In this document: positions 1 through 64,000 of the stretch, piece after piece
Layout: every line of letters begins with the position of its first letter
How positions within the stretch are numbered: position 1 is the stretch's first letter
DNA from: Oscillospiraceae bacterium
GTDB taxonomy: Bacteria > Bacillota > Clostridia > Oscillospirales > Butyricicoccaceae
Reading direction: 5' to 3'
Length of the DNA: 64,000 bases
NCBI GenBank assembly: GCA_015068445.1
Contig: SVKN01000001.1
Coordinates: 62,001-126,000, forward strand
Notes under the pieces: generated by a model
Told to the model about the DNA's origin: nothing
Databases searched by the model: none
What the model saw: the letters and a program-made list of their open reading frames with translations, nothing else
Translations under genes and position numbers: made by a program

Positions 1-207
1 GTCGAGAAACGACGAGCCGACGCCCGTCACCATGATCCTGCTGACGTCCTTAAGTTCAAGGCCGTTTTCCAGCAGGAACTTGCCGAAGGCACCGTATGCC
101 GAGGTGCGGGGATCGCTGGCCTTGACCATGATGGGAGACACGATCCTCTCCCCGTCCACGCCGACGATCTTGGTGGTGCTGCCGCCGATATCAATGCCGA
201 CTATCAT
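1..207 (-). CDS. coaW: Type II pantothenate kinase, N-terminal part (cut by window edge)
   Basis: Type II pantothenate kinase phosphorylates pantothenate, the first step of coenzyme A synthesis. Only the first 69 codons are inside the window. The protein opens with MIVGIDIGGSTTKIVGV, the ASKHA-fold phosphate-1 loop, and goes on with VKASDPRTSAYGAFGKFL and MVTGVGSSF, both typical of CoaW-type kinases. It starts 14 bases after the stop of an ECF transporter S component in the same direction, so the two are probably one operon. A BadF/BcrA-type ATPase is the main alternative, but the SAYGAFGKF segment favours the kinase. The C-terminal part is not visible. Confidence 0.8.
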   Translation of the reverse strand, partial: MIVGIDIGGSTTKIVGVDGERIVSPIMVKASDPRTSAYGAFGKFLLENGLELKDVSRIMVTGVGSSFLD

Positions 208-221
208 GTCTGATGACCTCG

Positions 222-833
222 TCAGTTAAAGTATTTGTTCAGCTTACTGGAGACGAAGATGCCCGTCAGCGCGCTGATGACGGCTTCGGGGATGCCGCTG
301 GTCAGGACCGTCGTCCAGATGAGCCCCAGCAGCAGCTCGAACCCGACGCCCAGCGCCTCGGCATAGCTGCGGCCGAAGAACACGTAGATGCCGCCCATGA
401 CGAATATGGTGTTCATCATGCTGCCCAGGAAGCCCGACACGCCATAGGAGATGACGTTGGGCTTGTGCCTGAGCGCCTGATAGACCGCGGCCGCCACCAC
501 GCCCACCAGGATCCTGGGGACGAAGCAGATCAGCAGACTGCGGACGCCGCCGGACACGCCTGCAAAGCTGTAAAGCGGCGTGAACACGAAGGCAAGCGCG
601 GGGTTAGGCGGCATGAAGCTCCAGACGATGAAGCTGAACAGGCCGGCGAAGAAGCCCATGAGCCCGCCGGCCCTGACGCCCATGGTGTGGGCCGTGACGA
701 CGACGGGGATCATGGCGAGGGTCGCTACGATCGGCCCGATGGCGGGCAGCGATCCGAGGGGGGTAAAGCAGAAGACGGCCTCGATGGCCAGAAGAATGGC
801 AAAGCGGGTAAAGTTTTTCGTACTTTTGTTCAT
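222..833 (-). CDS. ECF transporter S component, probably pantothenate-specific
   Basis: Integral membrane protein of 203 residues with about six hydrophobic helices, the size and layout of the substrate-binding S subunit of energy-coupling-factor vitamin transporters. It starts MNKSTKNFTRFAILLAIEAV; the helix with GSLPAIGPIVATLAMIPVVV near residues 28-47 resembles the conserved first helices of the family. It would dock on a shared EcfA/EcfA'/EcfT module encoded elsewhere. The substrate cannot be read from the protein, but the gene directly downstream is a pantothenate kinase, so pantothenate (PanT-like role) is the best inference. Confidence 0.8.
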   Translation of the reverse strand: MNKSTKNFTRFAILLAIEAVFCFTPLGSLPAIGPIVATLAMIPVVVTAHTMGVRAGGLMGFFAGLFSFIVWSFMPPNPALAFVFTPLYSFAGVSGGVRSLLICFVPRILVGVVAAAVYQALRHKPNVISYGVSGFLGSMMNTIFVMGGIYVFFGRSYAEALGVGFELLLGLIWTTVLTSGIPEAVISALTGIFVSSKLNKYFN

Positions 834-872
834 TTTAGGTGCACTGGCTTTCCGTATAGAGTATTTGCTGTT

Positions 873-2261
<1,389 letters not shown>

Positions 2262-2327
2262 TGTTGTATTGCCCTTTCGGTAAGAATAGCTCTATGGGCG
2301 CGCGGCGGTCGCGCACGTCCACGAAAT

Positions 2328-2356
2328 AGGATACCACATCTTGCGGCAAATGTCCA
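2328..2356 (-). promoter_or_regulatory. Predicted sigma-A promoter of asnS
   Basis: On the minus strand, TGGACA (2351-2356) and TATCCT (2328-2333) are separated by 17 bases, about 65 bases before the asnS ATG. No T-box specifier hairpin or GGGTGGNACCGCG-like sequence is present between it and the gene. Confidence 0.5.
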
Positions 2357-2372
2357 TTGCCTGGACGAAAAA

Positions 2373-3395
2373 TCAGAAGCAGTTTTGAATTTCCTTCACC
2401 AGCAGATCGATATGCTCGCGGGTGATGTCGTTGTTGGTGACGAAGCGGGTCTTGCCGTTGTCGTAACCGCCGATCTTGATGCCCTTCTCGCGCAGCTTCC
2501 CGGCCATGGCCTTCACCTGCTCGGCAGGCTTGTCGATGTCGCAGAAGACGATGTTCACCTGAACGGCGTCCTCGTTGACGTGGAGGTACGGGACCTCGTT
2601 GAGCTTTTTGGCCAGGTATTTGGCGTTGTCATGGTCCTCCTGCAGGCGCTTTGTCATCTTCTCCAGGGAGATGATGCCCGCGGCCGCGAGCACGCCGGTC
2701 TGGCGCATGCCGCCGCCCAGGATCTTACGGTAGCGGCGGGCGGCCTTGATGAACTCGGCGGAGCCGGCCAGCACCGCGCCCACGGGAGCGCACAGGCCCT
2801 TGGACAGGCAGGCGGTGACGGTGTCGCAGTATTTCGTCAGCTCCGTGACGGGGACGCCCAGCGCCGTGGCGGCGTTGAATACGCGCGCTCCATCCAGATG
2901 GACCTTGATACCATGCTTCTGCGCCACGGCGTAGATCTCCGCCATGGTCTCCACAGGCACGACCATGCCGTTGGCCAGCGCGTTCTCCAGGCAGATCAGC
3001 GTGGTGTCGGGATGGTGGACGTTTTCAGAGCGGATGGCGGCCTCGATCTGCTGCGCATTGGGGATTGTGTTCTCAAAATGGAGCGTGCACATATTCGCGC
3101 CGGACAGCAGCGCGGTGGCGCCCGCCTCGCTGGTGAAGATATGGGCGTCGGCGCTGACGATGATCTCGTCGCCCTTGCGGGTCTGGCCCATGATGCCAAG
3201 CTGGTTGCCCATGGTGCCGGAGGAGGTGAACATGGCCTTCTCCTTGCCCAGCATCTGCGCGGCCAGCTCCTCCAGCCGGTTCGTCGTGGGGTCGTCCTCG
3301 TAGACGTCGTCACCGCACTCGGCCGCCGCCATGGCGGCGCGCATTTCGTCAGTGGGCAGCGTCACGGTGTCGCTTCTGAAATCGATGTACTTCAT
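2373..3395 (-). CDS. ltaE: Low-specificity L-threonine aldolase family protein
   Basis: PLP-dependent fold-type I enzyme of 340 residues that cleaves threonine or allo-threonine into glycine and acetaldehyde. The start MKYIDFRSDTVTLPTDEMR is the family's usual opening. Further on are GDDVYEDDPTTNRLEE, the FTSSGTMGNQLGIM phosphate-binding loop and KVHLDGARVFNA. The PLP lysine is in CLSKGLCAPVGAVLAGS (about residue 197). It is monocistronic, with a strong promoter at 3461-3489, divergent from the chorismate mutase-like gene. Exact stereospecificity cannot be told from sequence. Confidence 0.9.
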   Translation of the reverse strand: MKYIDFRSDTVTLPTDEMRAAMAAAECGDDVYEDDPTTNRLEELAAQMLGKEKAMFTSSGTMGNQLGIMGQTRKGDEIIVSADAHIFTSEAGATALLSGANMCTLHFENTIPNAQQIEAAIRSENVHHPDTTLICLENALANGMVVPVETMAEIYAVAQKHGIKVHLDGARVFNAATALGVPVTELTKYCDTVTACLSKGLCAPVGAVLAGSAEFIKAARRYRKILGGGMRQTGVLAAAGIISLEKMTKRLQEDHDNAKYLAKKLNEVPYLHVNEDAVQVNIVFCDIDKPAEQVKAMAGKLREKGIKIGGYDNGKTRFVTNNDITREHIDLLVKEIQNCF

Positions 3396-3460
3396 TTTCC
3401 CGTTTCCTCCGATCCGATATTTTTACGTTGTTTCTTCGCAATGGGAATACTAACGATAAG

Positions 3461-3489
3461 ATTATAGCACGTCGGCTATTTTTTGTAAA
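3461..3489 (-). promoter_or_regulatory. Predicted promoter of the threonine aldolase gene
   Basis: Minus-strand TTTACA (3484-3489), a 17-base spacer and a perfect TATAAT (3461-3466), about 65 bases before the start codon. It lies back to back with the plus-strand promoter at 3499-3528. Confidence 0.65.
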
Positions 3490-3498
3490 TTAAATCGA

Positions 3499-3528
3499 TT
3501 GACAATGTGAAAATCTTTGCGATAAGAT
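3499..3528 (+). promoter_or_regulatory. Predicted promoter of the chorismate mutase-like gene
   Basis: Consensus TTGACA (3499-3504), an 18-base spacer and TAAGAT (3523-3528), ending 36 bases before the ATG at 3565. Confidence 0.6.
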
Positions 3529-3564
3529 AAGCGTGGTATATTAACGAATCTAAAGGTGGTTTGC

Positions 3565-4422
3565 ATGAATCAAATCGATCTGCTCCGTCACATCATCCAG
3601 AACTGTGACGAGGCGCTCAAGGATGCCTTTGAGAAGAGGATGAACGTCGGCGCCAGCCTTGCCCAGAGCAAGCTGGATCTCGGCGTCGATATCTATAACG
3701 CCCCGTCCGAGCTGCGATACATCCAGAACACGGTATCCCAGTTCCCGCCGGAGCTGCTGCTGAAGGCCAACTCCCTGTGGTCCTCCATGACCCGCATGAA
3801 CCGCAGCCAGCAGTACCGCTACGTGCTGAAAAGCGGCGCCGATTCGCTGGCGCACGAATCGCACCTGGCCTCTCACCTGCCAGAAGGCGCCATCGTCACC
3901 ACGGAGACCGACGCCATCGACGTCTCCATGACCCTCGGCGAGGAGGTCAAGGCCTGCCATTCGATCCACAGCGCGCTGGATCAGGTCCTCAGCGGCGAGG
4001 CGGCCCGCGCCGTCATCGCCTGCGACAGCATCTATGACGCCGACAGCCTGTATCTGTCCATCTACAACACGGACCTGTTCATCAACGCCGTCTGCCGCTC
4101 CCGCTACGGCAAGCTGCTGTTCGACCTGTCCAAGTCGCTGATCCAGGCGCCCGACGCCAATATCATGACGCTGGCCTTCGCCGTCAACCGCACATACGGC
4201 TCGCTGGTGCAGGCGCTGTCTATGCTGGCGGAGGCGAAGCTGAACATCGAGCATATGCGCCTGCGCCGCTCGGTCAACGGCGCGGAGCATCCGGACGATC
4301 TGGTGTTCATCGACCTGTCCGGCGACTTCAATTCCCTCGAGGCCCGCACGGCCCTCTACCAGATGGAGAAGGAGCTCTATTTCTTCCGCCTTCTCGGCTT
4401 CTGGAACAATTCGATGATGTAA
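3565..4422 (+). CDS. Chorismate mutase / prephenate dehydratase-like protein with ACT domain (reduced)
   Basis: A 285-residue protein laid out like PheA (P-protein) but too short. Residues 1-85 look like an AroQ-type chorismate mutase helix bundle (LLRHIIQNCDEALKDAFEKR, then LAQSK and SELRYIQ). Residues about 95-190 are what remains of a periplasmic-binding-fold dehydratase domain. Residues about 200-270 look like an ACT regulatory domain (RTYGSLVQALSMLAEAKLNI). Bifunctional PheA is normally 360-390 residues, and its dehydratase TRF motif is absent. In the mutase part the arginine that usually precedes the conserved Glu of the third helix reads Ser. I chose ATG 3565 because AAAGGTGG lies just upstream; the GTG at 3556 overlaps that site. 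Catalytic status is uncertain: it may be mutase only, or a regulator. Confidence 0.6.
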   Translation: MNQIDLLRHIIQNCDEALKDAFEKRMNVGASLAQSKLDLGVDIYNAPSELRYIQNTVSQFPPELLLKANSLWSSMTRMNRSQQYRYVLKSGADSLAHESHLASHLPEGAIVTTETDAIDVSMTLGEEVKACHSIHSALDQVLSGEAARAVIACDSIYDADSLYLSIYNTDLFINAVCRSRYGKLLFDLSKSLIQAPDANIMTLAFAVNRTYGSLVQALSMLAEAKLNIEHMRLRRSVNGAEHPDDLVFIDLSGDFNSLEARTALYQMEKELYFFRLLGFWNNSMM

Positions 4423-4440
4423 AAGGATGTCTTGAACATC

Positions 4441-4471
4441 AAAAAAGCCCCCGGATGCTCCGGGGGCTTTT
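4441..4471. terminator. Bidirectional rho-independent terminator
   Basis: Stem GCCCCCGGA with its complement TCCGGGGGC and a short loop, flanked by an A run on the left and TTTT on the right. It sits between the convergent chorismate mutase-like (+) and purine permease (-) genes and can serve both. Confidence 0.85.
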
Positions 4472-4488
4472 CTTATGGTTCAGCCGCT

Positions 4489-5907
4489 TTAGACGACCAG
4501 GAAGAACTTGAGGATGAACAGCAGGGACAGGATATAGGTCAGCGCGGAGATCTCCTTCGACTTGCCGGTGACCAGCTTGACGATGGTGTAGGAGATCAGG
4601 GCGATGCCGATGCCGTGGCCGATGGAGCCGGAGATGGGCATGAAGATCAGCATCAGGGCGACGGGCAGGACCTGAGAGATATCGTCGAAGTCGATGTTGC
4701 GCAGACCGCTGAGCATCAGCACGCCGACGTAGATCAGGGCGGCAGAGGTGGCGGGAGCGGGGATCAGCGCGGCGATGGGGGCGATGAACATGCAGGCCAG
4801 GAACATGCAGCCGGCGGTGAAGGCCGTCAGGCCGGTGCGGCCGCCCTCTTCGACGCCGGAGGCGGACTCGATGAACGTGGTGACCGTGGAGGTGCCCGTG
4901 AGAGCGCCGGCGACGGTGCCGACGGCGTCAGCCATCAGGGCTTCCTTCATCTTGGGCATATTGCCGTCCTTGTCCAGCATGCCGGCGCGGGAGGCCGTGC
5001 CGACCAGAGTGCCGATGGTATCGAACATGTCGATCATGCAGAAGGTGACGATCATCATGATGGCCGTCAGCCAGCCGATGGACATGAAGGTGCTGAAATT
5101 GAACTTGAAGAAGGTGGTGCCGAACATATCGGCGAAGGGAGGCGCCCAGGAAGCGGTGGCGAGCCCGGCAAAGGGGTTGTTGCCCTGCATGAAGCTGCCG
5201 ATCCAGTAGACGACCGACGCGCCCAGCATGCCGAACAGCACCGAGCCCTTGACCTTCTTATGGTGGAGGGCGACGATCAGGAAAAGGCCGACGAAGGTGG
5301 TGATGACGTACAGGATCATCGTGGAATAGCCGGAACCCATGGCCTCCTTGGTGATGGAGGGGGTCAGGTTGGTAAAGAAGGTGCCCAGCATGTAGAACGG
5401 GCCGCCGGTCTCGGAGTAGATGCCGGCGTTGGAGCCGAGGCCGATGTTCAGCAGCATCAGGCCGATGGCCGGAGCGATGCCCATGCGGACGCCGTAAGGG
5501 ATGGCGGCGACGATCTTCTCGCGGACCTTCAGGAACGTCAGGACCAGGAAGACGATGCCTTCCACGAGGATGATGCACAGAGCGCCGTTGAAGGACTCAT
5601 CATAGCTCAGGCCGGTGATGGCGGCGATGTTGGCCACGACCACGGCGAAGAAGCTGTTGAGGCCCATGCCGGGCGCCATAACGAAGGGCTTGTTGGCGGC
5701 AAATGCCATGACGAACGTGCCGATGGCCGAGGAGATCAGCGTGGCCATAAAGACGGCGTTCCACAGCGGCGTGCCGACGGCGAAGCCGGTGAGCAGGTTG
5801 GGGTTCAGGGCGATGATGTAGGCCATCGTCATGAACGTGGAGAGACCTGCGAGGACTTCGGTCCGGACGGTCGAGCCGTTTTCACGGACCTTGAAGAGCT
5901 TTTCCAT
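4489..5907 (-). CDS. NCS2 family purine permease (guanine/hypoxanthine type)
   Basis: Integral membrane nucleobase:cation symporter of 472 residues with 12-14 hydrophobic segments. The N-terminus MEKLFKVRENGSTVRTEVL, the TFMTMAYIIALNP segment, the GMGLNSFFAV segment (about residues 83-93) and GTSTVTTFIESASGVEEGGR (about residue 335) are hallmarks of the AzgA/PbuG-type branch of NCS2. I start at ATG 5907, preceded by GAGAGGAAG, rather than the longer frame to 5940. It has its own promoter (5969-5997). The leader is too short for a purine riboswitch. Substrate (adenine versus guanine/hypoxanthine) is not decided by sequence alone. Confidence 0.9.
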   Translation of the reverse strand: MEKLFKVRENGSTVRTEVLAGLSTFMTMAYIIALNPNLLTGFAVGTPLWNAVFMATLISSAIGTFVMAFAANKPFVMAPGMGLNSFFAVVVANIAAITGLSYDESFNGALCIILVEGIVFLVLTFLKVREKIVAAIPYGVRMGIAPAIGLMLLNIGLGSNAGIYSETGGPFYMLGTFFTNLTPSITKEAMGSGYSTMILYVITTFVGLFLIVALHHKKVKGSVLFGMLGASVVYWIGSFMQGNNPFAGLATASWAPPFADMFGTTFFKFNFSTFMSIGWLTAIMMIVTFCMIDMFDTIGTLVGTASRAGMLDKDGNMPKMKEALMADAVGTVAGALTGTSTVTTFIESASGVEEGGRTGLTAFTAGCMFLACMFIAPIAALIPAPATSAALIYVGVLMLSGLRNIDFDDISQVLPVALMLIFMPISGSIGHGIGIALISYTIVKLVTGKSKEISALTYILSLLFILKFFLVV

Positions 5908-5968
5908 ATTCTTCTTCCTCTCTTTGTTATTTGCCCGCATGCGCGGAAAACGCGGGTATTACTGAATT

Positions 5969-5997
5969 ATCATACCATGAAGAGAGGGATAATTCAA
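5969..5997 (-). promoter_or_regulatory. Predicted promoter of the purine permease
   Basis: Minus-strand TTGAAT (5992-5997), a 17-base spacer and TATGAT (5969-5974). The 5' leader would be about 55 bases and contains a small CCCGC/GCGGG inverted repeat but no purine aptamer. Confidence 0.55.
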
Positions 5998-6026
5998 TAA
6001 AAATTTACTTTTTACGACCTTCGGGC

Positions 6027-6060
6027 AAAAAAAAGGGGCGCAGCCGATCGGCTGCGTCCC
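6027..6060 (-). terminator. Terminator of the lepB...clpX operon
   Basis: Minus-strand stem GGGACGCAGCC paired with GGCTGCGCCCC (11 pairs including one G-U, loop GATC), followed by eight T. It lies 14 bases after the clpX stop. Confidence 0.9.
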
Positions 6061-6073
6061 TTGATCGTTATTC

Positions 6074-7306
6074 TTATTCACGCGTGACGACGGGCTCTTC
6101 CCTGCCCTCGACGCAGGCGGCGGTGATCGTCACCTTTTTGATCGTCGGGTCGGAGGGCGTCTCGAACATCACCTTGCTGAGCAGCTCCTCCATGACGGAG
6201 CGCAGACCGCGGGCGCCGGTGTTACGGTCGATGGTCTTGCGGGCGATGGCATGAAGAGCGTCATCCTCGAACACCAGCTCCACACCGTCCATTTTGAACA
6301 GGCGCTGATACTGCTTCGTGATGGCGTTCTTCGGCTCCACGAGGATCCGGAGCATGGCCTCCTCATCCAGATTGTCCAGCGTGACCAGCACCGGCAGACG
6401 GCCCACCAGCTCGGGGATGATGCCGAACTTCAGCACATCGTGGTGCTCCACCTTCTGGATCAGATCGGAGCTCTTGTCCGTTTTGGAGCGGACCTCCGCG
6501 CCGAAGCCGATCCCCTGCTTGCCCGTGCGCTTCTCTACGATCTTTTCGATGCCGTCGAAGGCGCCGCCGCAGATGAACAGGATGTTACTGGTGTCGATCT
6601 GGATGAACTCCTGCTGGGGGTGCTTGCGCCCGCCCTGGGGCGGGACGTTGGCCACCGTGCCCTCGAGGATCTTCAGCAGCGCCTGCTGCACGCCCTCGCC
6701 GGACACGTCGCGGGTGATGGACGGGTTCTCGCTCTTGCGGGCGATCTTGTCCAGCTCGTCGATATAGATGATGCCGTGCTCGGCGCGCTCCACGTCGAAG
6801 TCGGCGGCCTGGATCAGGCGCAGCAGGATGTTCTCCACGTCCTCGCCCACGTAGCCGGCCTCGGTGAGGGTCGTGGCGTCGGCGATGGCGAAGGGCACCT
6901 TGAGGTTCTTGGCCAGCGTCTGGGCCAGGTACGTCTTGCCGCTGCCCGTGGGGCCGATCATCAGGATATTGCTCTTCTGCAGCTCCACGCCGTCGTCGGG
7001 CTCGGGACTGCGGATGCGCTTGTAATGGTTGTAGACGGCAACGGCCAGTGAGACCTTGGCGCGCTCCTGCCCGATGACGTACTGGTCGAGGCCCGCCTTG
7101 ATCTCGGCGGGCGTCGGCAGCGTCTCATCGGCGTCGAAGGTGGGCTCGGGTCCGCCGATGCCTCCGCCGTCGTGCAGCAGGTCGGCGCAGATCTCCACGC
7201 ACTCGTTGCAGATATAGACCCCCGGACCGGCGATCAGGCGCTTGACCTCGGCCTGAGACCGTCCGCAAAAGCTGCAGTGCAGCTCTCTGTCGTTGTTAGA
7301 AGGCAT
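6074..7306 (-). CDS. clpX: ATP-dependent Clp protease ATP-binding subunit ClpX
   Basis: AAA+ unfoldase that feeds tagged proteins to ClpP. It has 410 residues, the normal length. An N-terminal C4 zinc-binding domain (CSFCGRSQ ... ICNECVEIC, residues 11-40) precedes the AAA+ core with Walker A GPTGSGKT (about residue 118), Walker [11 protein letters not shown], the RKH loop in [10 protein letters not shown] and the C-terminal lid with [10 protein letters not shown]. It lies 15 bases after clpP in the same operon, last before the terminator. tig-clpP-clpX is a widespread bacterial order. Confidence 0.98.
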
Positions 7307-7321
7307 ATATCTCTATCTCCG

Positions 7322-7906
7322 TTATCTCTTTTCGATGACCTTGTCGATCAGCCCGAAGGCCAGCGCCTCCTGCGGCGTCATGAAGTTGTCGCGCTCGGTG
7401 GCCTGCTCGATGACCTCCAGCGGCTGGCCGGTGCGCTCGCTCATGATCCGGTTGAGGCGGTCCTTGATCTGCTGCATGTGGGCGGCGTGGATCTTGATGT
7501 CCGTGGCCTGGCCCTGCATACCGCTGACCAGCGGCTGGTGGATCATGATCTCGCTGTTGGGCAGCGCCATGCGCTTGCCCTTTGCGCCCGCCTGCAGCAG
7601 GAAGGCGCCCATGCTGGCTGCCATGCCCACGCAGATGGTGGCGACGTCGCACTTGACGTACTGCATCGTATCATAGATCGCCATGCCGGCCGTGATGGAG
7701 CCGCCGGGGCTGTTGATATAAAACTGGATGTCCTTGTCGGGGTCCTGGGCCTCCAGGTACAGGAGCTGCGCCACCACGAGGCTGGCCGTGGTGTCGTTGA
7801 CCTCTTCGGACAGAATGATCACGCGGTCGTTGAGCAGGCGGGAGAAGATGTCATAGGACCTCTCGCCGCGGTTGGTCTGCTCGACTACCATGGGAATATA
7901 AGGCAT
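7322..7906 (-). CDS. clpP: ATP-dependent Clp protease proteolytic subunit ClpP
   Basis: Serine peptidase of 194 residues forming the double heptameric chamber that degrades substrates delivered by ClpX or ClpC. The catalytic triad is visible as Ser in [11 protein letters not shown], His in EIMIHQP and Asp in ATERDNFMT. The processing-type N-terminus [16 protein letters not shown] is typical. It lies between tig (38 bases upstream) and clpX. Only one clpP is in this window; other copies elsewhere cannot be excluded. Confidence 0.98.
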
Positions 7907-7944
7907 TCGGTTGCTCCTTTCTGATTCGTGCGTTCAGGAACAGT

Positions 7945-9309
7945 TTACTCCTTGTCCTCGGCCGTTTCTGTCGATTCCTCGGCGGTCTCGGCCTTCTTTG
8001 TCGTCTTCTTCGTGGTCTTGCGGGTCTTCTTGGCGCCGGGGACCTTGGCGTTGGCCTTCACGAAGTCAACAGCCTTCTGGACGGACAGGTCGGACTTGAC
8101 GGCGATGGGGGCCAGCAGCTCGCGGACCTTCTCGACGTCCATGTTGTACTGCTTGGCCAGCTTGGCGAACTCCTGCTCGGTGTCCTCCTCGGTGGGGGCC
8201 AGATTCTCGAGACGGGCGACGGCCTCCAGAGCCAGACGGACCTTCACCTGACGCTCGGCCTGGGTGCGGAACAGGTTGCGGAACGAGCCCATCTCCATGC
8301 CGTTCATCTTCAGATACGTATCGAAATCGAGGCCCTGAGCGCCCATGCGATAGCCGAAATCGCTGACGATCTGGTCCAGCTGATTCTCATACATGACCTC
8401 AGGGATATCACCCTCGAGATTCTCGATCAGCTTGTCCATCAGCGCTTCCTCATAGGTGCTCTCGGCGCGGGCCTGCGCGGTCTCCAGCATGGTCTTGCGC
8501 AGGTCTTCCTTGTACTCCTCGAAGGTGTCGAACTCGGAGACGTCCTTGGCGAACTCGTCGTCCAGGGCGGGCTTCTCGATCATCTTGACCTCGTGCAGCT
8601 TGCACTTGAAGACGGCGGGCTTGCCGGCCAGCTCCTTGGCCTGATACTGCTCGGGGAAGGTGACGTTGACGTCGAACTCGTCGCCGGCCTTGTGACCGAC
8701 GATCTGATCCTCAAAGCCCGGGATGAACATGCCGGAGCCCAGCTCCAGGCTGTATTCCTCGGCCTTGCCGCCCTCGAAGGGCTTGCCGTCGGTGAAGCCT
8801 TCGAAATCGAAGATGACCACGTCGCCGTTCTGCGCCTCGCGCTCGACGGGGACCTGACGGGCGTTGCGCTGGGCGACCTTGTCGATCTCGGCGTTCAGCT
8901 CGTCCTCGGTGACCTCGGCGGCGGGCTTTTCGACCTCGAGGCCCTTGTATTCCTTCAGGCCCAGCTCGGGCTTGATCTGAACGACGGCCTTGAAGGTGAA
9001 CTCGCCGTCCTTGATGTCAAGATCGGTGATGGAGGGGTTGGCGATGGGCTCGACGTTGGCCTCGCGGATCGCGGCCTCGTAAGCGGCGGGATAGCTGTAC
9101 TCCATAGCGTCTTCATAGAAGACTCCCTCCCCGTAGATCTTCTCGATTATCTTTCTGGGAGCGTGACCCTTGCGGAAGCCCTGAACGTTGATGTTCTTGA
9201 CGTTCTTCTTATAGGACTCCTGCATCGCCTTCTCAAACTCGTCCTTTTCGACCGTGATCGAAAGCTCTACCTGATTGTTTTCCTTCTTTTCGACATTCGT
9301 CAGTTTCAC
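7945..9309 (-). CDS. tig: Trigger factor (ribosome-associated chaperone)
   Basis: Binds the ribosome exit tunnel and shields nascent chains; it also has peptidyl-prolyl isomerase activity. At 454 residues the three parts are clear: the ribosome-binding domain with GFRKGHAPRKIIE (about residues 45-57), an FKBP-type isomerase domain (about 155-245, GDVVIFDFEGFTDGKPFEGG), and a long helical C-terminal chaperone domain. An extra tail of about 30 residues rich in Lys, Thr and Glu (KKTRKTTKKTTKK then acidic) is probably disordered. It is probably cotranscribed with clpP and clpX. Confidence 0.97.
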   Translation of the reverse strand: MKLTNVEKKENNQVELSITVEKDEFEKAMQESYKKNVKNINVQGFRKGHAPRKIIEKIYGEGVFYEDAMEYSYPAAYEAAIREANVEPIANPSITDLDIKDGEFTFKAVVQIKPELGLKEYKGLEVEKPAAEVTEDELNAEIDKVAQRNARQVPVEREAQNGDVVIFDFEGFTDGKPFEGGKAEEYSLELGSGMFIPGFEDQIVGHKAGDEFDVNVTFPEQYQAKELAGKPAVFKCKLHEVKMIEKPALDDEFAKDVSEFDTFEEYKEDLRKTMLETAQARAESTYEEALMDKLIENLEGDIPEVMYENQLDQIVSDFGYRMGAQGLDFDTYLKMNGMEMGSFRNLFRTQAERQVKVRLALEAVARLENLAPTEEDTEQEFAKLAKQYNMDVEKVRELLAPIAVKSDLSVQKAVDFVKANAKVPGAKKTRKTTKKTTKKAETAEESTETAEDKE

Positions 9310-9340
9310 TGGGAGTTCCTCCTTGATATTCTTACTGTCA

Positions 9341-10048
9341 TTATGGTTGGATCAGGATCGGCCGGAAGCCGAGGTTGTCCGCCGAGATGTTCTGATACAG
9401 CACGCTGCCCCGGCGGCCGTTGAAGGCGCCGCGCAGGCTTTCGCCGTGCAGGTGCCCGTAATAGCAGCGTGTGACGCGGTACTGCTCCAGCAGAGCGGTG
9501 ATGGGCTCCACCTCCCCGGAGCTGAGAACAGGCGGATAGTGGAGGAAGCAGACGATCTCACACGCTTCGCTCTCCTGCCGGGCCGCTTTCAGCGACGCTT
9601 CCAGCCGGATCAGCTCGCGCTTGAAGACCTTCTCGTCCCCCGCCGTTTTGTCGCTCGGGTCGTAAAACCAGCCCCGAGTGCCGCACAGCGCCGTACCATT
9701 ATAAAAAATACAATTATTATGTAAAAAAAGCAAGTCTTTTAGCGAATTCTCCTGGAAAAAACGGTTCATTTTCGAGACCGTTTCCCACCAGTAGTCGTGA
9801 TTGCCCTTGACGAGGATCTTTTTCCCCGGGAAGCGGTCGATCAGCCGGAAGTCCAGCAGCGCCTCCTGCAGGGTCATGCCCCAGGAAAAATCGCCGCAGA
9901 TGACGAGCACGTCCTCTTCGTCGGTGAGGCACGCGCCGAGGCCGTCCAGCAGCTTTTCACGGTAGCCCTTCCACGCGCCGCCGAAGATATCCATCGGCTT
10001 GTCCGCGCTTTCGGAAAGATGGGTATCGCCGATCGCGTACAGTGCCAT
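9341..10048 (-). CDS. Calcineurin-like metallophosphoesterase
   Basis: A 235-residue two-metal phosphoesterase. The metal-binding motifs appear in order: GDTHLS (residues 8-13), GDFSWG, GNHDYWW, HYPP and GHLHG. The substrate is unknown; similar proteins are annotated only as serine/threonine phosphatase-like. A longer frame reaches 10267, but its N-terminal extension is the antisense-frame shadow of yraN, and ATG 10048 with GGAG upstream fits the family start MALYAIGDTHLS. It lies between yraN and tig in the same run. Confidence 0.85.
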   Translation of the reverse strand: MALYAIGDTHLSESADKPMDIFGGAWKGYREKLLDGLGACLTDEEDVLVICGDFSWGMTLQEALLDFRLIDRFPGKKILVKGNHDYWWETVSKMNRFFQENSLKDLLFLHNNCIFYNGTALCGTRGWFYDPSDKTAGDEKVFKRELIRLEASLKAARQESEACEIVCFLHYPPVLSSGEVEPITALLEQYRVTRCYYGHLHGESLRGAFNGRRGSVLYQNISADNLGFRPILIQP

Positions 10049-10065
10049 ATTGCATCGCTCCGCGC

Positions 10066-10413
10066 CTAAAAGGCGTCCTTGATGTGTTTGATCTTTTTCA
10101 GCGCCACGTAGACCTCCACGATGTCGTAGCGGATCTGCCAGTCGCCCTCGTTCTCGCCCAGCCACTGGTTGGCCGTGGCGATGATCCGACGGCGCTTCTC
10201 GCTGTCGACAGCAGCGCTGGCGGCGAGATATGTGTTGTCCTGCCGCGTCTTGACCTCCACAAAGCACACCAGCTCGCCCTGCCGGGCGATGAGGTCGATC
10301 TCGCCGAAGCGTCCGCGGTAGCCGCTGGCCAGGATAGCGTATCCTTTTTTAATAAGGAAGTCCGCGGCGATCTTCTCGCCGTAGCGGCCCAGCAGCTTTT
10401 TATCGATCGTCAT
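10066..10413 (-). CDS. YraN family (UPF0102) nuclease-like protein
   Basis: Small 115-residue protein with the fold and motif of PD-(D/E)XK nucleases: E in [13 protein letters not shown], then GEIDLIARQ and FVEVKTRQ supply the Glu, Asp and Glu-X-Lys positions. Family members sit next to rnhB in many bacteria. A role in DNA or RNA end processing is suspected but not established. Its start overlaps the rnhB end by 14 bases, so translation is probably coupled. Confidence 0.9.
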
Positions 10414-11002
10414 GGCTCAGCAGCTTTCTCAGGAACGTCGCGCGGTGGATCTCGCAGGGGCCGTGAAGCAGGATCGCCTCGCGGTGCGCCTTCGTCGGGT
10501 AGCCCTTGTGGATCTCGAAGCCGTAGGCGGGATATTTCACCGCCATCTCCTTCATATATCGGTCCCTCGTCACCTTGGCGAGGATGGACGCGGCGGCCAC
10601 AGAAGCGCTTTTGGCATCGCCCTTGACGATGCACAGCGTCGGACAGCCGAGGCCGGGGTCGCGGTTGCCGTCCACGAAGGCGACGTCCGGACGGAGGCTC
10701 AGACCATCGAAGGCGCGGCGCATGGCGAGGAACGTCGCCTGCAGGATGTTGATCTCATCGATCTCCGCGTGGCTGGCGAAGGCGATGGCATAACCCAGCG
10801 CGCGGCGGGTGATCTCATCGAAAAGCTCCTCGCGCTTTTTCTCGCTGAGCTTCTTCGAGTCGTTGACGCCCTCGATGCGGTCGTTCGGGTCGAGGATCAC
10901 GGCGGCGGCGCACACAGGCCCGGCCAGCGGTCCCCTGCCCGCCTCGTCGATGCCGCAGACGGTCTGTCCCTTCGCCCAACAGGGCGTTTCGTATTCGTAC
11001 AT
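10400..11002 (-). CDS. rnhB: Ribonuclease HII
   Basis: Removes RNA and single ribonucleotides from RNA-DNA hybrids. It has 200 residues. The catalytic acidic residues are in [14 protein letters not shown] (Asp and Glu, about residues 18-19), DGN (about residue 110) and the [20 protein letters not shown] helix; [10 protein letters not shown] is also conserved. It lies three bases after rbgA and overlaps yraN, in the lepB-to-clpX operon. Confidence 0.97.
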
Positions 11003-11005
11003 GTC

Positions 11006-11857
11006 TTACTCCTGCGGCGGCAGCTCGAGGGTGATGCGCCCCAGCTTGCCCGCGCGGAACTCGTCGATGAAGACCTTGGCCATGCGCTCGGTGTCCAGCT
11101 GGCCTCTGCCCTGCAGGAATCCGCGCTTTTTTGCTATTTCCTCCAGCGTTTCGTAGGGCATTTCGGCGTTTACGTCTGTAATGCCGTAACGCTTTACAAC
11201 GTTTTCGCCGTAACGCTCCGCCAGCTGCCGAAGCAGCATGCAGGCCATGTCCTCCCGGTCGAGGATCTCGTCGCGGATCGTGCCGGTGAAGGCCAGCTTG
11301 TAGCCGACGCTGTCGTCGTCGATCTTGGGCCACAGCATGCCCGGGGTGTCCATGAAGTCGTATTTGCCGGCCAGGTTGAACCACTGGCGGGCGCGGGTGA
11401 CGCCGGGGCGGTCCTCGGCGATCGCCGATTTCTTGCCCAGCAGGCGGTTGATGAACGACGACTTGCCCACGTTGGGGATGCCGACGATCATGATCTTCAC
11501 CGTGCGGTTGACGCCTTTGGCGGCGTTGCGCTCCAGCAGATCGGCACAGCAGCGGCCCACGGCGGCAGTGAACTCATTCAGAAAGCCGCCCTTCTGGCTG
11601 TTGGCAGTCATGACCGTGTAGCCCTGGCGCCTGTAATGCTCCACCCATCCGGCCGTGACCGCGGGATCGGCCTGATCCTCACGGTTGAGCACCAGCATGC
11701 GCCGCTTGTCGCGGGCGATGTCCGTCAGATCGGGGTTGCGGGAGCTCTCAGGGATGCGGGCGTCCAGGATCTCGCAGATCATGTCGATATTCTTGAGGTC
11801 GCCCAGCATGAGCCGCCGGGTCTTGGCCATATGGCCCGGATACCAGTTGATGCTCAA
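11006..11857 (-). CDS. rbgA: Ribosome biogenesis GTPase RbgA/YlqF
   Basis: Circularly permuted GTPase needed for late 50S subunit assembly. It has 283 residues and starts with the diagnostic [15 protein letters not shown]. The permuted order is visible: G4 (LNREDQAD, with Arg where NKxD has Lys) comes before G1 ([12 protein letters not shown]) and G3 (DTPGMLWP). A C-terminal helical RNA-binding region follows. The gene overlaps the stop of lepB by four bases. The rbgA-rnhB-yraN neighbourhood is common in Firmicutes. Confidence 0.96.
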
Positions 11858-12405
11858 CGATAAACCCCTCCGATGCGGTTAAAGGGGAAAATGCGGAAGA
11901 TGACCTTGCCGATGATATCCTCGGTCTTCAGGGTGCCGACGGCGGTGAGGCGGCTGTCCGCGCTGTTGTTGCGGTTGTCGCCCATGACGAAGACGGAGCC
12001 CTCGGGAACAGTGATGGGATACTGGGTATCGCCGCCGCCGAAGACCTCCTCGTTGACGTAAGGCTCGTCGATCTCCTCGCCGTTGACGTACACGACGCCG
12101 CCGTATTCCACCTCCACGGTGTCGCCGGCCACGGCGATGACGCGCTTGACGAGGGGCTCGCTGAGGTAGTGACGCGCCTGCACGACGATCATGTCGCCGC
12201 GCTGCGGCTGCTCGTAGGACGCCACGCGCACCAGGATGCGGTCGCCGTCGTGGAGCGTCGGGTACATCGAATCGCCGGAGACGCCGGAGATGCGGACCAG
12301 GAATGCGCTGATGAACACCAGCAGGAGCAGCGCCCAGATCAGGGACTGCGCCCAGGAAAACAGCTCCTCGCCGGGGGTGAGCTTTTTCTTCTCTTCTTTT
12401 TCCAT
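11854..12405 (-). CDS. lepB: Signal peptidase I
   Basis: Membrane-bound serine/lysine protease that removes signal peptides of exported proteins. It has 183 residues with a short cytoplasmic N-terminus, one transmembrane helix (about residues 20-38), the catalytic Ser in [13 protein letters not shown], the catalytic Lys in [10 protein letters not shown] and the box E motif [13 protein letters not shown] start at ATG 12405, with TAAGGTG six bases upstream, instead of the GTG at 12414. It is first in the long operon down to clpX. Several exported proteins in the window are likely clients. Confidence 0.95.
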
Positions 12406-12437
12406 TTTCAGCACCTTACCCTAAAAAAGCGGATAAC

Positions 12438-12467
12438 GAAAAGAAAGGGGACGAGATTCCCGTCCCC
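12438..12467 (-). terminator. Terminator of rplS
   Basis: Minus-strand stem GGGGACG/CGTCCCC with a seven-base loop, followed by TTTCTTTT, 15 bases after the rplS stop. It separates rplS from the lepB operon. Confidence 0.75.
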
Positions 12468-12481
12468 CGTTCGTGCAGATG

Positions 12482-12823
12482 TTAGATGTCCTGCTTGACC
12501 TTGGCAGCCTTACCGACCCTGTCACGCAGATAGTACAGCTTGGCACGTCTGACCTTACCTTTTCTCACGACCTCAAACTTTTCGATGTTGGGGGAATGGA
12601 TGGGGAAAGTCTTTTCGACGCCGACGCCGTAGGACATACGTCTGACCGTGACGGTCTCCTGGATGCCGCCGTGCTTTCTGGCGATCACAGTGCCCTCGAA
12701 AACCTGGATCCTCTCACGAGAACCTTCCTTGATCTTGGCATAGACCTTGATGGTGTCGCCGATGCCGAAATTGCCGGCTCCTTCCTTGAGCTGGTCTTCA
12801 GTCAATTTCTGAATCAAATCCAT
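12482..12823 (-). CDS. rplS: 50S ribosomal protein L19
   Basis: Ribosomal protein at the interface of the subunits, 113 residues. It shows the family motifs [32 protein letters not shown] and [20 protein letters not shown], with the basic [20 protein letters not shown] end. It is a single-gene unit with its own promoter (12899-12927) and terminator. In many Firmicutes rplS follows trmD-rimM; here it stands apart from them. Confidence 0.98.
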
Positions 12824-12898
12824 TTCTTTGATTTCCTTTCGTCATAGATGTTCGTGCCTTGACCCGGGCAGAGGACCATCCGTAATACAAGCCTAATT

Positions 12899-12927
12899 AT
12901 AATAGCACATGGGGCGCGCAAATGCAA
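12899..12927 (-). promoter_or_regulatory. Predicted promoter of rplS with a ~70-base leader
   Basis: Minus-strand TTGCAT (12922-12927), a 17-base spacer and TATTAT (12899-12904). The resulting leader (about 12824-12892) is long for a ribosomal gene and could hold an autoregulatory L19 leader hairpin, but I cannot fold it into a convincing family match by eye. Confidence 0.6.
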
Positions 12928-12970
12928 CCTTTTTTTGACGCAAAAAGCCAAGTTTTTTCGGCGTTTCCGG

Positions 12971-15331
12971 CTATATTTTCGTGATGTACTGGGAGGCCGT
13001 CTTGGCCATCATCAGCTTGACGCCCGCCTCGCGGAACTCGATCTCCAGCAGCAGGTCGCCGCCCATGGGCGTGACGTTGCGGACCGTGCCGCTGCCGAAG
13101 GCGCGGTGGACGACGAGGTCGCCGGGCCGGAAGTCCAGCGTGACCTTCTTCTCCTCCGCCGCGTGGGTGACGGAGACCGTGGGCTGCTCGATGCGGCGGC
13201 GGTGTGGGGCCGCGTGCTGCTCCTGCGCGGCGATGCGCGGCTCGTGGCGGTGGACGTACTGGGGATCGATCTCCTCCACGAACCGGGACAGCTTGCCGTA
13301 CATGGTCTGGCCGTACAGGAGCCTGCGGCGGGCCGAGGTGATGTACAGATGCTTCTTGGCGCGGGTCATGGCGACGTAGCAGAGCCTGCGCTCCTCCTCC
13401 AGCTCCTCGTTGGAATCCATGGAGCGGTGGGACGGGAAGACGCCCTCCTCGGCGCCGCAGATGAAGACGGTGTCGAACTCCAGGCCCTTGGCTGAGTGCA
13501 TGGTCATCATCGTCACCGCGTCGGCCTCCTGATCGAGGCGGTCCACGTCGCTGAGCAGCGAGATCTCCTCCAGGAAGCCCTGCAGCGTGGGCTCCTGTGT
13601 CTTTTCGCAGTACTCGAGGATGCTGGACTTCAGCTCCAGCACGTTCTCAAGGCGCATGCGCCCTTCCCTGCCCTGCAGCTCCAGGAACGCGGCGTAGCCG
13701 CTCTTCTCCAGCAGCTCGTCATAGAGCTCGGGCAGCGGCAGCTGATCCAGCCGGGCGCGGACGCCGTCGATCATATCGGTGAACTTGCGGATAGCAGGGG
13801 CGGAGCGGGACAGCTCGGGATATTCATTGCTGTGCCGCGCCACCTCGAAGACGGACATGCCCTGCTCCTGCGCGATGGCGATCATGGCGTCCACGGTTCG
13901 CTCGCCGATCTTGCGGGCGGGCGTGTTGATGATGCGCATGAGGCGCACGGTGTCGGCGGGGTTGCACACGACCCAGAGGTAGGCGATCATATCCTTGACC
14001 TCGGCGCGGTCGAAGAAGCGCAGACCGGCCACGATGCGATACGGGATGCCGTTGCGTTTCAGCGCCTGCTCGATGCCGTTGGACAGCGCGTGGTTCCTGT
14101 AAAGGATCGTAAAGCTGTTGAGCTTTTCACCCTTGGAGGTGCCCGCCAGGATCGTTTTGGCGATGAACTGGCCCTCCTCGTCCTGGGTCTCGCCCATATA
14201 CAGCTCCACGCTGTCGCCCTGACCGTTCTGCGTCCAGAGCGTCTTTCCCTTGCGGGCGGTATTCTGGCGGATGACGCTGTTGGCGGCGGAGAGGATGCTG
14301 GAGGTGGAGCGGTAGTTCTGCTCCAGCCGGATCGTCACGGCGGCGGGATACTGATGCTCGAACTCGAGGATGTTCTCGATGGTGGCGCCGCGGAACTTGT
14401 AGATGCTCTGATCGTCGTCGCCCACAACGCAGAGGTTCTCGTAGCCGCCGGCCAGGATGCTGCACAGGACGTACTGGGCGTGGTTCGTGTCCTGATACTC
14501 GTCCACGAGGACGTAGCGGAACTTGCGCCGGTAGTACTCGCGCACGTCGTCGCAGGTCTGCAGGAGCTCCACGGTCTTGAAGATGATGTCGTCGAAGTCC
14601 AGGGCGTTGGAGGCAAGCAGCTCCTTCTGGTAAGCCGTGTAGACCCGGGAGACGATCTTTTTGTAGTAGTCGTCGCCGACGCCCGATGCGTACTCCTCGG
14701 GGCCAACCAGCTCATCCTTGGCGCGGGAGATCTCGGCGGCGATGCCCTTGACGTCGTAGCGCTTGGGATCGTAGTTCATGTCCTTGAGCACGGAGGTCAT
14801 GAGCTTCTTGCGGTCGTCGTCATCGTAGATGGTGAAGTTGCTGCTGTAGCCCAGACGCTGGATGTTGCGGCGCAGGATGCGGGTGCAGGCGGTGTGGAAG
14901 GTGTGGGCCCAGATGTCGTTGGCCGCGGCACCGCAGGCCGCCTCCAGACGGTCCCGCAGCTCCCCTGCCGCCTTGTTGGTGAAGGTGATGGCGATGATCT
15001 CCCAGGGCTTGGGAGGATCGACGGCGCAGAGGGCTTCGATCTCCGGGTCATCGAGGGACTCGCTGTCGTTGAGAGCGGCGGCCAGCCTGTAAAGCTCCTC
15101 CTCGCCAGCGTAAGCGGGAGCCTCCTCGCTCTCGTAGCCCCTGCCGAAGCGCAGCAGGTTGATGATGCGGTTGATCAGCACGGTGGTCTTGCCGCTGCCC
15201 GCGCCGGCCAGCAGCAGCAGCGGGCCCTCGGTCTTGAAGACGGCCTTCTGCTGCATATCGTTCAGGCGCGCGAACTCGCGCTCGATCAGCGCGCGCCGGA
15301 TGGAACTGTATCGGATATCAAAATCGCTCAT
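12971..15331 (-). CDS. pcrA: ATP-dependent DNA helicase PcrA/UvrD
   Basis: Superfamily 1A 3'-5' helicase for repair, restart and removal of RecA or RNA polymerase from DNA. It has 786 residues. Motif I is LLAGAGSGKTTVLINRI (about residue 42), motif II VDEYQDTNHAQY, motif III VVGDDDQSIYKFRGA, motif V/VI MTMHSAKGLEFDTVFICGAE and VAMTRAKKHLYI. The C-terminal Tudor-like tail (FRPGDLVVHRAFGSGTVRNV) binds RNA polymerase in relatives. It follows dnaE by eight bases and is last in the murB-to-pcrA run. Bacillus places pcrA with ligA instead. Confidence 0.96.
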   Translation of the reverse strand: MSDFDIRYSSIRRALIEREFARLNDMQQKAVFKTEGPLLLLAGAGSGKTTVLINRIINLLRFGRGYESEEAPAYAGEEELYRLAAALNDSESLDDPEIEALCAVDPPKPWEIIAITFTNKAAGELRDRLEAACGAAANDIWAHTFHTACTRILRRNIQRLGYSSNFTIYDDDDRKKLMTSVLKDMNYDPKRYDVKGIAAEISRAKDELVGPEEYASGVGDDYYKKIVSRVYTAYQKELLASNALDFDDIIFKTVELLQTCDDVREYYRRKFRYVLVDEYQDTNHAQYVLCSILAGGYENLCVVGDDDQSIYKFRGATIENILEFEHQYPAAVTIRLEQNYRSTSSILSAANSVIRQNTARKGKTLWTQNGQGDSVELYMGETQDEEGQFIAKTILAGTSKGEKLNSFTILYRNHALSNGIEQALKRNGIPYRIVAGLRFFDRAEVKDMIAYLWVVCNPADTVRLMRIINTPARKIGERTVDAMIAIAQEQGMSVFEVARHSNEYPELSRSAPAIRKFTDMIDGVRARLDQLPLPELYDELLEKSGYAAFLELQGREGRMRLENVLELKSSILEYCEKTQEPTLQGFLEEISLLSDVDRLDQEADAVTMMTMHSAKGLEFDTVFICGAEEGVFPSHRSMDSNEELEEERRLCYVAMTRAKKHLYITSARRRLLYGQTMYGKLSRFVEEIDPQYVHRHEPRIAAQEQHAAPHRRRIEQPTVSVTHAAEEKKVTLDFRPGDLVVHRAFGSGTVRNVTPMGGDLLLEIEFREAGVKLMMAKTASQYITKI

Positions 15332-15339
15332 ATCTTGTT

Positions 15340-18300
15340 TTACCTCATGACTACGTTTTCTTTTCCCAGCAGCTCCCTGAGCGTGTCCAGCATCTGAGCG
15401 TTCCCGCTGACGCGCAGCGAATCGTTGGCTGCCATTTTCTTATTCTCGGCGGCGAAGTACAAAACCACCCGGTTGTCCCCGCGGTTGACGCGCAGGACCT
15501 GCTTGACCTGCTCCAGCGCGGGATCGTTCAGCCCGCTGAGCTTGAGGAACAGCGTCTTCGGCGGTTCCGGGCGCTCCGGCCGTGGCGCGTAGCTCCGGCC
15601 GCCGCTGCGGCGACGCGTCTGGAGATACTGCTCCACGATGCCCTCGTTCAGCGGGTACGCCTCGTCGCACACCAGCTTGGGTTCCTCGTCCTCCCGGGCG
15701 GAGATGCGCCCGTAGACGATCACGGCGTTGTCGGGGCCGAGATACTGTCCCGCGGATACCAGCGCCTTCTCGAACAAAAGCAGCTCGATGGAGCCCGACA
15801 TATCCTCGATGACCACATAGGCCATGTTGGTGTTGTTCTTCGTCAGTTTCATTTTGACCGAAAGCACCACGCCGCACAGCGTGACGTAGGTGCCGTCGCC
15901 GTAGCGGTCGTCGCCGTCCTCCTGGGCCGTGTAGATGCGCCCGATGGGTACGGCCCCGGCCTTCCGGGCCAGCGGGGCCAGGTCGTCCATGGGATGGCCG
16001 GACAGGTACAGGCCCGTGGTGTCCTTCTCCATGGCCACCAGCTCGCGCTTGGAGAACTCGACGGCGCGGTCGTTGGGGCCGAAATCATTGTCGAAGGAGG
16101 TGGAATTGTCGTCCAGATCGCCGAACAGGTTCATCTGACCGGAGAGGTTGCGCCGCCGGTCGTCGCCGGCGGCGTCCAGCACGCGGGCGTAGTTCTGCAT
16201 CAGATAGGCGCGCTTGAAGCCGAAGCTGTCGAAGGCGCCGCAGCGGATCAGATTCTCCAGCGCGCGCTTGTTGAGCTCCTCGCCGCACAGGCGGCGGCAG
16301 AAATCGTCGAGACCGCGGAAGCGCCCGTTTTCGGCGCGCTCCTCCATCAGCTTCTCGACGAAGCCGCGGCCCACGTTCTTGACGCCCGCGAGGCCGAAGC
16401 GCAGGCCGCTGCCTGAGACCGTAAAGTCGGCGTCGGACTCGTTGACGTCGGGCGGCAGCAGCGGCACGCCGATCTCCTTGCAGTGGGAGATATATTCCGA
16501 GACCTTGTTGCTCTGCCCCAGCACGGAGGTGAGCAGCGCGGCCATGTATTCCTTCGGATAGTGGTATTTCATATATGCCGTCTGGTAGGACAGCACGGCG
16601 TAAGCCAATGCGTGCGCCTTGTTGAAGGCGTAGTTTGCGAAATCGGTCATCTCGTCGAAGATATCGTTGGCCACGGCCTCCGGCACGCCGTTCGCGACGC
16701 AGCCCCTGACGCCCTCGGCCTCATTGCCGTGGACGAAGGTCTCCCGCTCGCTGAGCAGCACGTCCATCTTTTTCTTGGCCATGGCCCGGCGCACCACGTC
16801 GGCGCGACCCAGAGAGTAGCCCGCCAGCAGGCGGAAGATCTCCATGACCTGCTCCTGATAGACGATACAGCCGTAGGTCTGGGCGAGGATGTTCTTCAGC
16901 AGCGGGTGCTTGTACTGGATCTTGTCCGGGTTGGCCCGGCGGAAGAGGTACATGGGAATCGAATCCATGGGGCCGGGACGGAACAGGGCGATCAGCGTGG
17001 TGATGTCCTCCACGGACTTGGGCTTCATGCTGACGGCGAGGTTCGTCATACCGCTGCTCTCCAGCTGGAAGACGCCGATGGTGTCGCCCCTGGAGATCAT
17101 GTCGTAAACGTCGGGGTCGTCGTAGTCGAGGTGCTGCATGTCGATCTTTTCGCCGCTTCGCTCCACGAGGCGGATGGCGTCGTCGAGGATCGTCAGGTTG
17201 CGCAGGCCGAGGAAGTCCATTTTCAGCAGGCCCAGCTCCTCGATGTCGGTCATGGTGTACTGAGTGACGACGCCCGTGTCGTTGCGGGCCAGCGGCACGA
17301 ACTCGTAAACGGGCCGGGCGGCGATGACGACGCCGGCTGCATGGGTGGAGGCGTTGCGTGGCATGCCCTCCAGCTGCATGGCGGTGTCGATGAGGCGCTT
17401 GACGCGGGGATCGTCGTTGTAATACGTCTTCAGCTCCGGCGAGGTCTCGAGAGCCTTTTTCAGCGTCATCTTGAGCTCCTGGGGGATCAGCTTGGCCACC
17501 ACGTCCACCTCGGCGTAGCTCATATCCAGCACGCGGCCCACGTCGCGGACGGAGGCCCGGGCGGCCATGGTGCCGAAGGTGATGATCTGCGCCACGCACT
17601 CGCTGCCGTACTTCCGCACGACGTAGTCGATGACCTCCTGACGGCGGATATAGCAGAAATCGATGTCGATATCGGGCATGGTGACGCGCTCCGGGTTGAG
17701 AAAGCGCTCGAAGTAAAGCGAATAGCGCATGGGGTCCACGTCCGTGATATACAGACAGTAGGCCACCATGCTCCCGGCGGCCGAGCCGCGGCCCGGGCCC
17801 ACGGGGATGCCCTTGCTCTTGGCGTAGCCGATGAAATCGCTGACGATGAGGAAATAATCGACGAAGCCCATCTGGCGGATCATGTTCATCTCGAACGCAA
17901 GGCGCTCGGCGTAGCCCTCCGGATCGTCGGGATAGCGGACCTTGTACCCTTCCAGGCACTTCTTCCGGAAGACGCCCTCGGAGGTCTCGCCCTCGGCCAG
18001 AGGGAAATGCGGCAGATGGTGCTTGCCGAAGACGAAGTCGAAGTTGCACTGCTCGGCGATCTTCACGGTGTTGGCCAGCGCGTCGGGGGCGTAGGGGAAC
18101 AGCTCCGCCATCTCGTCGCCGCTTTTGATATAGAACTCGGTGCCCTGGAAGCGCATGCGGTCCTCGTCCTGCTGCTTCTTCCCGGTCTGGATGCACAGCA
18201 GGACATCGTGCATGTCGGCGTCCTTGCGCTCGAGGTAGTGGGCGTCGTTGGTGCAGACGAGCGGGATGCCCGTCTCGGCGGACAGCCTGACCAGCAGGCG

Positions 18301-18861
18301 GTTGACCTGCTTCTGCTCCTCGATGCCGTGGTCCTGCAGCTCGAGGTAATAGTTCCCCTCTCCGAAAAGACGATAATAGCGCAGGGCGCATTCCTTCGCC
18401 TCGTCGTAGCTGCCGTTCGCCAGCAATCGCTGAACCTGCCCGGCCAGACAGGCCGACAGGCAGATCAAGCCCTCGCTGTGCTGCGTCAGCAGGTCCCAGT
18501 CGATGCGCGGGTGGCGGTAAAAGCCCTCAGTAAAGGCGCAGGAATCGAGATACATCAGGTTCCTGTACCCGGTCTCGTTTTTGCACAGCAGGATCAGGTG
18601 GTACCCTTCGCTGCCGGGGCCGGGCGTCATATCGAAGCGGCTCTTCGGCGCCACGTACACCTCGCAGCCGATGATCGGCTTGATCCCGGCCTTTTTCGCC
18701 GCCTTATAGAAATCGATGACGCCGTACATGACGCCGTGATCGGTGATGGCGACGGCCGTCTGGCCGAGGGATTTGACGCGCTCCATCAGCTGCTCGATGC
18801 GGCAGGCGCCGTCCAGCAGGCTGTATTCCGTATGAACGTGTAAATGGACGAAATCAGTCAT
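15340..18861 (-). CDS. dnaE: DNA polymerase III subunit alpha (DnaE type)
   Basis: Replicative C-family polymerase, 1173 residues. The N-terminal PHP domain starts FVHLHVHTEYSLLDGACRI. The palm contains the catalytic aspartates in PDIDIDFCY and GPGRGSAAGSMVAYCL. The fingers with GCIVYQEQVMEIFR, the helix-hairpin-helix region and a C-terminal OB domain (about residues 980-1060) follow. There is no inserted exonuclease domain, so this is DnaE and not PolC. Firmicutes normally also have PolC, not seen here. It overlaps the whiA end by eight bases; whiA-dnaE adjacency is seen in several Clostridia. Confidence 0.97.
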   Translation of the reverse strand: MTDFVHLHVHTEYSLLDGACRIEQLMERVKSLGQTAVAITDHGVMYGVIDFYKAAKKAGIKPIIGCEVYVAPKSRFDMTPGPGSEGYHLILLCKNETGYRNLMYLDSCAFTEGFYRHPRIDWDLLTQHSEGLICLSACLAGQVQRLLANGSYDEAKECALRYYRLFGEGNYYLELQDHGIEEQKQVNRLLVRLSAETGIPLVCTNDAHYLERKDADMHDVLLCIQTGKKQQDEDRMRFQGTEFYIKSGDEMAELFPYAPDALANTVKIAEQCNFDFVFGKHHLPHFPLAEGETSEGVFRKKCLEGYKVRYPDDPEGYAERLAFEMNMIRQMGFVDYFLIVSDFIGYAKSKGIPVGPGRGSAAGSMVAYCLYITDVDPMRYSLYFERFLNPERVTMPDIDIDFCYIRRQEVIDYVVRKYGSECVAQIITFGTMAARASVRDVGRVLDMSYAEVDVVAKLIPQELKMTLKKALETSPELKTYYNDDPRVKRLIDTAMQLEGMPRNASTHAAGVVIAARPVYEFVPLARNDTGVVTQYTMTDIEELGLLKMDFLGLRNLTILDDAIRLVERSGEKIDMQHLDYDDPDVYDMISRGDTIGVFQLESSGMTNLAVSMKPKSVEDITTLIALFRPGPMDSIPMYLFRRANPDKIQYKHPLLKNILAQTYGCIVYQEQVMEIFRLLAGYSLGRADVVRRAMAKKKMDVLLSERETFVHGNEAEGVRGCVANGVPEAVANDIFDEMTDFANYAFNKAHALAYAVLSYQTAYMKYHYPKEYMAALLTSVLGQSNKVSEYISHCKEIGVPLLPPDVNESDADFTVSGSGLRFGLAGVKNVGRGFVEKLMEERAENGRFRGLDDFCRRLCGEELNKRALENLIRCGAFDSFGFKRAYLMQNYARVLDAAGDDRRRNLSGQMNLFGDLDDNSTSFDNDFGPNDRAVEFSKRELVAMEKDTTGLYLSGHPMDDLAPLARKAGAVPIGRIYTAQEDGDDRYGDGTYVTLCGVVLSVKMKLTKNNTNMAYVVIEDMSGSIELLLFEKALVSAGQYLGPDNAVIVYGRISAREDEEPKLVCDEAYPLNEGIVEQYLQTRRRSGGRSYAPRPERPEPPKTLFLKLSGLNDPALEQVKQVLRVNRGDNRVVLYFAAENKKMAANDSLRVSGNAQMLDTLRELLGKENVVMR

Positions 18862-19744
18862 GATCGATCTCCTCGGCGATGCGGATCAGCTTGCGCAGCC
18901 GGGCGCTGAGGCCCGGCTTTGAAAGGGGTGGCTCGAAGCGGGCGGCAAGCTCCGTCAGCGAGTCCTCCCGATGCTCCAGCCGCAGCCGCGCCGTCTCCTG
19001 CAGGTCCCGGGACAGCTGGTCCAGCTGCCCGGCGGCGTGGATGCGCTCGATGGCGTTCGTCTGCTTTGCGGCGGCGTCGGCGGCGCGGGACAGGTTGGCC
19101 GTCTCGCAGTTGACGCTGCGGTTGACGCGGTTGACAAGCGATTTTTCCACCTTTTTGAGCATCAGCTCCATGGCCCCGCCGGAGGCGCCGATGGTGGTCA
19201 GGAACGCCTCGATGCTCTCGCTGTTTTTGTAGTATAAAACGTAATTGCTGCGGCGCATGACCTGCCGCGGCTCCATCTGCATCTCATAGAGGAAGGAGCC
19301 CATCTGCCCGGCGATACTGTAGTGAGGCGTCACCAGCTCCAGATGGTAGCCCTTCTTCCCCGCGATGACCGTGCCGCCCATGAGGAAGCAGCCGCGCAGG
19401 AAGGAGGCGCGGCAGCATTCCTCCTCCACGAAGGCGCGGTTCAGCGACGGCGCGCCGGTCTTCAGCTGGAAGCCGAACCAGTCATACACCGCGCGGATGG
19501 AATCGATGTCCTCCAGCACGAGGGCATTGTCGTTCTCGCGCTCCTCCGGCGCAAAGCCGAACAGCGACGTGAACAGCGCCTGCACCCGCCGCCGCACGTC
19601 GCTGACCGAGGAGATCAGACGGATGCGGTCGGGCCCGAAGCGATTGCAGAACAGCAGCAGCCCCAGCACCTCCGCGCTGAGGCAGCAGCTCTTCGTCATG
19701 GGACTGCGGCACAGCTCGATCTTGATCTCTTCTGTAAAGGACAT
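18854..19744 (-). CDS. whiA: DNA-binding protein WhiA
   Basis: Conserved Gram-positive protein with a degenerate LAGLIDADG homing-endonuclease fold (about residues 20-190) and a C-terminal helix-turn-helix (about 215-295, ARFEPPLSKPGLSARLRKL). In Streptomyces it controls sporulation-associated division; in Bacillus it affects division and chromosome segregation. It has 296 residues. The motifs MTKSCCLSAEVLGLLLF, FLRGCFLMGG and NRSVNCETANLSRAADAA are characteristic. It lies five bases after yvcK in the standard rapZ-yvcK-whiA order. Confidence 0.96.
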   Translation of the reverse strand: MSFTEEIKIELCRSPMTKSCCLSAEVLGLLLFCNRFGPDRIRLISSVSDVRRRVQALFTSLFGFAPEERENDNALVLEDIDSIRAVYDWFGFQLKTGAPSLNRAFVEEECCRASFLRGCFLMGGTVIAGKKGYHLELVTPHYSIAGQMGSFLYEMQMEPRQVMRRSNYVLYYKNSESIEAFLTTIGASGGAMELMLKKVEKSLVNRVNRSVNCETANLSRAADAAAKQTNAIERIHAAGQLDQLSRDLQETARLRLEHREDSLTELAARFEPPLSKPGLSARLRKLIRIAEEIDHD

Positions 19745-19749
19745 GATCT

Positions 19750-20823
19750 TTACTCCTGTTCCAGCAGCAGCTTATCATACCGCTGCAGCACGCCCTTTCT
19801 GGGCGCCATGATATCGGCCATCAGCATCAGGTTATAGGCCAGACGCAGCGGGTCGTGACGGACCAGCATGCTGTCGCGGGCCAGGATCTCCGCGCCGAAG
19901 AGCTTGATGCCCATGGATTCGATGCGCATCTTGTCGATCTCGACGGGATAGCTGTTTTCCGCCTGATACTTGCGGGCCAGGTTCCTTGTGATGGTCTGTG
20001 TATTGTAGATGCAGCCGTCGATCAGCCTGCCCTTGCCGTAGCGGTTGATCTCGGACATGTGACGGGAGGCGGAGAAGTTCTCGGTCTCGCCATCCTGGGT
20101 CATGATGTTCTGTACGTAGATCTTGAAGGCGCCGGATCTCTTGATGGCGTTCGACACGTTGCCGACGAGCAGGTTGGGGATGACACTGGTGTACAGGCTT
20201 CCCGGCCCCAGCACGATCAGGTCGGCCTCGGAAATGGCCTCGATGACGCTGTCGAGCGCCACGGCCGTTTTGGGGATGATCTCGATCTGGGCGATGTTGA
20301 GGCGTGTGTTCTGCTTTTTGGCCGTGATCGTCGTCTCACCCACGGCGACGCTGCCGTCCTCGAACCAGGCGCGCAGATTGACGTTGGTGTTTGTCACGGG
20401 AAGGACCTTGCCGGTGACGGCGAGGATCTCGTTCATGTTGGCCACGGCGCGGTCGAAGGAACCGCACACCTGATTGAGCGCCAGCAGGAACAGGTTGCCG
20501 AAGTTCTGCCCCTTGAGGCTGCCCTCGGTGAAGCGGTAGTTGAGCACGTCGCTCATCATGGTGCTGGTGTTGGCCAGCGCCAGCAGGCAGTTGCGGATGT
20601 CGCCGGGGGGCAGCATGCCGAACTCCTGCCGTATGATGCCGGAGCCGCCGCCGTCGTCCGTGACCGTCACGACGGCGGTGATGTTGTCCGTGTATTCCTT
20701 GAGACCCAGCAGCAATGCCGACAGGCCGGTGCCGCCGCCGATGGCGACGATCTTCCGTCCGGCGGCCTTCGCCGCCCTCAGGACCTCGCTGCGCGGTAAG
20801 GAAAAATCGTCAAATAGCTGCAT
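19750..20823 (-). CDS. yvcK: Gluconeogenesis factor YvcK / CofD-like protein
   Basis: UDP-sugar-binding protein of the CofD family, needed in Bacillus for growth on gluconeogenic carbon sources and for positioning wall synthesis enzymes. It has 357 residues. The nucleotide-binding motif IVAIGGGTGLSALLLGLK (about residues 25-42) and VTDDGGGSGIIRQEFGMLPP are family signatures; GPGSLYTSVIPNLLV lies near residue 210. It sits between rapZ (two bases upstream) and whiA. Confidence 0.96.
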   Translation of the reverse strand: MQLFDDFSLPRSEVLRAAKAAGRKIVAIGGGTGLSALLLGLKEYTDNITAVVTVTDDGGGSGIIRQEFGMLPPGDIRNCLLALANTSTMMSDVLNYRFTEGSLKGQNFGNLFLLALNQVCGSFDRAVANMNEILAVTGKVLPVTNTNVNLRAWFEDGSVAVGETTITAKKQNTRLNIAQIEIIPKTAVALDSVIEAISEADLIVLGPGSLYTSVIPNLLVGNVSNAIKRSGAFKIYVQNIMTQDGETENFSASRHMSEINRYGKGRLIDGCIYNTQTITRNLARKYQAENSYPVEIDKMRIESMGIKLFGAEILARDSMLVRHDPLRLAYNLMLMADIMAPRKGVLQRYDKLLLEQE

Positions 20824-20825
20824 GA

Positions 20826-21686
20826 TTATCCCTTTTCAATGTCACGGTGACGGATCACCACGTTATGTCCCTTGTCCCGCAGCTCCTCATAGAGCCACTG
20901 GGCGATGGCCACCGAGCGGTGGCGGCCGCCGGTGCAGCCCACGGAGACCACAAGCGACGTCTTCCCCTCGTCCACGTATTTCGGCAGCAGGAAGTCCAGC
21001 AGGCCGGACACGCGGTCGGAAAACTCCACGGTGGCAGGGTTCGAGTAGACGTAGTCGCGGACCTCCTGATCGAGGCCGCATTTGTCCTTGAGCTCGGGCA
21101 CGTAATAGGGATTTTTGATAAAGCGCACGTCGAAGACCATATCCGATTCGTGAGGGATGCCGTATTTATAACCGAAGGAGGTGATGGAGATCACCATGAC
21201 CTTCTTGCCGCCGTCCTCGCCGAAGAGGTTCGTCAGATGCTGGCGCAGCTGCAAGGAGGGCAGCGAGGTGGTGTCGATCATGTAGTCGGCCCGCAGCTTG
21301 ACCTCCTCCAGGAGCCTGCGCTCCTCGGCGATGGCCTCGACGATGCCCTTGCCGTCCACATCCAGCGGATGGCGGCGGCGCGTCTCCTTGTAGCGGTTGA
21401 TCAGCCGCTCGTCGCTGCAGTCGAGGAACAGGATGCTGCTGTGAACGCCCAGCATCAGCAGCTCGTCGATGGCCTTGAACATGCGGGCGAAGTCGTCTTC
21501 GCTCCGGGCGTCCACCACGAAGCCCACGCGCTTGTATTTGGCGGAGCTGTCCATGAACAGCTCCACGAAGCGCGGGATCATGGCCGCAGGCATGTTGTCC
21601 ACGCAGTAATAGCCGATATCCTCGAGCACGTCCACGGCCAGGCTCTTGCCCGCACCGCTCATTCCGGAAATGATCAGGCAGTCCAT
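20826..21686 (-). CDS. rapZ: RNase adapter RapZ / nucleotide-binding protein YvcJ
   Basis: P-loop protein of 286 residues. The Walker A SGMSGAGKSLAVDVLEDIGY (residues 7-26) and the C-terminal SVGCTGGRHRSVAIAQWL are invariant in the family. In E. coli RapZ guides RNase E to GlmZ; in Bacillus YvcJ binds and hydrolyses GTP and affects competence, and the molecular role in Gram-positives is less clear. It lies between murB and yvcK in one direction. Confidence 0.95.
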   Translation of the reverse strand: MDCLIISGMSGAGKSLAVDVLEDIGYYCVDNMPAAMIPRFVELFMDSSAKYKRVGFVVDARSEDDFARMFKAIDELLMLGVHSSILFLDCSDERLINRYKETRRRHPLDVDGKGIVEAIAEERRLLEEVKLRADYMIDTTSLPSLQLRQHLTNLFGEDGGKKVMVISITSFGYKYGIPHESDMVFDVRFIKNPYYVPELKDKCGLDQEVRDYVYSNPATVEFSDRVSGLLDFLLPKYVDEGKTSLVVSVGCTGGRHRSVAIAQWLYEELRDKGHNVVIRHRDIEKG

Positions 21687-21716
21687 ATCTCTTCTCCCCT
21701 GTTTGTATCGCAGTTT

Positions 21717-22628
21717 TTATATCTCTCTCGGGCGCATCCGCTCGACCTCCGGCTCCAGCGTGACGCCGAAGCGCGCGAGGACCGTCTCGCGGACAAGCTC
21801 CATCAGGCGCAGGATGTCGCCGGTGGTGGCGCCGCCGCGGTTGATGACGAAGCCCGCGTGCTTCTCCGACACCTGCGCGCCGCCGACGGCCGTTCCCTTA
21901 AGGCCTGCGTCCTCGATCAGCTTGGCGGCGAAGTAGCCCTCCGGGCGCTTGAAGGTGCTCCCGGCGCTGGGGTATTCCAGCGGCTGCTTGTCGCGGCGTC
22001 TGCGGGCAAGATCCTCCATTTTCGCGGCGATCTCGTTGGTATTTCCCGGGACAAGCCGGAAGTCGGCCCCCGTGACGATCCAGCCGGGACGGGACTTGAA
22101 GGCGCTGGTGCGGTAGGCAAAGCCGCACTGCGCGCCGTCAAGCGCGCGCAGCTCCAGCGATTCGTCCAGGAACCTGACACGTTCCGTCACGTCCTTCAGC
22201 TCGCCGCCGTAGGCCCCGGCGTTCATGTAGACACCGCCGCCGACGCTGCCCGGGATGCCGTGGGCGAACTCGAAGCCCGTCAGCCCCTGCTGCAGCGCGA
22301 AGCGCCCCACCTGGGACAACAGCGCCCCGGCCTGAGCCGTGACGATGTCCCGCTCGGCCCTGATGGCAGCAAACCGCTCGCCCAGTGCGATCACGAGCCC
22401 GTCGAAGCCCTCGTCGGGCGCCAGCAGATTGGTGCCGTTGCCCATGATGAAGGTCGGGACCGCGCGCTCCCGGGCGTATTTCAGCAGCGCTGCAAGGTCC
22501 GCTTCGTCCGCCGGTGCGGCAAAATATCTGGCAGGGCCACCCGTGCGGAAGGACGTGTGCCGGCTCAGCATCTCGTTCTCCGTTAGACGGATCCCGTTCT
22601 TTTCACAAAACTCTTTCAAGCGTTCCAC
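21717..22628 (-). CDS. murB: UDP-N-acetylmuramate dehydrogenase (MurB)
   Basis: FAD enzyme that reduces UDP-GlcNAc-enolpyruvate to UDP-MurNAc in peptidoglycan synthesis. It has 303 residues, type II MurB size. The FAD-binding segment has FRTGGPARYF and MGNGTNLLAPDEGFDG; GIPGSVGGGVYMNAGAYGGE and PSAGSTFKRPEGYFAAKLI follow, the Ser in SAGSTF being the proton donor; HAGFVINRGGATTGDILRL is near the end. It is first in the operon murB-rapZ-yvcK-whiA-dnaE-pcrA, with a promoter at 22654-22659. Confidence 0.97.
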   Translation of the reverse strand: MERLKEFCEKNGIRLTENEMLSRHTSFRTGGPARYFAAPADEADLAALLKYARERAVPTFIMGNGTNLLAPDEGFDGLVIALGERFAAIRAERDIVTAQAGALLSQVGRFALQQGLTGFEFAHGIPGSVGGGVYMNAGAYGGELKDVTERVRFLDESLELRALDGAQCGFAYRTSAFKSRPGWIVTGADFRLVPGNTNEIAAKMEDLARRRRDKQPLEYPSAGSTFKRPEGYFAAKLIEDAGLKGTAVGGAQVSEKHAGFVINRGGATTGDILRLMELVRETVLARFGVTLEPEVERMRPREI

Positions 22629-22653
22629 TCCGTTTCGTGCGGATGTTCAATAT

Positions 22654-22659
22654 ATTATA
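22654..22659 (-). promoter_or_regulatory. Extended -10 promoter element of murB
   Basis: Minus-strand TGATATAAT (TGn plus perfect TATAAT) about 26 bases before the murB start codon. The -35 region is poor, as is usual for extended -10 promoters. Confidence 0.55.
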
Positions 22660-22698
22660 TCACACCTCGAAGGAGAATACCACACGAAATCGTCCCGC

Positions 22699-22727
22699 TT
22701 GTATCGGCTGAAACTGTATGGTATAGT
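22699..22727 (+). promoter_or_regulatory. Predicted promoter of the GyrI-like gene
   Basis: TTGTAT (22699-22704), a 17-base spacer and TATAGT (22722-22727), 31 bases before the ATG at 22758, with GGAGGAAG as ribosome site. Divergent from the murB promoter. Confidence 0.6.
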
Positions 22728-22757
22728 AACGGTAGAAACCGAACGGAGGAAGCAGTC

Positions 22758-23390
22758 ATGGCATTCGATTTCAAGAAGGAGTACAAGGAGTTCTATCTGC
22801 CGAAGGACAAGCCCGCGGTCGTCACGGTCCCGCGGATGAATTACATCGCCGTGCGCGGTCAGGGCGACCCCAACGAGGAGGGCGGCGCGTACAAGCTGGC
22901 CATCGAGCTGCTGTACGGCGTTGCATACACGATCAAGATGAGCAAAAAGGGCGGCCGCGCGATGGAGGGATATTTCGACTACGTCATTCCCCCGCTGGAG
23001 GGCTTCTGGCAGCAGGACGGCGCGGAGAGCGTCGATTACGCCCACAAGGAACGCTTCCGCTGGATTTCCGTGATCCGCCTTCCCGATTTCGTGACGAAGG
23101 AGGACTTCGACTGGGCGATCCGCGAGGCGACGGCAAAGAAGAAAGCGGATTTCTCCGGGGTCGAGTTCCTGACCTGCGAGGAGGGCCTGTGCGTCCAGTG
23201 CATGCACATCGGCCCCTTCGACGACGAGCCCGCGACCGTTGAAAAGATGCATAAATACATGACCTGTGAAGGTTATGTCCTTGACATCAATAACGAGCGT
23301 CTGCACCATGAAATCTACCTCAGCGACGCGAGAAAGACCCCGTCGGAGAAGCTCAGAACCGTCATCCGCCACCCCATCCGCAGGCCGTAG
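22758..23390 (+). CDS. GyrI-like small-molecule-binding domain protein
   Basis: A 210-residue cytoplasmic protein of the GyrI/SOUL-like superfamily (AraC effector-binding fold) without a DNA-binding domain. The features are PRMNYIAVRGQGDPNEEGGA near the N-terminus, the AYTIKMSKKG segment, and the second-repeat VQCMHIGPFDDEPATVEKM. Stand-alone members bind small hydrophobic or cationic compounds and some have cyclopropanoid hydrolase activity. The ligand here is unknown. It is monocistronic and followed by a tRNA gene. Confidence 0.8.
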   Translation: MAFDFKKEYKEFYLPKDKPAVVTVPRMNYIAVRGQGDPNEEGGAYKLAIELLYGVAYTIKMSKKGGRAMEGYFDYVIPPLEGFWQQDGAESVDYAHKERFRWISVIRLPDFVTKEDFDWAIREATAKKKADFSGVEFLTCEEGLCVQCMHIGPFDDEPATVEKMHKYMTCEGYVLDINNERLHHEIYLSDARKTPSEKLRTVIRHPIRRP

Positions 23391-23408
23391 CCTCACCGCC
23401 GAAAGCAC

Positions 23409-23437
23409 TTGTTTTTCCGCCGCCCCCATGATATAAT
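23409..23437 (+). promoter_or_regulatory. Predicted promoter of tRNA-Pro
   Basis: TTGTTT (23409-23414), a 17-base spacer and perfect TATAAT (23432-23437), 12 bases before the tRNA 5' end. The C-rich spacer and GCGGGG after the -10 box resemble stable-RNA promoters. Confidence 0.65.
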
Positions 23438-23449
23438 AGCGGGGCAGAT

Positions 23450-23525
23450 CCGGGTGTAGCCCAGTTGGTAGGGCGCCACATTTGGGATGTGGAGGCCGGG
23501 AGTTCGAATCTCCCCACTCGGACCA
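23450..23525 (+). tRNA. tRNA-Pro (anticodon UGG), CCA encoded
   Basis: 76 bases fold as a full cloverleaf. The acceptor CCGGGTG pairs with CACTCGG (one G-U), the D stem GCCC with GGGC, the anticodon stem CCACA with TGTGG around loop TTTGGGA (anticodon TGG), and the T stem GGGAG with CTCCC around TTCGAAT. Discriminator A and the 3' CCA are encoded. It reads CCA and, by wobble, other proline codons. Confidence 0.96.
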
Positions 23526-23535
23526 AAGTGAAAAT

Positions 23536-23560
23536 CCTGTCGCGCAAGCGGCAGGCTTTT
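23536..23560 (+). terminator. Terminator of tRNA-Pro
   Basis: CCTGTCGC pairs with GCGGCAGG (one G-U) around GCAA, followed by CTTTTCGCTTTGTTTTC. It ends the tRNA transcript 10 bases after the CCA. Confidence 0.75.
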
Positions 23561-23587
23561 CGCTTTGTTTTCATCATTCTTCAGTTT

Positions 23588-23618
23588 TCATTATTCATTC
23601 CCCCGAAATGAATAATGA
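23588..23618. repeat. AT-rich inverted repeat
   Basis: TCATTATTCATT pairs with AATGAATAATGA, 12 perfect pairs around a seven-base CCCCCGA loop. It lies in the 337-base stretch between the GyrI-like gene and the LRR gene, which otherwise holds only the tRNA, its signals and the terminator at 23676. The AT-rich arms make a transcription terminator less likely; its role is unknown. Confidence 0.5.
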
Positions 23619-23675
23619 TTGAAAATCTGGCTTTTTTCAATGCTATAGTTGGTGATCGTACCTCAAAACAAGTCT

Positions 23676-23707
23676 AAAAAACCTGTCACTCACGTGACAG
23701 GTTTTTT
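23676..23707. terminator. Bidirectional terminator after the LRR gene
   Basis: Six A, then CCTGTCAC-TCAC-GTGACAGG, then six T. It is a symmetric rho-independent terminator, best placed for the minus-strand leucine-rich-repeat gene ending at 23728. Confidence 0.9.
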
Positions 23708-23727
23708 GATTTATATGTCTTTGCAGT

Positions 23728-24867
23728 TTATTCCCAGTACCATGAGCTGTTGCAGTCGCACAGGGGCGTCATGGAACCGTCGAGGACGAAGACCTTGGCG
23801 TCCCAGGCGTCTTTGGGGAGGTCGAAGGCGATCTCGGTGATCTCGCCGGGCGTCAGCTCGTGCAGCCGGATCTCCAGGCAGCAGCCGTCTTCATCGTAGA
23901 CGGCGCTGCAGGCCAGCGCCGGGACCTTGGCACAGACGTACGTCATGGCATGCTCCCACTCCCCTTCGTCGTCGGTAAACCAGGTGCCCGTTGTCGTCCA
24001 GGTTTCCGGAGCCGGCGTTTCAAAATGATAGTCGGCATAGCGCAGAGCGTCGTTGACGTCGTCTCCGAACTCGGTTATGAGGCGGCTGGAGTAAGAGACG
24101 TCGATGGCGCGCCACTGTTCTTCCGTGCCGGCGTAATAGACGTCGTCCAGATCGTTACAGCCGGAGAAGGCAAAGGATTCGATCTCCTCTATGGTATCCG
24201 GCAGATTGATGAACTTCAGATTGCGGCACTTGGCAAACGTGCGGCCCTTCAGGACGGTGACGCCCGCGCCGATCTCCGCCGTCATCAGATCGTTGCAGGA
24301 CTCGAAGGCGCTTGCGCTCAAATACTCCACGCCGTCGGGGATCGTCACGCTGCGGAGGCTGTCGCAATCCTTGAAGCCGCCGATCTCCCTGATCCCGGCG
24401 GGGAACGTCACCTCTTTCAGACCGGTACAATTATTGAATGCGCCGGAGGCGATCACCTGCAGGCCGTCGGGAAACCGGATCTCCGTCAGGGCTTTGCAGG
24501 AGTCAAAGGCGCCGCTCTGGATGGTGACGAGGGAATCAGGCAGCTGAACGCTCGTCATCCGATCGCAGCCGCTGAAGGCGTTCTGGCCGATATCGGTGAC
24601 GCCCTCCTCGATGACGACGCTGCGGATCTGATCCCTGCGGTACCACCACGGCGGCAGGTAGTAGATCCTGTTGTATTCGTTCGTCGTATAATCGTTTTTC
24701 ATGGGGCCCTCACCGGTGATGGTCAGGACGCCGTTTTCTTCGTCCAGCGCCCAGGTCACGTGCTCGCCGCAGGTGTTGCCAGACTCGATCATGGCCAGCG
24801 CCGTCCCGGACAGCGCGATCGTAAGAAGAACGGAAAGCAGAAGGACACGGATGATCATGCGTTTCAT
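23728..24867 (-). CDS. Exported leucine-rich-repeat protein (BspA-like)
   Basis: A 379-residue secreted protein. Residues 1-26 form a signal peptide (MKRMIIRVLLLSVLLTIALS, then a probable cut near ALA). About residues 85-265 carry BspA/LRR_5 repeats with the register F-x-x-C-x-x-L-x-x-V-x-I-P, for example AFSGCDRMTSVQLPDSLVTI and GAFNNCTGLKEVTFPAGIRE. The last 110 residues are a separate domain without repeats. There is no visible cell-wall anchor. In gut Clostridia and Bacteroidetes such proteins are thought to bind host or bacterial surfaces; here the ligand is unknown. It is monocistronic with a TGCTAAAAT extended -10 near 24932-24940. Confidence 0.8.
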   Translation of the reverse strand: MKRMIIRVLLLSVLLTIALSGTALAMIESGNTCGEHVTWALDEENGVLTITGEGPMKNDYTTNEYNRIYYLPPWWYRRDQIRSVVIEEGVTDIGQNAFSGCDRMTSVQLPDSLVTIQSGAFDSCKALTEIRFPDGLQVIASGAFNNCTGLKEVTFPAGIREIGGFKDCDSLRSVTIPDGVEYLSASAFESCNDLMTAEIGAGVTVLKGRTFAKCRNLKFINLPDTIEEIESFAFSGCNDLDDVYYAGTEEQWRAIDVSYSSRLITEFGDDVNDALRYADYHFETPAPETWTTTGTWFTDDEGEWEHAMTYVCAKVPALACSAVYDEDGCCLEIRLHELTPGEITEIAFDLPKDAWDAKVFVLDGSMTPLCDCNSSWYWE

Positions 24868-24941
24868 GACGGATACCTCCCATAGCGATCTGTATTCTCC
24901 AACTGACGGATAAAAGCAGATTATGATCTCATTTTAGCACG

Positions 24942-24967
24942 GCCGCCGCGGAAAAGCCTGCGGCGGC
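24942..24967. terminator. GC-only hairpin after ppk1
   Basis: GCCGCCGC pairs with GCGGCGGC around a 10-base loop, about 40 bases after the ppk1 stop and just before the LRR promoter. It lacks a T tract in the minus direction, so it may be a weak or factor-assisted terminator or an mRNA-end stabiliser. Confidence 0.4.
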
Positions 24968-25005
24968 TGATGATGAACTCGATTTTTTGTATTCCCGCAG
25001 GATCG

Positions 25006-27180
25006 TCAGCTGCGGTCCGGCGGCGTCTGATCCCGACGCAGCAGATGTGACAGGAGGCTCGACAATTTCCCGGACTGCACACGGCGGACAGGAACCGGCG
25101 ACGCGTTTTTCGGCGCGGGCGGTTCGGGCTCCGGCGGCAGGCTCACCTTTCGCTCGTGGAAATAGCGGTAAAGGGCTTCCTGAGATGAGGTGCCCTCGCC
25201 GCCTTCGGGATGCAGATACGTCCCGTCGGGCTGCAGGAGCCGGGCCTTTTCCCGGTCGGCGGCCAGTGCGGAGAGGATCTGATCCACCTGCGCGCGGGTG
25301 TCCGGAGTGCGCACCTCGATGAACGCCTCCACGCGGCGCTCCAGGTTCCTGTTCAGCAGGTCGCCGGAGCCGATGAACAGCCGCTCGTCCTCCCCTTCTC
25401 CGAAGCGGAAGATGCGCGAGTGCTCCAGCCAGCGGCCCACGACGCTCTTGACCGTGATATTCTCCGTCTGTCCCTTCACGCCGGGCAGCAGACAGCAGAT
25501 GCCGCGGATGAAAAGCTCCACCCGGACGTCCGCCTGCGAGCAGGCGATCAGCGCGTCCATGACGTCGCGGCTGTTGAGGGAATTGGCCTTGATAGACACG
25601 CGCCCCGCGGGGCCCTTGCGCCGCTCGCGCTCCAGCAGCTCCAGCACGCGGCTCTTGAAGCTCAAGGGCGCGATCCACAGGCTGTGCGCCTCCGGCGGGA
25701 CCCTCCCGTCGGCCATGGCGGCAAAGGCGGACTCCGCGTCCGCGGCGGCGCCCTCGTCGGCGGTGAAGAGGAACAGGTCGGTGTACTGCTCCCCGGTGAC
25801 TTCGTTGTAGTTGCCCGTGCCCACCTGTGTGATATGACGGAGGTTGCCGCCGCGGCGGTAGGTGATCAGGCACAGCTTGCAGTGGACCTTTTTGCCCGGC
25901 AGGCCGTAGAGCACGCGGCAGCCCGCGTCCTCCAGCAGCTCGGAATAGTCGATGTTGTTCTGCTCGTCGAACCGGGCGCGCAGCTCCAGCAGGCAGGTCA
26001 CGTCCTTGCCGCGGTCGGCGGCGTAAGCCAGCGCGGCGGCCACCTTGCTGCTGCTCGACAGCCGGTAGAGCGTGATCTTGATGGACAGCACCTCAGGGTC
26101 GTCCGCCGCTTCGTACAGCAGATCGACGAAGGGCATCATGCTCTGGAACGGGAAGCTGAGCAGGAGGTCGTTCTTCTCGATAAATTTGAAATACTCGCCC
26201 TTTTTGAGCCCGATCTCGCGGGCTGGCCTGCGCTCGGGATAGCGAAAGCCCTCGTGAGCCGGGATGCTGGAGCGGAAGGAGAAATCGAAGGGCACCGACG
26301 CCGGGAAGACGTTCTGCTCCGGCACGCGGAGCTTCTTCGTCAGCAGGCTCCTGGATTGCTCCGACAGCTTGCCGCAGATCTGAACGCGCACGGGCATGGC
26401 CCGTCTGCGCTTGGACAGCATGCCGGCCATCTTCTGGCGCAGGTCCTCGTTGCCCATGACCTCCAGGTCCGCGAGGAACACGTCGGCGTTCCGCGTCACG
26501 CGCACCACAGCAGACTCGCGGATGGTCTCTTTTTTCAGCAGCAGCGGCAGGAAATGGCGCACCAGACGGTCCGTCAGGACGATCTTCTGCCGTCCGTCGA
26601 TTTCGAAGGTCAGGTACGGCGGGACGCGGTACAGCGGCACGACGGCCAGCCGGGCGTCCGCTCCCCGGCCCAGGAAGGCGATGACGTAGGACTCCTGCCC
26701 CCACAGGAACGGCAATGCCTGATCCTGGGTGATGATCTTCGGGAACAAAAGCGGCTTGAGGTCGCCGAAGAGCTTTTTGCTCATCAGCTCATCCACCTTG
26801 CTGATCCGCTTGAAATCGAGCAGATCGATGCTGTAGCGCTTCAGCTCCTCGCGGATCGCCTTCCAGACGCTGACCTGCAGGTTCTGCTGCTCGGCGCTGA
26901 CGCGCAGAAGCTCACGGATCTGCTGCGACGGCGTCATGCCGGAATAATCGTCGCGCCTGTCGGGCGTCAGCATGGCGCGGTGGGTCAAAATGCCCACGCG
27001 CACGCGGTAGAACTCCTCGAGGTTCGACTGGTAGATCGACAGGAACTTGAGCCGCTCCAGCAGCGGCACGGCGGGATCGGCGGCCTCCAGCAGCACCCGC
27101 TGGTTGAACTGCATCCAGCTCAGCTCGCGGTTGAAAAAGCAGGGACTGACGGGGCGCGCTTCTTTCACAGCCATGCTCAA
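25006..27180 (-). CDS. ppk1: Polyphosphate kinase 1
   Basis: Makes inorganic polyphosphate from ATP (reversible), at the membrane. It has 724 residues with the four-domain layout: N domain (FFNRELSWMQFNQRVLLEAA at residues 17-36), head domain, and two phospholipase D-like C domains. The autophosphorylated His is in KVHCKLCLITYR and the second conserved His in VGRWLEHSRIFRFG. The last 40 residues are Pro- and Arg-rich and not conserved. TTG 27180 overlaps the pap stop by four bases and has AGAGG six bases upstream; ATG 27174 is the alternative. It forms one operon with pap. Confidence 0.95.
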   Translation of the reverse strand: MSMAVKEARPVSPCFFNRELSWMQFNQRVLLEAADPAVPLLERLKFLSIYQSNLEEFYRVRVGILTHRAMLTPDRRDDYSGMTPSQQIRELLRVSAEQQNLQVSVWKAIREELKRYSIDLLDFKRISKVDELMSKKLFGDLKPLLFPKIITQDQALPFLWGQESYVIAFLGRGADARLAVVPLYRVPPYLTFEIDGRQKIVLTDRLVRHFLPLLLKKETIRESAVVRVTRNADVFLADLEVMGNEDLRQKMAGMLSKRRRAMPVRVQICGKLSEQSRSLLTKKLRVPEQNVFPASVPFDFSFRSSIPAHEGFRYPERRPAREIGLKKGEYFKFIEKNDLLLSFPFQSMMPFVDLLYEAADDPEVLSIKITLYRLSSSSKVAAALAYAADRGKDVTCLLELRARFDEQNNIDYSELLEDAGCRVLYGLPGKKVHCKLCLITYRRGGNLRHITQVGTGNYNEVTGEQYTDLFLFTADEGAAADAESAFAAMADGRVPPEAHSLWIAPLSFKSRVLELLERERRKGPAGRVSIKANSLNSRDVMDALIACSQADVRVELFIRGICCLLPGVKGQTENITVKSVVGRWLEHSRIFRFGEGEDERLFIGSGDLLNRNLERRVEAFIEVRTPDTRAQVDQILSALAADREKARLLQPDGTYLHPEGGEGTSSQEALYRYFHERKVSLPPEPEPPAPKNASPVPVRRVQSGKLSSLLSHLLRRDQTPPDRS

Positions 27181-28667
27181 CTCAGTCCTCTCTCGATGTG
27201 CTCTTCACAGGCTTTCTCCAGCGCGTCCACCACGATCCGCAGCGTACGGATGCGGGCGTACTTCTTGTCGTTTGATTCGATGATGTACCAGGGAGCGTTT
27301 TTCGTGCTGGTCTTGGCGATCATCTCGTCGACGGCCACCTCGTACTGGGGCCATTTCTCGCGGTTGCGCCAGTCCTCCTCGGTGATCTTCCACTGCTTCT
27401 CCGGCGTCTCCTGCCGGGCGGTGAAGCGGGCCAGCTGCTCGTCCTGATCGATATGCATCCAGAACTTCAGCACCACGGCGCCCCAGTCGGTGAGCTGACG
27501 CTCGAACTCATTGATCTCGTTATAGGCGCGCTGCCAGTCCTTCTCGGTGCAGAAGCCCTCCAGACGCTCCACCATCACGCGGCCGTACCAGGTGCGGTCG
27601 AAGATGCAGATGTGGCCGCTGCGCGGCAGGCGGGTCCAGAAGCGCCAGAGGTACTGGCGGTTCAGCTCGTGGGGCTCCGGCGAAGCGATGGGCTTGACGT
27701 CGAAGCCTCTGGGGTCGAGAGGATAGGCGATGCGGCGGATATTGCCGCCCTTGCCCGCGGCGTCCCAGCCCTCGTAGCAGAGGATCACGGGGATCCGCTT
27801 GTGGTAAATGACGTTGTGCAGCTCGCCCAGGCGCTTCTGCAGGCGCTTGAGCTCTTCTTTGTACTCCTCTTCCTCGATGACGGGAGAGAGGTCGACTTCG
27901 CTGAGCTTCGGCATGGTCAGCAGCGGGAAGTCCTCCTTGAAGGGCTCGCCGTTGTATTTTCCCTCCGACAGCGCCTTGTCGATCTTCTTCACCAGCAGCT
28001 TCAAGGCGTCGCGGACGGCCTGGCGGCCGTTCTCGCCGTCGAGGACGTGCCACCGGATGAGGTCGTCCGTCTTTTCCATGAAGCCGTCGTAAGTCTCGAG
28101 GAAGGTCTTGTACTCGCGGTGCTGCCACAGATCGTCCTCGCTGACGCGCCATTCGGTCTCGTAGTCCTCCTTCAGCTCGGTCAGGCGCTTGCGCTGCTCC
28201 TTTTCGCCGATATGGAGGAAGAGCTTGAGGACGATATAGCCCGCGTCGCGGAGCTGGCGCTCGAACTCGTTGACGGCGCGGATGCGCTTTTTATACTGAG
28301 AGGACGTAATATCGCGGTGCAGGTACTTGCGCACGGCGCCCTCCATCCAGCCGGAATCGTAGAACATGATCTTCCCGTTCTCCGGGATGGCGGCGGCGTA
28401 CTGGTACAGGAAGGGATAGCGCTCCTGCGCCTCAGGCAGGACCTGCGGCGAGGTGACGTTGTAAAAGCGGGGGTCGATCTCGCTGATGAGCTCGTTGATC
28501 AGGCTGCCCTTGCCGGCGGCGGCCCAGCCCTCCACCAGGACGAGGATCGGCAGTTTGCTGTCGCGGACGAGCTGCTGCTGCTCGATGAGCCGCGCGCGCA
28601 GCTCCTTGATCTCGGCCTTCAGCGCCTCTTTCTCTTCCCGTTTCGGTCTTTCGTATTTGTCAAGCAT
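27177..28667 (-). CDS. pap: Polyphosphate:AMP phosphotransferase (two-domain PPK2 family)
   Basis: 496 residues made of two fused PPK2 P-loop domains. Domain 1 has Walker A EGWAAAGKGSLINELISEI (about residues 49-67) and domain 2 has YEGWDAAGKGGNIRRIAYPL (about 300-320) with FDRTWYGRVMVERLEGF. Two-domain (class II) PPK2 enzymes use polyphosphate to phosphorylate AMP to ADP. With ppk1 translated next, the operon could turn over polyphosphate against adenine nucleotides. The promoter TATAAT at 28711-28716 lies between the arms of a nine-base inverted repeat. Confidence 0.9.
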   Translation of the reverse strand: MLDKYERPKREEKEALKAEIKELRARLIEQQQLVRDSKLPILVLVEGWAAAGKGSLINELISEIDPRFYNVTSPQVLPEAQERYPFLYQYAAAIPENGKIMFYDSGWMEGAVRKYLHRDITSSQYKKRIRAVNEFERQLRDAGYIVLKLFLHIGEKEQRKRLTELKEDYETEWRVSEDDLWQHREYKTFLETYDGFMEKTDDLIRWHVLDGENGRQAVRDALKLLVKKIDKALSEGKYNGEPFKEDFPLLTMPKLSEVDLSPVIEEEEYKEELKRLQKRLGELHNVIYHKRIPVILCYEGWDAAGKGGNIRRIAYPLDPRGFDVKPIASPEPHELNRQYLWRFWTRLPRSGHICIFDRTWYGRVMVERLEGFCTEKDWQRAYNEINEFERQLTDWGAVVLKFWMHIDQDEQLARFTARQETPEKQWKITEEDWRNREKWPQYEVAVDEMIAKTSTKNAPWYIIESNDKKYARIRTLRIVVDALEKACEEHIERGLS

Positions 28668-28695
28668 GGAGATCCTTCTTTCTCAATTGCTATAA

Positions 28696-28729
28696 AGCTT
28701 TGCTATGGCTATTATAACAAAGCAAAGCT
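28696..28729 (-). promoter_or_regulatory. pap-ppk1 promoter with flanking inverted repeat (candidate operator)
   Basis: AGCTTTGCT (28696-28704) and AGCAAAGCT (28721-28729) are perfect inverted copies 16 bases apart. The minus-strand -10 box TATAAT (28711-28716) lies between them. This is the usual geometry for a repressor blocking RNA polymerase. No Pho-box-like direct repeat is visible. Confidence 0.5.
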
Positions 28730-28792
28730 GTATTTTCTTCCTGCAATTGACACAATCTTTTTTATGAAATATGACCGAAAGGACTTGCGCGA

Positions 28793-28822
28793 TTGCGGAC
28801 GCGGCGCACGGTATGGTATAAT
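28793..28822 (+). promoter_or_regulatory. Predicted promoter of the AlkD-like gene
   Basis: TTGCGG (28793-28798), an 18-base spacer and TATAAT (28817-28822), 36 bases before the ATG. Confidence 0.5.
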
Positions 28823-28858
28823 GACGCCATCAGATACTGCTGTCGGGAGGGATGGATC

Positions 28859-29548
28859 ATGGAGGACAGGATCGGGCGCGAGCTGATGCGGCTGCAGGAC
28901 TTGAAATACCGGGAGTTCCAGTGCGGGCTGATCCCGACCGTCGACCCGGAAACGGTGATTGGCGTGCGGACGCCCGCGCTGCGCGCCTTTGCGAAGGCGC
29001 TTGCGAAGACGGAGGCCGCGGACGCCTTTCTGCGGGCGCTGCCCCATCAGCTGTTTGAAGAAAACCAGCTGCACGCGTTCCTGCTTTCGGAGATGAAGGA
29101 CTTTGGCCGCTGCGTCCAAGAGGTGTGCCGCTTCCTGCCCCATATCGACAACTGGGCCACCTGCGACCAGCTGTCGCCGAAGGTGTTCAAAAAACACCGG
29201 GCGGAGCTGCTGCCTCATGTCCGGGCGTGGATCGGGGCGAAGGAGCCGTACACGATCCGCTTCGGCGTGGGGATGCTGATGCAGCATTATCTGGATGAGG
29301 ATTTCGATCCCGCTTACCCCGCGCTGGTGGCCGGGCTGCGGTCGGAGGAATACTACGTCAATATGATGATCGCCTGGTATTTCGCCACGGCGCTGGCGAA
29401 GCAGTATGACGGGGTCCTCCCCTTTCTGGAGGATCGACGGCTGGGCGCCTGGACCCACAACAAGGCGATCCAGAAGGCCGTGGAGAGCTATCGCATCACG
29501 CCTTCACAGAAGGATCATCTGAGGACACTGCGCGTCCGGCGCGGCTGA
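28859..29548 (+). CDS. DNA alkylation repair protein (AlkD-like HEAT-repeat glycosylase)
   Basis: A 229-residue all-helical protein of the AlkC/AlkD HEAT-like family, which excises bulky or cationic alkylated bases. The motifs are GVRTPALRAFAKALAK (about residues 37-52), HIDNWATCDQLSPKVF (about 95-110) and EEYYVNMMIAWYFATAL, matching the stacked repeats around the catalytic Asp and Trp. I start at ATG 28859, after GGGAGGG; the longer frame from 28793 runs through the promoter. It is probably a single-gene unit. Members of this branch are often annotated without tested activity. Confidence 0.85.
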   Translation: MEDRIGRELMRLQDLKYREFQCGLIPTVDPETVIGVRTPALRAFAKALAKTEAADAFLRALPHQLFEENQLHAFLLSEMKDFGRCVQEVCRFLPHIDNWATCDQLSPKVFKKHRAELLPHVRAWIGAKEPYTIRFGVGMLMQHYLDEDFDPAYPALVAGLRSEEYYVNMMIAWYFATALAKQYDGVLPFLEDRRLGAWTHNKAIQKAVESYRITPSQKDHLRTLRVRRG

Positions 29549-29615
29549 GCGCAACAACGGGTTGCGTGAAACTTCCGTCTGCTTATGGTATATATAGTAG
29601 TGGAGGTGAACAAGC

Positions 29616-30380
29616 ATGGAAACAAAGGACGTCATTCTTCAACTGAGGACACAGAAAGGATTGTCGCAGGACGAGCTGGCGGAAAAGATCTTCGTGACGC
29701 GACAGGCGGTGTCCCGCTGGGAGACCGGCGAGACGGTGCCCAACACGGAAACGCTCAAGCTGCTGTCGAACTACTTCAACGTGTCGATCAACACGCTTCT
29801 CGGCTCGCCGCGGAAGCTGGTCTGCCAGTGCTGCGGTATGCCCCTGGACGATTCGATCCTCGGCCGCAACGAGGACGGGAGCGTCAATGAGGATTACTGC
29901 AAATGGTGCTTCTCAGATGGCGAATACACCTACAGCGATATGGACGACCTGATCGACGTCTGCGCCAAAAACATGGTCAGCGAGATGTTCAGCGAGGAGC
30001 AGGTGCGGGCGTATCTGCGGCAGCGGCTGCCGCAGCTCGACTACTGGAAGCGCTACGAGGAGCTGGGCGGAGGAAAGAAGCTGGCGGAGCTGAAGCAACA
30101 GCTCATGCATGAGCTCAACGACCTGCAGATAGAAGGCATGCCGAAGGTGGAAAAGCTCTACGCCCTGGACGGCAGATCCGTCAATCTCAGCTATCGCCTG
30201 CCCAACGGTCAGACGGTACAGTTTCTGGACGACGACGCCACCTATTTCGGCAATCAGCTGGCATGCGAGTTCGGCGGCGAGCGGTGCTTCGGCGTCGTCG
30301 CTGACGCGTCATTCCTGCTGGTGGCCACCTATGAGACGGGCGGCGCTGACCCCGAGCTGGTGCTTTATAAACGGCGGTGA
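29616..30380 (+). CDS. XRE-family regulator with zinc-ribbon and a C-terminal domain
   Basis: 254 residues in three parts. Residues 6-60 are a Cro/CI helix-turn-helix (LRTQKGLSQDELAEKIFVTR, then QAVSRWETGETVPN). Residues 69-130 carry a zinc-binding segment with CQCCGMPL and YCKWCF, as in the domain often fused to such HTH proteins. The C-terminal 100 residues are a probable beta domain of unknown role. GTGGAGGTGAAC precedes the ATG. The next gene starts seven bases after the stop and is probably cotranscribed. Target and ligand are unknown. Confidence 0.8.
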   Translation: METKDVILQLRTQKGLSQDELAEKIFVTRQAVSRWETGETVPNTETLKLLSNYFNVSINTLLGSPRKLVCQCCGMPLDDSILGRNEDGSVNEDYCKWCFSDGEYTYSDMDDLIDVCAKNMVSEMFSEEQVRAYLRQRLPQLDYWKRYEELGGGKKLAELKQQLMHELNDLQIEGMPKVEKLYALDGRSVNLSYRLPNGQTVQFLDDDATYFGNQLACEFGGERCFGVVADASFLLVATYETGGADPELVLYKRR

Positions 30381-30386
30381 TCGACG

Positions 30387-30713
30387 ATGCAAAACGAAAA
30401 GCGCGGAATCTGCTGGACGGCGTATCATGACCCCGATACGGAACGGTTCTTCGCCGAGATCATCTACACGAGCCGGGAGGGACGCGAGCAGTACGATTAC
30501 GAGATCACCCGGGAGATCTACGACCGGCTCGGGACGTTCGGCGACGATTGCGAAAATGAGACGCTGATCCGGACCGGGAAGTTGGCATATTCCTTTGAGA
30601 ACACGATGTACGGCACTCTGGGCCCGGAACGAATGGTCTGGGACGAGGAAGCCAGCGACGCGATGAAGGACGTTGTCCGGAAGCGACAGGAAAAAGGGAA
30701 AAAGAAAACCTGA
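30387..30713 (+). CDS. Small hypothetical protein downstream of the HTH/zinc-ribbon regulator
   Basis: 108 residues, hydrophilic, without signal peptide or membrane segment. It opens MQNEKRGICWTAYHDPDTER and ends in a Lys/Arg-rich tail (VRKRQEKGKKK). I do not recognise a family. It follows the regulator by six bases and shares the terminator at 30728, so the two probably form one unit. The ribosome site is weak, which suggests coupled translation. Confidence 0.6.
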   Translation: MQNEKRGICWTAYHDPDTERFFAEIIYTSREGREQYDYEITREIYDRLGTFGDDCENETLIRTGKLAYSFENTMYGTLGPERMVWDEEASDAMKDVVRKRQEKGKKKT

Positions 30714-30727
30714 CGTTTGACAGGCAT

Positions 30728-30757
30728 AAAAAAGCGCTGCCGAAGCAGCGCTTTTTT
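30728..30757. terminator. Bidirectional terminator
   Basis: A run, GCGCTGC-CGAA-GCAGCGC, then six T. It lies between the convergent plus-strand small gene and the minus-strand methyltransferase gene. Confidence 0.9.
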
Positions 30758-30762
30758 GTTTT

Positions 30763-31386
30763 CTATTTTCCTGCCAGCACGGTGAGCCAGGGCCTGGTCG
30801 GGTGGCTGTAGATGGTCACCTCGGTGAAGCCCGCGGCTCTCAGCGCTTCTTCGATCTCCCCTGCCGTGTGGCAGGTCATGCCGTCGATGATCTTCTCGAA
30901 TCTCAGGCCCGATGCATCCGTGCCGTCCGACTCGTTGCAGATCATGAAGTACCCGCCGTGCTTGAGGATCTTCGCCACCTGAGTGAAGCAGCGCTCCAGC
31001 CCCGGCCAGAAGTAGATCGTCTCAAAGGCCGTGGCGAGGTCGAATGCGCCTGCCGGGAGGTCGAGGGACGACACGTCTCCCTGCCGGACCGTGCAGCGCC
31101 CGGCGGCGATCATGTCCTTGTTGTACTCCTTCGCTTTTTCAACGGAAAGGTCGGAATAATCGATGGCCGTCACATGCGCCTGCGGGTATTTCTTCATCAG
31201 TTCGCCGGCGTTCCGGCCGCCGCCGCAGCCGAGGTCCGCCGCCTGCCTGACGTCCAGCGCGGGCAGATGCGCAAAGCCCCAGTCCGCCAGCTTCGCGTGG
31301 CCGGAGTTCATGGTGCTGAGCATCATTTTCCCGAGAAAGCCCTCCGGCTTTCTTGTCTGACTCACGTAATCCTTGAACAGTCCCAT
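30763..31386 (-). CDS. Class I SAM-dependent methyltransferase
   Basis: 207 residues. Motif I is AADLGCGGGRNAGELMKKYP (about residues 50-69), motif II VTAIDYSDLS, the post-I region has VRQGDVSSLDLPAGAFDLAT, and AKILKHGGYFMICNESDG is motif III. These are typical of Methyltransf_11/25-type enzymes on small molecules. I start at ATG 31386, after AGGAGGAAAAGCAA; the open frame extends to 31653 but there overlaps the upstream gene. It lies 13 bases after the ATC-hydrolase-like gene, so the pair is probably an operon. Substrate unknown. Confidence 0.85.
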   Translation of the reverse strand: MGLFKDYVSQTRKPEGFLGKMMLSTMNSGHAKLADWGFAHLPALDVRQAADLGCGGGRNAGELMKKYPQAHVTAIDYSDLSVEKAKEYNKDMIAAGRCTVRQGDVSSLDLPAGAFDLATAFETIYFWPGLERCFTQVAKILKHGGYFMICNESDGTDASGLRFEKIIDGMTCHTAGEIEEALRAAGFTEVTIYSHPTRPWLTVLAGK

Positions 31387-31399
31387 TTGCTTTTCCTCC

Positions 31400-32032
31400 T
31401 CAAATGCTTTCGGTGCGCTGCCAGCCGTCACCTTCATCGGTCTTGTGGCGGACGAAGCGAAAATCGCAGACGTCTCCGCCCTGGCACAGCGTTTTCGTGC
31501 GGATGAAATCGGTATAGGGCAGGCTGCCGTAGTTGATGATATCGGCGTGACAGCACATGGCGCCCAGTTTGAGCAGACCGCGCCTGCCCAGGATCGTTGC
31601 GTACAGACATTCGTTGCACTCGAAGCGGAACTCGTCCTTCGGGTCGTCCTCATGCCAGGTGTAGCGCCAGCCGACGCCCGACTTTCTGCGGAAGCCGAAG
31701 GGGACGATCGTCTTCATCAGCGGCAGGAAAAAGCTGCGCCTCGCCAGCTTCTGCATCCCGGAGGGGTCGAGGAACTTCCACATCTCCCCTGACACGGCGC
31801 GATATGCCTGCGCCTCGGTGCTGCCGTGGGCCTGCAGAACTTCATACAGGGCGATGGAGGTGAGGATCTGGGCCATGTGATCGTAATTGCCCTTGTCGCA
31901 GTAGTCCTTTTCCTCCTCCAACAGAGTGCGCATGCGGACGTAGACGTCCTGCTGCACGGCCAGGGGCAGCGTGGGGAAATAGTTCCGGTAGCGGCTGACC
32001 GCCACCATGTCCTCCGGTTCGTATCGTTTCAT
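31400..32032 (-). CDS. L-2-amino-thiazoline-4-carboxylic acid hydrolase family protein
   Basis: 210 residues. The C-terminal half has the family's cysteine-rich pattern: FECNECLYATILGRRGL (about residues 138-154), AMCCHADIINYGSLPY and TLCQGGDVCDFRFVRHK. The named Pseudomonas enzyme opens a thiazoline ring in L-cysteine synthesis from ATC, but the family is broad in anaerobes and its real substrates are mostly unknown. It is first in a two-gene operon with a methyltransferase. The promoter (32081-32110) has a palindrome over the -10 box. Confidence 0.7.
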   Translation of the reverse strand: MKRYEPEDMVAVSRYRNYFPTLPLAVQQDVYVRMRTLLEEEKDYCDKGNYDHMAQILTSIALYEVLQAHGSTEAQAYRAVSGEMWKFLDPSGMQKLARRSFFLPLMKTIVPFGFRRKSGVGWRYTWHEDDPKDEFRFECNECLYATILGRRGLLKLGAMCCHADIINYGSLPYTDFIRTKTLCQGGDVCDFRFVRHKTDEGDGWQRTESI

Positions 32033-32070
32033 GGCGCTTTTCCTTCCGTCGCCGTAGTTAACCGCGGCTT

Positions 32071-32110
32071 ACTATACTTTATTATAGTGACGGCGCGCGA
32101 ACCATGTCAA
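32071..32110 (-). promoter_or_regulatory. Promoter of the ATC-hydrolase/methyltransferase pair with palindrome over -10
   Basis: Minus-strand TTGACA (32105-32110), an 18-base spacer and TATAAT (32081-32086). ACTATA (32071-32076) and TATAGT (32083-32088) form an inverted repeat with a six-base centre that overlaps the -10 box, a possible repressor site. Confidence 0.55.
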
Positions 32111-32142
32111 CGAAAAAGAGTTGCAGAGGCTCCGAAGACGAC

Positions 32143-32170
32143 AAAAGGCCGCGGGATCGCTCCCGCGGCC
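32143..32170 (-). terminator. Terminator of the exported-protein/2-TM/YbjQ operon
   Basis: Ten perfect pairs, GGCCGCGGGA with TCCCGCGGCC around TCGC, followed on the minus strand by TTTTG. It lies 19 bases after the YbjQ-like stop. Confidence 0.75.
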
Positions 32171-32189
32171 TTGGCTGTATCCGGTTTTC

Positions 32190-32501
32190 CTATTTGATCT
32201 TCACGGCGGTGCCGTAGGCGATGACCTCGGCGGCGCTCTGCATGACGGACGAGCTGCCGTAGCGGACGTTGATCACGGCGTCGGCGCCCAAGGCCTCGGC
32301 CTCGTCGGCCATGCGCTTGGTGGCGATGGCGCGGGCGTCGGCAAGCATCTCGGTATAGCCCTTGATCTCGCCGCCCACGAGGTTCTTCATGCCGGCCATA
32401 AAGTCCTTGCCAAAGCTCTTGGAATAGACGACCGCGCCCTTGACGAGGCCCAGTACCTCCAGCTCACAGCCGGGCAGATAATCAATACTTACGAGCTTCA
32501 T
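32190..32501 (-). CDS. YbjQ family (UPF0145) protein
   Basis: 103 residues. The family pattern is visible in VKGAVVYSKSFGKDFMAGMK, the helix DARAIATKRMADEAEALGAD and AVINVRYGSSSVMQSAAEVIAYGTAV. YbjQ-type proteins form small pentameric rings with a ferredoxin-like fold; a metal-binding role has been proposed but not shown. GGAGGAG is six bases before the chosen ATG 32501; the longer frame to 32585 is out of the family. It overlaps the upstream 2-TM gene by 20 bases. Confidence 0.9.
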   Translation of the reverse strand: MKLVSIDYLPGCELEVLGLVKGAVVYSKSFGKDFMAGMKNLVGGEIKGYTEMLADARAIATKRMADEAEALGADAVINVRYGSSSVMQSAAEVIAYGTAVKIK

Positions 32502-32718
32502 CCTCTTCTCCTCCTTCGATCTCTTTGACGCGTTGGACGCCCGCGGCGACGACGCACGCGGCCATGACGACGTAGATGCCCGCATACAGCAGGATCACCA
32601 GCAGCGGCGGCTTCACCTCCGTAAAAATCCACAGTGCCGCGCCTGCAAAGGTCAGGAACAGCAGCCCGAAGACGGCTGCCCAGAGCATCGCATCCAGCTT
32701 TTTCTTACGCTTGTTCAA
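32482..32718 (-). CDS. Small two-helix membrane protein
   Basis: 78 residues with a basic N-terminus (MNKRKKKLD), two hydrophobic helices (about residues 11-31 and 37-62) and an acidic tail (EIEGGEEDEARKY). I do not recognise a family. TTG is the start, with AGGTG seven bases upstream overlapping the stop of the exported-protein gene. Its own 3' end holds the ribosome site of the YbjQ-like gene. Three genes in this tight coupling suggest a joint envelope role; function unknown. Confidence 0.65.
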   Translation of the reverse strand: MNKRKKKLDAMLWAAVFGLLFLTFAGAALWIFTEVKPPLLVILLYAGIYVVMAACVVAAGVQRVKEIEGGEEDEARKY

Positions 32719-32729
32719 GCAGATTCACC

Positions 32730-35033
32730 TCAGTTCATGGGAATGACCTCGGACTGGTTCACCCCCAGATAGTCGTAATACTGCCAGACCCAGTCATAGG
32801 CGTCGCTGGGCCATTTGCGGACCTCCCATTTATCATAGACGTATGTTTCTCTCCAGCCTTCGGGATATGTGTTGTCCTGGATGCCTTCCCTGATCTCCCA
32901 CAGGTGACCGGCGGTAAAGTAGGGGCAGCCATTGTAATGGGGATCGGTGTAGTACAAAAACCGCGTCACATGCTTCGGATTTGCGGGATCGACTTCATAG
33001 ACGGTAGAGAGCCAGCCGTTTTTGGCGTATCCCTCGCGGTGATAGGCCTGATCGTGCATGTCTCCGACACCCGTTGACCAGCCGGAAAGGGTGCCGTCCG
33101 GATAGTAGCCGTACCAGTTGCCATAGTATTCTTTCGTACCGTTCGCATCCTCAAGATACTGCTGGACTGTTTTGAGAACATCCGTAACGCCGCCGGTCTC
33201 CTCCAGATCCCATTCGTTGTTGTAATAGAATTTCCTGGTCAGGATCCGTGTGCCCTCCTCGGGCCCGGCGCTGAAAACGTCCTCACGGGAGACGAGACCG
33301 CTCTTCGTGTAGTACTTGGACCACAGCTCACGACCCTTTTTGTCGACGGCTATTTCGGACGAAAGCGTTCCGGTCTCTTCGTAATAATTTCGGATAATCT
33401 TGGGCTCTTCGGGTGGTCCGCCGTCGGGATCGCCACCGCCGCCTCCGCCGCCGGTATCGCCACCGCCGCCTCCGCCGCCGTCGTCATCGTCTTCGTCTTT
33501 GTTGTCCTCGTCGATCTGTTCGCGGACCTTTTCGTCGAAGTCGCGCATCAGATCCATCAGGCTCTTGTCGTCGAGACCCAGCTCATGGATCAGCACGTCG
33601 AGCCAGTCGTCGCCGCTGTCCACCTTGTCGGTGAAGTCCTTCACGGCTTCCTCGGGGGTCATTTCCGTGCCCTGCCCGGCAAAGCCGGTGCCGCCGTCGA
33701 GCTCCTTGTCGATGACGTCCTGGGCGGCCTGACCGTCGCTCGTCTTGACGGTCGTCACATCGACCACGAGGTTGCCGTCCTTGTCCTTTTTGACCGTGAA
33801 CTGATCATAAAGCTCCTTGGCTCGGTTGCCCGCGTCGAAGATGCAGCTCATCTTCTCGCCTGCCGAGCTGCCGCCGCCCGTAACGATGCTGTAGATCATC
33901 AGCGTGTCGGTGACGGGCTTCATCGCGTCGTCATAGGCCTTGACGACCTTATTGTCGGGGCCCAGCAGGATCTTGCATGTGGAGCTGGTGGCGTCAATGG
34001 TGCAGTCCACGCCGCCCAGCACGATACCGGCTGCTTCTCCGACGGTGACATAGCCCGCGGGAGCCGTGGCGGTGGCGCCGCCCGTTGCGATGGTGGCGCA
34101 AATGAACAGGCCGATCTTGGCGCCGGTCTTAGTGGCGATCATCGTCTTTTCCCAGAACTCGGCGTTGTCGCCCTCCTCGTTGGCGTAGTGGCCCTGCAGG
34201 ATGTTCTGGGCCATGACGAGAGAGGCGTAGGCGCGGTGGGCGTCGCAGCCCATGTCTTTGGCCAGTTGGGCGATGCGGTTGGCGCCCTTGAGGGCGTCAT
34301 AATGCGCCGTCAGGCTCTTGGCCCAGGCGAGCTGTTCGTCCTGCGAAGCCGCCTGCAGCACAGGCTGCGCGCCTGCGGACTGCAGCGCGGCAATCTCCTG
34401 CTCTGCCGCGGCGTCCAGCACAGCCCCGGCCTTGAGCACCTGGTCCCAGGCCTTCTGCGCCCGGCGCAGCTTGTCCAGAGTGTCCTCGTACTTCGCCCGG
34501 GCGGCCAGCGTCTCTTCGCTTTCCATATCGACGGCATGTTCGTAGTCCGGCCGGACGGGCATATGGATGTCGGTGATATCGAGCTGCATCAGCTCCTCCA
34601 GCAGCATGGACGCTTCGACATAAGCGTCCACGGCGGACGAGGTCGCATGGGCCATATTGTCGCTCATCATGGGCAGAGGCTGATCCGTCGATTCATAGAC
34701 GATCAGCCGGGAAGCGTCCGCCTCAAGGCCGCTTTCGCAGAGCGGGGCCTTTGTGACGCTGTCCAGCGCGAAGACGCGGTAAGCGTCCGCCTCCGGCAGC
34801 GCGAACGTCAGCTTCCCTTCCGTGACGCCGGTCTTCGTCTCACTGGCCGTCATGCGGCCGTTGTCGTAGGACGCGGCGATGACGTCGGCCCGCGGGCCTT
34901 CATAGAAGACCTCCACGCTCCCGCCGCCGTATGTTGTGATCACGACGGCCGGATCGGCCGCCAGCGACACGGCAGGCAGCAGCGTCAGCGTGAACAACAG
35001 TGCCAACAGGCACGCGAGCATGCGTTTTTTCAT
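32730..35033 (-). CDS. Large exported protein with Gly-rich linker and MORN-like C-terminus
   Basis: 767 residues. Residues 1-25 are a signal peptide (MKKRMLACLLALLFTLTLLP, cut near SLAA). About 26-110 look like a small beta domain and 120-300 are mostly helical. About 305-365 contain a Gly/Ala-rich hydrophobic stretch (GLFICATIATGGATATAPAG then VTVGEAAGIVLGGVD), of the kind seen in secreted effectors and toxins. Two runs of seven Gly flanked by Asp form a linker near 525-555. The C-terminal 220 residues repeat Y-Y-x-x-x-G-x-L elements like MORN/YwqK repeats (YYEETGTLSSEIAVDKKGRE, YYPDGTLSGW). No enzyme motif is recognised. ATG 35033 follows GGAGGGGAG. Confidence 0.65.
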   Translation of the reverse strand: MKKRMLACLLALLFTLTLLPAVSLAADPAVVITTYGGGSVEVFYEGPRADVIAASYDNGRMTASETKTGVTEGKLTFALPEADAYRVFALDSVTKAPLCESGLEADASRLIVYESTDQPLPMMSDNMAHATSSAVDAYVEASMLLEELMQLDITDIHMPVRPDYEHAVDMESEETLAARAKYEDTLDKLRRAQKAWDQVLKAGAVLDAAAEQEIAALQSAGAQPVLQAASQDEQLAWAKSLTAHYDALKGANRIAQLAKDMGCDAHRAYASLVMAQNILQGHYANEEGDNAEFWEKTMIATKTGAKIGLFICATIATGGATATAPAGYVTVGEAAGIVLGGVDCTIDATSSTCKILLGPDNKVVKAYDDAMKPVTDTLMIYSIVTGGGSSAGEKMSCIFDAGNRAKELYDQFTVKKDKDGNLVVDVTTVKTSDGQAAQDVIDKELDGGTGFAGQGTEMTPEEAVKDFTDKVDSGDDWLDVLIHELGLDDKSLMDLMRDFDEKVREQIDEDNKDEDDDDGGGGGGGDTGGGGGGGDPDGGPPEEPKIIRNYYEETGTLSSEIAVDKKGRELWSKYYTKSGLVSREDVFSAGPEEGTRILTRKFYYNNEWDLEETGGVTDVLKTVQQYLEDANGTKEYYGNWYGYYPDGTLSGWSTGVGDMHDQAYHREGYAKNGWLSTVYEVDPANPKHVTRFLYYTDPHYNGCPYFTAGHLWEIREGIQDNTYPEGWRETYVYDKWEVRKWPSDAYDWVWQYYDYLGVNQSEVIPMN

Positions 35034-35065
35034 AGTCTCCCCTCCTGTGGTTCGATCTTGCAATC

Positions 35066-35094
35066 AGTATACCACAGGGATCGGGGAATTTCAA
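35066..35094 (-). promoter_or_regulatory. Predicted promoter of the large exported-protein operon
   Basis: Minus-strand TTGAAA (35089-35094), a 17-base spacer and TATACT (35066-35071), about 35 bases before the ATG. Confidence 0.6.
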
Positions 35095-35144
35095 TATATG
35101 CCACTATTGTATTTCATGTGCCAATATCAAACGATAAAATGGCA

Positions 35145-35174
35145 CGATGCCTCCTGTTGGCACAGGAGGCATCG
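35145..35174 (-). terminator. Hairpin after the 2-hydroxyacid dehydrogenase gene
   Basis: Thirteen perfect pairs, CGATGCCTCCTGT with ACAGGAGGCATCG around a four-base loop. The minus-strand 3' flank is GCCATTTTATCG, a modest T tract. It lies about 70 bases after the dehydrogenase stop and 50 bases upstream of the next promoter. The rest of the 208-base gap shows nothing else. Confidence 0.65.
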
Positions 35175-35241
35175 TCGATCGCATTCTATTTCGTCATCCA
35201 TGTCACGCCCGCGCAGCGGGCGGCGTTGGATCTGTGTTTTA

Positions 35242-36210
35242 TCAGTAGCCCAGCTTGCGGTCCACGAGGTTGCGGAGCTTCTCGCCGCGGGCGTAGCGGC
35301 CGATGTTCTCGACGAAGATGTCGATGACCAGCTCGCGGGTGATGTTCAGCGTCATGTTGCCGGACACGTGGGGCGTCAGCAACAGGTTGGGCGCATTCCA
35401 CAGGGGATCGTCCACGGGCAGGGGCTCGGGGACCGTGACGTCGATGGCGGCGCCGGCCAGCTTGCCGGACTCCAGCGCGCGGATCAGCGCGGGCTGATCG
35501 ATGGCCCAGCCGCGGCCCACGTTCAGCAGATACGCGCCGTCCTTCATCAGACCCAGGCGGCGCTCATCGATCAGATGAGACGTGGCGTCGGTGCCGGGGA
35601 CGCAGAGGGCGACCACGTCGGCGCCCTGAATGGCGTCGTCCAGATGCACGATGGTGTACGTCTCGTCAAAGCACTCGGGGCCGGGCTTGTTGGTGCGGCG
35701 GACGCCGCGGACGCAGGCGGCGCCCATGGCCTTGCAGCGCTTGGCGAAGTTGGTGCCGATGTCGCCCATGCCGACGATGGTGACGGTGGAGCGCATGAGG
35801 GAGTGGATCTCGCCCACCAAGCCCCACTGATGCTTCGCCACGCGGGCGGCATACTCGGGCATGCGGCGCATCATCATCAGCGTGGTGCAGATCAGATGCT
35901 CGGAGATCGTGACGCCGTAGCCGCCGGCGGAGTTGGTGACCAGCACGTCGGGGTTGGGGTACAGATCGTCGGATACGATGTTGTCGACGCCGGCCGAAGA
36001 GACGCCCAGCCATTTGAGGGCCTTGTCGCCTTTGATCGCCTCGGCGGGGAAGCCGCCGTACAGCACCTCGCAGCCGTCGCTGTGAGCGACGGCGTCGTCC
36101 TTGTCCTTGAAATAGACGACCTCGAAGCCGTTTTCGGCTGCGGCCGCGTTGATCTTGGCCTTCAGGCCGTCATCCAGAAAGGCCGCATGGATACCGATGG
36201 TTCTTGCCAT
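35242..36210 (-). CDS. D-2-hydroxyacid dehydrogenase family protein
   Basis: NAD(P)-dependent oxidoreductase of 322 residues. The Rossmann motif is VGMGDIGTNFAKRCKAMGA (about residues 143-161). Catalytic residues of the family are visible as Arg in NVGRGWAIDQPALI (about residue 228), Glu in VTVPEPLPVDDPL and His in LLLTPHVSGNM. It may reduce a 2-keto acid or oxidise a D-hydroxy acid; the substrate is not evident. Its start is 24 bases from the yihY-like stop, in the same direction. Confidence 0.9.
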   Translation of the reverse strand: MARTIGIHAAFLDDGLKAKINAAAAENGFEVVYFKDKDDAVAHSDGCEVLYGGFPAEAIKGDKALKWLGVSSAGVDNIVSDDLYPNPDVLVTNSAGGYGVTISEHLICTTLMMMRRMPEYAARVAKHQWGLVGEIHSLMRSTVTIVGMGDIGTNFAKRCKAMGAACVRGVRRTNKPGPECFDETYTIVHLDDAIQGADVVALCVPGTDATSHLIDERRLGLMKDGAYLLNVGRGWAIDQPALIRALESGKLAGAAIDVTVPEPLPVDDPLWNAPNLLLTPHVSGNMTLNITRELVIDIFVENIGRYARGEKLRNLVDRKLGY

Positions 36211-36234
36211 GTCAGTGTTCCTCCGTTTTCTATG

Positions 36235-37086
36235 TTATTTTGATTCGCTTTTCTTGTCTCTGGTGTAGCCCAGGCGATCCTCGGTCATCTCGATGATCAC
36301 GTAGTTCAGCTCGCCGCCCATGATGAGGATCGTCGCCACCAGCTTGAGCCAGACCATCAGGATCATGACGGCGGCCAGCGATCCGTACAGCAGCGAGTAA
36401 TTGGAAAAATGGGAGATATAGTAGGAGAACGCCATGGTGACCACCGTCAGCCCCAGCAGCGAAAACACCGACCCGGGCACGGCGCGGCGGAAGCGGAAGC
36501 GCCGGCTGGGAACGATGTAGTAAAAGCCGCAAAGGGTGAGGAAAATAACGGCGGGCAGCAGGACGAACTTGATCAGCTGCAGCAGCGAAATGATGCTGTC
36601 CGGGATATAGATATACTTCTCCAGCTCCGTCACCACGACCTCGCCGCCCAGGATCAGGATCGTCAGCAGGAAAAAGGCGATCATGATGAAGGCCGACAGG
36701 ATGAAGGCGGTCATGTAATTGACCGCGCCCGCGCGCTTGATGCGGTAGGCCGTCCTGACGGAGTTGAGAAGCGAGTTGAAGGCACGGGTCAGGGCGTACA
36801 GCGCCGTGAAGATCGCGCCGATGGCAAAGGTCGTCGATTCGATGCCCGTGAGATAGTCGAGATAGTCCGTGACGATCTCCGTCATCTGGCGCGGGAACAG
36901 ATAGTCGAAGCGCTGGACGACGTATTTGATGTCCACGCCGAAGCGGCTGATGACCGCGTTGACGAGGATGATGATGGGGAACAGCGAAAAGAAGAGGTAA
37001 TAGGCCAGCTGCGCCGAGGTCCTCCCTACGCCGTCCGTAAAGAACCGCCTGGTGGTGCGGCCGACGATCTTAAAGAATTTATCCAC
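36235..37086 (-). CDS. YihY/virulence factor BrkB family membrane protein
   Basis: 283 residues with six hydrophobic helices. The N-terminal SAQLAYYLFFSLFPIIILVN (about residues 24-43) and the later LLYGSLAAVMILMVWLKLVA (about 238-258) are characteristic. The family was once called ribonuclease BN by mistake; it is a membrane protein of unclear transport role. The C-terminal tail is short and charged. It has a good promoter (37156-37184) and probably reads into the dehydrogenase gene. Confidence 0.92.
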   Translation of the reverse strand: MDKFFKIVGRTTRRFFTDGVGRTSAQLAYYLFFSLFPIIILVNAVISRFGVDIKYVVQRFDYLFPRQMTEIVTDYLDYLTGIESTTFAIGAIFTALYALTRAFNSLLNSVRTAYRIKRAGAVNYMTAFILSAFIMIAFFLLTILILGGEVVVTELEKYIYIPDSIISLLQLIKFVLLPAVIFLTLCGFYYIVPSRRFRFRRAVPGSVFSLLGLTVVTMAFSYYISHFSNYSLLYGSLAAVMILMVWLKLVATILIMGGELNYVIIEMTEDRLGYTRDKKSESK

Positions 37087-37155
37087 AGGTCACAGTCCCC
37101 TGTTCATGAATTGCGCCGCCGGGGCGCAGAGCTATCTTATGCGTTTGGTCCCTAT

Positions 37156-37184
37156 ATTATAGCAAAACCGTGAGCCGCTGTAAA
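37156..37184 (-). promoter_or_regulatory. Predicted promoter of yihY-like/dehydrogenase operon
   Basis: Minus-strand TTTACA (37179-37184), a 17-base spacer and perfect TATAAT (37156-37161). Confidence 0.65.
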
Positions 37185-37226
37185 GCCGAACCGTGGCTCG
37201 TCAAGCAAATAACTTTTGCGGGAAGG

Positions 37227-37255
37227 TTGCAATTCTCCGCGCGCGGTGGTACATT
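37227..37255 (+). promoter_or_regulatory. Predicted promoter of the exported beta-repeat gene and ogt
   Basis: TTGCAA (37227-37232), a 17-base spacer and TACATT (37250-37255), about 45 bases before the ATG at 37302, which has GGAACGGAGGA upstream. Confidence 0.5.
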
Positions 37256-37301
37256 TGATTTGTAAGATATATCCAAGCATCCAAGGAACGGAGGACTTGT
37301 T

Positions 37302-39053
37302 ATGAAGCGGTATTCCATTTCCCTTTTTCTCGTTTTATGCCTGCTGATTCTCGCGCCGGGCCGCGTCTCGGCCCAGGAGGGGCTGGCGCTCGTCGTGCGC
37401 GATCAGGCAGAGCTGATCGACGCGCTGAACCGCAGCGAGAAGGTCGCCTCCATCGAGATCGCAGGCAGCTTCACGATCACGGAGGACTGCACGATCCGCT
37501 ACACGCCGGAGCTTCTGCCCTTTTATTCCGACGTCGTTGTGACGGTGGACGAAAATGTCACGCTGACCATCGGAGAGGGCGGCGTCTTCGGCAGCTTCTG
37601 GCCGTCTTATGAGGGCGACTGGGAGGACGAGCTCCAGCCCGACGGCAAGGTGATCAACAACGGCACCATCGAAGTCCTGCCGGGCGGCGCGCTGCAGGCC
37701 GGCTTTACGCGCAACAACGGCGTTCTGCTGGTGCGCTTCGGCGGCATGGCCGTCTGCGCGGAGGAAAACTTCGGCACGGTGACCGTTTATCCCGGCGGCG
37801 CTTACCGCACCAGTCAGGGCAGAGACGTCGTCAACCACGGCAGCATCTATATCATGCCTGAAGGCGAGCTGGAATCGCGGTTCGGCTCCACGATCATCAA
37901 CGCCGAGGACGGCAAGCTGACGATCGACGGCACGTTCGTCTGCAACTGCGCCTTAAGCTATATGTGGTTCCGCAACGAGGGCACGGTCGACGGCATCGGC
38001 GACGTGATCGTACAGAAGGCCGATCCGGCGTTCGAGACGGATCTGGAAGACGCCCTCGGACGGATGATGGCGGAGCTCGGGCAGACGGCGCGGTTCGAGC
38101 GCTGGGACGACCTGTTCATCTTCAAGCGCGAGATCGTCTCCTCCGAGGAAGAGCTCGCTTCGCTGCTGGATGAGAGCAAGACGCGTACCGTCGGCGGTGA
38201 GACCTGCGAGGAGCTTCAGGCCCACGCAGACGTCCTCGTCGTGCTGACGCAGGACATGACGATCACCGGAAGCATCCGGTCCATGGCGCGGATCACCGTG
38301 CCGGAGGGCGTCACGCTGACGGTCGCGGAAGGTGCGAGCCTCGAGGCCGGACTGACGATCGAGCCGAAGGCCGAGGTGCTGGTCCGCGGCGGTACGCTGG
38401 GCACGACCATGGGCGGCATGATCGACGTCGGAGGACGTTTGATCGTCAAGGAGGACGGGCAGCTGATCAGCCAGATGGGCGGCTCGGTCATTGTCCGCGA
38501 AGCGGGCGAGCTGGTGCTGGACGGCACGTTCTTCTGCGGCGGGTACCACGAGGAGGAGTCAGATATCGATATCGTCTGGTTCCGCAGCGACGGCAAGGTG
38601 ACGGGCTTCGGCGAGATCGTATCCTATATGCTGGACAGCGGCGAGGCCTTGACAGCGCTGGAGGATCGGGTCAATAATACGGATATCACCGTGCGGAGCG
38701 AGAGCGAAGCGTATGCTGCCGCGGGACTGAAGGTGTTCAACCGCTACGGCGGCGAGATCAGCGCCATCCCGTCAGACGGCTGCATGATCACGGTGACCGT
38801 GACGCACAAGACGCCGAACAATGTTGATTGGCTGCTGCTGTACGCGTTTTACGACGCCGAAGGGCGGCAGGTCCTGACGGTCTTCCAGATGGCGGACGAT
38901 CCTGGCGTCGGCGAATCGACGGAGGTCAATTATTATCTGACGCAGCCTGAGGGCGCCGTATCCTTCAAGGTCTTTACCGTGGGCGTCACGGAGGACCGCG
39001 GGCTCGTGCCGCTGGCCGAAGCGCTTGTATTTCCGGGAGTGCGTGAAAAATGA
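37302..39053 (+). CDS. Exported protein with duplicated beta-repeat module
   Basis: 583 residues. Residues 1-24 are a signal peptide (MKRYSISLFLVLCLLILAPG, cut near VSA). The body is built from short V-T-V / G-G-x-L strands as in right-handed beta-helices. Two copies of a larger unit are visible: residues about 30-245 end in LTIDGTFVCN then WFRNEGTVDGIGDVIV, and about 285-450 end in LVLDGTFFCGG then WFRSDGKVTGFGEIV. The shared signature DGTF-x-C ... WFR-x-x-G-x-V-x-G-x-G is not one I can name. A last beta-sandwich-like domain covers about 465-583. There is no wall anchor. It overlaps ogt by four bases. Confidence 0.7.
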   Translation: MKRYSISLFLVLCLLILAPGRVSAQEGLALVVRDQAELIDALNRSEKVASIEIAGSFTITEDCTIRYTPELLPFYSDVVVTVDENVTLTIGEGGVFGSFWPSYEGDWEDELQPDGKVINNGTIEVLPGGALQAGFTRNNGVLLVRFGGMAVCAEENFGTVTVYPGGAYRTSQGRDVVNHGSIYIMPEGELESRFGSTIINAEDGKLTIDGTFVCNCALSYMWFRNEGTVDGIGDVIVQKADPAFETDLEDALGRMMAELGQTARFERWDDLFIFKREIVSSEEELASLLDESKTRTVGGETCEELQAHADVLVVLTQDMTITGSIRSMARITVPEGVTLTVAEGASLEAGLTIEPKAEVLVRGGTLGTTMGGMIDVGGRLIVKEDGQLISQMGGSVIVREAGELVLDGTFFCGGYHEEESDIDIVWFRSDGKVTGFGEIVSYMLDSGEALTALEDRVNNTDITVRSESEAYAAAGLKVFNRYGGEISAIPSDGCMITVTVTHKTPNNVDWLLLYAFYDAEGRQVLTVFQMADDPGVGESTEVNYYLTQPEGAVSFKVFTVGVTEDRGLVPLAEALVFPGVREK

Positions 39054-39514
39054 ATGAACTGACGATCTTTGCCGCGGTCCCCTCCCCGCTGGGGACGCTG
39101 TATCTGTGTGAGGAGGACGGCGCGCTGAGCCGCATCTCCTGTGACTGTCCCGACGGGACCGAGGGGACGTCGCCGCTGCTGCGGGAGGCCGCAAAGCAGC
39201 TCGATGAGTATTTCCTCGGCGAACGCAAAGACTTCGACCTGCCGCTGGCGGCGCACGGCACACCGTTTCAGATGCGGGTCTGGCAGGCGCTGCGGGCGAT
39301 CCCCTACGGCGAGACGCGGACCTACGCCCAGATCGCCGCGGCGGCCGGAAGCCCCAAAGCGTTCCGCGCCGTCGGGCAGGCGAACCACGTCAACCCCCTG
39401 ATGATCGTCGTCCCCTGCCACAGGGTCGTGGGTGCGGACGGGTCATTGACGGGCTATGCCTACGGTATGGAGAACAAGAAAAAGCTGCTGGCGCTGGAGA
39501 AAGCGCACCGATAG
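39050..39514 (+). CDS. ogt: Methylated-DNA--protein-cysteine methyltransferase
   Basis: Suicide repair protein that takes the methyl group from O6-methylguanine. It has 154 residues. The acceptor Cys is in VVPCHRVVGADGSLTGY (about residue 124), and the DNA-binding helix includes FQMRVWQALRAIPYGETRTY and RAVGQANHVNP. The ATG overlaps the stop of the exported beta-repeat gene (ATGA), so translation is coupled to an unrelated secreted protein, an odd pairing. A terminator follows at 39526. Confidence 0.96.
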   Translation: MNELTIFAAVPSPLGTLYLCEEDGALSRISCDCPDGTEGTSPLLREAAKQLDEYFLGERKDFDLPLAAHGTPFQMRVWQALRAIPYGETRTYAQIAAAAGSPKAFRAVGQANHVNPLMIVVPCHRVVGADGSLTGYAYGMENKKKLLALEKAHR

Positions 39515-39525
39515 CGAACGACAGC

Positions 39526-39553
39526 GGGCCGGACTGACGTCCGGCCCTTTTTT
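39526..39553 (+). terminator. Terminator after ogt
   Basis: GGGCCGGAC pairs perfectly with GTCCGGCCC around TGAC and is followed by six T. Confidence 0.92.
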
Positions 39554-39602
39554 CATGCCTTTTATTAAATGTTATCTACATCAATAAAGCATTGCATAAC
39601 TA

Positions 39603-39650
39603 TTGACAGGAGTATAACAATGACATATGATTTATATGAACATGTTCATA
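39603..39650 (+). promoter_or_regulatory. Promoter and palindromic operator of the TetR-led operon
   Basis: Consensus TTGACA (39603-39608), a 17-base spacer and TATGAT (39626-39631) are followed by the perfect 16-base palindrome TATGAACATGTTCATA (39635-39650), which covers the expected transcription start. This is a textbook place for autorepression by the TetR protein encoded 18 bases further on. Confidence 0.75.
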
Positions 39651-39668
39651 AACGAAAGGAGCGGATCT

Positions 39669-40199
39669 ATGCCGAAGATCATCCCCGAGCTCCGTCAGGC
39701 GCTGATCGACGCGGCGCGCCGGCGGATCGTGGACGGCGAGCACGACATCACCATCCGTCAGGTAGCCGCCGACTGCGGCACCGCTGTGGGGACTGTGTAC
39801 AACTATTTCCCCTCCAAGGAGCATCTGATGGCCTCGGTCATGCTGGTGGACTGGCAGCAGGCCACCGAGGAGCTGCAGGGCCGGGTGGATCAGGCGCGGA
39901 GCGTCATGAGCGGCCTGCGGGCTATCGACGGCGCGCTGCGCCGGTTCATCGCCATCTATCGTCCGGCCTGGGACCACTACTCCGCGGGCTCCCGCCGCAC
40001 GGAGATCGTCCAGGATTACCACCACATGGTGGTGCAGCAGATCGCCCGGGGCGTGGAGCTGCTGATGCGCCGCTTCGGCCGGCGCACCTACGAGGGCGAA
40101 TGCATTTTCCTGGCCGAAACGCTGCTGATCCTGTCCCAGCGGGAGGAGGCCGCCTTTGACCGGGCGACGCCCGTGCTGGAGCGGATCATCGAAAACTGA
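39669..40199 (+). CDS. TetR/AcrR family transcriptional regulator
   Basis: 176 residues. The N-terminal helix-turn-helix is clear: ALIDAARRRIVDGEHDITIR then QVAADCGTAVGTVYNYFPSK (about residues 10-48). The C-terminal ligand-binding part is helical and not similar to a named subgroup. I start at ATG 39669, after AAAGGAGCG; a longer frame from 39627 would include the operator. It probably represses itself and the four genes behind it by binding the palindrome at 39635-39650. Confidence 0.88.
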   Translation: MPKIIPELRQALIDAARRRIVDGEHDITIRQVAADCGTAVGTVYNYFPSKEHLMASVMLVDWQQATEELQGRVDQARSVMSGLRAIDGALRRFIAIYRPAWDHYSAGSRRTEIVQDYHHMVVQQIARGVELLMRRFGRRTYEGECIFLAETLLILSQREEAAFDRATPVLERIIEN

Positions 40200-40218
40200 C
40201 ACGGAAAGGAAACGTCTC

Positions 40219-41145
40219 ATGTTTGACTTCAAGGACCTGCGGATCGTCGATAACTTCTATCAGACGTCCGCCTACTACCCCATGCCCACCGTGCTGATCA
40301 GCACGCTGACGCCTGACGGCAAGACGTCGCTGGGCCCCTATTCCCTGCTGGCGCCCTATTACGTGGCGGGGCGCGAATACTACGCCATGCTGCTCAACTG
40401 CCGCAATTCCTCCAACACGGCCCAGCATCTGCTGCGGGACGGCAAGTGCGCCATCAACTTCATCCCCGACAAGCGCAAGTACTTCAAGGAAGCCGTGCGC
40501 CTGGGCTGGCCCGGCGACACGCCGGAGGAAAAGATGAAGGACTGCAGGTTCACGCTGGAGGAGGGCCTGCGGGCCCGTGAGGACCCTTCAACGGTCTATC
40601 CGAAAATCGTCGCCGAGTCGTTCCAGGTGTTCGAGTGCACGTGGATGCGCGAGCTGGACAACGCCCAGGACGACAAGCCCGGCGAGCTGAACGGCTATCC
40701 GGGGCCCTATCACGACTTCAACGGCATCACCTCGCCCTTCGGCGCGCATTTTATCCTGCGCATCGATCATATCCTGATGAAGGAAAAGCAGTATAACGGC
40801 ATCATCAACGGCGTCCGGGCTTCCGACTTCCCGCCGGTGCCCGTGGACTACGGCTACCGCGACAGCAAGAACTTCTGGTACACGAAGTTCCGCCGTCCGA
40901 TCCCCGAGCTGCTGCCCATGCGCGAGACGAGCATCGCCTCCGTCCGCTACGCCGCCGACCGCATCGACGACAAGATCAGGTTCACCGACGAGGCTTGCGC
41001 GAAGCTGGTGAAGGTGCCGCGCATCTTCCTGCCCACGGCTCTCAAGGGCTGCGTCCAGTGGGCCCGTGAGAACGGCGTGACGCTGATCACGGCGGAGCAC
41101 ATGGACATCATCAACGACAAGCGTTCCAAGGAAAAGAAAAAATAA
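40219..41145 (+). CDS. Flavin reductase-like FMN-binding protein
   Basis: 308 residues. The N-terminal split-barrel FMN domain (about residues 5-210) has VLISTLTPDGKTSLGPYSLL and the LLNCRNSSNTAQHLLRDGKC segment typical of flavin reductase-like proteins. The last 100 residues are an extension ending in a Lys-rich tail, longer than the usual 180-residue enzymes. I start at ATG 40219, after GAAAGGAAACG. It is the first enzyme gene after the TetR gene and ends 19 bases before the next. It could supply reduced flavin or itself carry out a flavin-dependent reduction. Confidence 0.75.
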   Translation: MFDFKDLRIVDNFYQTSAYYPMPTVLISTLTPDGKTSLGPYSLLAPYYVAGREYYAMLLNCRNSSNTAQHLLRDGKCAINFIPDKRKYFKEAVRLGWPGDTPEEKMKDCRFTLEEGLRAREDPSTVYPKIVAESFQVFECTWMRELDNAQDDKPGELNGYPGPYHDFNGITSPFGAHFILRIDHILMKEKQYNGIINGVRASDFPPVPVDYGYRDSKNFWYTKFRRPIPELLPMRETSIASVRYAADRIDDKIRFTDEACAKLVKVPRIFLPTALKGCVQWARENGVTLITAEHMDIINDKRSKEKKK

Positions 41146-41164
41146 AAACGGGAGGCATCCGATC

Positions 41165-42010
41165 ATGAAGATCTTACTGGCTGGCGCCTATGGAAAGCTG
41201 GGCACCGACATCCTCAAGGCCCTGGTGCGGGACGGTCACGACGTCCTGGCCGTCGATATGGTCGTGCGCGACATCGACGGCATCGAGGGCAAGTATCAGA
41301 AAAAGGTGGTCAACGTCACGGACAAGAGCGCCGTCGCGGGCATCTGCGAGGGCATGGAGGCCGTGATCACCACCGTCGGCCTCACCCGCGCCTCGGCGGA
41401 GCTGACGTGCTACGATGTGGACTATCAGGGCAACCTCAACCTGCTGAACGAGGCAAAGCGCGCGGGCGTCGGAAAGTTCGCCTATATCTCCGTACTCAAG
41501 GCCGACAAGAACGAAAAGGTCCCCATGCTCCACGCCAAGGCCATGCTGGAGCAGGAGCTGAAAAAGAGCGGCATTCCCTACGTCATCTTCCGCCCCACGG
41601 GCTATTTCTACGACATCATCAAGGTGTTCCAGCCCATGATCGACAAGGGCGCCGTGACGCTGCTGGGCAATAAGCCCGTCAGTGCCAACGTCATCGACAC
41701 CTCCGATCTGGCGGATTTCGTGCTGCTGCATCTGGGCGACGTCAACAAGACCTACGACATCGGCGGCACGGAGACGTACACCTATGAGGAGATCGCCGCG
41801 ATGTGCTTCGAGGCCGCCGGAAAGACACCCGTCATCAAGCACACCTCCCCCGTGATCTTCGACATCCTCGCCTTCGTCAACAAGCTCAAGAAGAACGGCA
41901 AGGAGGCCATCATCCGCTTCTCCAAGTGGACGCTCACCGAGAGCATGGTGGCCGAGAACAAGTTCGGCAAGATGTCCTTCAGGCAGTATATCAAGGATCA
42001 TGTGAAGTAA
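41165..42010 (+). CDS. Atypical SDR / NmrA-like NAD(P)-binding oxidoreductase
   Basis: 281 residues. The N-terminal Rossmann motif is MKILLAGAYGKLGTDILKAL with an acidic residue after strand 2 (AVDM). YISVLKADKNEKVPMLHAKA and YVIFRPTGYFYDIIKVF are typical of atypical short-chain dehydrogenases that act on NAD(P)-linked substrates; the Y-x-x-x-K pair is not conserved in the classical way. GGGAGGCATCC precedes the ATG. It lies between the flavoprotein and the 5-alpha-reductase-like membrane protein, suggesting a shared substrate. Confidence 0.8.
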   Translation: MKILLAGAYGKLGTDILKALVRDGHDVLAVDMVVRDIDGIEGKYQKKVVNVTDKSAVAGICEGMEAVITTVGLTRASAELTCYDVDYQGNLNLLNEAKRAGVGKFAYISVLKADKNEKVPMLHAKAMLEQELKKSGIPYVIFRPTGYFYDIIKVFQPMIDKGAVTLLGNKPVSANVIDTSDLADFVLLHLGDVNKTYDIGGTETYTYEEIAAMCFEAAGKTPVIKHTSPVIFDILAFVNKLKKNGKEAIIRFSKWTLTESMVAENKFGKMSFRQYIKDHVK

Positions 42011-42021
42011 AGGAGGACGCC

Positions 42022-42807
42022 ATGGGCTGGAATCTTCTTGCCGTCATCTTCGCGGTGTGCCTCGCGGCCTGCTGCGTCGGCTTTATCAAGTACGTTTACT
42101 TCATGTCCATCGGCTACGGCTTCGCCGTGGCGGCAGGCGCGGTGTGCATGGCGATCCTGTTCCGGGGCGGCCTGCGGTTCGTGACGCTGCTGCAGCTGAT
42201 CCTGTTCGTCGTGTACGGCATCCGTCTGTCGGGCTTCCTGGCGGTGCGCGAGCTGAAAAACGCCGCCTACCGCAAGACGCTCAAGGACGCCACGAAAACG
42301 GAGAAGCCCATCCCCTTCTTCGTGCTGGTGGTCATGTGGCTGTTCATGGGCGCGCTGTACACCATGCAGCTGAGCCCGGTGTTCTATCGCCTGCTGAATG
42401 GCGCGGGCGACGTCGTGTGTCCGATGATCGGCGCCGTGATCTCGCTGTGCGGCATCCTGCTGGAGGCCGAGAGCGACCGCCAGAAATCGGCGCAGAAGGC
42501 GAAGAACCCGAATATGGTGGCGACACAGGGCCTTTACAGGCTGGTGCGCTGCCCCAACTATCTGGGAGAGATCATCTTCTGGACGGGCGTGTTCGTCGGC
42601 TCCTTCACGGCGCTTCGCGGCGCGGGTCAGTGGGCGCTGGCGGTGATCGCCTACGTCTGCATCGTCTTCATCATGTTCAACGGCGCTCAGCGCCTTGAAA
42701 AGCGCCAGAACGGCCGTTACGGCGACGATCCCGCCTACCGGGCCTACGTCTCAAAAACGCCGATCCTGCTGCCCTTCGTCCCGCTGTATTCGCTCAACAA
42801 AAAATAA
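42022..42807 (+). CDS. DUF1295 / steroid 5-alpha-reductase-like membrane protein
   Basis: 261 residues with about seven hydrophobic helices. The C-terminal signature LYRLVRCPNYLGEIIFWTGV (about residues 171-190) and the later YRAYVSKTPILLPFVPLYS match DUF1295, related to steroid 5-alpha reductases and isoprenylcysteine methyltransferases. Such proteins reduce or methylate membrane-embedded lipids. It starts 11 bases after the SDR gene with AAAGGAGGACGCC as ribosome site. The neighbouring flavin and NAD(P) proteins favour a reductase role; substrate unknown. Confidence 0.8.
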   Translation: MGWNLLAVIFAVCLAACCVGFIKYVYFMSIGYGFAVAAGAVCMAILFRGGLRFVTLLQLILFVVYGIRLSGFLAVRELKNAAYRKTLKDATKTEKPIPFFVLVVMWLFMGALYTMQLSPVFYRLLNGAGDVVCPMIGAVISLCGILLEAESDRQKSAQKAKNPNMVATQGLYRLVRCPNYLGEIIFWTGVFVGSFTALRGAGQWALAVIAYVCIVFIMFNGAQRLEKRQNGRYGDDPAYRAYVSKTPILLPFVPLYSLNKK

Positions 42808-42831
42808 CCCTGCGAAAGAGAGAAATCAACT

Positions 42832-43449
42832 TTGACTGCGACAATGTCGATCGTCGATTTCATCCCCGTGCTGCTGTTCGCCCTGTTCGGGGTCGGGCTG
42901 ATGCGCGACCTTTACAACAAGCTGTCCAAGGGCGCGTTTGCGCTTTTGTCGGCGGGCGTGCTGATGATCGTGACAGCCGGCGGGTACAAGGCGCTGTGGA
43001 AGCTGCTGTACGCGCTGGAGGTCTGCGATTTCGAGACGCTGAACCGCGCGTTCTTCCCCATGCAGTCCACGGGCTTCATGCTGCTGGGCCTGGGCATGGC
43101 CGCGGGGACCTTCTTCCCCCAGGGGAAGCATACGGTGTACGCCGCGCCGGCCGTCTTTTCGGGTACGATGATCTTCGTCGCCTTTATGATCCTCGGCGCG
43201 GTGGGGCTGTGCGGCAGCATGACCGCGCTGTCCCTGCGCATGAAAAAGCGCTCCGCCGCGGCGCTTTTCGTCCTCGGCTTCGTGCTGATCCTGGGCATGG
43301 GCTACCTGTCCTCCCGGGATGTGGGCGTGGACGCCGCCAAGAACTGGGCCGCGGAATGCACCAACACACTGGCGCAGCTGACGCTGCTGCTGGGCCTGCG
43401 GACGCTGGAAAAGAGCGGCCTGCGAGAGCGGACCTCGATGAAGGAATGA
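42832..43449 (+). CDS. Membrane protein of unknown function, last in the TetR operon
   Basis: 205 residues with five or six hydrophobic helices (for example FIPVLLFALFGVGLM and GTMIFVAFMILGAVGLC). I do not recognise a family. The likely start is TTG 42832, nine bases after a GAGAG site; ATG 42844 is the alternative. It is 24 bases after the DUF1295 gene and is followed by a terminator, so it closes the operon. Confidence 0.7.
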   Translation: MTATMSIVDFIPVLLFALFGVGLMRDLYNKLSKGAFALLSAGVLMIVTAGGYKALWKLLYALEVCDFETLNRAFFPMQSTGFMLLGLGMAAGTFFPQGKHTVYAAPAVFSGTMIFVAFMILGAVGLCGSMTALSLRMKKRSAAALFVLGFVLILGMGYLSSRDVGVDAAKNWAAECTNTLAQLTLLLGLRTLEKSGLRERTSMKE

Positions 43450-43466
43450 TCCTTTGACGCTACGCA

Positions 43467-43498
43467 AAAGCGCCCGAGCCGGGAGGCTCGGGCGCTTT
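43467..43498. terminator. Bidirectional terminator between the TetR operon and the muramidase gene
   Basis: AAAGCGCCCGAGCC pairs with GGCTCGGGCGCTTT around GGGA: 14 pairs with A and T tracts on both sides, serving two convergent units. Confidence 0.92.
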
Positions 43499-43500
43499 CT

Positions 43501-45522
43501 TTATCTGTCTGCGTAATCGACGAAGCTGATGTCGAGATCGACGTTGCCGCTGATGCCGGGGACTCTGCCCTTGCTGGTGTACTGCCACATCTGGAAATCG
43601 TAGTAGAACGTGGGCACGTCGGTGTACTGGGCGTACCAGAAATCGTACCGGTTGACCTTGCTCAGATCGTATTTGAGGTAGCCGCAGTAGGTGTTGAAGT
43701 AGATCATGGGCGTGTAGCCGGCCTCCTCGATCATGGAGCAAAAGGCGTTGGCCGCGTCGCAGATAACGCTCGTGGGCGTGGAATAGGTGCGCTGGGTCTT
43801 GCCGCCCAGGAACTCCCAGTCGAAAACGACGGGATAGGTGACGTCATACCCCCTGATCTTGTCGAGGACGTACCGCGCCTCCTCCCTCGCCTCGCCGACA
43901 GAGGTGGCCTGGGAGAAGTAGTAGACGCCCACCTTGAGTCCGGCGTTCAGCGCGCCGCGGATGTTCTGCGTGAAGGTCTGGTCGTCGTACATGACGCCCG
44001 CCGACCCGTAGCCGCGGCCGCCGACACGGATCATGGCGAAGTCGACACCGGCGTTTCTGACCTTCTGCCAGTCGATGTCGCCCTGATGGTGAGAGACGTC
44101 GACGCCGGTCCAGGTCCGTTTCCCGCCGTACTGCTTGAAGCCGTTTTCCATGTAGAACTCGTCGTTGTCCAGCCGGTATCTGCGCACGGAGGACAGGATG
44201 CCCATGGTGTGGGAGCCGTAGGAAATGGAGCCGATCTGATCCTGCAGCTCGGTGTAGCTGAGGATGCGCCAGACGATGGCGCTGATCTCGGCGCGGGTCA
44301 GGAAACGATCGGGATAATAATACGACATACCGCCCTCCGGTGCGCCCTCCACGACGCCTGCCTGCCAAAGGGACAGGACGCTGTCGTGCGCTGTATCGGC
44401 AAAGGGCGATGCTGCGTCAGTTTTCTTGAGGCCCATGGCCGCGCAGGCCAGCCGGGCCAGCTCCAGCCGGGTGATGTTGACGTCGAGGCCGGGGCAGAAG
44501 CTCTCGGAGATGATGCTCTCATTGAGGGCCATGTCGAGGTATGGCTGGGCCCAGTGGCCCTCCGCGGCCTCCGTCTTGCCGGGCTCGAAGCCCGTGGCCA
44601 GCAGGATCAGCTTGAGCGCCTGTCCGTAAGTGACGGTGCCCGCGGGCGAAAAAGTCGTCGTTGAGGTGCCGTCGACGATCCCGCCGGCATAGAGCTGGCG
44701 GACGTAGCCCTGGTACCAAGCGCCCTCCCCCACATCGCCGAAGGGCAGCACAACGTCGGTGAACCATTTGGCCGTCAGGCGCGTGGGCTCGGTGATCGTA
44801 TCGCCGTCGCGGACGGGCTTGTTGCCGTAGGTGTACCAGCCGGCGAAGGTGTAGCCCTTGCGCGCGGGCTGGGGCAGGCGGCTGAGAAGCGCGTCGCCGA
44901 CGCGGAAGCAATAGATATCCGAGGGGGCCGTGCCGCCGTTGGCCGTCAGCACGGCGTATGTAAAGTCGGGCGAGTCATTGCCCGAATAATCGCTGTAGAG
45001 CAGCAGCTTCCCCTCCGCCAGCCTGCGGGCGGCAAGGCTCCTGTCCACGGTCTTGCCCGCGTGGCACCAGACGACGAAGGCGTCGAGGATCTGCAGCTCG
45101 TCGTATTTGTCCAGCCCGTCGATCATCATGGCGCTGAAGCGGTAGCCAGGGTCGCTCCAGCTGATGCCTGCGTTGTAGGTGAAGCTGACGAGGGCGTCGA
45201 AGACGTGCTGCTCGACGGTGATGTCGTGCTGCTGCAGGTAATCGTTGACCTTGTCCTCATACTCCGTGACGTTGTCGCGCAGCAGCTGCTCGGCCTCGGC
45301 TTCCGTGATGCCGTAAACGTACTGGCCGTTCTGAATGGGCGTGTTGTAGCCGACGCGCCAGGTGTCCTTGTCGAGCCAGGGGTTTTTGGTGAAGCCCTCG
45401 CGCTGCTTGAGGAACGTGAAGCCGTCCTCGCTGAGGCGGCGCGTACGGGGCGCGGCGGAGGCCGCGGGGATCATCGTGCAGAGCATCAGAAGCGCCGTAA
45501 GGGCGCACAGGATTCGTTTCAT
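43501..45522 (-). CDS. Exported double muramidase: GH24-like + SLH + GH25
   Basis: 673 residues. A signal peptide (1-23) is followed by a phage-lysozyme-like GH24 domain (about 28-180) with catalytic-type Glu42 in KQREGF, Asp51 and Thr61. About 212-255 is an InlB/Flg_new-type repeat (RKGYTFAGWYTYGNKPVRDG). About 259-430 contains two to three S-layer homology modules (VLPFGDVGEGAWYQGYVRQL, SPFADTAHDSVLSLWQAGVV) for binding wall polysaccharide. About 472-673 is a GH25 muramidase with TGVDVSHHQGDIDW and the D-x-E pair in VVFDWEF (Asp568, Glu570). ATG 45522 with AAGGAGAG upstream gives the signal peptide; the longer frame does not. It probably acts in wall turnover. Confidence 0.9.
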   Translation of the reverse strand: MKRILCALTALLMLCTMIPAASAAPRTRRLSEDGFTFLKQREGFTKNPWLDKDTWRVGYNTPIQNGQYVYGITEAEAEQLLRDNVTEYEDKVNDYLQQHDITVEQHVFDALVSFTYNAGISWSDPGYRFSAMMIDGLDKYDELQILDAFVVWCHAGKTVDRSLAARRLAEGKLLLYSDYSGNDSPDFTYAVLTANGGTAPSDIYCFRVGDALLSRLPQPARKGYTFAGWYTYGNKPVRDGDTITEPTRLTAKWFTDVVLPFGDVGEGAWYQGYVRQLYAGGIVDGTSTTTFSPAGTVTYGQALKLILLATGFEPGKTEAAEGHWAQPYLDMALNESIISESFCPGLDVNITRLELARLACAAMGLKKTDAASPFADTAHDSVLSLWQAGVVEGAPEGGMSYYYPDRFLTRAEISAIVWRILSYTELQDQIGSISYGSHTMGILSSVRRYRLDNDEFYMENGFKQYGGKRTWTGVDVSHHQGDIDWQKVRNAGVDFAMIRVGGRGYGSAGVMYDDQTFTQNIRGALNAGLKVGVYYFSQATSVGEAREEARYVLDKIRGYDVTYPVVFDWEFLGGKTQRTYSTPTSVICDAANAFCSMIEEAGYTPMIYFNTYCGYLKYDLSKVNRYDFWYAQYTDVPTFYYDFQMWQYTSKGRVPGISGNVDLDISFVDYADR

Positions 45523-45564
45523 GGGACTCTCCTTGGGTTCGGTGCGTGGGTTGCGTACGTCGAC

Positions 45565-45570
45565 ATTATA
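45565..45570 (-). promoter_or_regulatory. -10 element before the double-muramidase gene
   Basis: Minus-strand TATAAT about 43 bases before the ATG. No convincing -35 box is present at 16-18 bases, which may mean an activator or a different sigma factor. Confidence 0.35.
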
Positions 45571-45629
45571 CCACAGGAACCCCTGAAAGTCTTTTAAATC
45601 TTTCTGAAGACGACAGTCCAAATCATGCC

Positions 45630-45661
45630 AAAAGGCCCGCCGACTTGCGTCGGCGGGCCTT
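45630..45661 (-). terminator. Terminator of groES-groEL
   Basis: GGCCCGCCGAC pairs with GTCGGCGGGCC around a TTGC loop (11 perfect pairs), followed on the minus strand by TTTTGG, about 30 bases after the groEL stop. Confidence 0.85.
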
Positions 45662-45690
45662 GCTGATATCGGTATCGGAGGTTTTGCGGC

Positions 45691-47328
<1,638 letters not shown>

Positions 47329-47362
47329 TTACCTCCAAACTGTATAAGCGATGATGTTTTAA

Positions 47363-47689
<327 letters not shown>

Positions 47690-47716
47690 TTAGCACTCAT
47701 TTCTCCCGAGTGCTAA
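47690..47716. promoter_or_regulatory. CIRCE operator (HrcA-binding)
   Basis: TTAGCACTC, nine bases, GAGTGCTAA: a perfect match to the CIRCE consensus, 43 bases before the groES start and just downstream of its promoter. HrcA bound here represses the operon until heat stress. hrcA itself is not in the window. Confidence 0.97.
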
Positions 47717-47727
47717 CCACTGACAAT

Positions 47728-47756
47728 ATAATAGTCCATACGGCGCTGTTTTGCAA
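47728..47756 (-). promoter_or_regulatory. groES-groEL promoter
   Basis: Minus-strand TTGCAA (47751-47756), a 17-base spacer and TATTAT (47728-47733), placing the start at the edge of CIRCE. Confidence 0.75.
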
Positions 47757-47851
47757 GCCCCTTTTTGAAAAAAGATATGAATTTTTTGTGCTTTGTTTGT
47801 GGTTTTTAGACAAAGTGGATTTCACGCCTTGAAAAGTCTCTGCCAAAATGG

Positions 47852-47877
47852 AAAAACCCGCCTGAAACAGGCGGGTC
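47852..47877 (-). terminator. Terminator of the methyltransferase/lipid kinase operon
   Basis: CCCGCCTG pairs with CAGGCGGG around a three-base loop, followed on the minus strand by TTTTTCC, about 30 bases after the lipid kinase stop. Confidence 0.85.
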
Positions 47878-47905
47878 TGTCTTCCCTTTTTGACCGTGAT
47901 GCGCT

Positions 47906-48838
47906 TTACACGATCGTCTTTGCGCCCCGCGGCAGGACGAAGCGCAGGCGGCCGGGCTCCACGCGCATGCTGATGTGGCTGCTCTCGACGATCTCGCCGT
48001 CGATGTTGATGCACATGTCGGCGCCGTCTCTGGCGTAGACGCGGATCTCTCTGGCGGGGATATGGATGATCAGGTCCGGCAGCTCGCTGTATCGGCCATT
48101 TTTGTATTTCATCACGAGGCCAGCGGCCCTGCGCCGCGTGACCTTCTTCACCAGCAGGACCTCCAGGCGGCCGTCGTCCAGTTTGGAATCGGGCACGGGA
48201 CAGAAGCCGCCGCCGTAATAGCGGCCATTGCCCACGAAGATCAGCGTGTACTCGTCGTCGAAGGCTTTGCCGTCCACCTCCACGTGATAGGCGCGGCCGA
48301 TGCCGCGGATCACGGATTCCACGGCGGACAGCGCGTAGGGCACGATGCCGCCGCCCAGAAAGCGATATCGGTCCTTGCGCATGCTGACCTGCGCGTCAAG
48401 GCCCACCGAGAGGATGTTCAGCGAATCACCGCAGTCGGAGGCGATGACGTCCACGGGGATCGCCTCGCCCGTCAGCAGGCGGTCGAGGTCGAGGAAGGCA
48501 TCCTTGCCGCCCTCGAACATCTTGATATAGTCGTTGCCCGTGCCGATGGGATAGCTGGTAAAGGCGCAGCGGGAGGGGTCCTCCAGTGAGGCGACGCCGT
48601 TTGCCACCTCGCAGAGGGTGCCGTCGCCGCCGCAGGCGTAAAAGACCGGCTCCGCATCCGTGAGTCTCTCCGCCGTCCTTCTGACGATCTCGGCGGCGTG
48701 ACCGGGGTGAGAGGTCAGGTAGATGTCGTAGGGCAGGCCGAGCCTGCGGCAGGCAGCCTCCGCGTCGCGGACGACGGCGGCGCTCAGGTCCCGACGCCCG
48801 GCAGCGGGGTTGATGATGAAAATATGTCTCTTTTCCAT
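47906..48838 (-). CDS. Diacylglycerol kinase family lipid kinase (YegS/DgkB type)
   Basis: 310 residues. The nucleotide-binding part has IINPAAGRRD (residues 8-17) and the diagnostic ACGGDGTLCEVANGV (about residue 68), then SYPIGTGNDYIKMF. The C-terminal half is the beta-sandwich with VLLVKKVTRRRAAGLVMK. Such enzymes phosphorylate diacylglycerol (or related lipids) so that it returns to phospholipid synthesis. It lies five bases after the RNA methyltransferase gene; the two form one unit. Confidence 0.9.
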   Translation of the reverse strand: MEKRHIFIINPAAGRRDLSAAVVRDAEAACRRLGLPYDIYLTSHPGHAAEIVRRTAERLTDAEPVFYACGGDGTLCEVANGVASLEDPSRCAFTSYPIGTGNDYIKMFEGGKDAFLDLDRLLTGEAIPVDVIASDCGDSLNILSVGLDAQVSMRKDRYRFLGGGIVPYALSAVESVIRGIGRAYHVEVDGKAFDDEYTLIFVGNGRYYGGGFCPVPDSKLDDGRLEVLLVKKVTRRRAAGLVMKYKNGRYSELPDLIIHIPAREIRVYARDGADMCINIDGEIVESSHISMRVEPGRLRFVLPRGAKTIV

Positions 48839-48843
48839 GGGGT

Positions 48844-49968
48844 TTATCTTCCAGACGATTTGAAATACATATAGAGGTCGCAGCGGATCATGCCGTTGTA
48901 CAGCTTGCGCTTTTTGTCCGCCTTGCGGCCGAAGCAGGTCTCGAACTGCGGGTCGGAGGTGATGATGTACTTTTTGAGCCCCTCCAGCTTTGCCGTGCGC
49001 TTGCCGAGGCCGCGGTAGAGACCTCTCGCCTGCTCCACGTCAAGCATACGCTGTCCGTAGGGCGGGTTGGTGATGAGAGTGGCGCGCTCCGCGGGGTACT
49101 CCAGCTTCAGCGCGTCGCCCCGGCGGACCTCGATGCAGTCGCCGACGCCGGCGCGGCGGGCGTTCTCCTTCGTGATGGCCACGCACTCCGGGTCGATGTC
49201 CACGGCGACGATGGGCAGCTTTTCGCGGCGCTCCCCTTCCCTGTACTCCTCCCGGAGGTCGTCGAAGACGCGGACGTCGTAAAAGCCCCACTGCTCGCAG
49301 TCGAAGCTGCGGCGGATGCCGGGCATGATGTTCAGCGACGCCATGGCGGCCTCGATGGCGATGGTGCCGCTGCCGCAGAAGGGATCGATGAAGTCCTCGC
49401 GTCCGCGATAGCGGGCCAGCTTGACCATGGAGGCGGCCAGCGTCTCGCGGATGGTGGCGATGTTGCTCTGCTGCTTGTAGCCGCGCTTATAAAGCGGCTC
49501 GCCGGAGGTGTCGAGGAAGATCTCGGCGCGGTCGCGGTTCAGGGCGAATTGGATCTGGTACCGGTCGCCGCTCTCCTCCAGCCACTGGACGCCGTGATGC
49601 TCCTTGAGGCGCTCCACCACGGCCTTCTTGACGATGGACTGGCAGGCGGGGACGCTGTGGAGCTGGGACTCCAGGCTGTAGCCCTTGACGGGGAACGCGT
49701 CGTCCCGGCCGATCAGGTCCTCCCAGGCGATGGCGCGGACGCCCTGGAACAGCTCCTCGAAGGTGCGGGCCTCGAAGGAGGCCAGGCGTAGCAGCACGCG
49801 CTCGCCGCAGCGCAGCAGGATATTGGCGCGGGCGCATTCCGCCATGTCGCCCACAAAGACGACGCGGCCGTTTTCCGTCTCCACGTCGCCGAAGCCGTGA
49901 TACCGCAGCTCATCTGCCGCCAGGCTCTCGGTGCCCATGAGGCATGGCACGACAAAATCGTATTTCAT
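48844..49968 (-). CDS. THUMP-domain class I RNA methyltransferase (RlmL/YpsC-like)
   Basis: 374 residues. An N-terminal ferredoxin-like/THUMP RNA-binding region (about 1-155) begins YDFVVPCLMGTESLAADELR. The SAM-dependent methyltransferase core has FIDPFCGSGTIAIEAAMASL (about residue 190) and the N6-methyl-type active-site motif LITNPPYGQRML (about residue 296). By family it methylates a guanine N2 of 23S rRNA (RlmL N-terminal-like activity). The promoter is at 50007-50035. Confidence 0.9.
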   Translation of the reverse strand: MKYDFVVPCLMGTESLAADELRYHGFGDVETENGRVVFVGDMAECARANILLRCGERVLLRLASFEARTFEELFQGVRAIAWEDLIGRDDAFPVKGYSLESQLHSVPACQSIVKKAVVERLKEHHGVQWLEESGDRYQIQFALNRDRAEIFLDTSGEPLYKRGYKQQSNIATIRETLAASMVKLARYRGREDFIDPFCGSGTIAIEAAMASLNIMPGIRRSFDCEQWGFYDVRVFDDLREEYREGERREKLPIVAVDIDPECVAITKENARRAGVGDCIEVRRGDALKLEYPAERATLITNPPYGQRMLDVEQARGLYRGLGKRTAKLEGLKKYIITSDPQFETCFGRKADKKRKLYNGMIRCDLYMYFKSSGR

Positions 49969-50006
49969 TGGCTCCCTCCGTTCACTGTCCCAAGGATAAC
50001 ACGTTC

Positions 50007-50035
50007 ATTATCCATCATTCCGGCGCGTTTTTCAA
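50007..50035 (-). promoter_or_regulatory. Predicted promoter of the RNA methyltransferase/lipid kinase operon
   Basis: Minus-strand TTGAAA (50030-50035), a 17-base spacer and GATAAT (50007-50012), about 32 bases before the first base of the ATG. Confidence 0.55.
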
Positions 50036-50101
50036 CATAAAAGTGCAAATTGGTTCAAAATATGTCTTGACTTTATCGTGATAATGTGATAGCATGATGA
50101 A

Positions 50102-50173
50102 GGTATTTCATACCGAACTTCTCTCTCCAATTACTACACACACTCAGAAAGCTCCGCTTCGGCGGGGCTTTTT
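50102..50173 (+). ncRNA. Candidate short RNA ending in a UUCG-capped terminator
   Basis: A plus-strand promoter (TTGACT 50067-50072, 17 bases, TAGCAT 50090-50095) is followed after about 45 bases by a long hairpin. GCTCCGC pairs with GCGGGGC under a TTCG loop (50151-50168); AAA/TTT and CACTCA/TGAGTG extend it to 50141-50178, and the TTTTT tract (50169-50173) lies in its 3' arm. No ribosome site or conserved coding frame is seen. It would be a transcript of about 70 bases between two convergent-facing gene ends. Function unknown. Confidence 0.45.
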
Positions 50174-50183
50174 GAGTGTAAGG

Positions 50184-50220
50184 AAACAAAGAAAGCCCGG
50201 AGGGCGATCGTCCTCCGGGC
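50184..50220 (-). terminator. Terminator of hpf
   Basis: GCCCGGAGG pairs with CCTCCGGGC around an eight-base loop (50195-50220), followed on the minus strand by TTTCTTTGTTT, 15 bases after the hpf stop. Confidence 0.8.
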
Positions 50221-50234
50221 GGGATTTGCGAAAG

Positions 50235-50768
50235 TTATTTGGCCTTCAGCAGACCGTAGCCGCCGTCCTTTCTCTTGTAGACGACGCAATAGGCGTTCTT
50301 TTCTTCGCTGTTGATGAAGAAGAAGAACTCGTGGGACAGCAGGTTCATCTGCATGATGGCGTCCTCGACGGTCATGGGCTTGACCTCGAGCTCCTTGACG
50401 CGGACGACGTCGAACTCCTCGTCAGGAACGTCCTCCACGACGTCGGCGATGGGCGAGGCCTTGGCGAAGGAATCGACGCGCATGCGCTTGCTCAGGCGGG
50501 TCTTGTTCTTCTGGATCTGGCGGTCGATGGAACTGACGGCGCCGTCGACGGAAGCGTACATATCGTTGGTGCAGGTCTCGGCGCGGAAGTAGAAGCTCTT
50601 GTAGGTCAGCGTGATCTCCACGTTGTGCATGCCGCGCTGGATGGAATAGGTAACGGTGCCGTCGGCTTCTTCATTGAAGTAACGGTCCAGTTTCTTGCAT
50701 TTCTTTTCGGTGTAGGCCTTGAGGTCGTCCGAAATGGTGACTTTTCTTTCGATGAACTTGATATTCAT
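50235..50768 (-). CDS. hpf: Ribosome hibernation-promoting factor, long form
   Basis: 177 residues, the long type that dimerises ribosomes into 100S particles in stationary phase. The N-terminal domain (about 1-105) binds the decoding centre (MNIKFIERKVTISDDLKAYT, KLDRYF, IQRGMHNVEITL). After a linker comes the C-terminal dimerisation domain (about 120-177: KPMTVEDAIMQMNLLSHEFF and VVYKRKDGGYGLLK). GGAG is seven bases before the ATG. A 28-codon frame overlaps the start codon, and a structured RNA candidate lies upstream on the other strand. Confidence 0.97.
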   Translation of the reverse strand: MNIKFIERKVTISDDLKAYTEKKCKKLDRYFNEEADGTVTYSIQRGMHNVEITLTYKSFYFRAETCTNDMYASVDGAVSSIDRQIQKNKTRLSKRMRVDSFAKASPIADVVEDVPDEEFDVVRVKELEVKPMTVEDAIMQMNLLSHEFFFFINSEEKNAYCVVYKRKDGGYGLLKAK

Positions 50769-50851
50769 GCTTCTTCTCCTTTTCTGAGGGATCTTTGTGT
50801 TTGTCCTGCACAGGTCCTGCCGCAGCGAGCCGGCCGGGTCCAGACATCCAT
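50765..50851 (-). CDS. Possible 28-codon leader peptide overlapping the hpf start
   Basis: ATG 50851 has GGGAGGAG six bases upstream, a better ribosome site than that of hpf itself. The frame reads MDVWTRPARCGRTCAGQTQR and eight more residues, and its TGA overlaps the hpf ATG (ATGA). Five arginines and two cysteines stand out. It could couple hpf translation to an upstream event. It is short, and no homologue is known to me, so it may be chance. Confidence 0.35.
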   Translation of the reverse strand: MDVWTRPARCGRTCAGQTQRSLRKGEEA

Positions 50852-50902
50852 AAGGAACTCCTCCCGTCTATTTGTTTTCGACACGTTTCCCGGAGGGAAC
50901 GT

Positions 50903-51053
50903 GATAAGATGATCGTGTTCTCCGGAACACAGCGCAGGCGTCAAAGACGCTTCGGCGTCTGCGGTGCGCTCCGGAAAAGCGCCGGGCCGCGCCGTTCATA
51001 TCTTTATCCCCACAACCCCATTTTTGCCGCTCCGCGAGGGGCGGCCCTTTTTT
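50903..51053 (+). ncRNA. Candidate structured RNA with its own terminator, divergent from hpf
   Basis: About 150 bases fold with many pairs. A closing helix joins GATAAGAT (50903-50910) and ATCTTTATC (51000-51008), with one bulge. Inside are hairpin GTGTTC-TCCG-GAACAC (50915-50930) and a longer stem, AGCGCA with TGCGCT (50931-50936/50965-50970) plus AGACGC-TTCG-GCGTCT (50945-50960). The 3' end is a terminator: GCCGCTCC-GCGA-GGGGCGGC, CC and six T (51026-51053). GACGC can pair with a GCGTC on either side. The promoter is not clear. The raiA RNA motif is known near hpf/raiA genes; identity is not proven here. This accounts for most of the 337-base gap. Confidence 0.5.
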
Positions 51054-51067
51054 ATGGAGCCGGGATG

Positions 51068-51100
51068 AAAAAAAAGCGCAGTCTCCTTGTGGGACTGCGC
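51068..51100 (-). terminator. Terminator of the yabR-like gene
   Basis: Minus-strand GCGCAGTC pairs with GACTGCGC around a nine-base loop and is followed by eight T; it lies right after the S1-domain gene stop. Confidence 0.9.
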
Positions 51101-51105
51101 CATGG

Positions 51106-51573
51106 TTATCTTCTTCTGCGGGCGCCGGAACGCCTGTCCTTCTGCATGCGCAGATCGGACATTTTCGATTCGCTGCGCTGCATGAAAGCGCGCAGCTTAT
51201 CCTCGAACTGGCTGTCGGCGGTGGGCTCCTGAACGGGGCCTTCCGCTGCGGCCGTGACGGGCGCAGCCCCGGACCTTGTGTGATCACGGCCGGACGGGGC
51301 GGCATTGCGCACGGTGGGCGCGCCGGATTTCTCGGGCGGCGGGAGGGCCTTCTTGATGGAGAGGTTGATGCGTCCGTTCTGGTCGATGGCGATGAGCTTG
51401 ACCTTGACGACGTCCCCTTCCTTCAGATGCTTGTGAATATCGTCCACGTATGTGTTGGCGATCTCGGAGATATGGACCATACCGGACTTGCCGGGCGCCA
51501 GCTGAACGAAAGCGCCGAAGCCGGTGATGCCTGTGACCTTACCCTCGTAAATGTTCCCTACCGTCAGATCCAT
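51106..51573 (-). CDS. S1 RNA-binding domain protein (YabR-like)
   Basis: 155 residues. Residues 1-73 form one S1 OB-fold: VGNIYEGKVTGITGFGAFVQ, GKSGMVHISEIANTYVDD, GDVVKVKLIAIDQNGRINLS. The rest is a low-complexity basic tail, with KMSDLRMQKDRRSGARRRR at the end. Its place after divIC is that of yabR in Bacillus. It probably binds RNA or ribosomes; exact role unknown. Confidence 0.9.
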   Translation of the reverse strand: MDLTVGNIYEGKVTGITGFGAFVQLAPGKSGMVHISEIANTYVDDIHKHLKEGDVVKVKLIAIDQNGRINLSIKKALPPPEKSGAPTVRNAAPSGRDHTRSGAAPVTAAAEGPVQEPTADSQFEDKLRAFMQRSESKMSDLRMQKDRRSGARRRR

Positions 51574-51606
51574 CTTGCTGCTGCCTGCCCCCTGAAATAA
51601 AAGTGC

Positions 51607-51891
51607 CTATTTGCCGGAGATATCGACGAAGACACGCTGACCGGGCATGATGTAGCCCAGACGCTCGCGGGCGATCTGAGCGATGTATTCGGTCTCGTCT
51701 CCGCCCTTCAGAACGTCGCTGATCTCGCTGTTTTCCAGCTTCTGCGCATCGATCTGCTGCTGAAGCTCGGCCATCTCATTCTGCTTGCTGCGGATCTGCA
51801 TCTGCAGAGAGACGATGGTGAAGGCCGCATAAATCGAAAAAGCGATCAGAAACAGCTTGGCCGCCGCGCTGACCTTCTTCGTTTTTTTCAA
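51607..51891 (-). CDS. divIC: Septum formation initiator family protein (DivIC/FtsB-like)
   Basis: 94 residues: a basic N-terminus (MKKTKKVSAAAK), one transmembrane helix (about 12-30), a coiled coil (about 32-65, LQMQIRSKQNEMAELQQQID) and a short beta-like end (ARERLGYIMPGQRVFVDISG). It joins FtsL and DivIB in the divisome. The TTG start at 51891 follows AGGTGAGG. It has its own promoter (51930-51958), whose -35 box overlaps the end of yabQ. Confidence 0.9.
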   Translation of the reverse strand: MKKTKKVSAAAKLFLIAFSIYAAFTIVSLQMQIRSKQNEMAELQQQIDAQKLENSEISDVLKGGDETEYIAQIARERLGYIMPGQRVFVDISGK

Positions 51892-51929
51892 TGGACCTCA
51901 CCTGCCGATCGCGATATTTTTACGTCTTT

Positions 51930-51958
51930 ATTCTATTCCCTTTTCATGCAAAAGTCAA
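51930..51958 (-). promoter_or_regulatory. Predicted vegetative promoter of divIC
   Basis: Minus-strand TTGACT (51953-51958, overlapping the yabQ stop), a 17-base spacer and TAGAAT (51930-51935). It would let divIC-yabR be expressed without yabP-yabQ. Confidence 0.65.
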
Positions 51959-52356
51959 TCCCTGTGAGACGATCTTCTCCCCCTGAGCGGGGCAAAAATG
52001 CAGGTGAACGAATCCCGGATGCGCGCGATCATTTTCCGCATGACGGCGACGCCCTTCGTCAGCAGCGACAGGCAAAAACGCACGGCGTCGGACAGGCCGC
52101 AGAAGTACAGTACCATGCCCAGCACCACGCCGCCGGGCAGGTACCAGCGCACGACGCCTCCGGCCTTCGTGTGGACCAGCACGAGGAAGCCGACGAGGAA
52201 TACGAGGCAGTACAGCACGTCGCACACCCCGCGCAGCTTCTTTTTTCCGGCCATCAGCGGGACGAAGGAGAACACGTCGTACACCACGCCCATGCACAAA
52301 CCCAGCACGGCGGCGTAGAGAAAGGCGCGGCTCTGGTCGGCAACAACGATCTCCAT
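51955..52356 (-). CDS. yabQ: Spore cortex biosynthesis protein YabQ
   Basis: 133 residues with four hydrophobic segments (AFLYAAVLGLCMGVVYDVFS at the start, GVCDVLYCLVFLVGFLVLVH in the middle). The pattern and the place between yabP and divIC identify it. In Bacillus YabQ sits in the outer forespore membrane and is needed for cortex formation. It follows yabP by two bases. Confidence 0.9.
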   Translation of the reverse strand: MEIVVADQSRAFLYAAVLGLCMGVVYDVFSFVPLMAGKKKLRGVCDVLYCLVFLVGFLVLVHTKAGGVVRWYLPGGVVLGMVLYFCGLSDAVRFCLSLLTKGVAVMRKMIARIRDSFTCIFAPLRGRRSSHRD

Positions 52357-52358
52357 GG

Positions 52359-52634
52359 CTAAAACAGCTTGGACCAGAAGCCGCTTTTCTGCCTCTTGTC
52401 CCCCACGTATTCCAGTCCGTCCACCCTCCCGGTGATGATCAGGTCGCCGGCGTCGAGGCTCAGGCGCTCCACGTGCAACTCGTCGCCGGTGACGAGGAGC
52501 ATGCCCTCGGCCGTCTCGGCGCTGATCTCCCGCTCGTCAAAGCTCAGCACGTCGCTGACGCCCGTCAGGCTCAGCCGCTGCCGCCCCTCCAGAATGACGC
52601 TGCCGTCCGTTTTCCGCAGTTCCTCCGTGGCCAT
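52359..52634 (-). CDS. yabP: Sporulation protein YabP
   Basis: 91 residues. The YabP/YqfC-like beta-rich domain has RQRLSLTGVSDVLSFDEREI and LLVTGDELHVERLSLDAGDL, then ITGRVDGLEYV. In Bacillus it is made in the mother cell under sigma-E with yabQ. The upstream 50 bases hold a terminator-like hairpin containing its ribosome site and a sigma-E-like promoter. Confidence 0.92.
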   Translation of the reverse strand: MATEELRKTDGSVILEGRQRLSLTGVSDVLSFDEREISAETAEGMLLVTGDELHVERLSLDAGDLIITGRVDGLEYVGDKRQKSGFWSKLF

Positions 52635-52640
52635 AGAAAA

Positions 52641-52692
52641 AGCCCTCCTTTCAACCTTGTGAATAGGTATGAGGGAGGGCTACGGTTTATTC
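52641..52692 (-). promoter_or_regulatory. Terminator-like hairpin and sigma-E-like promoter before yabP
   Basis: On the minus strand AGCCCTCC (52674-52681) pairs with GGAGGGCT (52641-52648), followed by TTTTTC. The 3' arm is also the yabP ribosome site. GAATAAA (52686-52692), a 14-base spacer and CATACCTAT (52663-52671) resemble sigma-E -35 and -10 boxes; the -10 lies in the hairpin loop. A transcript starting there (about 52656) would lack the 5' arm. Confidence 0.5.
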
Positions 52693-52935
52693 CGTGATCT
52701 CGCTGTACAGCAGCGCAGCGTCCTGCTTGGTGGTGGCGCGCTCGGGCACCACCAGCACCTTGACCTTCAGGGTGCGGGCGCCCATGGCGATCTCGATGAT
52801 ATCGCCGACCTTGACCTGATAGGAGGCCTTGGCCTCCCGGCCGTTGACCGCCACGCGCTGGGTGTCGCAGGCCTCGTTGGCCACCGTGCGGCGCTTGATC
52901 AGCCGCGCCAGCTTGAGATATTTGTCAAGTCTCAT
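52687..52935 (-). CDS. S4 domain RNA-binding protein (YabO/RqcP-like)
   Basis: 82 residues, almost all one S4 domain: MRLDKYLKLARLIKRRTVAN, then VAVNGREAKASYQVKVGDII. In Bacillus this protein (RqcP) works with RqcH in rescue of stalled 50S subunits by adding alanine tails. I start at ATG 52935; the longer frame to 52986 runs into the HU terminator. Same place as yabO in Bacillus. Confidence 0.92.
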   Translation of the reverse strand: MRLDKYLKLARLIKRRTVANEACDTQRVAVNGREAKASYQVKVGDIIEIAMGARTLKVKVLVVPERATTKQDAALLYSEITE

Positions 52936-52963
52936 GAAACAATCTTCCTTCCGCAAAAGGAAA

Positions 52964-52985
52964 TGGAAGCGGTGAGCCGCTTCCA
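52964..52985 (-). terminator. Hairpin between hup and the S4-domain gene
   Basis: TGGAAGCGG pairs with CCGCTTCCA around TGAG, followed on the minus strand by TTTCCTTTTG. A likely partial terminator that would let the abundant HU message end while some transcripts read on. Confidence 0.65.
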
Positions 52986-53008
52986 TCCGATGGTTTGCTT
53001 CGATCAGC

Positions 53009-53284
53009 TTATTTCGCTACGACGTCCTTCAGAGCCTTGCCGGCCTTGAAGACGGGGTACTTGGTCTCGGCGAGCTGGATGGGCTTCTTGGTCTGGGGGT
53101 TGAAAGCGGTGCGGGCGGCGCGGGTCTTCACCTCAAAGGTGCCGAAGCCGATCAGCTGGACCTTGTTGCCCTCCTGCAGCTCCTCGGTAATAGCCTCGAC
53201 CATGGCGGCCAGAGCCTTCTCGGCGTCCTTCTTGGTCAGTTCGGTCTTTTCGGCGATAGCCGCGACGAGTTCCGTCTTGTTCAT
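53009..53284 (-). CDS. hup: HU family DNA-binding protein
   Basis: 91 residues, the usual HU size. NKTELVAAIAEKTELTKKDA at the N-terminus, GFGTFEVKTRAARTAFNPQT in the DNA-binding arm and KYPVFKAGKALKDVV at the end. It bends and compacts DNA. ATG 53284 follows GGAGGAAATG. It has its own promoter and hairpin and lies inside the yabN-yabO pair. Confidence 0.97.
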   Translation of the reverse strand: MNKTELVAAIAEKTELTKKDAEKALAAMVEAITEELQEGNKVQLIGFGTFEVKTRAARTAFNPQTKKPIQLAETKYPVFKAGKALKDVVAK

Positions 53285-53300
53285 GTCACATTTCCTCCGT

Positions 53301-53329
53301 AATATATGATTCTTTATCGTATAAACCAA
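53301..53329 (-). promoter_or_regulatory. Predicted promoter of the HU gene
   Basis: Minus-strand TTGGTT (53324-53329), a 17-base spacer and TATATT (53301-53306), 16 bases before the ATG. Confidence 0.45.
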
Positions 53330-53356
53330 ATCGTTCCGTCAGATCTTTTTGGTCTA

Positions 53357-54139
53357 TCAAACAGTGTGCTTGACCTGCTCCCACAGCGCTTCGAGCTCCG
53401 CCAGGGACATGGTCCTGAGATCGCGGTCGGATGCTTCCTCCATGGCGATGAAGCGCCTGACGAACTTCTTCGAGGCGCGCTCCAGCGCTTCTTCGGCGTC
53501 GATATCCAGGAAGCGTGCGATGTTGACTGCAGCGAACAGAAGGTCGCCCAGCTCTTCGGTCTTGTCGCCGTCGCCGTTCATGGCGCGCTTTAACTCGTCC
53601 GTCTCCTCGCTGAGCTTGTCGAAGGCGCCGGAGACGTCGGGCCAGTCGAAGCCGGCCTTGGCGGCCTTCTTCTGCACCTTCTGGGCGTAGGCCAGCGCGG
53701 GCAGCGATCTCGCCACGGCGCGGATGGTGTCGGCGTACGTCTCCTGCCCCTTTTCCCTGCGCTTGACGTCCTCCCAGACGTCCAGCACCTCGGAAGAGGT
53801 GTTGGCCACGGCGTCGCCGAAGATGTGAGGATGGCGCAGGACCATCTTGCGCGTGACGCCGTCGCAGACGTCGGCCATGGTGAACGCGCCCTCATCCTCG
53901 GCGATGTCGGTGTGGTAGACGACCTGCAGCAGCACGTCGCCCAGCTCCTCACACAGGAGGGTGTTGTCCTTCAGATCGATGGCCTCGCAGGCCTCGTAAA
54001 CTTCTTCAATAAAGTTCTTGCGGATAGACTCGTGAGTCTGCTCGCGGTCCCAGGGACATCCGCCCTCGCCGCGCAGGATATCCATGACGCGCAGCAGGTC
54101 CTGAAAGTCATATTTTTCCTTGCTTTTAAAATCTATCAT
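53357..54139 (-). CDS. mazG: Nucleoside triphosphate pyrophosphohydrolase MazG (YabN-like, C-terminal part only)
   Basis: 260 residues. Two MazG repeats: the first has LRGEGGCPWDREQTHESIRK (about residues 26-45) and EELGDVLLQVVYHTDIAEDE (about 64-83, E-x-x-E/E-x-x-D-type metal site); the second ends with TEELGDLLFAAVNIARFLDI. It removes aberrant NTPs and may lower ppGpp. Bacillus YabN carries an N-terminal SAM-methylase-like domain that is absent here. It lies between the SpoVB-like gene and hup. Confidence 0.95.
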   Translation of the reverse strand: MIDFKSKEKYDFQDLLRVMDILRGEGGCPWDREQTHESIRKNFIEEVYEACEAIDLKDNTLLCEELGDVLLQVVYHTDIAEDEGAFTMADVCDGVTRKMVLRHPHIFGDAVANTSSEVLDVWEDVKRREKGQETYADTIRAVARSLPALAYAQKVQKKAAKAGFDWPDVSGAFDKLSEETDELKRAMNGDGDKTEELGDLLFAAVNIARFLDIDAEEALERASKKFVRRFIAMEEASDRDLRTMSLAELEALWEQVKHTV

Positions 54140-54194
54140 AAATCATTCCCCAATGCAAGCGTTTCAAACGATTTATTTCATCCCGGCGCAAAAA

Positions 54195-55796
54195 TCACAG
54201 GCGCAGCAGCTTTGCGATCTTCTGGCCCTTGGGCAGCATGAGCACCTCTTCTCTGGGCAGCGCGCGCAGGACGATCAGCGCGATCAGGTACACGACGGCC
54301 GACAGGCCCACCGTGACCACGACGCCCAGCTTCGCGCCCAGCATGCCCCGGACAGGGCCGTAGCAGAAGTAGGTGAACACGCCCATGAGCGCGGAGGCCA
54401 GGAAGGGCTTGAAGAAGCAGCGAACCACGGACACGCCCCTGACCTCACGGGCGATGATGATCAGATCCAGCAGCGCGATGGTTCCGTAGCACAGCGTCGT
54501 GCCGATGGGGGCGCCGTAGATCTCGATGCCCTGGGTGCCGACGAGGATATAGTTCGTCGTCAGCTTGACGACGCCGCCGATGAGGATCGTCTTCATGGGC
54601 ACCTTGACGCGGCCCATGGCCTGCAGCATGGCGTTGCCCACGGAGACGAGGGCCACCAGCAGCACGGCCGGGGCGATGATGACCAGCAGCGGCGCGGCCA
54701 TATCGACCTCCTCCGGTCTGCGGTAATAGAGCAGCGAGAGGATCGGGTGCGACAGCACAGCAAGACCCGCGGCGCAGGGCAGCGCCATGATGCCCGTGAA
54801 GCGCAGGGCAGCCATGATGGTGCTCGCGGCCTTTTCATGATCCCGTTTGACGATGGCCGCGGCCACGGCGGGGATGATGCTGACGGCCAAGGCGACGATC
54901 AGCGCCTGGGGCATGTTGAACATCTTGACGGCCATGGAGTAGCAGCCATAGGTGTAGTTGGCCTGGACCTCGGTCTGTCCGGCGTCCTGGAGGCGGTTGA
55001 GGACCACAGCGGTGTCGATGAGGTTCGTCACGGACAAAACGGAGGAGCCGATGGTGATGGGGACGGCGATTTTGATCAGGCGGCGGGCGATGTCGCTGTA
55101 GGGCGAGACCTCGCCGGTCTCGATGGCGCCCTCCGGCAGGCCGGAGCCGCCGCGGACGCGGGCGAGGACGATATACAGCGCGCTGAACACGGTGCCCAGC
55201 GTGACGCCGCCGATGGAGCCGGCCACGACGATCTCGAGAGGATAGCCTCTGCGGATCAGCAGATACGTCAGCCCCAGGCCGAAGACAAGCTTGCCGCCGG
55301 CCTCGATCAGCTGGGAGATGGCGGTGGGGACCATGTTGGACAGGCCCTGGAAATAGCCGCGGAAGGCGGAGACGATGGCCACGAAGAAGATGGCCGGGGC
55401 GATGGCCAGCACGGCGTAATAGGCGCGGCTGTTGCCGATGATCTCCACGAACCAGCGGGCGCCCAGCATCATGACGGCCGTAAAGGCAAGGCCCACGATG
55501 GAGAACGTGATCACGGCCACCCGGAAGATGCGCCGCACCTCGCCGTATTTTCCCAGCGCGTTGGCCTCCGCCACCATCTTGGACACAGCCACGGGCAGTC
55601 CGGCGGTGGAGATGACGAACATGGCGGTGTAGACGTAATAGGCCACGGTGAAGATCCCGTTGCCGTCGCCGCCGATCATGTTGACGATGGGGATATTGAA
55701 CAGGGCGCCGATGACCTTGACGATCACGTTGGACAAAACGAGGATGAAGGCGCCCTCGAAGAATGATCTGCTTCTGTTTTTACTCAAGCGCAGCAC
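54195..55796 (-). CDS. Polysaccharide flippase, SpoVB/YabM family
   Basis: 533 residues with 14 hydrophobic helices, MOP superfamily (MATE/MurJ fold). The N-terminal FFEGAFILVLSNVIVKVIGA and the IPIVNMIGGDGNGIFTVAYY segment are typical of SpoVB-like lipid II or polysaccharide exporters. Its place before mazG is that of yabM in Bacillus. It may act in wall or spore cortex synthesis. The start is GTG 55796 with AAGG very close; TTG 55787 is possible. A TATAAT lies about 20-25 bases upstream on the minus strand. Confidence 0.88.
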   Translation of the reverse strand: MLRLSKNRSRSFFEGAFILVLSNVIVKVIGALFNIPIVNMIGGDGNGIFTVAYYVYTAMFVISTAGLPVAVSKMVAEANALGKYGEVRRIFRVAVITFSIVGLAFTAVMMLGARWFVEIIGNSRAYYAVLAIAPAIFFVAIVSAFRGYFQGLSNMVPTAISQLIEAGGKLVFGLGLTYLLIRRGYPLEIVVAGSIGGVTLGTVFSALYIVLARVRGGSGLPEGAIETGEVSPYSDIARRLIKIAVPITIGSSVLSVTNLIDTAVVLNRLQDAGQTEVQANYTYGCYSMAVKMFNMPQALIVALAVSIIPAVAAAIVKRDHEKAASTIMAALRFTGIMALPCAAGLAVLSHPILSLLYYRRPEEVDMAAPLLVIIAPAVLLVALVSVGNAMLQAMGRVKVPMKTILIGGVVKLTTNYILVGTQGIEIYGAPIGTTLCYGTIALLDLIIIAREVRGVSVVRCFFKPFLASALMGVFTYFCYGPVRGMLGAKLGVVVTVGLSAVVYLIALIVLRALPREEVLMLPKGQKIAKLLRL

Positions 55797-55869
55797 GACC
55801 TTCGCGTAAGATTATAACGATATATATTCCCCTCCCGCCCCCGCGATACCGCGGCGCAGTCAGGAAAAT

Positions 55870-55892
55870 GGGGAAGGAACGCGTCCTTCCCC
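55870..55892 (-). terminator. Terminator of the zinc-ribbon gene
   Basis: GGGGAAGGA pairs with TCCTTCCCC around ACGCG, followed on the minus strand by ATTTTCC. Confidence 0.7.
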
Positions 55893-55910
55893 TGCTCAGG
55901 TGAATGAACT

Positions 55911-56303
55911 CTAAAGCTTATGGCCGCACTGGCTGCAGTAGAAAGCGTCTCTGCCGCACTCCTTGCCGCACACGGGGCAGGTGACCGTGGCCTTGCTGCT
56001 GTTGATGGTCTCCTTGAGCTCGGCGACCTTCGCCAGCTTTTCGTCGATCTGGGCGAACTTGTCGTCCAGCTCGGCTTCCTGGGTCTCCCCGCCGGCATGG
56101 ACCAGATAGACGATCCTGCCGATCTCCTTGTACACCGCGTCGATGTCGGTGTTCAGATCGAAGATCTGGAGGTTGAGTTTTGTCAGCATGGCCATATCGC
56201 CGGCCTTTTTCGTGGCCGCTCCGGCGGCCTTTCCGGCCTGTCCGGCGGCATAGGTGGCCGTGGCGCGCGCCCGTTCGAGGATAGTCTTCACATCGGGATC
56301 CAT
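55911..56303 (-). CDS. Zinc-ribbon protein with coiled coil
   Basis: 130 residues. An Ala/Gly-rich helical start (about 1-40) is followed by a coiled coil (about 50-100, EAELDDKFAQIDEKLAKVAE) and a C-terminal four-Cys zinc ribbon (CPVCGKECG ... YCSQCGHKL). No membrane segment. I start at ATG 56303, after AAGGAGTG; the upstream GTG overlaps that site. Family not named; similar proteins are common in gut Clostridia. Monocistronic with its own promoter and terminator. Confidence 0.75.
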   Translation of the reverse strand: MDPDVKTILERARATATYAAGQAGKAAGAATKKAGDMAMLTKLNLQIFDLNTDIDAVYKEIGRIVYLVHAGGETQEAELDDKFAQIDEKLAKVAELKETINSSKATVTCPVCGKECGRDAFYCSQCGHKL

Positions 56304-56333
56304 GTTCAGCACTCCTTTGGATGATCTTGAGCT

Positions 56334-56362
56334 ATTTTAGCATATCGGAACGAAAAGTTCAA
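56334..56362 (-). promoter_or_regulatory. Predicted promoter of the zinc-ribbon gene
   Basis: Minus-strand TTGAAC (56357-56362, overlapping the end of hemZ), a 17-base spacer and TAAAAT (56334-56339), about 30 bases before the ATG. Confidence 0.6.
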
Positions 56363-57801
56363 TCCCTTCCCAGCGCCGCCGTGAGCCGCTGCAGGTTGCG
56401 GTCGATGAGATCGGTGCGGCCGATGTAATCGACGGGGTATTTGGGATTGGTGATGCGGGTGATGCTGCCGTCGCGGTAGGCGAGCTTCGTGACGCCGCCG
56501 CTGCCGAGGGCGGCCACGTGGCCGGTCTCCTCCATCATGATGACGTTGTAGCGGCAGGACTTGCCGTCTCTGGCGAAGCCCACGTTCTCCAGCCCGCCGG
56601 CGCTGTATTTCTGACGGTAGAGGTAATAGGGCTCGTACCCGGCGCCCAGGATGACATCGTGACAGGCGTCCATGGTCTCCGCGGTCAGCTCCCCCGTGCC
56701 GCCGAAGCGCAGGGGCGCGCCCTTCTTGAGGGCCAGCGAGTGGAGCGTGACGTTGTCAGGCTCCAGCGCGGCGACGCGGCGGACGCTGCTGAGGAGGCTC
56801 TGCTCGTCGTCGCCGGGCAGGCCCGCGATCAGGTCCATGTTGATCTCGAAATCGGCTGTCGCGCGGGCCAGCTCGTAGCAGCGAACCAAGTCTTCGGCGG
56901 TGTGGAGGCGGCCGACGCCGCGCAGGACGTCGTCGTTCATGGTCTGGGGGTTGACGCTGATGCGGCGGACGCCGTGAGCATAGGCGATGCGCAGCTTGTC
57001 GGCCGTGATCGTCTCGGGGCGTCCGGCCTCCCAGGTGTATTCCAGAAGCGCGGAGAGGTCGAGATCCGTCTCCACGCGCGTCAGAAAGCGCTCCAGCTGA
57101 TCCTCCGAGAGGATCGACGGCGTGCCGCCGCCCACATAGATCGTGCGGATGCGGCGGTCCGTCTCACGCAGGACGCGGCCCAGACCGGCGATCTCGTAAA
57201 AAAGCGTTTCCAGATACGGCTCCACCAGGTGTCCCCTGCTCCGCACGTCGTTGCTGACGAAGGAGCAATAGGAGCATTTGGCCGGGCAGAATGGGATACC
57301 GATGTAAAGCTCGATGTCTTTACTGTCCCTCTGATCCCGATACATTTGGGAGACGAGGGCCGTTTTCATGCATAGCTCCCGCCGCCGGGGCGTGACGAAG
57401 AAATCGCGCTCCAGCCGCTCCCCCGCTTCCGCCGGCGTCAGGCCTGAATTGAGCATGTTCAGCACCAGCTTGGAGGGCTTGACGCCCGTGAGCATGCCCC
57501 AGTCCGGCGCTTTTGGCAGGCGCGGACGGAGCAGCAGGAAAAGCGCCCGGCGCAGCCACTCGGACAGCTCGTGGTCCTCCTCCCTCATCCCGTCGGGACA
57601 GCGCAGATCCACGCGCGTGCCAGTATAGTCGCGGGCCGAGGCGATCAGCGCCGCCCCATCCTTCGCCAGCGACGAGACGACGTATTCGCCCTGCGGGCGC
57701 GTGACGTCAGTCCCGCGGGTGTGCTCCTCATCGGGATAGAGGCAGATCAGAAGCTGCAGCACCGGGTTGAGCCGGTCGTGTCCTTCCAGATAAAAGATCA
57801 T
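56359..57801 (-). CDS. hemZ: Coproporphyrinogen dehydrogenase-like radical SAM protein HemZ
   Basis: 480 residues. An N-terminal domain (about 1-155) specific to HemZ precedes a radical SAM core with the 4Fe-4S motif CPAKCSYCSF (about residue 173), IRTIYVGGGTPSILSEDQLE and NMDLIAGLPGDDEQSLLSSV. HemN-like proteins decarboxylate coproporphyrinogen or insert heme elsewhere; HemZ's exact role is not settled, and no other heme genes are in the window. It overlaps the MBL gene by four bases at the end of the recJ operon. Confidence 0.92.
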   Translation of the reverse strand: MIFYLEGHDRLNPVLQLLICLYPDEEHTRGTDVTRPQGEYVVSSLAKDGAALIASARDYTGTRVDLRCPDGMREEDHELSEWLRRALFLLLRPRLPKAPDWGMLTGVKPSKLVLNMLNSGLTPAEAGERLERDFFVTPRRRELCMKTALVSQMYRDQRDSKDIELYIGIPFCPAKCSYCSFVSNDVRSRGHLVEPYLETLFYEIAGLGRVLRETDRRIRTIYVGGGTPSILSEDQLERFLTRVETDLDLSALLEYTWEAGRPETITADKLRIAYAHGVRRISVNPQTMNDDVLRGVGRLHTAEDLVRCYELARATADFEINMDLIAGLPGDDEQSLLSSVRRVAALEPDNVTLHSLALKKGAPLRFGGTGELTAETMDACHDVILGAGYEPYYLYRQKYSAGGLENVGFARDGKSCRYNVIMMEETGHVAALGSGGVTKLAYRDGSITRITNPKYPVDYIGRTDLIDRNLQRLTAALGRD

Positions 57802-58436
57802 TTCAGCTTTTCCAGCGCCATGCGCATGTAGGGGTTGTGCTGCCGCTCCTCCTCCAGCGTCGTGGGATCTCCGTGGCCGCAGAGGACGCGATAGTCGCCC
57901 TCCATGTCGTGGAGCTTTTTCAGGCTGTGCATCATGTCGTCCATGCTGCCGCCCATCATGTCCCAGCGGCCGCAGGCGTCCTTGAACAGCGTGTCGCCTG
58001 CGATCATGACGTCGCCGAAGGTAAAAACGCAGGAGCCCAGGGTGTGGCCCGGGGTCAGCGTGACTTTCATTTTGATGCTGCCGACATCGATCTCGTCGCC
58101 GTCGCGCAGCAGACGGTCCACCCGGGGCGCGCGGTACGTCTCGCGGATATAACCGCGGCGGTTGACGTACTCCGGCGTCAGGAACGGGGCGTCCAGCTCG
58201 TGGATCATCAGCTCCGCGCCCGTGGCCTCCTGCACGAAGGGGGCGGCCATAACGTGGTCGAAGTGACAGTGGGTCAGGATGATATACCTGCAGGTCAGAC
58301 CGCTTTCGGCGATCATGTTGAGGACCTTTTCGGTGTGCGCGCCGGGATCGAAGACGGCGCAGACGCCGGACGCCTCATCTCCGACGAGATAGCAGTTGGT
58401 ATGCAGCATACCGGTGGGGATCGTGCGCAGGATCAT
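57798..58436 (-). CDS. MBL-fold metallo-hydrolase
   Basis: 212 residues. The zinc motif H-x-H-x-D-H is in ILTHCHFDHVMAAPF (about residues 55-69), with further ligands in LTPGHTLGSCVF, MIAGDTLFKDACGRWD and LCGHGDPTTLEEER. Close to glyoxalase II-like hydrolases. This gene often lies between dtd and hemZ in Clostridia. Substrate unknown. Confidence 0.92.
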   Translation of the reverse strand: MILRTIPTGMLHTNCYLVGDEASGVCAVFDPGAHTEKVLNMIAESGLTCRYIILTHCHFDHVMAAPFVQEATGAELMIHELDAPFLTPEYVNRRGYIRETYRAPRVDRLLRDGDEIDVGSIKMKVTLTPGHTLGSCVFTFGDVMIAGDTLFKDACGRWDMMGGSMDDMMHSLKKLHDMEGDYRVLCGHGDPTTLEEERQHNPYMRMALEKLK

Positions 58437-58437
58437 G

Positions 58438-58902
58438 TTATTCTCCCTTTTTCTTCATCATCTGGTCGGTGTCCATGATCAGCGTCACAGGCCCGTCGTT
58501 GACGTGGTCGATCTTCATATCGGCCCCGAACTCGCCGCAGAGATAGGGCACGCCCAGCTCCGCCATGCGGGCCTTGAAGCGCTCGTACAGCGGAACGGCG
58601 ATATCCGGCTTTGCCGCCGGGAAAAAGTCGGGGCGGCGGCCGTGGGAGCAGTCGGCGTACAGCGTGAAGTTGGAGACGATCATCATCTTCCCCTCCACGT
58701 CGGCAAGGCTCCTGTTCATTTTGCCGTTCTCGTCCTCAAAAATGCGCAGCAGGGCGCATTTGTCGGCCAGATACAGCGCTTCCTTTTCGGTGTCGTTGGG
58801 ACCGACGCCCAGCAGGACCAGAAGCCCCTGGCCCATGGTGCCGCCGGGGACGCCGTTGATCTCGATGCTGGCGCGGCTGACGCGCGTTACGACTGCTCTC
58901 AT
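58438..58902 (-). CDS. dtd: D-aminoacyl-tRNA deacylase
   Basis: 154 residues. Removes D-amino acids (and Gly from tRNA-Ala) from tRNA. Motifs MRAVVTRVSRASIEINGVPG at the start, VSNFTLYADCSHGRRPDFFP (SNFT where many have SQFT) and the cross-subunit VNDGPVTLIMDTD near the end. It starts 19 bases after rel and ends one base before the MBL gene start. Confidence 0.96.
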   Translation of the reverse strand: MRAVVTRVSRASIEINGVPGGTMGQGLLVLLGVGPNDTEKEALYLADKCALLRIFEDENGKMNRSLADVEGKMMIVSNFTLYADCSHGRRPDFFPAAKPDIAVPLYERFKARMAELGVPYLCGEFGADMKIDHVNDGPVTLIMDTDQMMKKKGE

Positions 58903-58921
58903 ATTGTTTCAGCTCCCGTTA

Positions 58922-61102
58922 TCAGTGTGAACGCTGGACCTCCGAGACGCCGGAGACCTTGCGGAGACGGTTCATCAGCAGGTCGAGCTGCTCGGCGCTG
59001 TTGACGGAGGCCGTCAGGTTGTAGCGGCTGACGCCGTCGTCCATGTCGCGGCCGCTGATCTCGGCCACGTTGATGCGCATATTCGTAAAGACCGTGATCA
59101 GATCGGCGATGGCGCCGACGCGGGTCTTGATCTCGACGGTCATGGGGACGTCGAAGGTCTGGTGGTGGGTGTCGTCCCAGTATGCCTTGACCCAGCGGCT
59201 CTTGTTGTCGGGGTCCTCCTGACCGCGGACGGCGTTGGGACAGTCGGCCCGATGGACCGAGACGCCGAAGCCGCGGGTGACGAAGCCGACGATACGGTCG
59301 CCGGGCACGGGCGAGCAGCACTTGGCGAACTTGACGAGACAGTTGTCGAGGCCCTCGACGATGACGCCGTTGCTGGAGCTGCGGCGCTTGACGGGCTGGG
59401 CCTTGACGGTGATGGATTCGGGATTGGTTGCGCGGGCCTTGGCAAGGCGAGCCGCTTCCTCCTTGACGCGGGCGACGATGCGGGCGCAGGTGATGCCGCC
59501 GAAGCCGATGTTGGCGTACAGCTCGTCGAGGCTGGGCAGCTTGAGGCGGGCGAGGATCGTCTTCTGCAGCTCCTCATCCTGGAAATCCTCATACGCGAGG
59601 TTGACGCGCAGCTCGCGCTCCAGCTCCATGCGGCCCTCCTCGATGTTCTCGGCGCGCTTCTCCTTTTTGAACCACTGGCGTATCTTCGTCTTGGCGCTGT
59701 TCGTCTTGACGATCTGCAGCCAGCGGCGCTTGGGGCCGGTGGAGGACTTGGAGGTGGTGATGTCCACGATCTCGCCGCTCTTGAGCTGATAGTCGAAGTT
59801 GACGATCTTGCCGTTGACCTTGGCGCCCACCATGTTGTTGCCCACCTGCGAATGGATGGCGTAGGCGAAGTCGATGGGCGTGGAGCCCTGGGGCAGATTG
59901 ATGACGTCGCCGTTGGGCGTGAAGACGTAGACCTCGTCGGCGAAGAGGTCTACCTTGATATTCTGGACGAACTCCTCGGGCTCCACGTCCTGCTGGTTCT
60001 CCAGCAGCTGGCGGACCCAGGCGAAGGCCTCTTCCTTCTGTGCGCCCTTGAGGCCGCCCTTGTATTTCCAGTGAGCGGCGATGCCGTATTCGGCGGTGCG
60101 GTCCATCTCCTCGGTGCGGATCTGGACCTCGAAGGGGATGCCCTCCTTGCCGATGACAACAGTGTGGAGGGATTTATAGCCGTTGGGCTTGGGGGACGAG
60201 ATATAATCCTTGAAGCGGCCGGGCACGGGCTTGTACAGGTCGTGGATGATGCCCAGGACACTGTAGCAGTCGGCCAGGTCCTTGACGATGACGCGGGTGG
60301 CGCAGATGTCGTATATCTCGGAAAACTGGAGGTTCTGGCCGTACAGCTTGCGGTAGATGCTGTAGATCTGCTTGAGGCGGGCCTTGATCTGACCCTCGAT
60401 CCCGTGTTCCGCCAGGGCTTTGTGGATGTTCTCCTTGGTGCGCTCCAGGAACTTGTTGAAGGTGTCGGTACTGTCTTTGATATAGTTCTCGATCTCGGCG
60501 TAGCCGATGGGGTCCAAGACCTTCAGCGAGCGGTCCTCCAGCTCCCATTTCACGGACTGCATGCCCAGACGGTGGGCCAGGGGCGCGTAGATCTCCATGA
60601 TCTCCAGCGCCTTCTTTCGCTGCTTCTCGATGGGCTTGAACTCGATGGTGCGGATGTTGTGGGTGCAGTCGGCCAGCTTGATGATGATCACGCGGATGTC
60701 CTTCGCCATGGCGATGAACATCTTGCGCAGATCCTCCATCTGCTCCTCCTCGCGGCTCTGGTACACGACATGGCCCAGCTTCGTCACGCCGTCCACCAGC
60801 TCCGCCACGGATTGGCCGAACTTGCTCTCCACGTCCTGATACGTCACCTCGGTGTCCTCGATGGTGTCGTGCAGCAGGCCCGCCATGATGGACTCGGGAT
60901 CGAAGCCCCATTCGTCGATCAGCGACGCCACGGAGATGGGATGGATGATGTACGGCTCGCCGCTTTTGCGCTTCTGGCCGTCGTGGGCCTTGTAGGCAAA
61001 ATCGAACGCGCTGAGAATCAGGTCACGGTCGTCGGGATGATGGTCGGCCATGACCTTTACCTTGTCGAGATAGGATTGTTCAAGCTCGTATGTGTCCCAC
61101 AT
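58922..61102 (-). CDS. rel: Bifunctional (p)ppGpp synthetase/hydrolase Rel
   Basis: 726 residues, the long RSH type. HD hydrolase domain (about 30-180: GLLHDTIEDTEVTYQDVESK), synthetase domain (about 230-350: PKPNGYKSLHTVVIGKEGIP, VQIRTEEMDRTAEYGIAAHW), TGS (about 390-455, VYVFTPNGDVINLPQGSTPI), helical/zinc region (CLVKFAKCCSPVPGDRIVGF) and C-terminal ACT (about 655-726). It makes the stringent-response alarmone on ribosomes with uncharged tRNA. Five bases after recJ. The apt gene often found between them is absent. Confidence 0.97.
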   Translation of the reverse strand: MWDTYELEQSYLDKVKVMADHHPDDRDLILSAFDFAYKAHDGQKRKSGEPYIIHPISVASLIDEWGFDPESIMAGLLHDTIEDTEVTYQDVESKFGQSVAELVDGVTKLGHVVYQSREEEQMEDLRKMFIAMAKDIRVIIIKLADCTHNIRTIEFKPIEKQRKKALEIMEIYAPLAHRLGMQSVKWELEDRSLKVLDPIGYAEIENYIKDSTDTFNKFLERTKENIHKALAEHGIEGQIKARLKQIYSIYRKLYGQNLQFSEIYDICATRVIVKDLADCYSVLGIIHDLYKPVPGRFKDYISSPKPNGYKSLHTVVIGKEGIPFEVQIRTEEMDRTAEYGIAAHWKYKGGLKGAQKEEAFAWVRQLLENQQDVEPEEFVQNIKVDLFADEVYVFTPNGDVINLPQGSTPIDFAYAIHSQVGNNMVGAKVNGKIVNFDYQLKSGEIVDITTSKSSTGPKRRWLQIVKTNSAKTKIRQWFKKEKRAENIEEGRMELERELRVNLAYEDFQDEELQKTILARLKLPSLDELYANIGFGGITCARIVARVKEEAARLAKARATNPESITVKAQPVKRRSSSNGVIVEGLDNCLVKFAKCCSPVPGDRIVGFVTRGFGVSVHRADCPNAVRGQEDPDNKSRWVKAYWDDTHHQTFDVPMTVEIKTRVGAIADLITVFTNMRINVAEISGRDMDDGVSRYNLTASVNSAEQLDLLMNRLRKVSGVSEVQRSH

Positions 61103-61107
61103 GGCAG

Positions 61108-63183
61108 CTACCCCTTGATGACTTCCATTAGTGTGCGTATGATGCGCGAACCGTTGATATCGACCTTGCCCTTGTACTGCAGGTCACGGATGAGGATGTT
61201 CTCCCCAATCCGCTCATAGTCGAAGATGTCGAACTCGCGCATGATATCCATGCAGATCAGGAACCGGCCCTGATTCATACAGCATTTTGATTCGTACTTG
61301 ATCTTGCGGTACAGCGTGCGCGGCATGCCGCAGAGGCTGAAGTTCTCCTCGTTCGATTTGATATGACGGAAGACGGCCACCAGATCGTCGCGGCAGGGAC
61401 ACAGCGACAGCGCCTCTTCCCTGCAAAGCGCTTCGCCGGCGGTGAAGCGCTCGTAGATCTGCTGGGACGAGTTGTCGCAGCTTTCCGAGCGGCCGCTCCA
61501 GTGCAGGTCCTTGATGACCAGCTGGACGCTTTCGCGGCCCCGGAAGACGTTGACCTCCGCCGAAAAGACGAGGTCCACCTGATCTCCCACGACGAAGGGA
61601 CAGCAGCGGGAGCCCATGCCGAAGACGAAGCCACACAGGCGCACACCGTCCTTCTCCAGCAGCAGCTTGACGTGGCGCTCGTGGCTGATGGGGGTGATCT
61701 CCTGGATCACGGCGTCCCGCAGCAGGAAGAGCGGCATGGGGTTGCCCATGCCGAAAGGCTCCAGCACGGAGAGGCTCCTCACCTGCTCCAGCTCCAGATC
61801 CTCCGGGGTGACGGCGCAGTCGACGTCCAGGCAGGGCTTGAGGTCCTCCTCGCGCCAGTGGGCCTCAGCGTATTCCTCCAGCCGCTGCTTGAGCAGGGGC
61901 AGGTTCTCCTTGTCCACCGAGAGGCCCACGGCCAGCTCGTGGCCGCCGAAGCGCTCCAGCAGATCGCTGCAGGCGCTGAGGGCGCAGTAGAGGTTGAAGC
62001 CCTTGATGCTGCGGCCGGAGCCCTTGCCGCAGCCGCTGGAGACGAGGATACAGGGCAGGCCGTAGCGGTCGGCCAGACGGGAGGCAACGATGCCGATGAC
62101 GCCCGTGTGCCAGTCCTCGCCCCAGAGGAGCATGACCTTGCCGGAGGCCAGGGACGGGTCGCGGTCGATGTCGTCCGTGATCTCGCAGTAAATGGCGTTC
62201 TCTTCCTCCTGGCGGCGGCGGTTGAGCTCACAGAGATGCTCGGCCAGATCCCCTGCCTCGCGGCAGGAATCGGTAAGCATCAGCCGCGCCGTGCAGTCGG
62301 CCTCGCCCAGACGTCCGGCGGCGTTGATGCGCGGGGCCAGCACAAAGCTGACGGAGTTGGCCGTCAGAGGCTTTGCGTCGAGGCCCAGCTTCTGGATCAG
62401 CGTGCGCAGGCCCACGTTGTCGGTCTGCTTCATGCGTTTCAGACCGTCGGAGATGATGATGCGGTTCTCCCCCAGTACGGGCATGACGTCGGCGATGGTG
62501 CCGAGGGCGACGATATCGGAATACTGCGCCAGCAGCTCGCAGACGGGCGTCTGCTTTTCCATGGCGCACACCAGCTTGAAGGCGACGCCGACGCCTGCAA
62601 GCTCGCGGAAGGGATGGTCGCTGTCGGGCCGGCGGGGGTTGACGACGGCGTCGGCGGGCGGCAGCTGATCCTTGCACTCGTGATGGTCGGTGATGATGAC
62701 GCGGATACCCAGCTTCTTGGCGTGGATCGTCTCCTCCACGGCAGTGATGCCGGAGTCGACGGTGACCAGCAGCGTGCAGCCGTCGTCCTTCAGCGTGGTG
62801 ATGGCAGCCTCATTGAGGCCGTAGCCCTCGTTGATGCGGTCCGGGATATAGTAGCGGCAATCGGCGCCGCGGGAGCGCAGGTATTTGATCAGCACACAGG
62901 TGGCGGTGACGCCGTCCACGTCGTAGTCGCCGTAGACGGCGATGCGCTCGCCCTTCCGGATGGCGTCCTCGAGGATGGCGACGGCCTTATCCATATCGGC
63001 CATGAGGTAAGGGTCGTGGATATGGGCGCAGTTCTCGTCCAGGAACGCTTCGGCCGCTTCGGCCGTGTCGATCCCGCGGGCCGCCAGCACGGCCGCCGCC
63101 AGCCGGGAGATGCCCAGTTGCGCGCTCAGACGCGCGATGACCTCCGTATTCTGTTCTGCGACGAGCCACTTCTCTTTTCTCAT
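61108..63183 (-). CDS. recJ: Single-stranded-DNA-specific exonuclease RecJ
   Basis: 691 residues. DHH phosphoesterase motifs: YGDYDVDGVTATCVLIKYL (about residue 85), VDSGITAVEE, VIITDHHECKDQLPPADAVV and then HPFRELAGVGVAFKL. The DHHA1 part has WHTGVIGIVASRLADRYG and GSGRSIKGFNLYCAL. The OB domain and a C-terminal RecJ-specific part follow. It degrades 5' ssDNA ends in recombination and repair. I start at ATG 63183; the frame runs open to 63342 but crosses the promoter. Confidence 0.95.
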   Translation of the reverse strand: MRKEKWLVAEQNTEVIARLSAQLGISRLAAAVLAARGIDTAEAAEAFLDENCAHIHDPYLMADMDKAVAILEDAIRKGERIAVYGDYDVDGVTATCVLIKYLRSRGADCRYYIPDRINEGYGLNEAAITTLKDDGCTLLVTVDSGITAVEETIHAKKLGIRVIITDHHECKDQLPPADAVVNPRRPDSDHPFRELAGVGVAFKLVCAMEKQTPVCELLAQYSDIVALGTIADVMPVLGENRIIISDGLKRMKQTDNVGLRTLIQKLGLDAKPLTANSVSFVLAPRINAAGRLGEADCTARLMLTDSCREAGDLAEHLCELNRRRQEEENAIYCEITDDIDRDPSLASGKVMLLWGEDWHTGVIGIVASRLADRYGLPCILVSSGCGKGSGRSIKGFNLYCALSACSDLLERFGGHELAVGLSVDKENLPLLKQRLEEYAEAHWREEDLKPCLDVDCAVTPEDLELEQVRSLSVLEPFGMGNPMPLFLLRDAVIQEITPISHERHVKLLLEKDGVRLCGFVFGMGSRCCPFVVGDQVDLVFSAEVNVFRGRESVQLVIKDLHWSGRSESCDNSSQQIYERFTAGEALCREEALSLCPCRDDLVAVFRHIKSNEENFSLCGMPRTLYRKIKYESKCCMNQGRFLICMDIMREFDIFDYERIGENILIRDLQYKGKVDINGSRIIRTLMEVIKG

Positions 63184-63234
63184 GATGCTACCATTTCCTG
63201 TATGCGATTTAGATAAACTATGAATATAAAAAAT

Positions 63235-63263
63235 ATTATAACAAACTGTAAAGAATGATTCAA
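63235..63263 (-). promoter_or_regulatory. Predicted promoter of recJ-rel-dtd-MBL-hemZ
   Basis: Minus-strand TTGAAT (63258-63263), a 17-base spacer and perfect TATAAT (63235-63240). AT-rich surroundings; the leader is about 45 bases. Confidence 0.65.
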
Positions 63264-63303
63264 GATGAAGATGTTGCTTCCGCTGAAATTTCGTCGAAAA
63301 ACG

Positions 63304-63340
63304 GCTCAAAGAGGCATGAGCGGAGCATGCCTCTTTGAGC
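63304..63340 (-). terminator. Terminator of the M20 amidohydrolase gene
   Basis: GCTCAAAGAGGCATG pairs perfectly with CATGCCTCTTTGAGC (15 pairs, seven-base loop), followed on the minus strand by CGTTTTTCG. Confidence 0.85.
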
Positions 63341-63362
63341 AAAACCTATGCGGGATATCAGC

Positions 63363-64000
63363 TTACAGCAGGGGCTTGACGTCGGCGGGGATCGGGCACT
63401 CGTACTTGCCGCCGTTGAGCTTGTGCAGCTCGTCCTGAGCCTTGGCCAGCAGCTCGGGCTGCTCGATGGCCTTGGCGGCCGTCAGGGCCATGACCTTGGC
63501 CGCGGCGGCGGTGCCCTTGTAGGCGATGGTGGAGCAGGACTGCGCCGTCACCTGCCAGGAGTGACCGGGGGTGCCCAGGGCCTCGGTGGCCATGTTCAGC
63601 TGCAGCGTGGGCGCGCAGTAGCTGGCGTCGCCCACGTCGGTGGAGCCGGGCGAGGCGAAGTTCAGCGGCTTGTAGGGCAGCACGCCCTGATGCAGGACGT
63701 CGTCCTTGCCGATGATCTCGGGATCGTAGCCCAGATCGCCGAGGCTCTTCTGGATGTCGTCCAGATCGGCCTGGGTGAAGGTCTTGCGGAACTCGGCGGC
63801 CAGCTTGAGGTCGTTCTCGTCAAAGGCGGGCGCGCCGATCTCCTCCAGCGCTTCCTGCATGACGGGCTCCAGCGTGCGGCTGCCCTGGAAATCGCAGAGA
63901 GCGTCCTGGAAGATCATGTTCATGGTGGTGCCGGTCATGCGCGCGGCGCCCTCGGCGCAGGCGATGACGCGCTGGAAGATCTCCTGGGCGGTCTTGATCT
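63363..64000 (-). CDS. M20 family amidohydrolase (AbgB-like), C-terminal part
   Basis: The last 212 codons lie in the window and the frame is open to its edge. The sequence FQRVIACAEGAARMTGTTMN, then the late catalytic-domain segment SPGSTDVGDASYCAPTLQLN and TPGHSWQVTAQSCSTIAYKG, resembles p-aminobenzoyl-glutamate hydrolase subunit B and related M20D amidohydrolases. The S-T-D-V-G-D and G-H-S-W elements carry typical metal or substrate ligands. The likely substrate class is N-acyl or N-aryl amino acids; not determined. Confidence 0.85.
   Translation of the reverse strand, partial: IKTAQEIFQRVIACAEGAARMTGTTMNMIFQDALCDFQGSRTLEPVMQEALEEIGAPAFDENDLKLAAEFRKTFTQADLDDIQKSLGDLGYDPEIIGKDDVLHQGVLPYKPLNFASPGSTDVGDASYCAPTLQLNMATEALGTPGHSWQVTAQSCSTIAYKGTAAAAKVMALTAAKAIEQPELLAKAQDELHKLNGGKYECPIPADVKPLL

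Follow-up and report, generated by a model that had tools for sequence, protein, structure and literature searches.

The locus and its transcription unit

Within the 64,000-nucleotide stretch of DNA analyzed here (the window), two minus-strand genes, hpf and a gene for an S1-domain RNA-binding protein, leave between them a gap that very probably holds a conserved small RNA (sRNA) gene on the plus strand (Table 1). The S1 gene product shows similarity to NCBIfam PRK08582/CvfD under the cut-off, and divIC- and yabQ-like genes precede the S1 gene in its operon. On the minus strand at 51070-51105, GCGCAGTCCCACAAGGAGACTGCGC followed by a T run is the probable terminator of the S1 gene, so that each of the two convergent units would have its own terminator. 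A search for a phage or plasmid origin of the locus gave no matches.

Table 1. Position of genes, predicted RNA and RNA elements in the window.
Feature	Position	Strand	Remarks
hpf, long ribosome hibernation factor	50235-50768	-	Pfam PF02482 and PF16321; incidental neighbor by synteny
Putative extended −10 promoter element, TGATAAGAT	50902-50910	+	weak, without a good −35 box in the window species; aligns with congener promoters
Predicted sRNA, ~137 nt	50917-51053	+	comparison of 100 loci; fold z −2.9
Genus-specific long 5′ hairpin	50925-50971	+	arms 50925-50942 and 50954-50971; 17 pairs
Hairpin directly 5′ of the core	50962-50994	+	incompatible with the outer long-hairpin pairs; equivalent in relatives
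Unpaired conserved core, GCCGTTCATATCTTTATCCCCACAACCC	50991-51018	+	28 nt; comparison, and mean unpaired probability 0.74-0.97
Strict 19-mer, CATATCTTTATCCCCACAA	50997-51015	+	within the core
Intrinsic terminator of the sRNA	51026-51053	+	stem 51026-51045, T run 51048-51053
S1-domain RNA-binding protein gene, YabR/CvfD/GSP13-like	51106-51573	-	Pfam S1 2.7e-20; synteny; convergent conserved neighbor

Comparison of homologous loci bore out the plus-strand non-coding RNA opposite hpf that the initial annotation had proposed, together with its terminator: a terminator followed the core in 94 of 98 loci, versus 5% at random places. Upstream of the core, a σA-type promoter (score ≥10) was found in 83% of 98 loci, versus 5% at random places in the same loci, and these promoters are of the TTGACA-17-TATATT type. 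Since a promoter, a sequence-variable 5′ hairpin and a terminator surround an invariant core, we conclude that this is an independent sRNA; at the level of computation, both the separate transcription unit and the open, constrained core are established. The RNA measures ~85-165 nt across loci and typically consists, over ~90 nt, of a hairpin, the open core and the terminator. Its 5′ end in the window, at ~50917, was placed from the position of the promoter, whose −10 element aligns with the strong TTTACA/TATTAT promoters of six congeners. The good −35 box of these congeners has been lost in the window species, where expression of the RNA may be weak or may depend on another factor.

The gene upstream of the RNA differs among loci (hpf, amidohydrolase, thioredoxin-reductase-like and others). 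It is usually an amidohydrolase gene (64 of 100 loci; Pfam PF01979/PF07969), while hpf lies 1.1-2.5 kb from the RNA in 39 loci and directly adjoins it in 10, the window among them. Because the amidohydrolase gene separates the RNA from hpf in most relatives, hpf is an incidental neighbor, and the link between the two drawn in the initial annotation is not supported. The RNA lies between two opposite-strand genes and might overlap the divergent gene's leader at its 5′ end, as would suit an element acting in cis, either as an antisense RNA or as the leader of a neighboring gene. We consider this quite unlikely, as the upstream gene varies while the core is invariant, the RNA has its own promoter and terminator, and the initiation regions of the S1, DivIC and YabQ genes show no special complementarity to the core, that of hpf showing a small excess.

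The core sequence and its distribution

When 60 relatives were searched with the 151-base box (50903-51053) described in the initial annotation, 53 matched, mostly over only ~30 bases (window 50989-51024), and these short matches occupy the equivalent setting opposite the S1 gene. The important part of the locus is the unpaired segment at 50991-51018, which the initial annotation had missed: it is C-rich, open in predicted folds, and far more strongly conserved than the stems. Among 84,980 named species scanned, 88 stretches matched, practically all of them belonging to Butyricicoccus, Agathobaculum, Intestinibacillus and relatives without a name. In the family of these RNA-bearing genomes, the Butyricicoccaceae, the core is single-copy in 59 of 61 genomes, and a search allowing 3 mismatches found CATATCTTTATCCCCACAA unaltered in all 59. 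A second family carries the core in 9 of 9 genomes. Three more families of the order, reached with a sequence model and then with a gapped pattern, carry the variants TATCCCACAACCC and TATCCCCAACCC, which differ in the number of C or CA; the reversed control pattern gave 0 matches in the gapped-pattern search. Between families, the blocks UCAUAUCUUUAUCCC and CAACCC are fixed and the linker is shorter by one or two bases. Across the phylum, 398 genomes yielded only two 3-mismatch matches, which is the level of the control pattern, and the core was not found in the remainder of the class, bar one unrelated-looking match. A match in family f10 (L344) and an exact match in Lachnospiraceae (L052) were set aside as chance.

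Some loci carry further features. In homologues from two other families (L337 at 1434-1539, L332, L335, L336 and L378), the predicted 5′ end bears an additional motif, (A)CAGCTTATCC or ACGGCTTATCCCCGT, which in some cases lies in a small loop. The UUAUCC of the core recurs in this motif. At the place equivalent to that of the RNA, three other genomes (L378, L381 of genome G048 and L388 of G044) have a promoter, a C-rich stretch and a terminator, with a more diverged core. L381 and L388, where these elements lie on the 3′ side of the S1 gene and the core is much diverged, are possible distant homologues in further families. The core pattern may therefore capture only part of the RNA family.

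Could such a sequence act as a DNA site, or as a short coding leader, without RNA function? In many species an ATG stands directly 5′ of the core and the frame MHRSYLYPHNP can be read, but every codon position is invariant, the start codon is missing in many loci, and one-base indels (CCCC/CCC) separate the families. A coding peptide is ruled out by these indels and by the lack of variation at third positions. The stems, moreover, vary while their pairing is kept, and we regard this whole class of explanation as highly improbable.

Stems, alternative folds and known RNA families

The 151-base box folds better than 200 shuffles (z −3.6). A hairpin immediately precedes the core in 78 of 99 loci, with 51 different stem sequences, a pattern in which structure is kept and sequence is free. 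In the genus of the window, the 5′ part has expanded into the long 17-pair hairpin, in which 95% of cells are paired across 7 species and two pairs show double, compensatory changes. The segment GGUGYGYUCYG can pair either within the long hairpin or with the arm beside the core, and the two folds differ by ~0.6-6.5 kcal/mol in all seven species; an alternative pairing is thus predicted for the genus of the window. It is not the one proposed in the initial annotation. The elements quoted there are indeed in the sequence (GATAAGATG at 50903-50911, the TCCG and TTCG tetraloops, GACGC at 50946-50950, and GCGTC at 50938-50942 and 50955-50959), but the GACGC/GCGTC switch is not conserved, the loop lacking GACGC in the six other species of the genus. 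Nor is the closing helix GATAAGATG/CATATCTTTATC conserved: the invariant core supplies its 3′ arm, and its 5′ arm corresponds to the −10 box of relatives (TTATTAT etc.), is non-complementary there, and should not be transcribed. Covariation in homologous regions, the absence of which the initial annotation had named as a ground for refutation, was absent for the closing helix and present for other stems. Because the stems align poorly and RNAalifold returned no consensus pairs, our covariance model R1 is sequence-only.

Among the Rfam 15 models, none matched the window or its relatives at a useful score. The initial annotation had suggested a relation to raiA RNA and a search with the raiA and 6S models; neither model matches at the locus, and raiA gave no match in the window or 15 relatives. 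RF03072 (raiA) was likewise absent from 30 relatives, a result that is weak by itself, the controls being equally silent. Both raiA RNA and the RNA described here are clostridial non-coding RNAs encoded close to a gene for ribosome hibernation. However, raiA RNA is a compact molecule of ~200 nt, built of 8 helices and two pseudoknots (PMC11751092), whereas the present RNA, without the P1-P8 helices or the pseudoknots, is a simple succession of hairpin, open core and terminator. A 6S RNA (RF00013) candidate, scoring 39 bits against a gathering score of 46.4, lies elsewhere in the same genome (G000:C84:12906-13079, outside the window), and the window RNA is therefore not 6S; 6S RNA is moreover a long rod with a central bubble, a feature that the window RNA does not have. 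Despite the proximity of hpf, the missing covariance-model match and the different architecture leave membership in raiA or 6S next to no likelihood. In several relatives, 6S candidates also scored just under the gathering score, so that 6S RNAs of this clade may be scored too low by the Rfam model.

Other known RNAs resemble this one in kind. RoxS/RsaE, a C-rich Firmicute sRNA (PMC5419742), also has its own promoter and terminator and, in unpaired C-rich regions, the capacity to bind G-rich Shine-Dalgarno regions by pairing; the window RNA, too, is an independent transcription unit with an exposed C-rich segment, but it has no known sequence similarity to RoxS/RsaE, its core is conserved over 19-28 nt, and it belongs to another clade. 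CsfG/ylbH RNA of endospore formers (PMC3574147) is likewise small, and the stretches that separate its helices are CU-rich and highly conserved; its targets are unknown (PMC9147052). CsfG is σF/σG-dependent, whereas the promoters here are of the σA type, and the CsfG/ylbH model was not among the Rfam matches to E 10 for 50300-51700, nor among those to E 0.5 for relatives. The best sub-threshold Rfam score, obtained in one relative, was for the Neisseria metabolic switch regulator NmsR (RF02877; 31.6 bits, E 0.38), which has a comparable layout of hairpin, open segment and terminator; under its 52-bit gathering score and from an unrelated phylum, it was treated as chance. The RNA did not turn up in the paper library, whether searched by keyword or by sequence. 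It represents an sRNA family that is new, although its general kind is known.

Possible roles of the core

The core complement, GGGGAUAAAGAUAUGA, reads like a Shine-Dalgarno sequence, a spacer and AUG, the core itself being anti-Shine-Dalgarno-like. Because of this, and because C-rich Firmicute sRNAs such as RoxS pair with mRNAs in this way (PMC5419742), we infer mRNA pairing. The stem-loops would protect the ends of the RNA and hold the core open, and the core, 5′-UCAUAUCUUUAUCCCCACAACCC-3′, would pair with G-rich translation initiation regions, blocking or stabilizing several mRNAs in the manner of RoxS/RsaE. We give an even chance to this reading, an independently transcribed, trans-acting sRNA whose family is new and restricted to a single order of Clostridia, with the core pairing with mRNAs. 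In one nearly complete relative, a scan of 1809 initiation regions gave 92 sites complementary to the core, versus 84 ± 29 for 25 dinucleotide shuffles, which is no excess. The sole outstanding target match was cheA (−33 kcal/mol, in one genome), which we rejected because it is not conserved: cheA occurs in 17 of 61 genomes, not including that of the window, and the strong pairing fails in the others. Long complementary partners sought in the 61 genomes were mostly 3-mismatch matches, slightly above the reversed control, and no common gene was identified.

The seeds of sRNAs are usually shorter than the 19-nt invariant stretch, which counts against mRNA pairing, as does the weak promoter of the window species. 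Alternatively, the core could be a protein-binding site, with the RNA as a decoy or scaffold to which an RNA-binding protein attaches, perhaps the S1-domain protein encoded beside it, a tentative reading that we hold to be the less probable of the two. The constraint over 19-28 unpaired, pyrimidine-rich nucleotides goes beyond the needs of a seed, the two fixed blocks with a shrinking linker are as expected for two protein contacts, and the mRNA complementarity is without excess. In addition, the S1 gene is convergent to the RNA within 400 nt in 74 of 100 loci, from several families (including f1, f7 and f15). However, conservation of a neighbor can be passive, and at least 19 loci with sufficient flanking sequence (including f13, some of f1 and some of f3) keep the RNA without an S1 neighbor. 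The narrower proposal that the RNA and its YabR-like S1 neighbor are partners in a dedicated ribonucleoprotein, with the two pyrimidine-rich blocks as the candidate binding site, is unlikely. YabR-like S1 proteins are a widespread and poorly understood family, and such a ribonucleoprotein, if real, would provide their first known cognate RNA.

Butyricicoccus, Agathobaculum and their relatives include butyrate-producing gut bacteria, and the library searched yielded no literature on their regulatory RNAs. An RNA that is single-copy in nearly all genomes of the family, with an invariant unpaired run that exceeds most sRNA seeds in length, is likely to play a central role. With a single locus, culturable species and clear mutants, it offers an immediate experimental handle.
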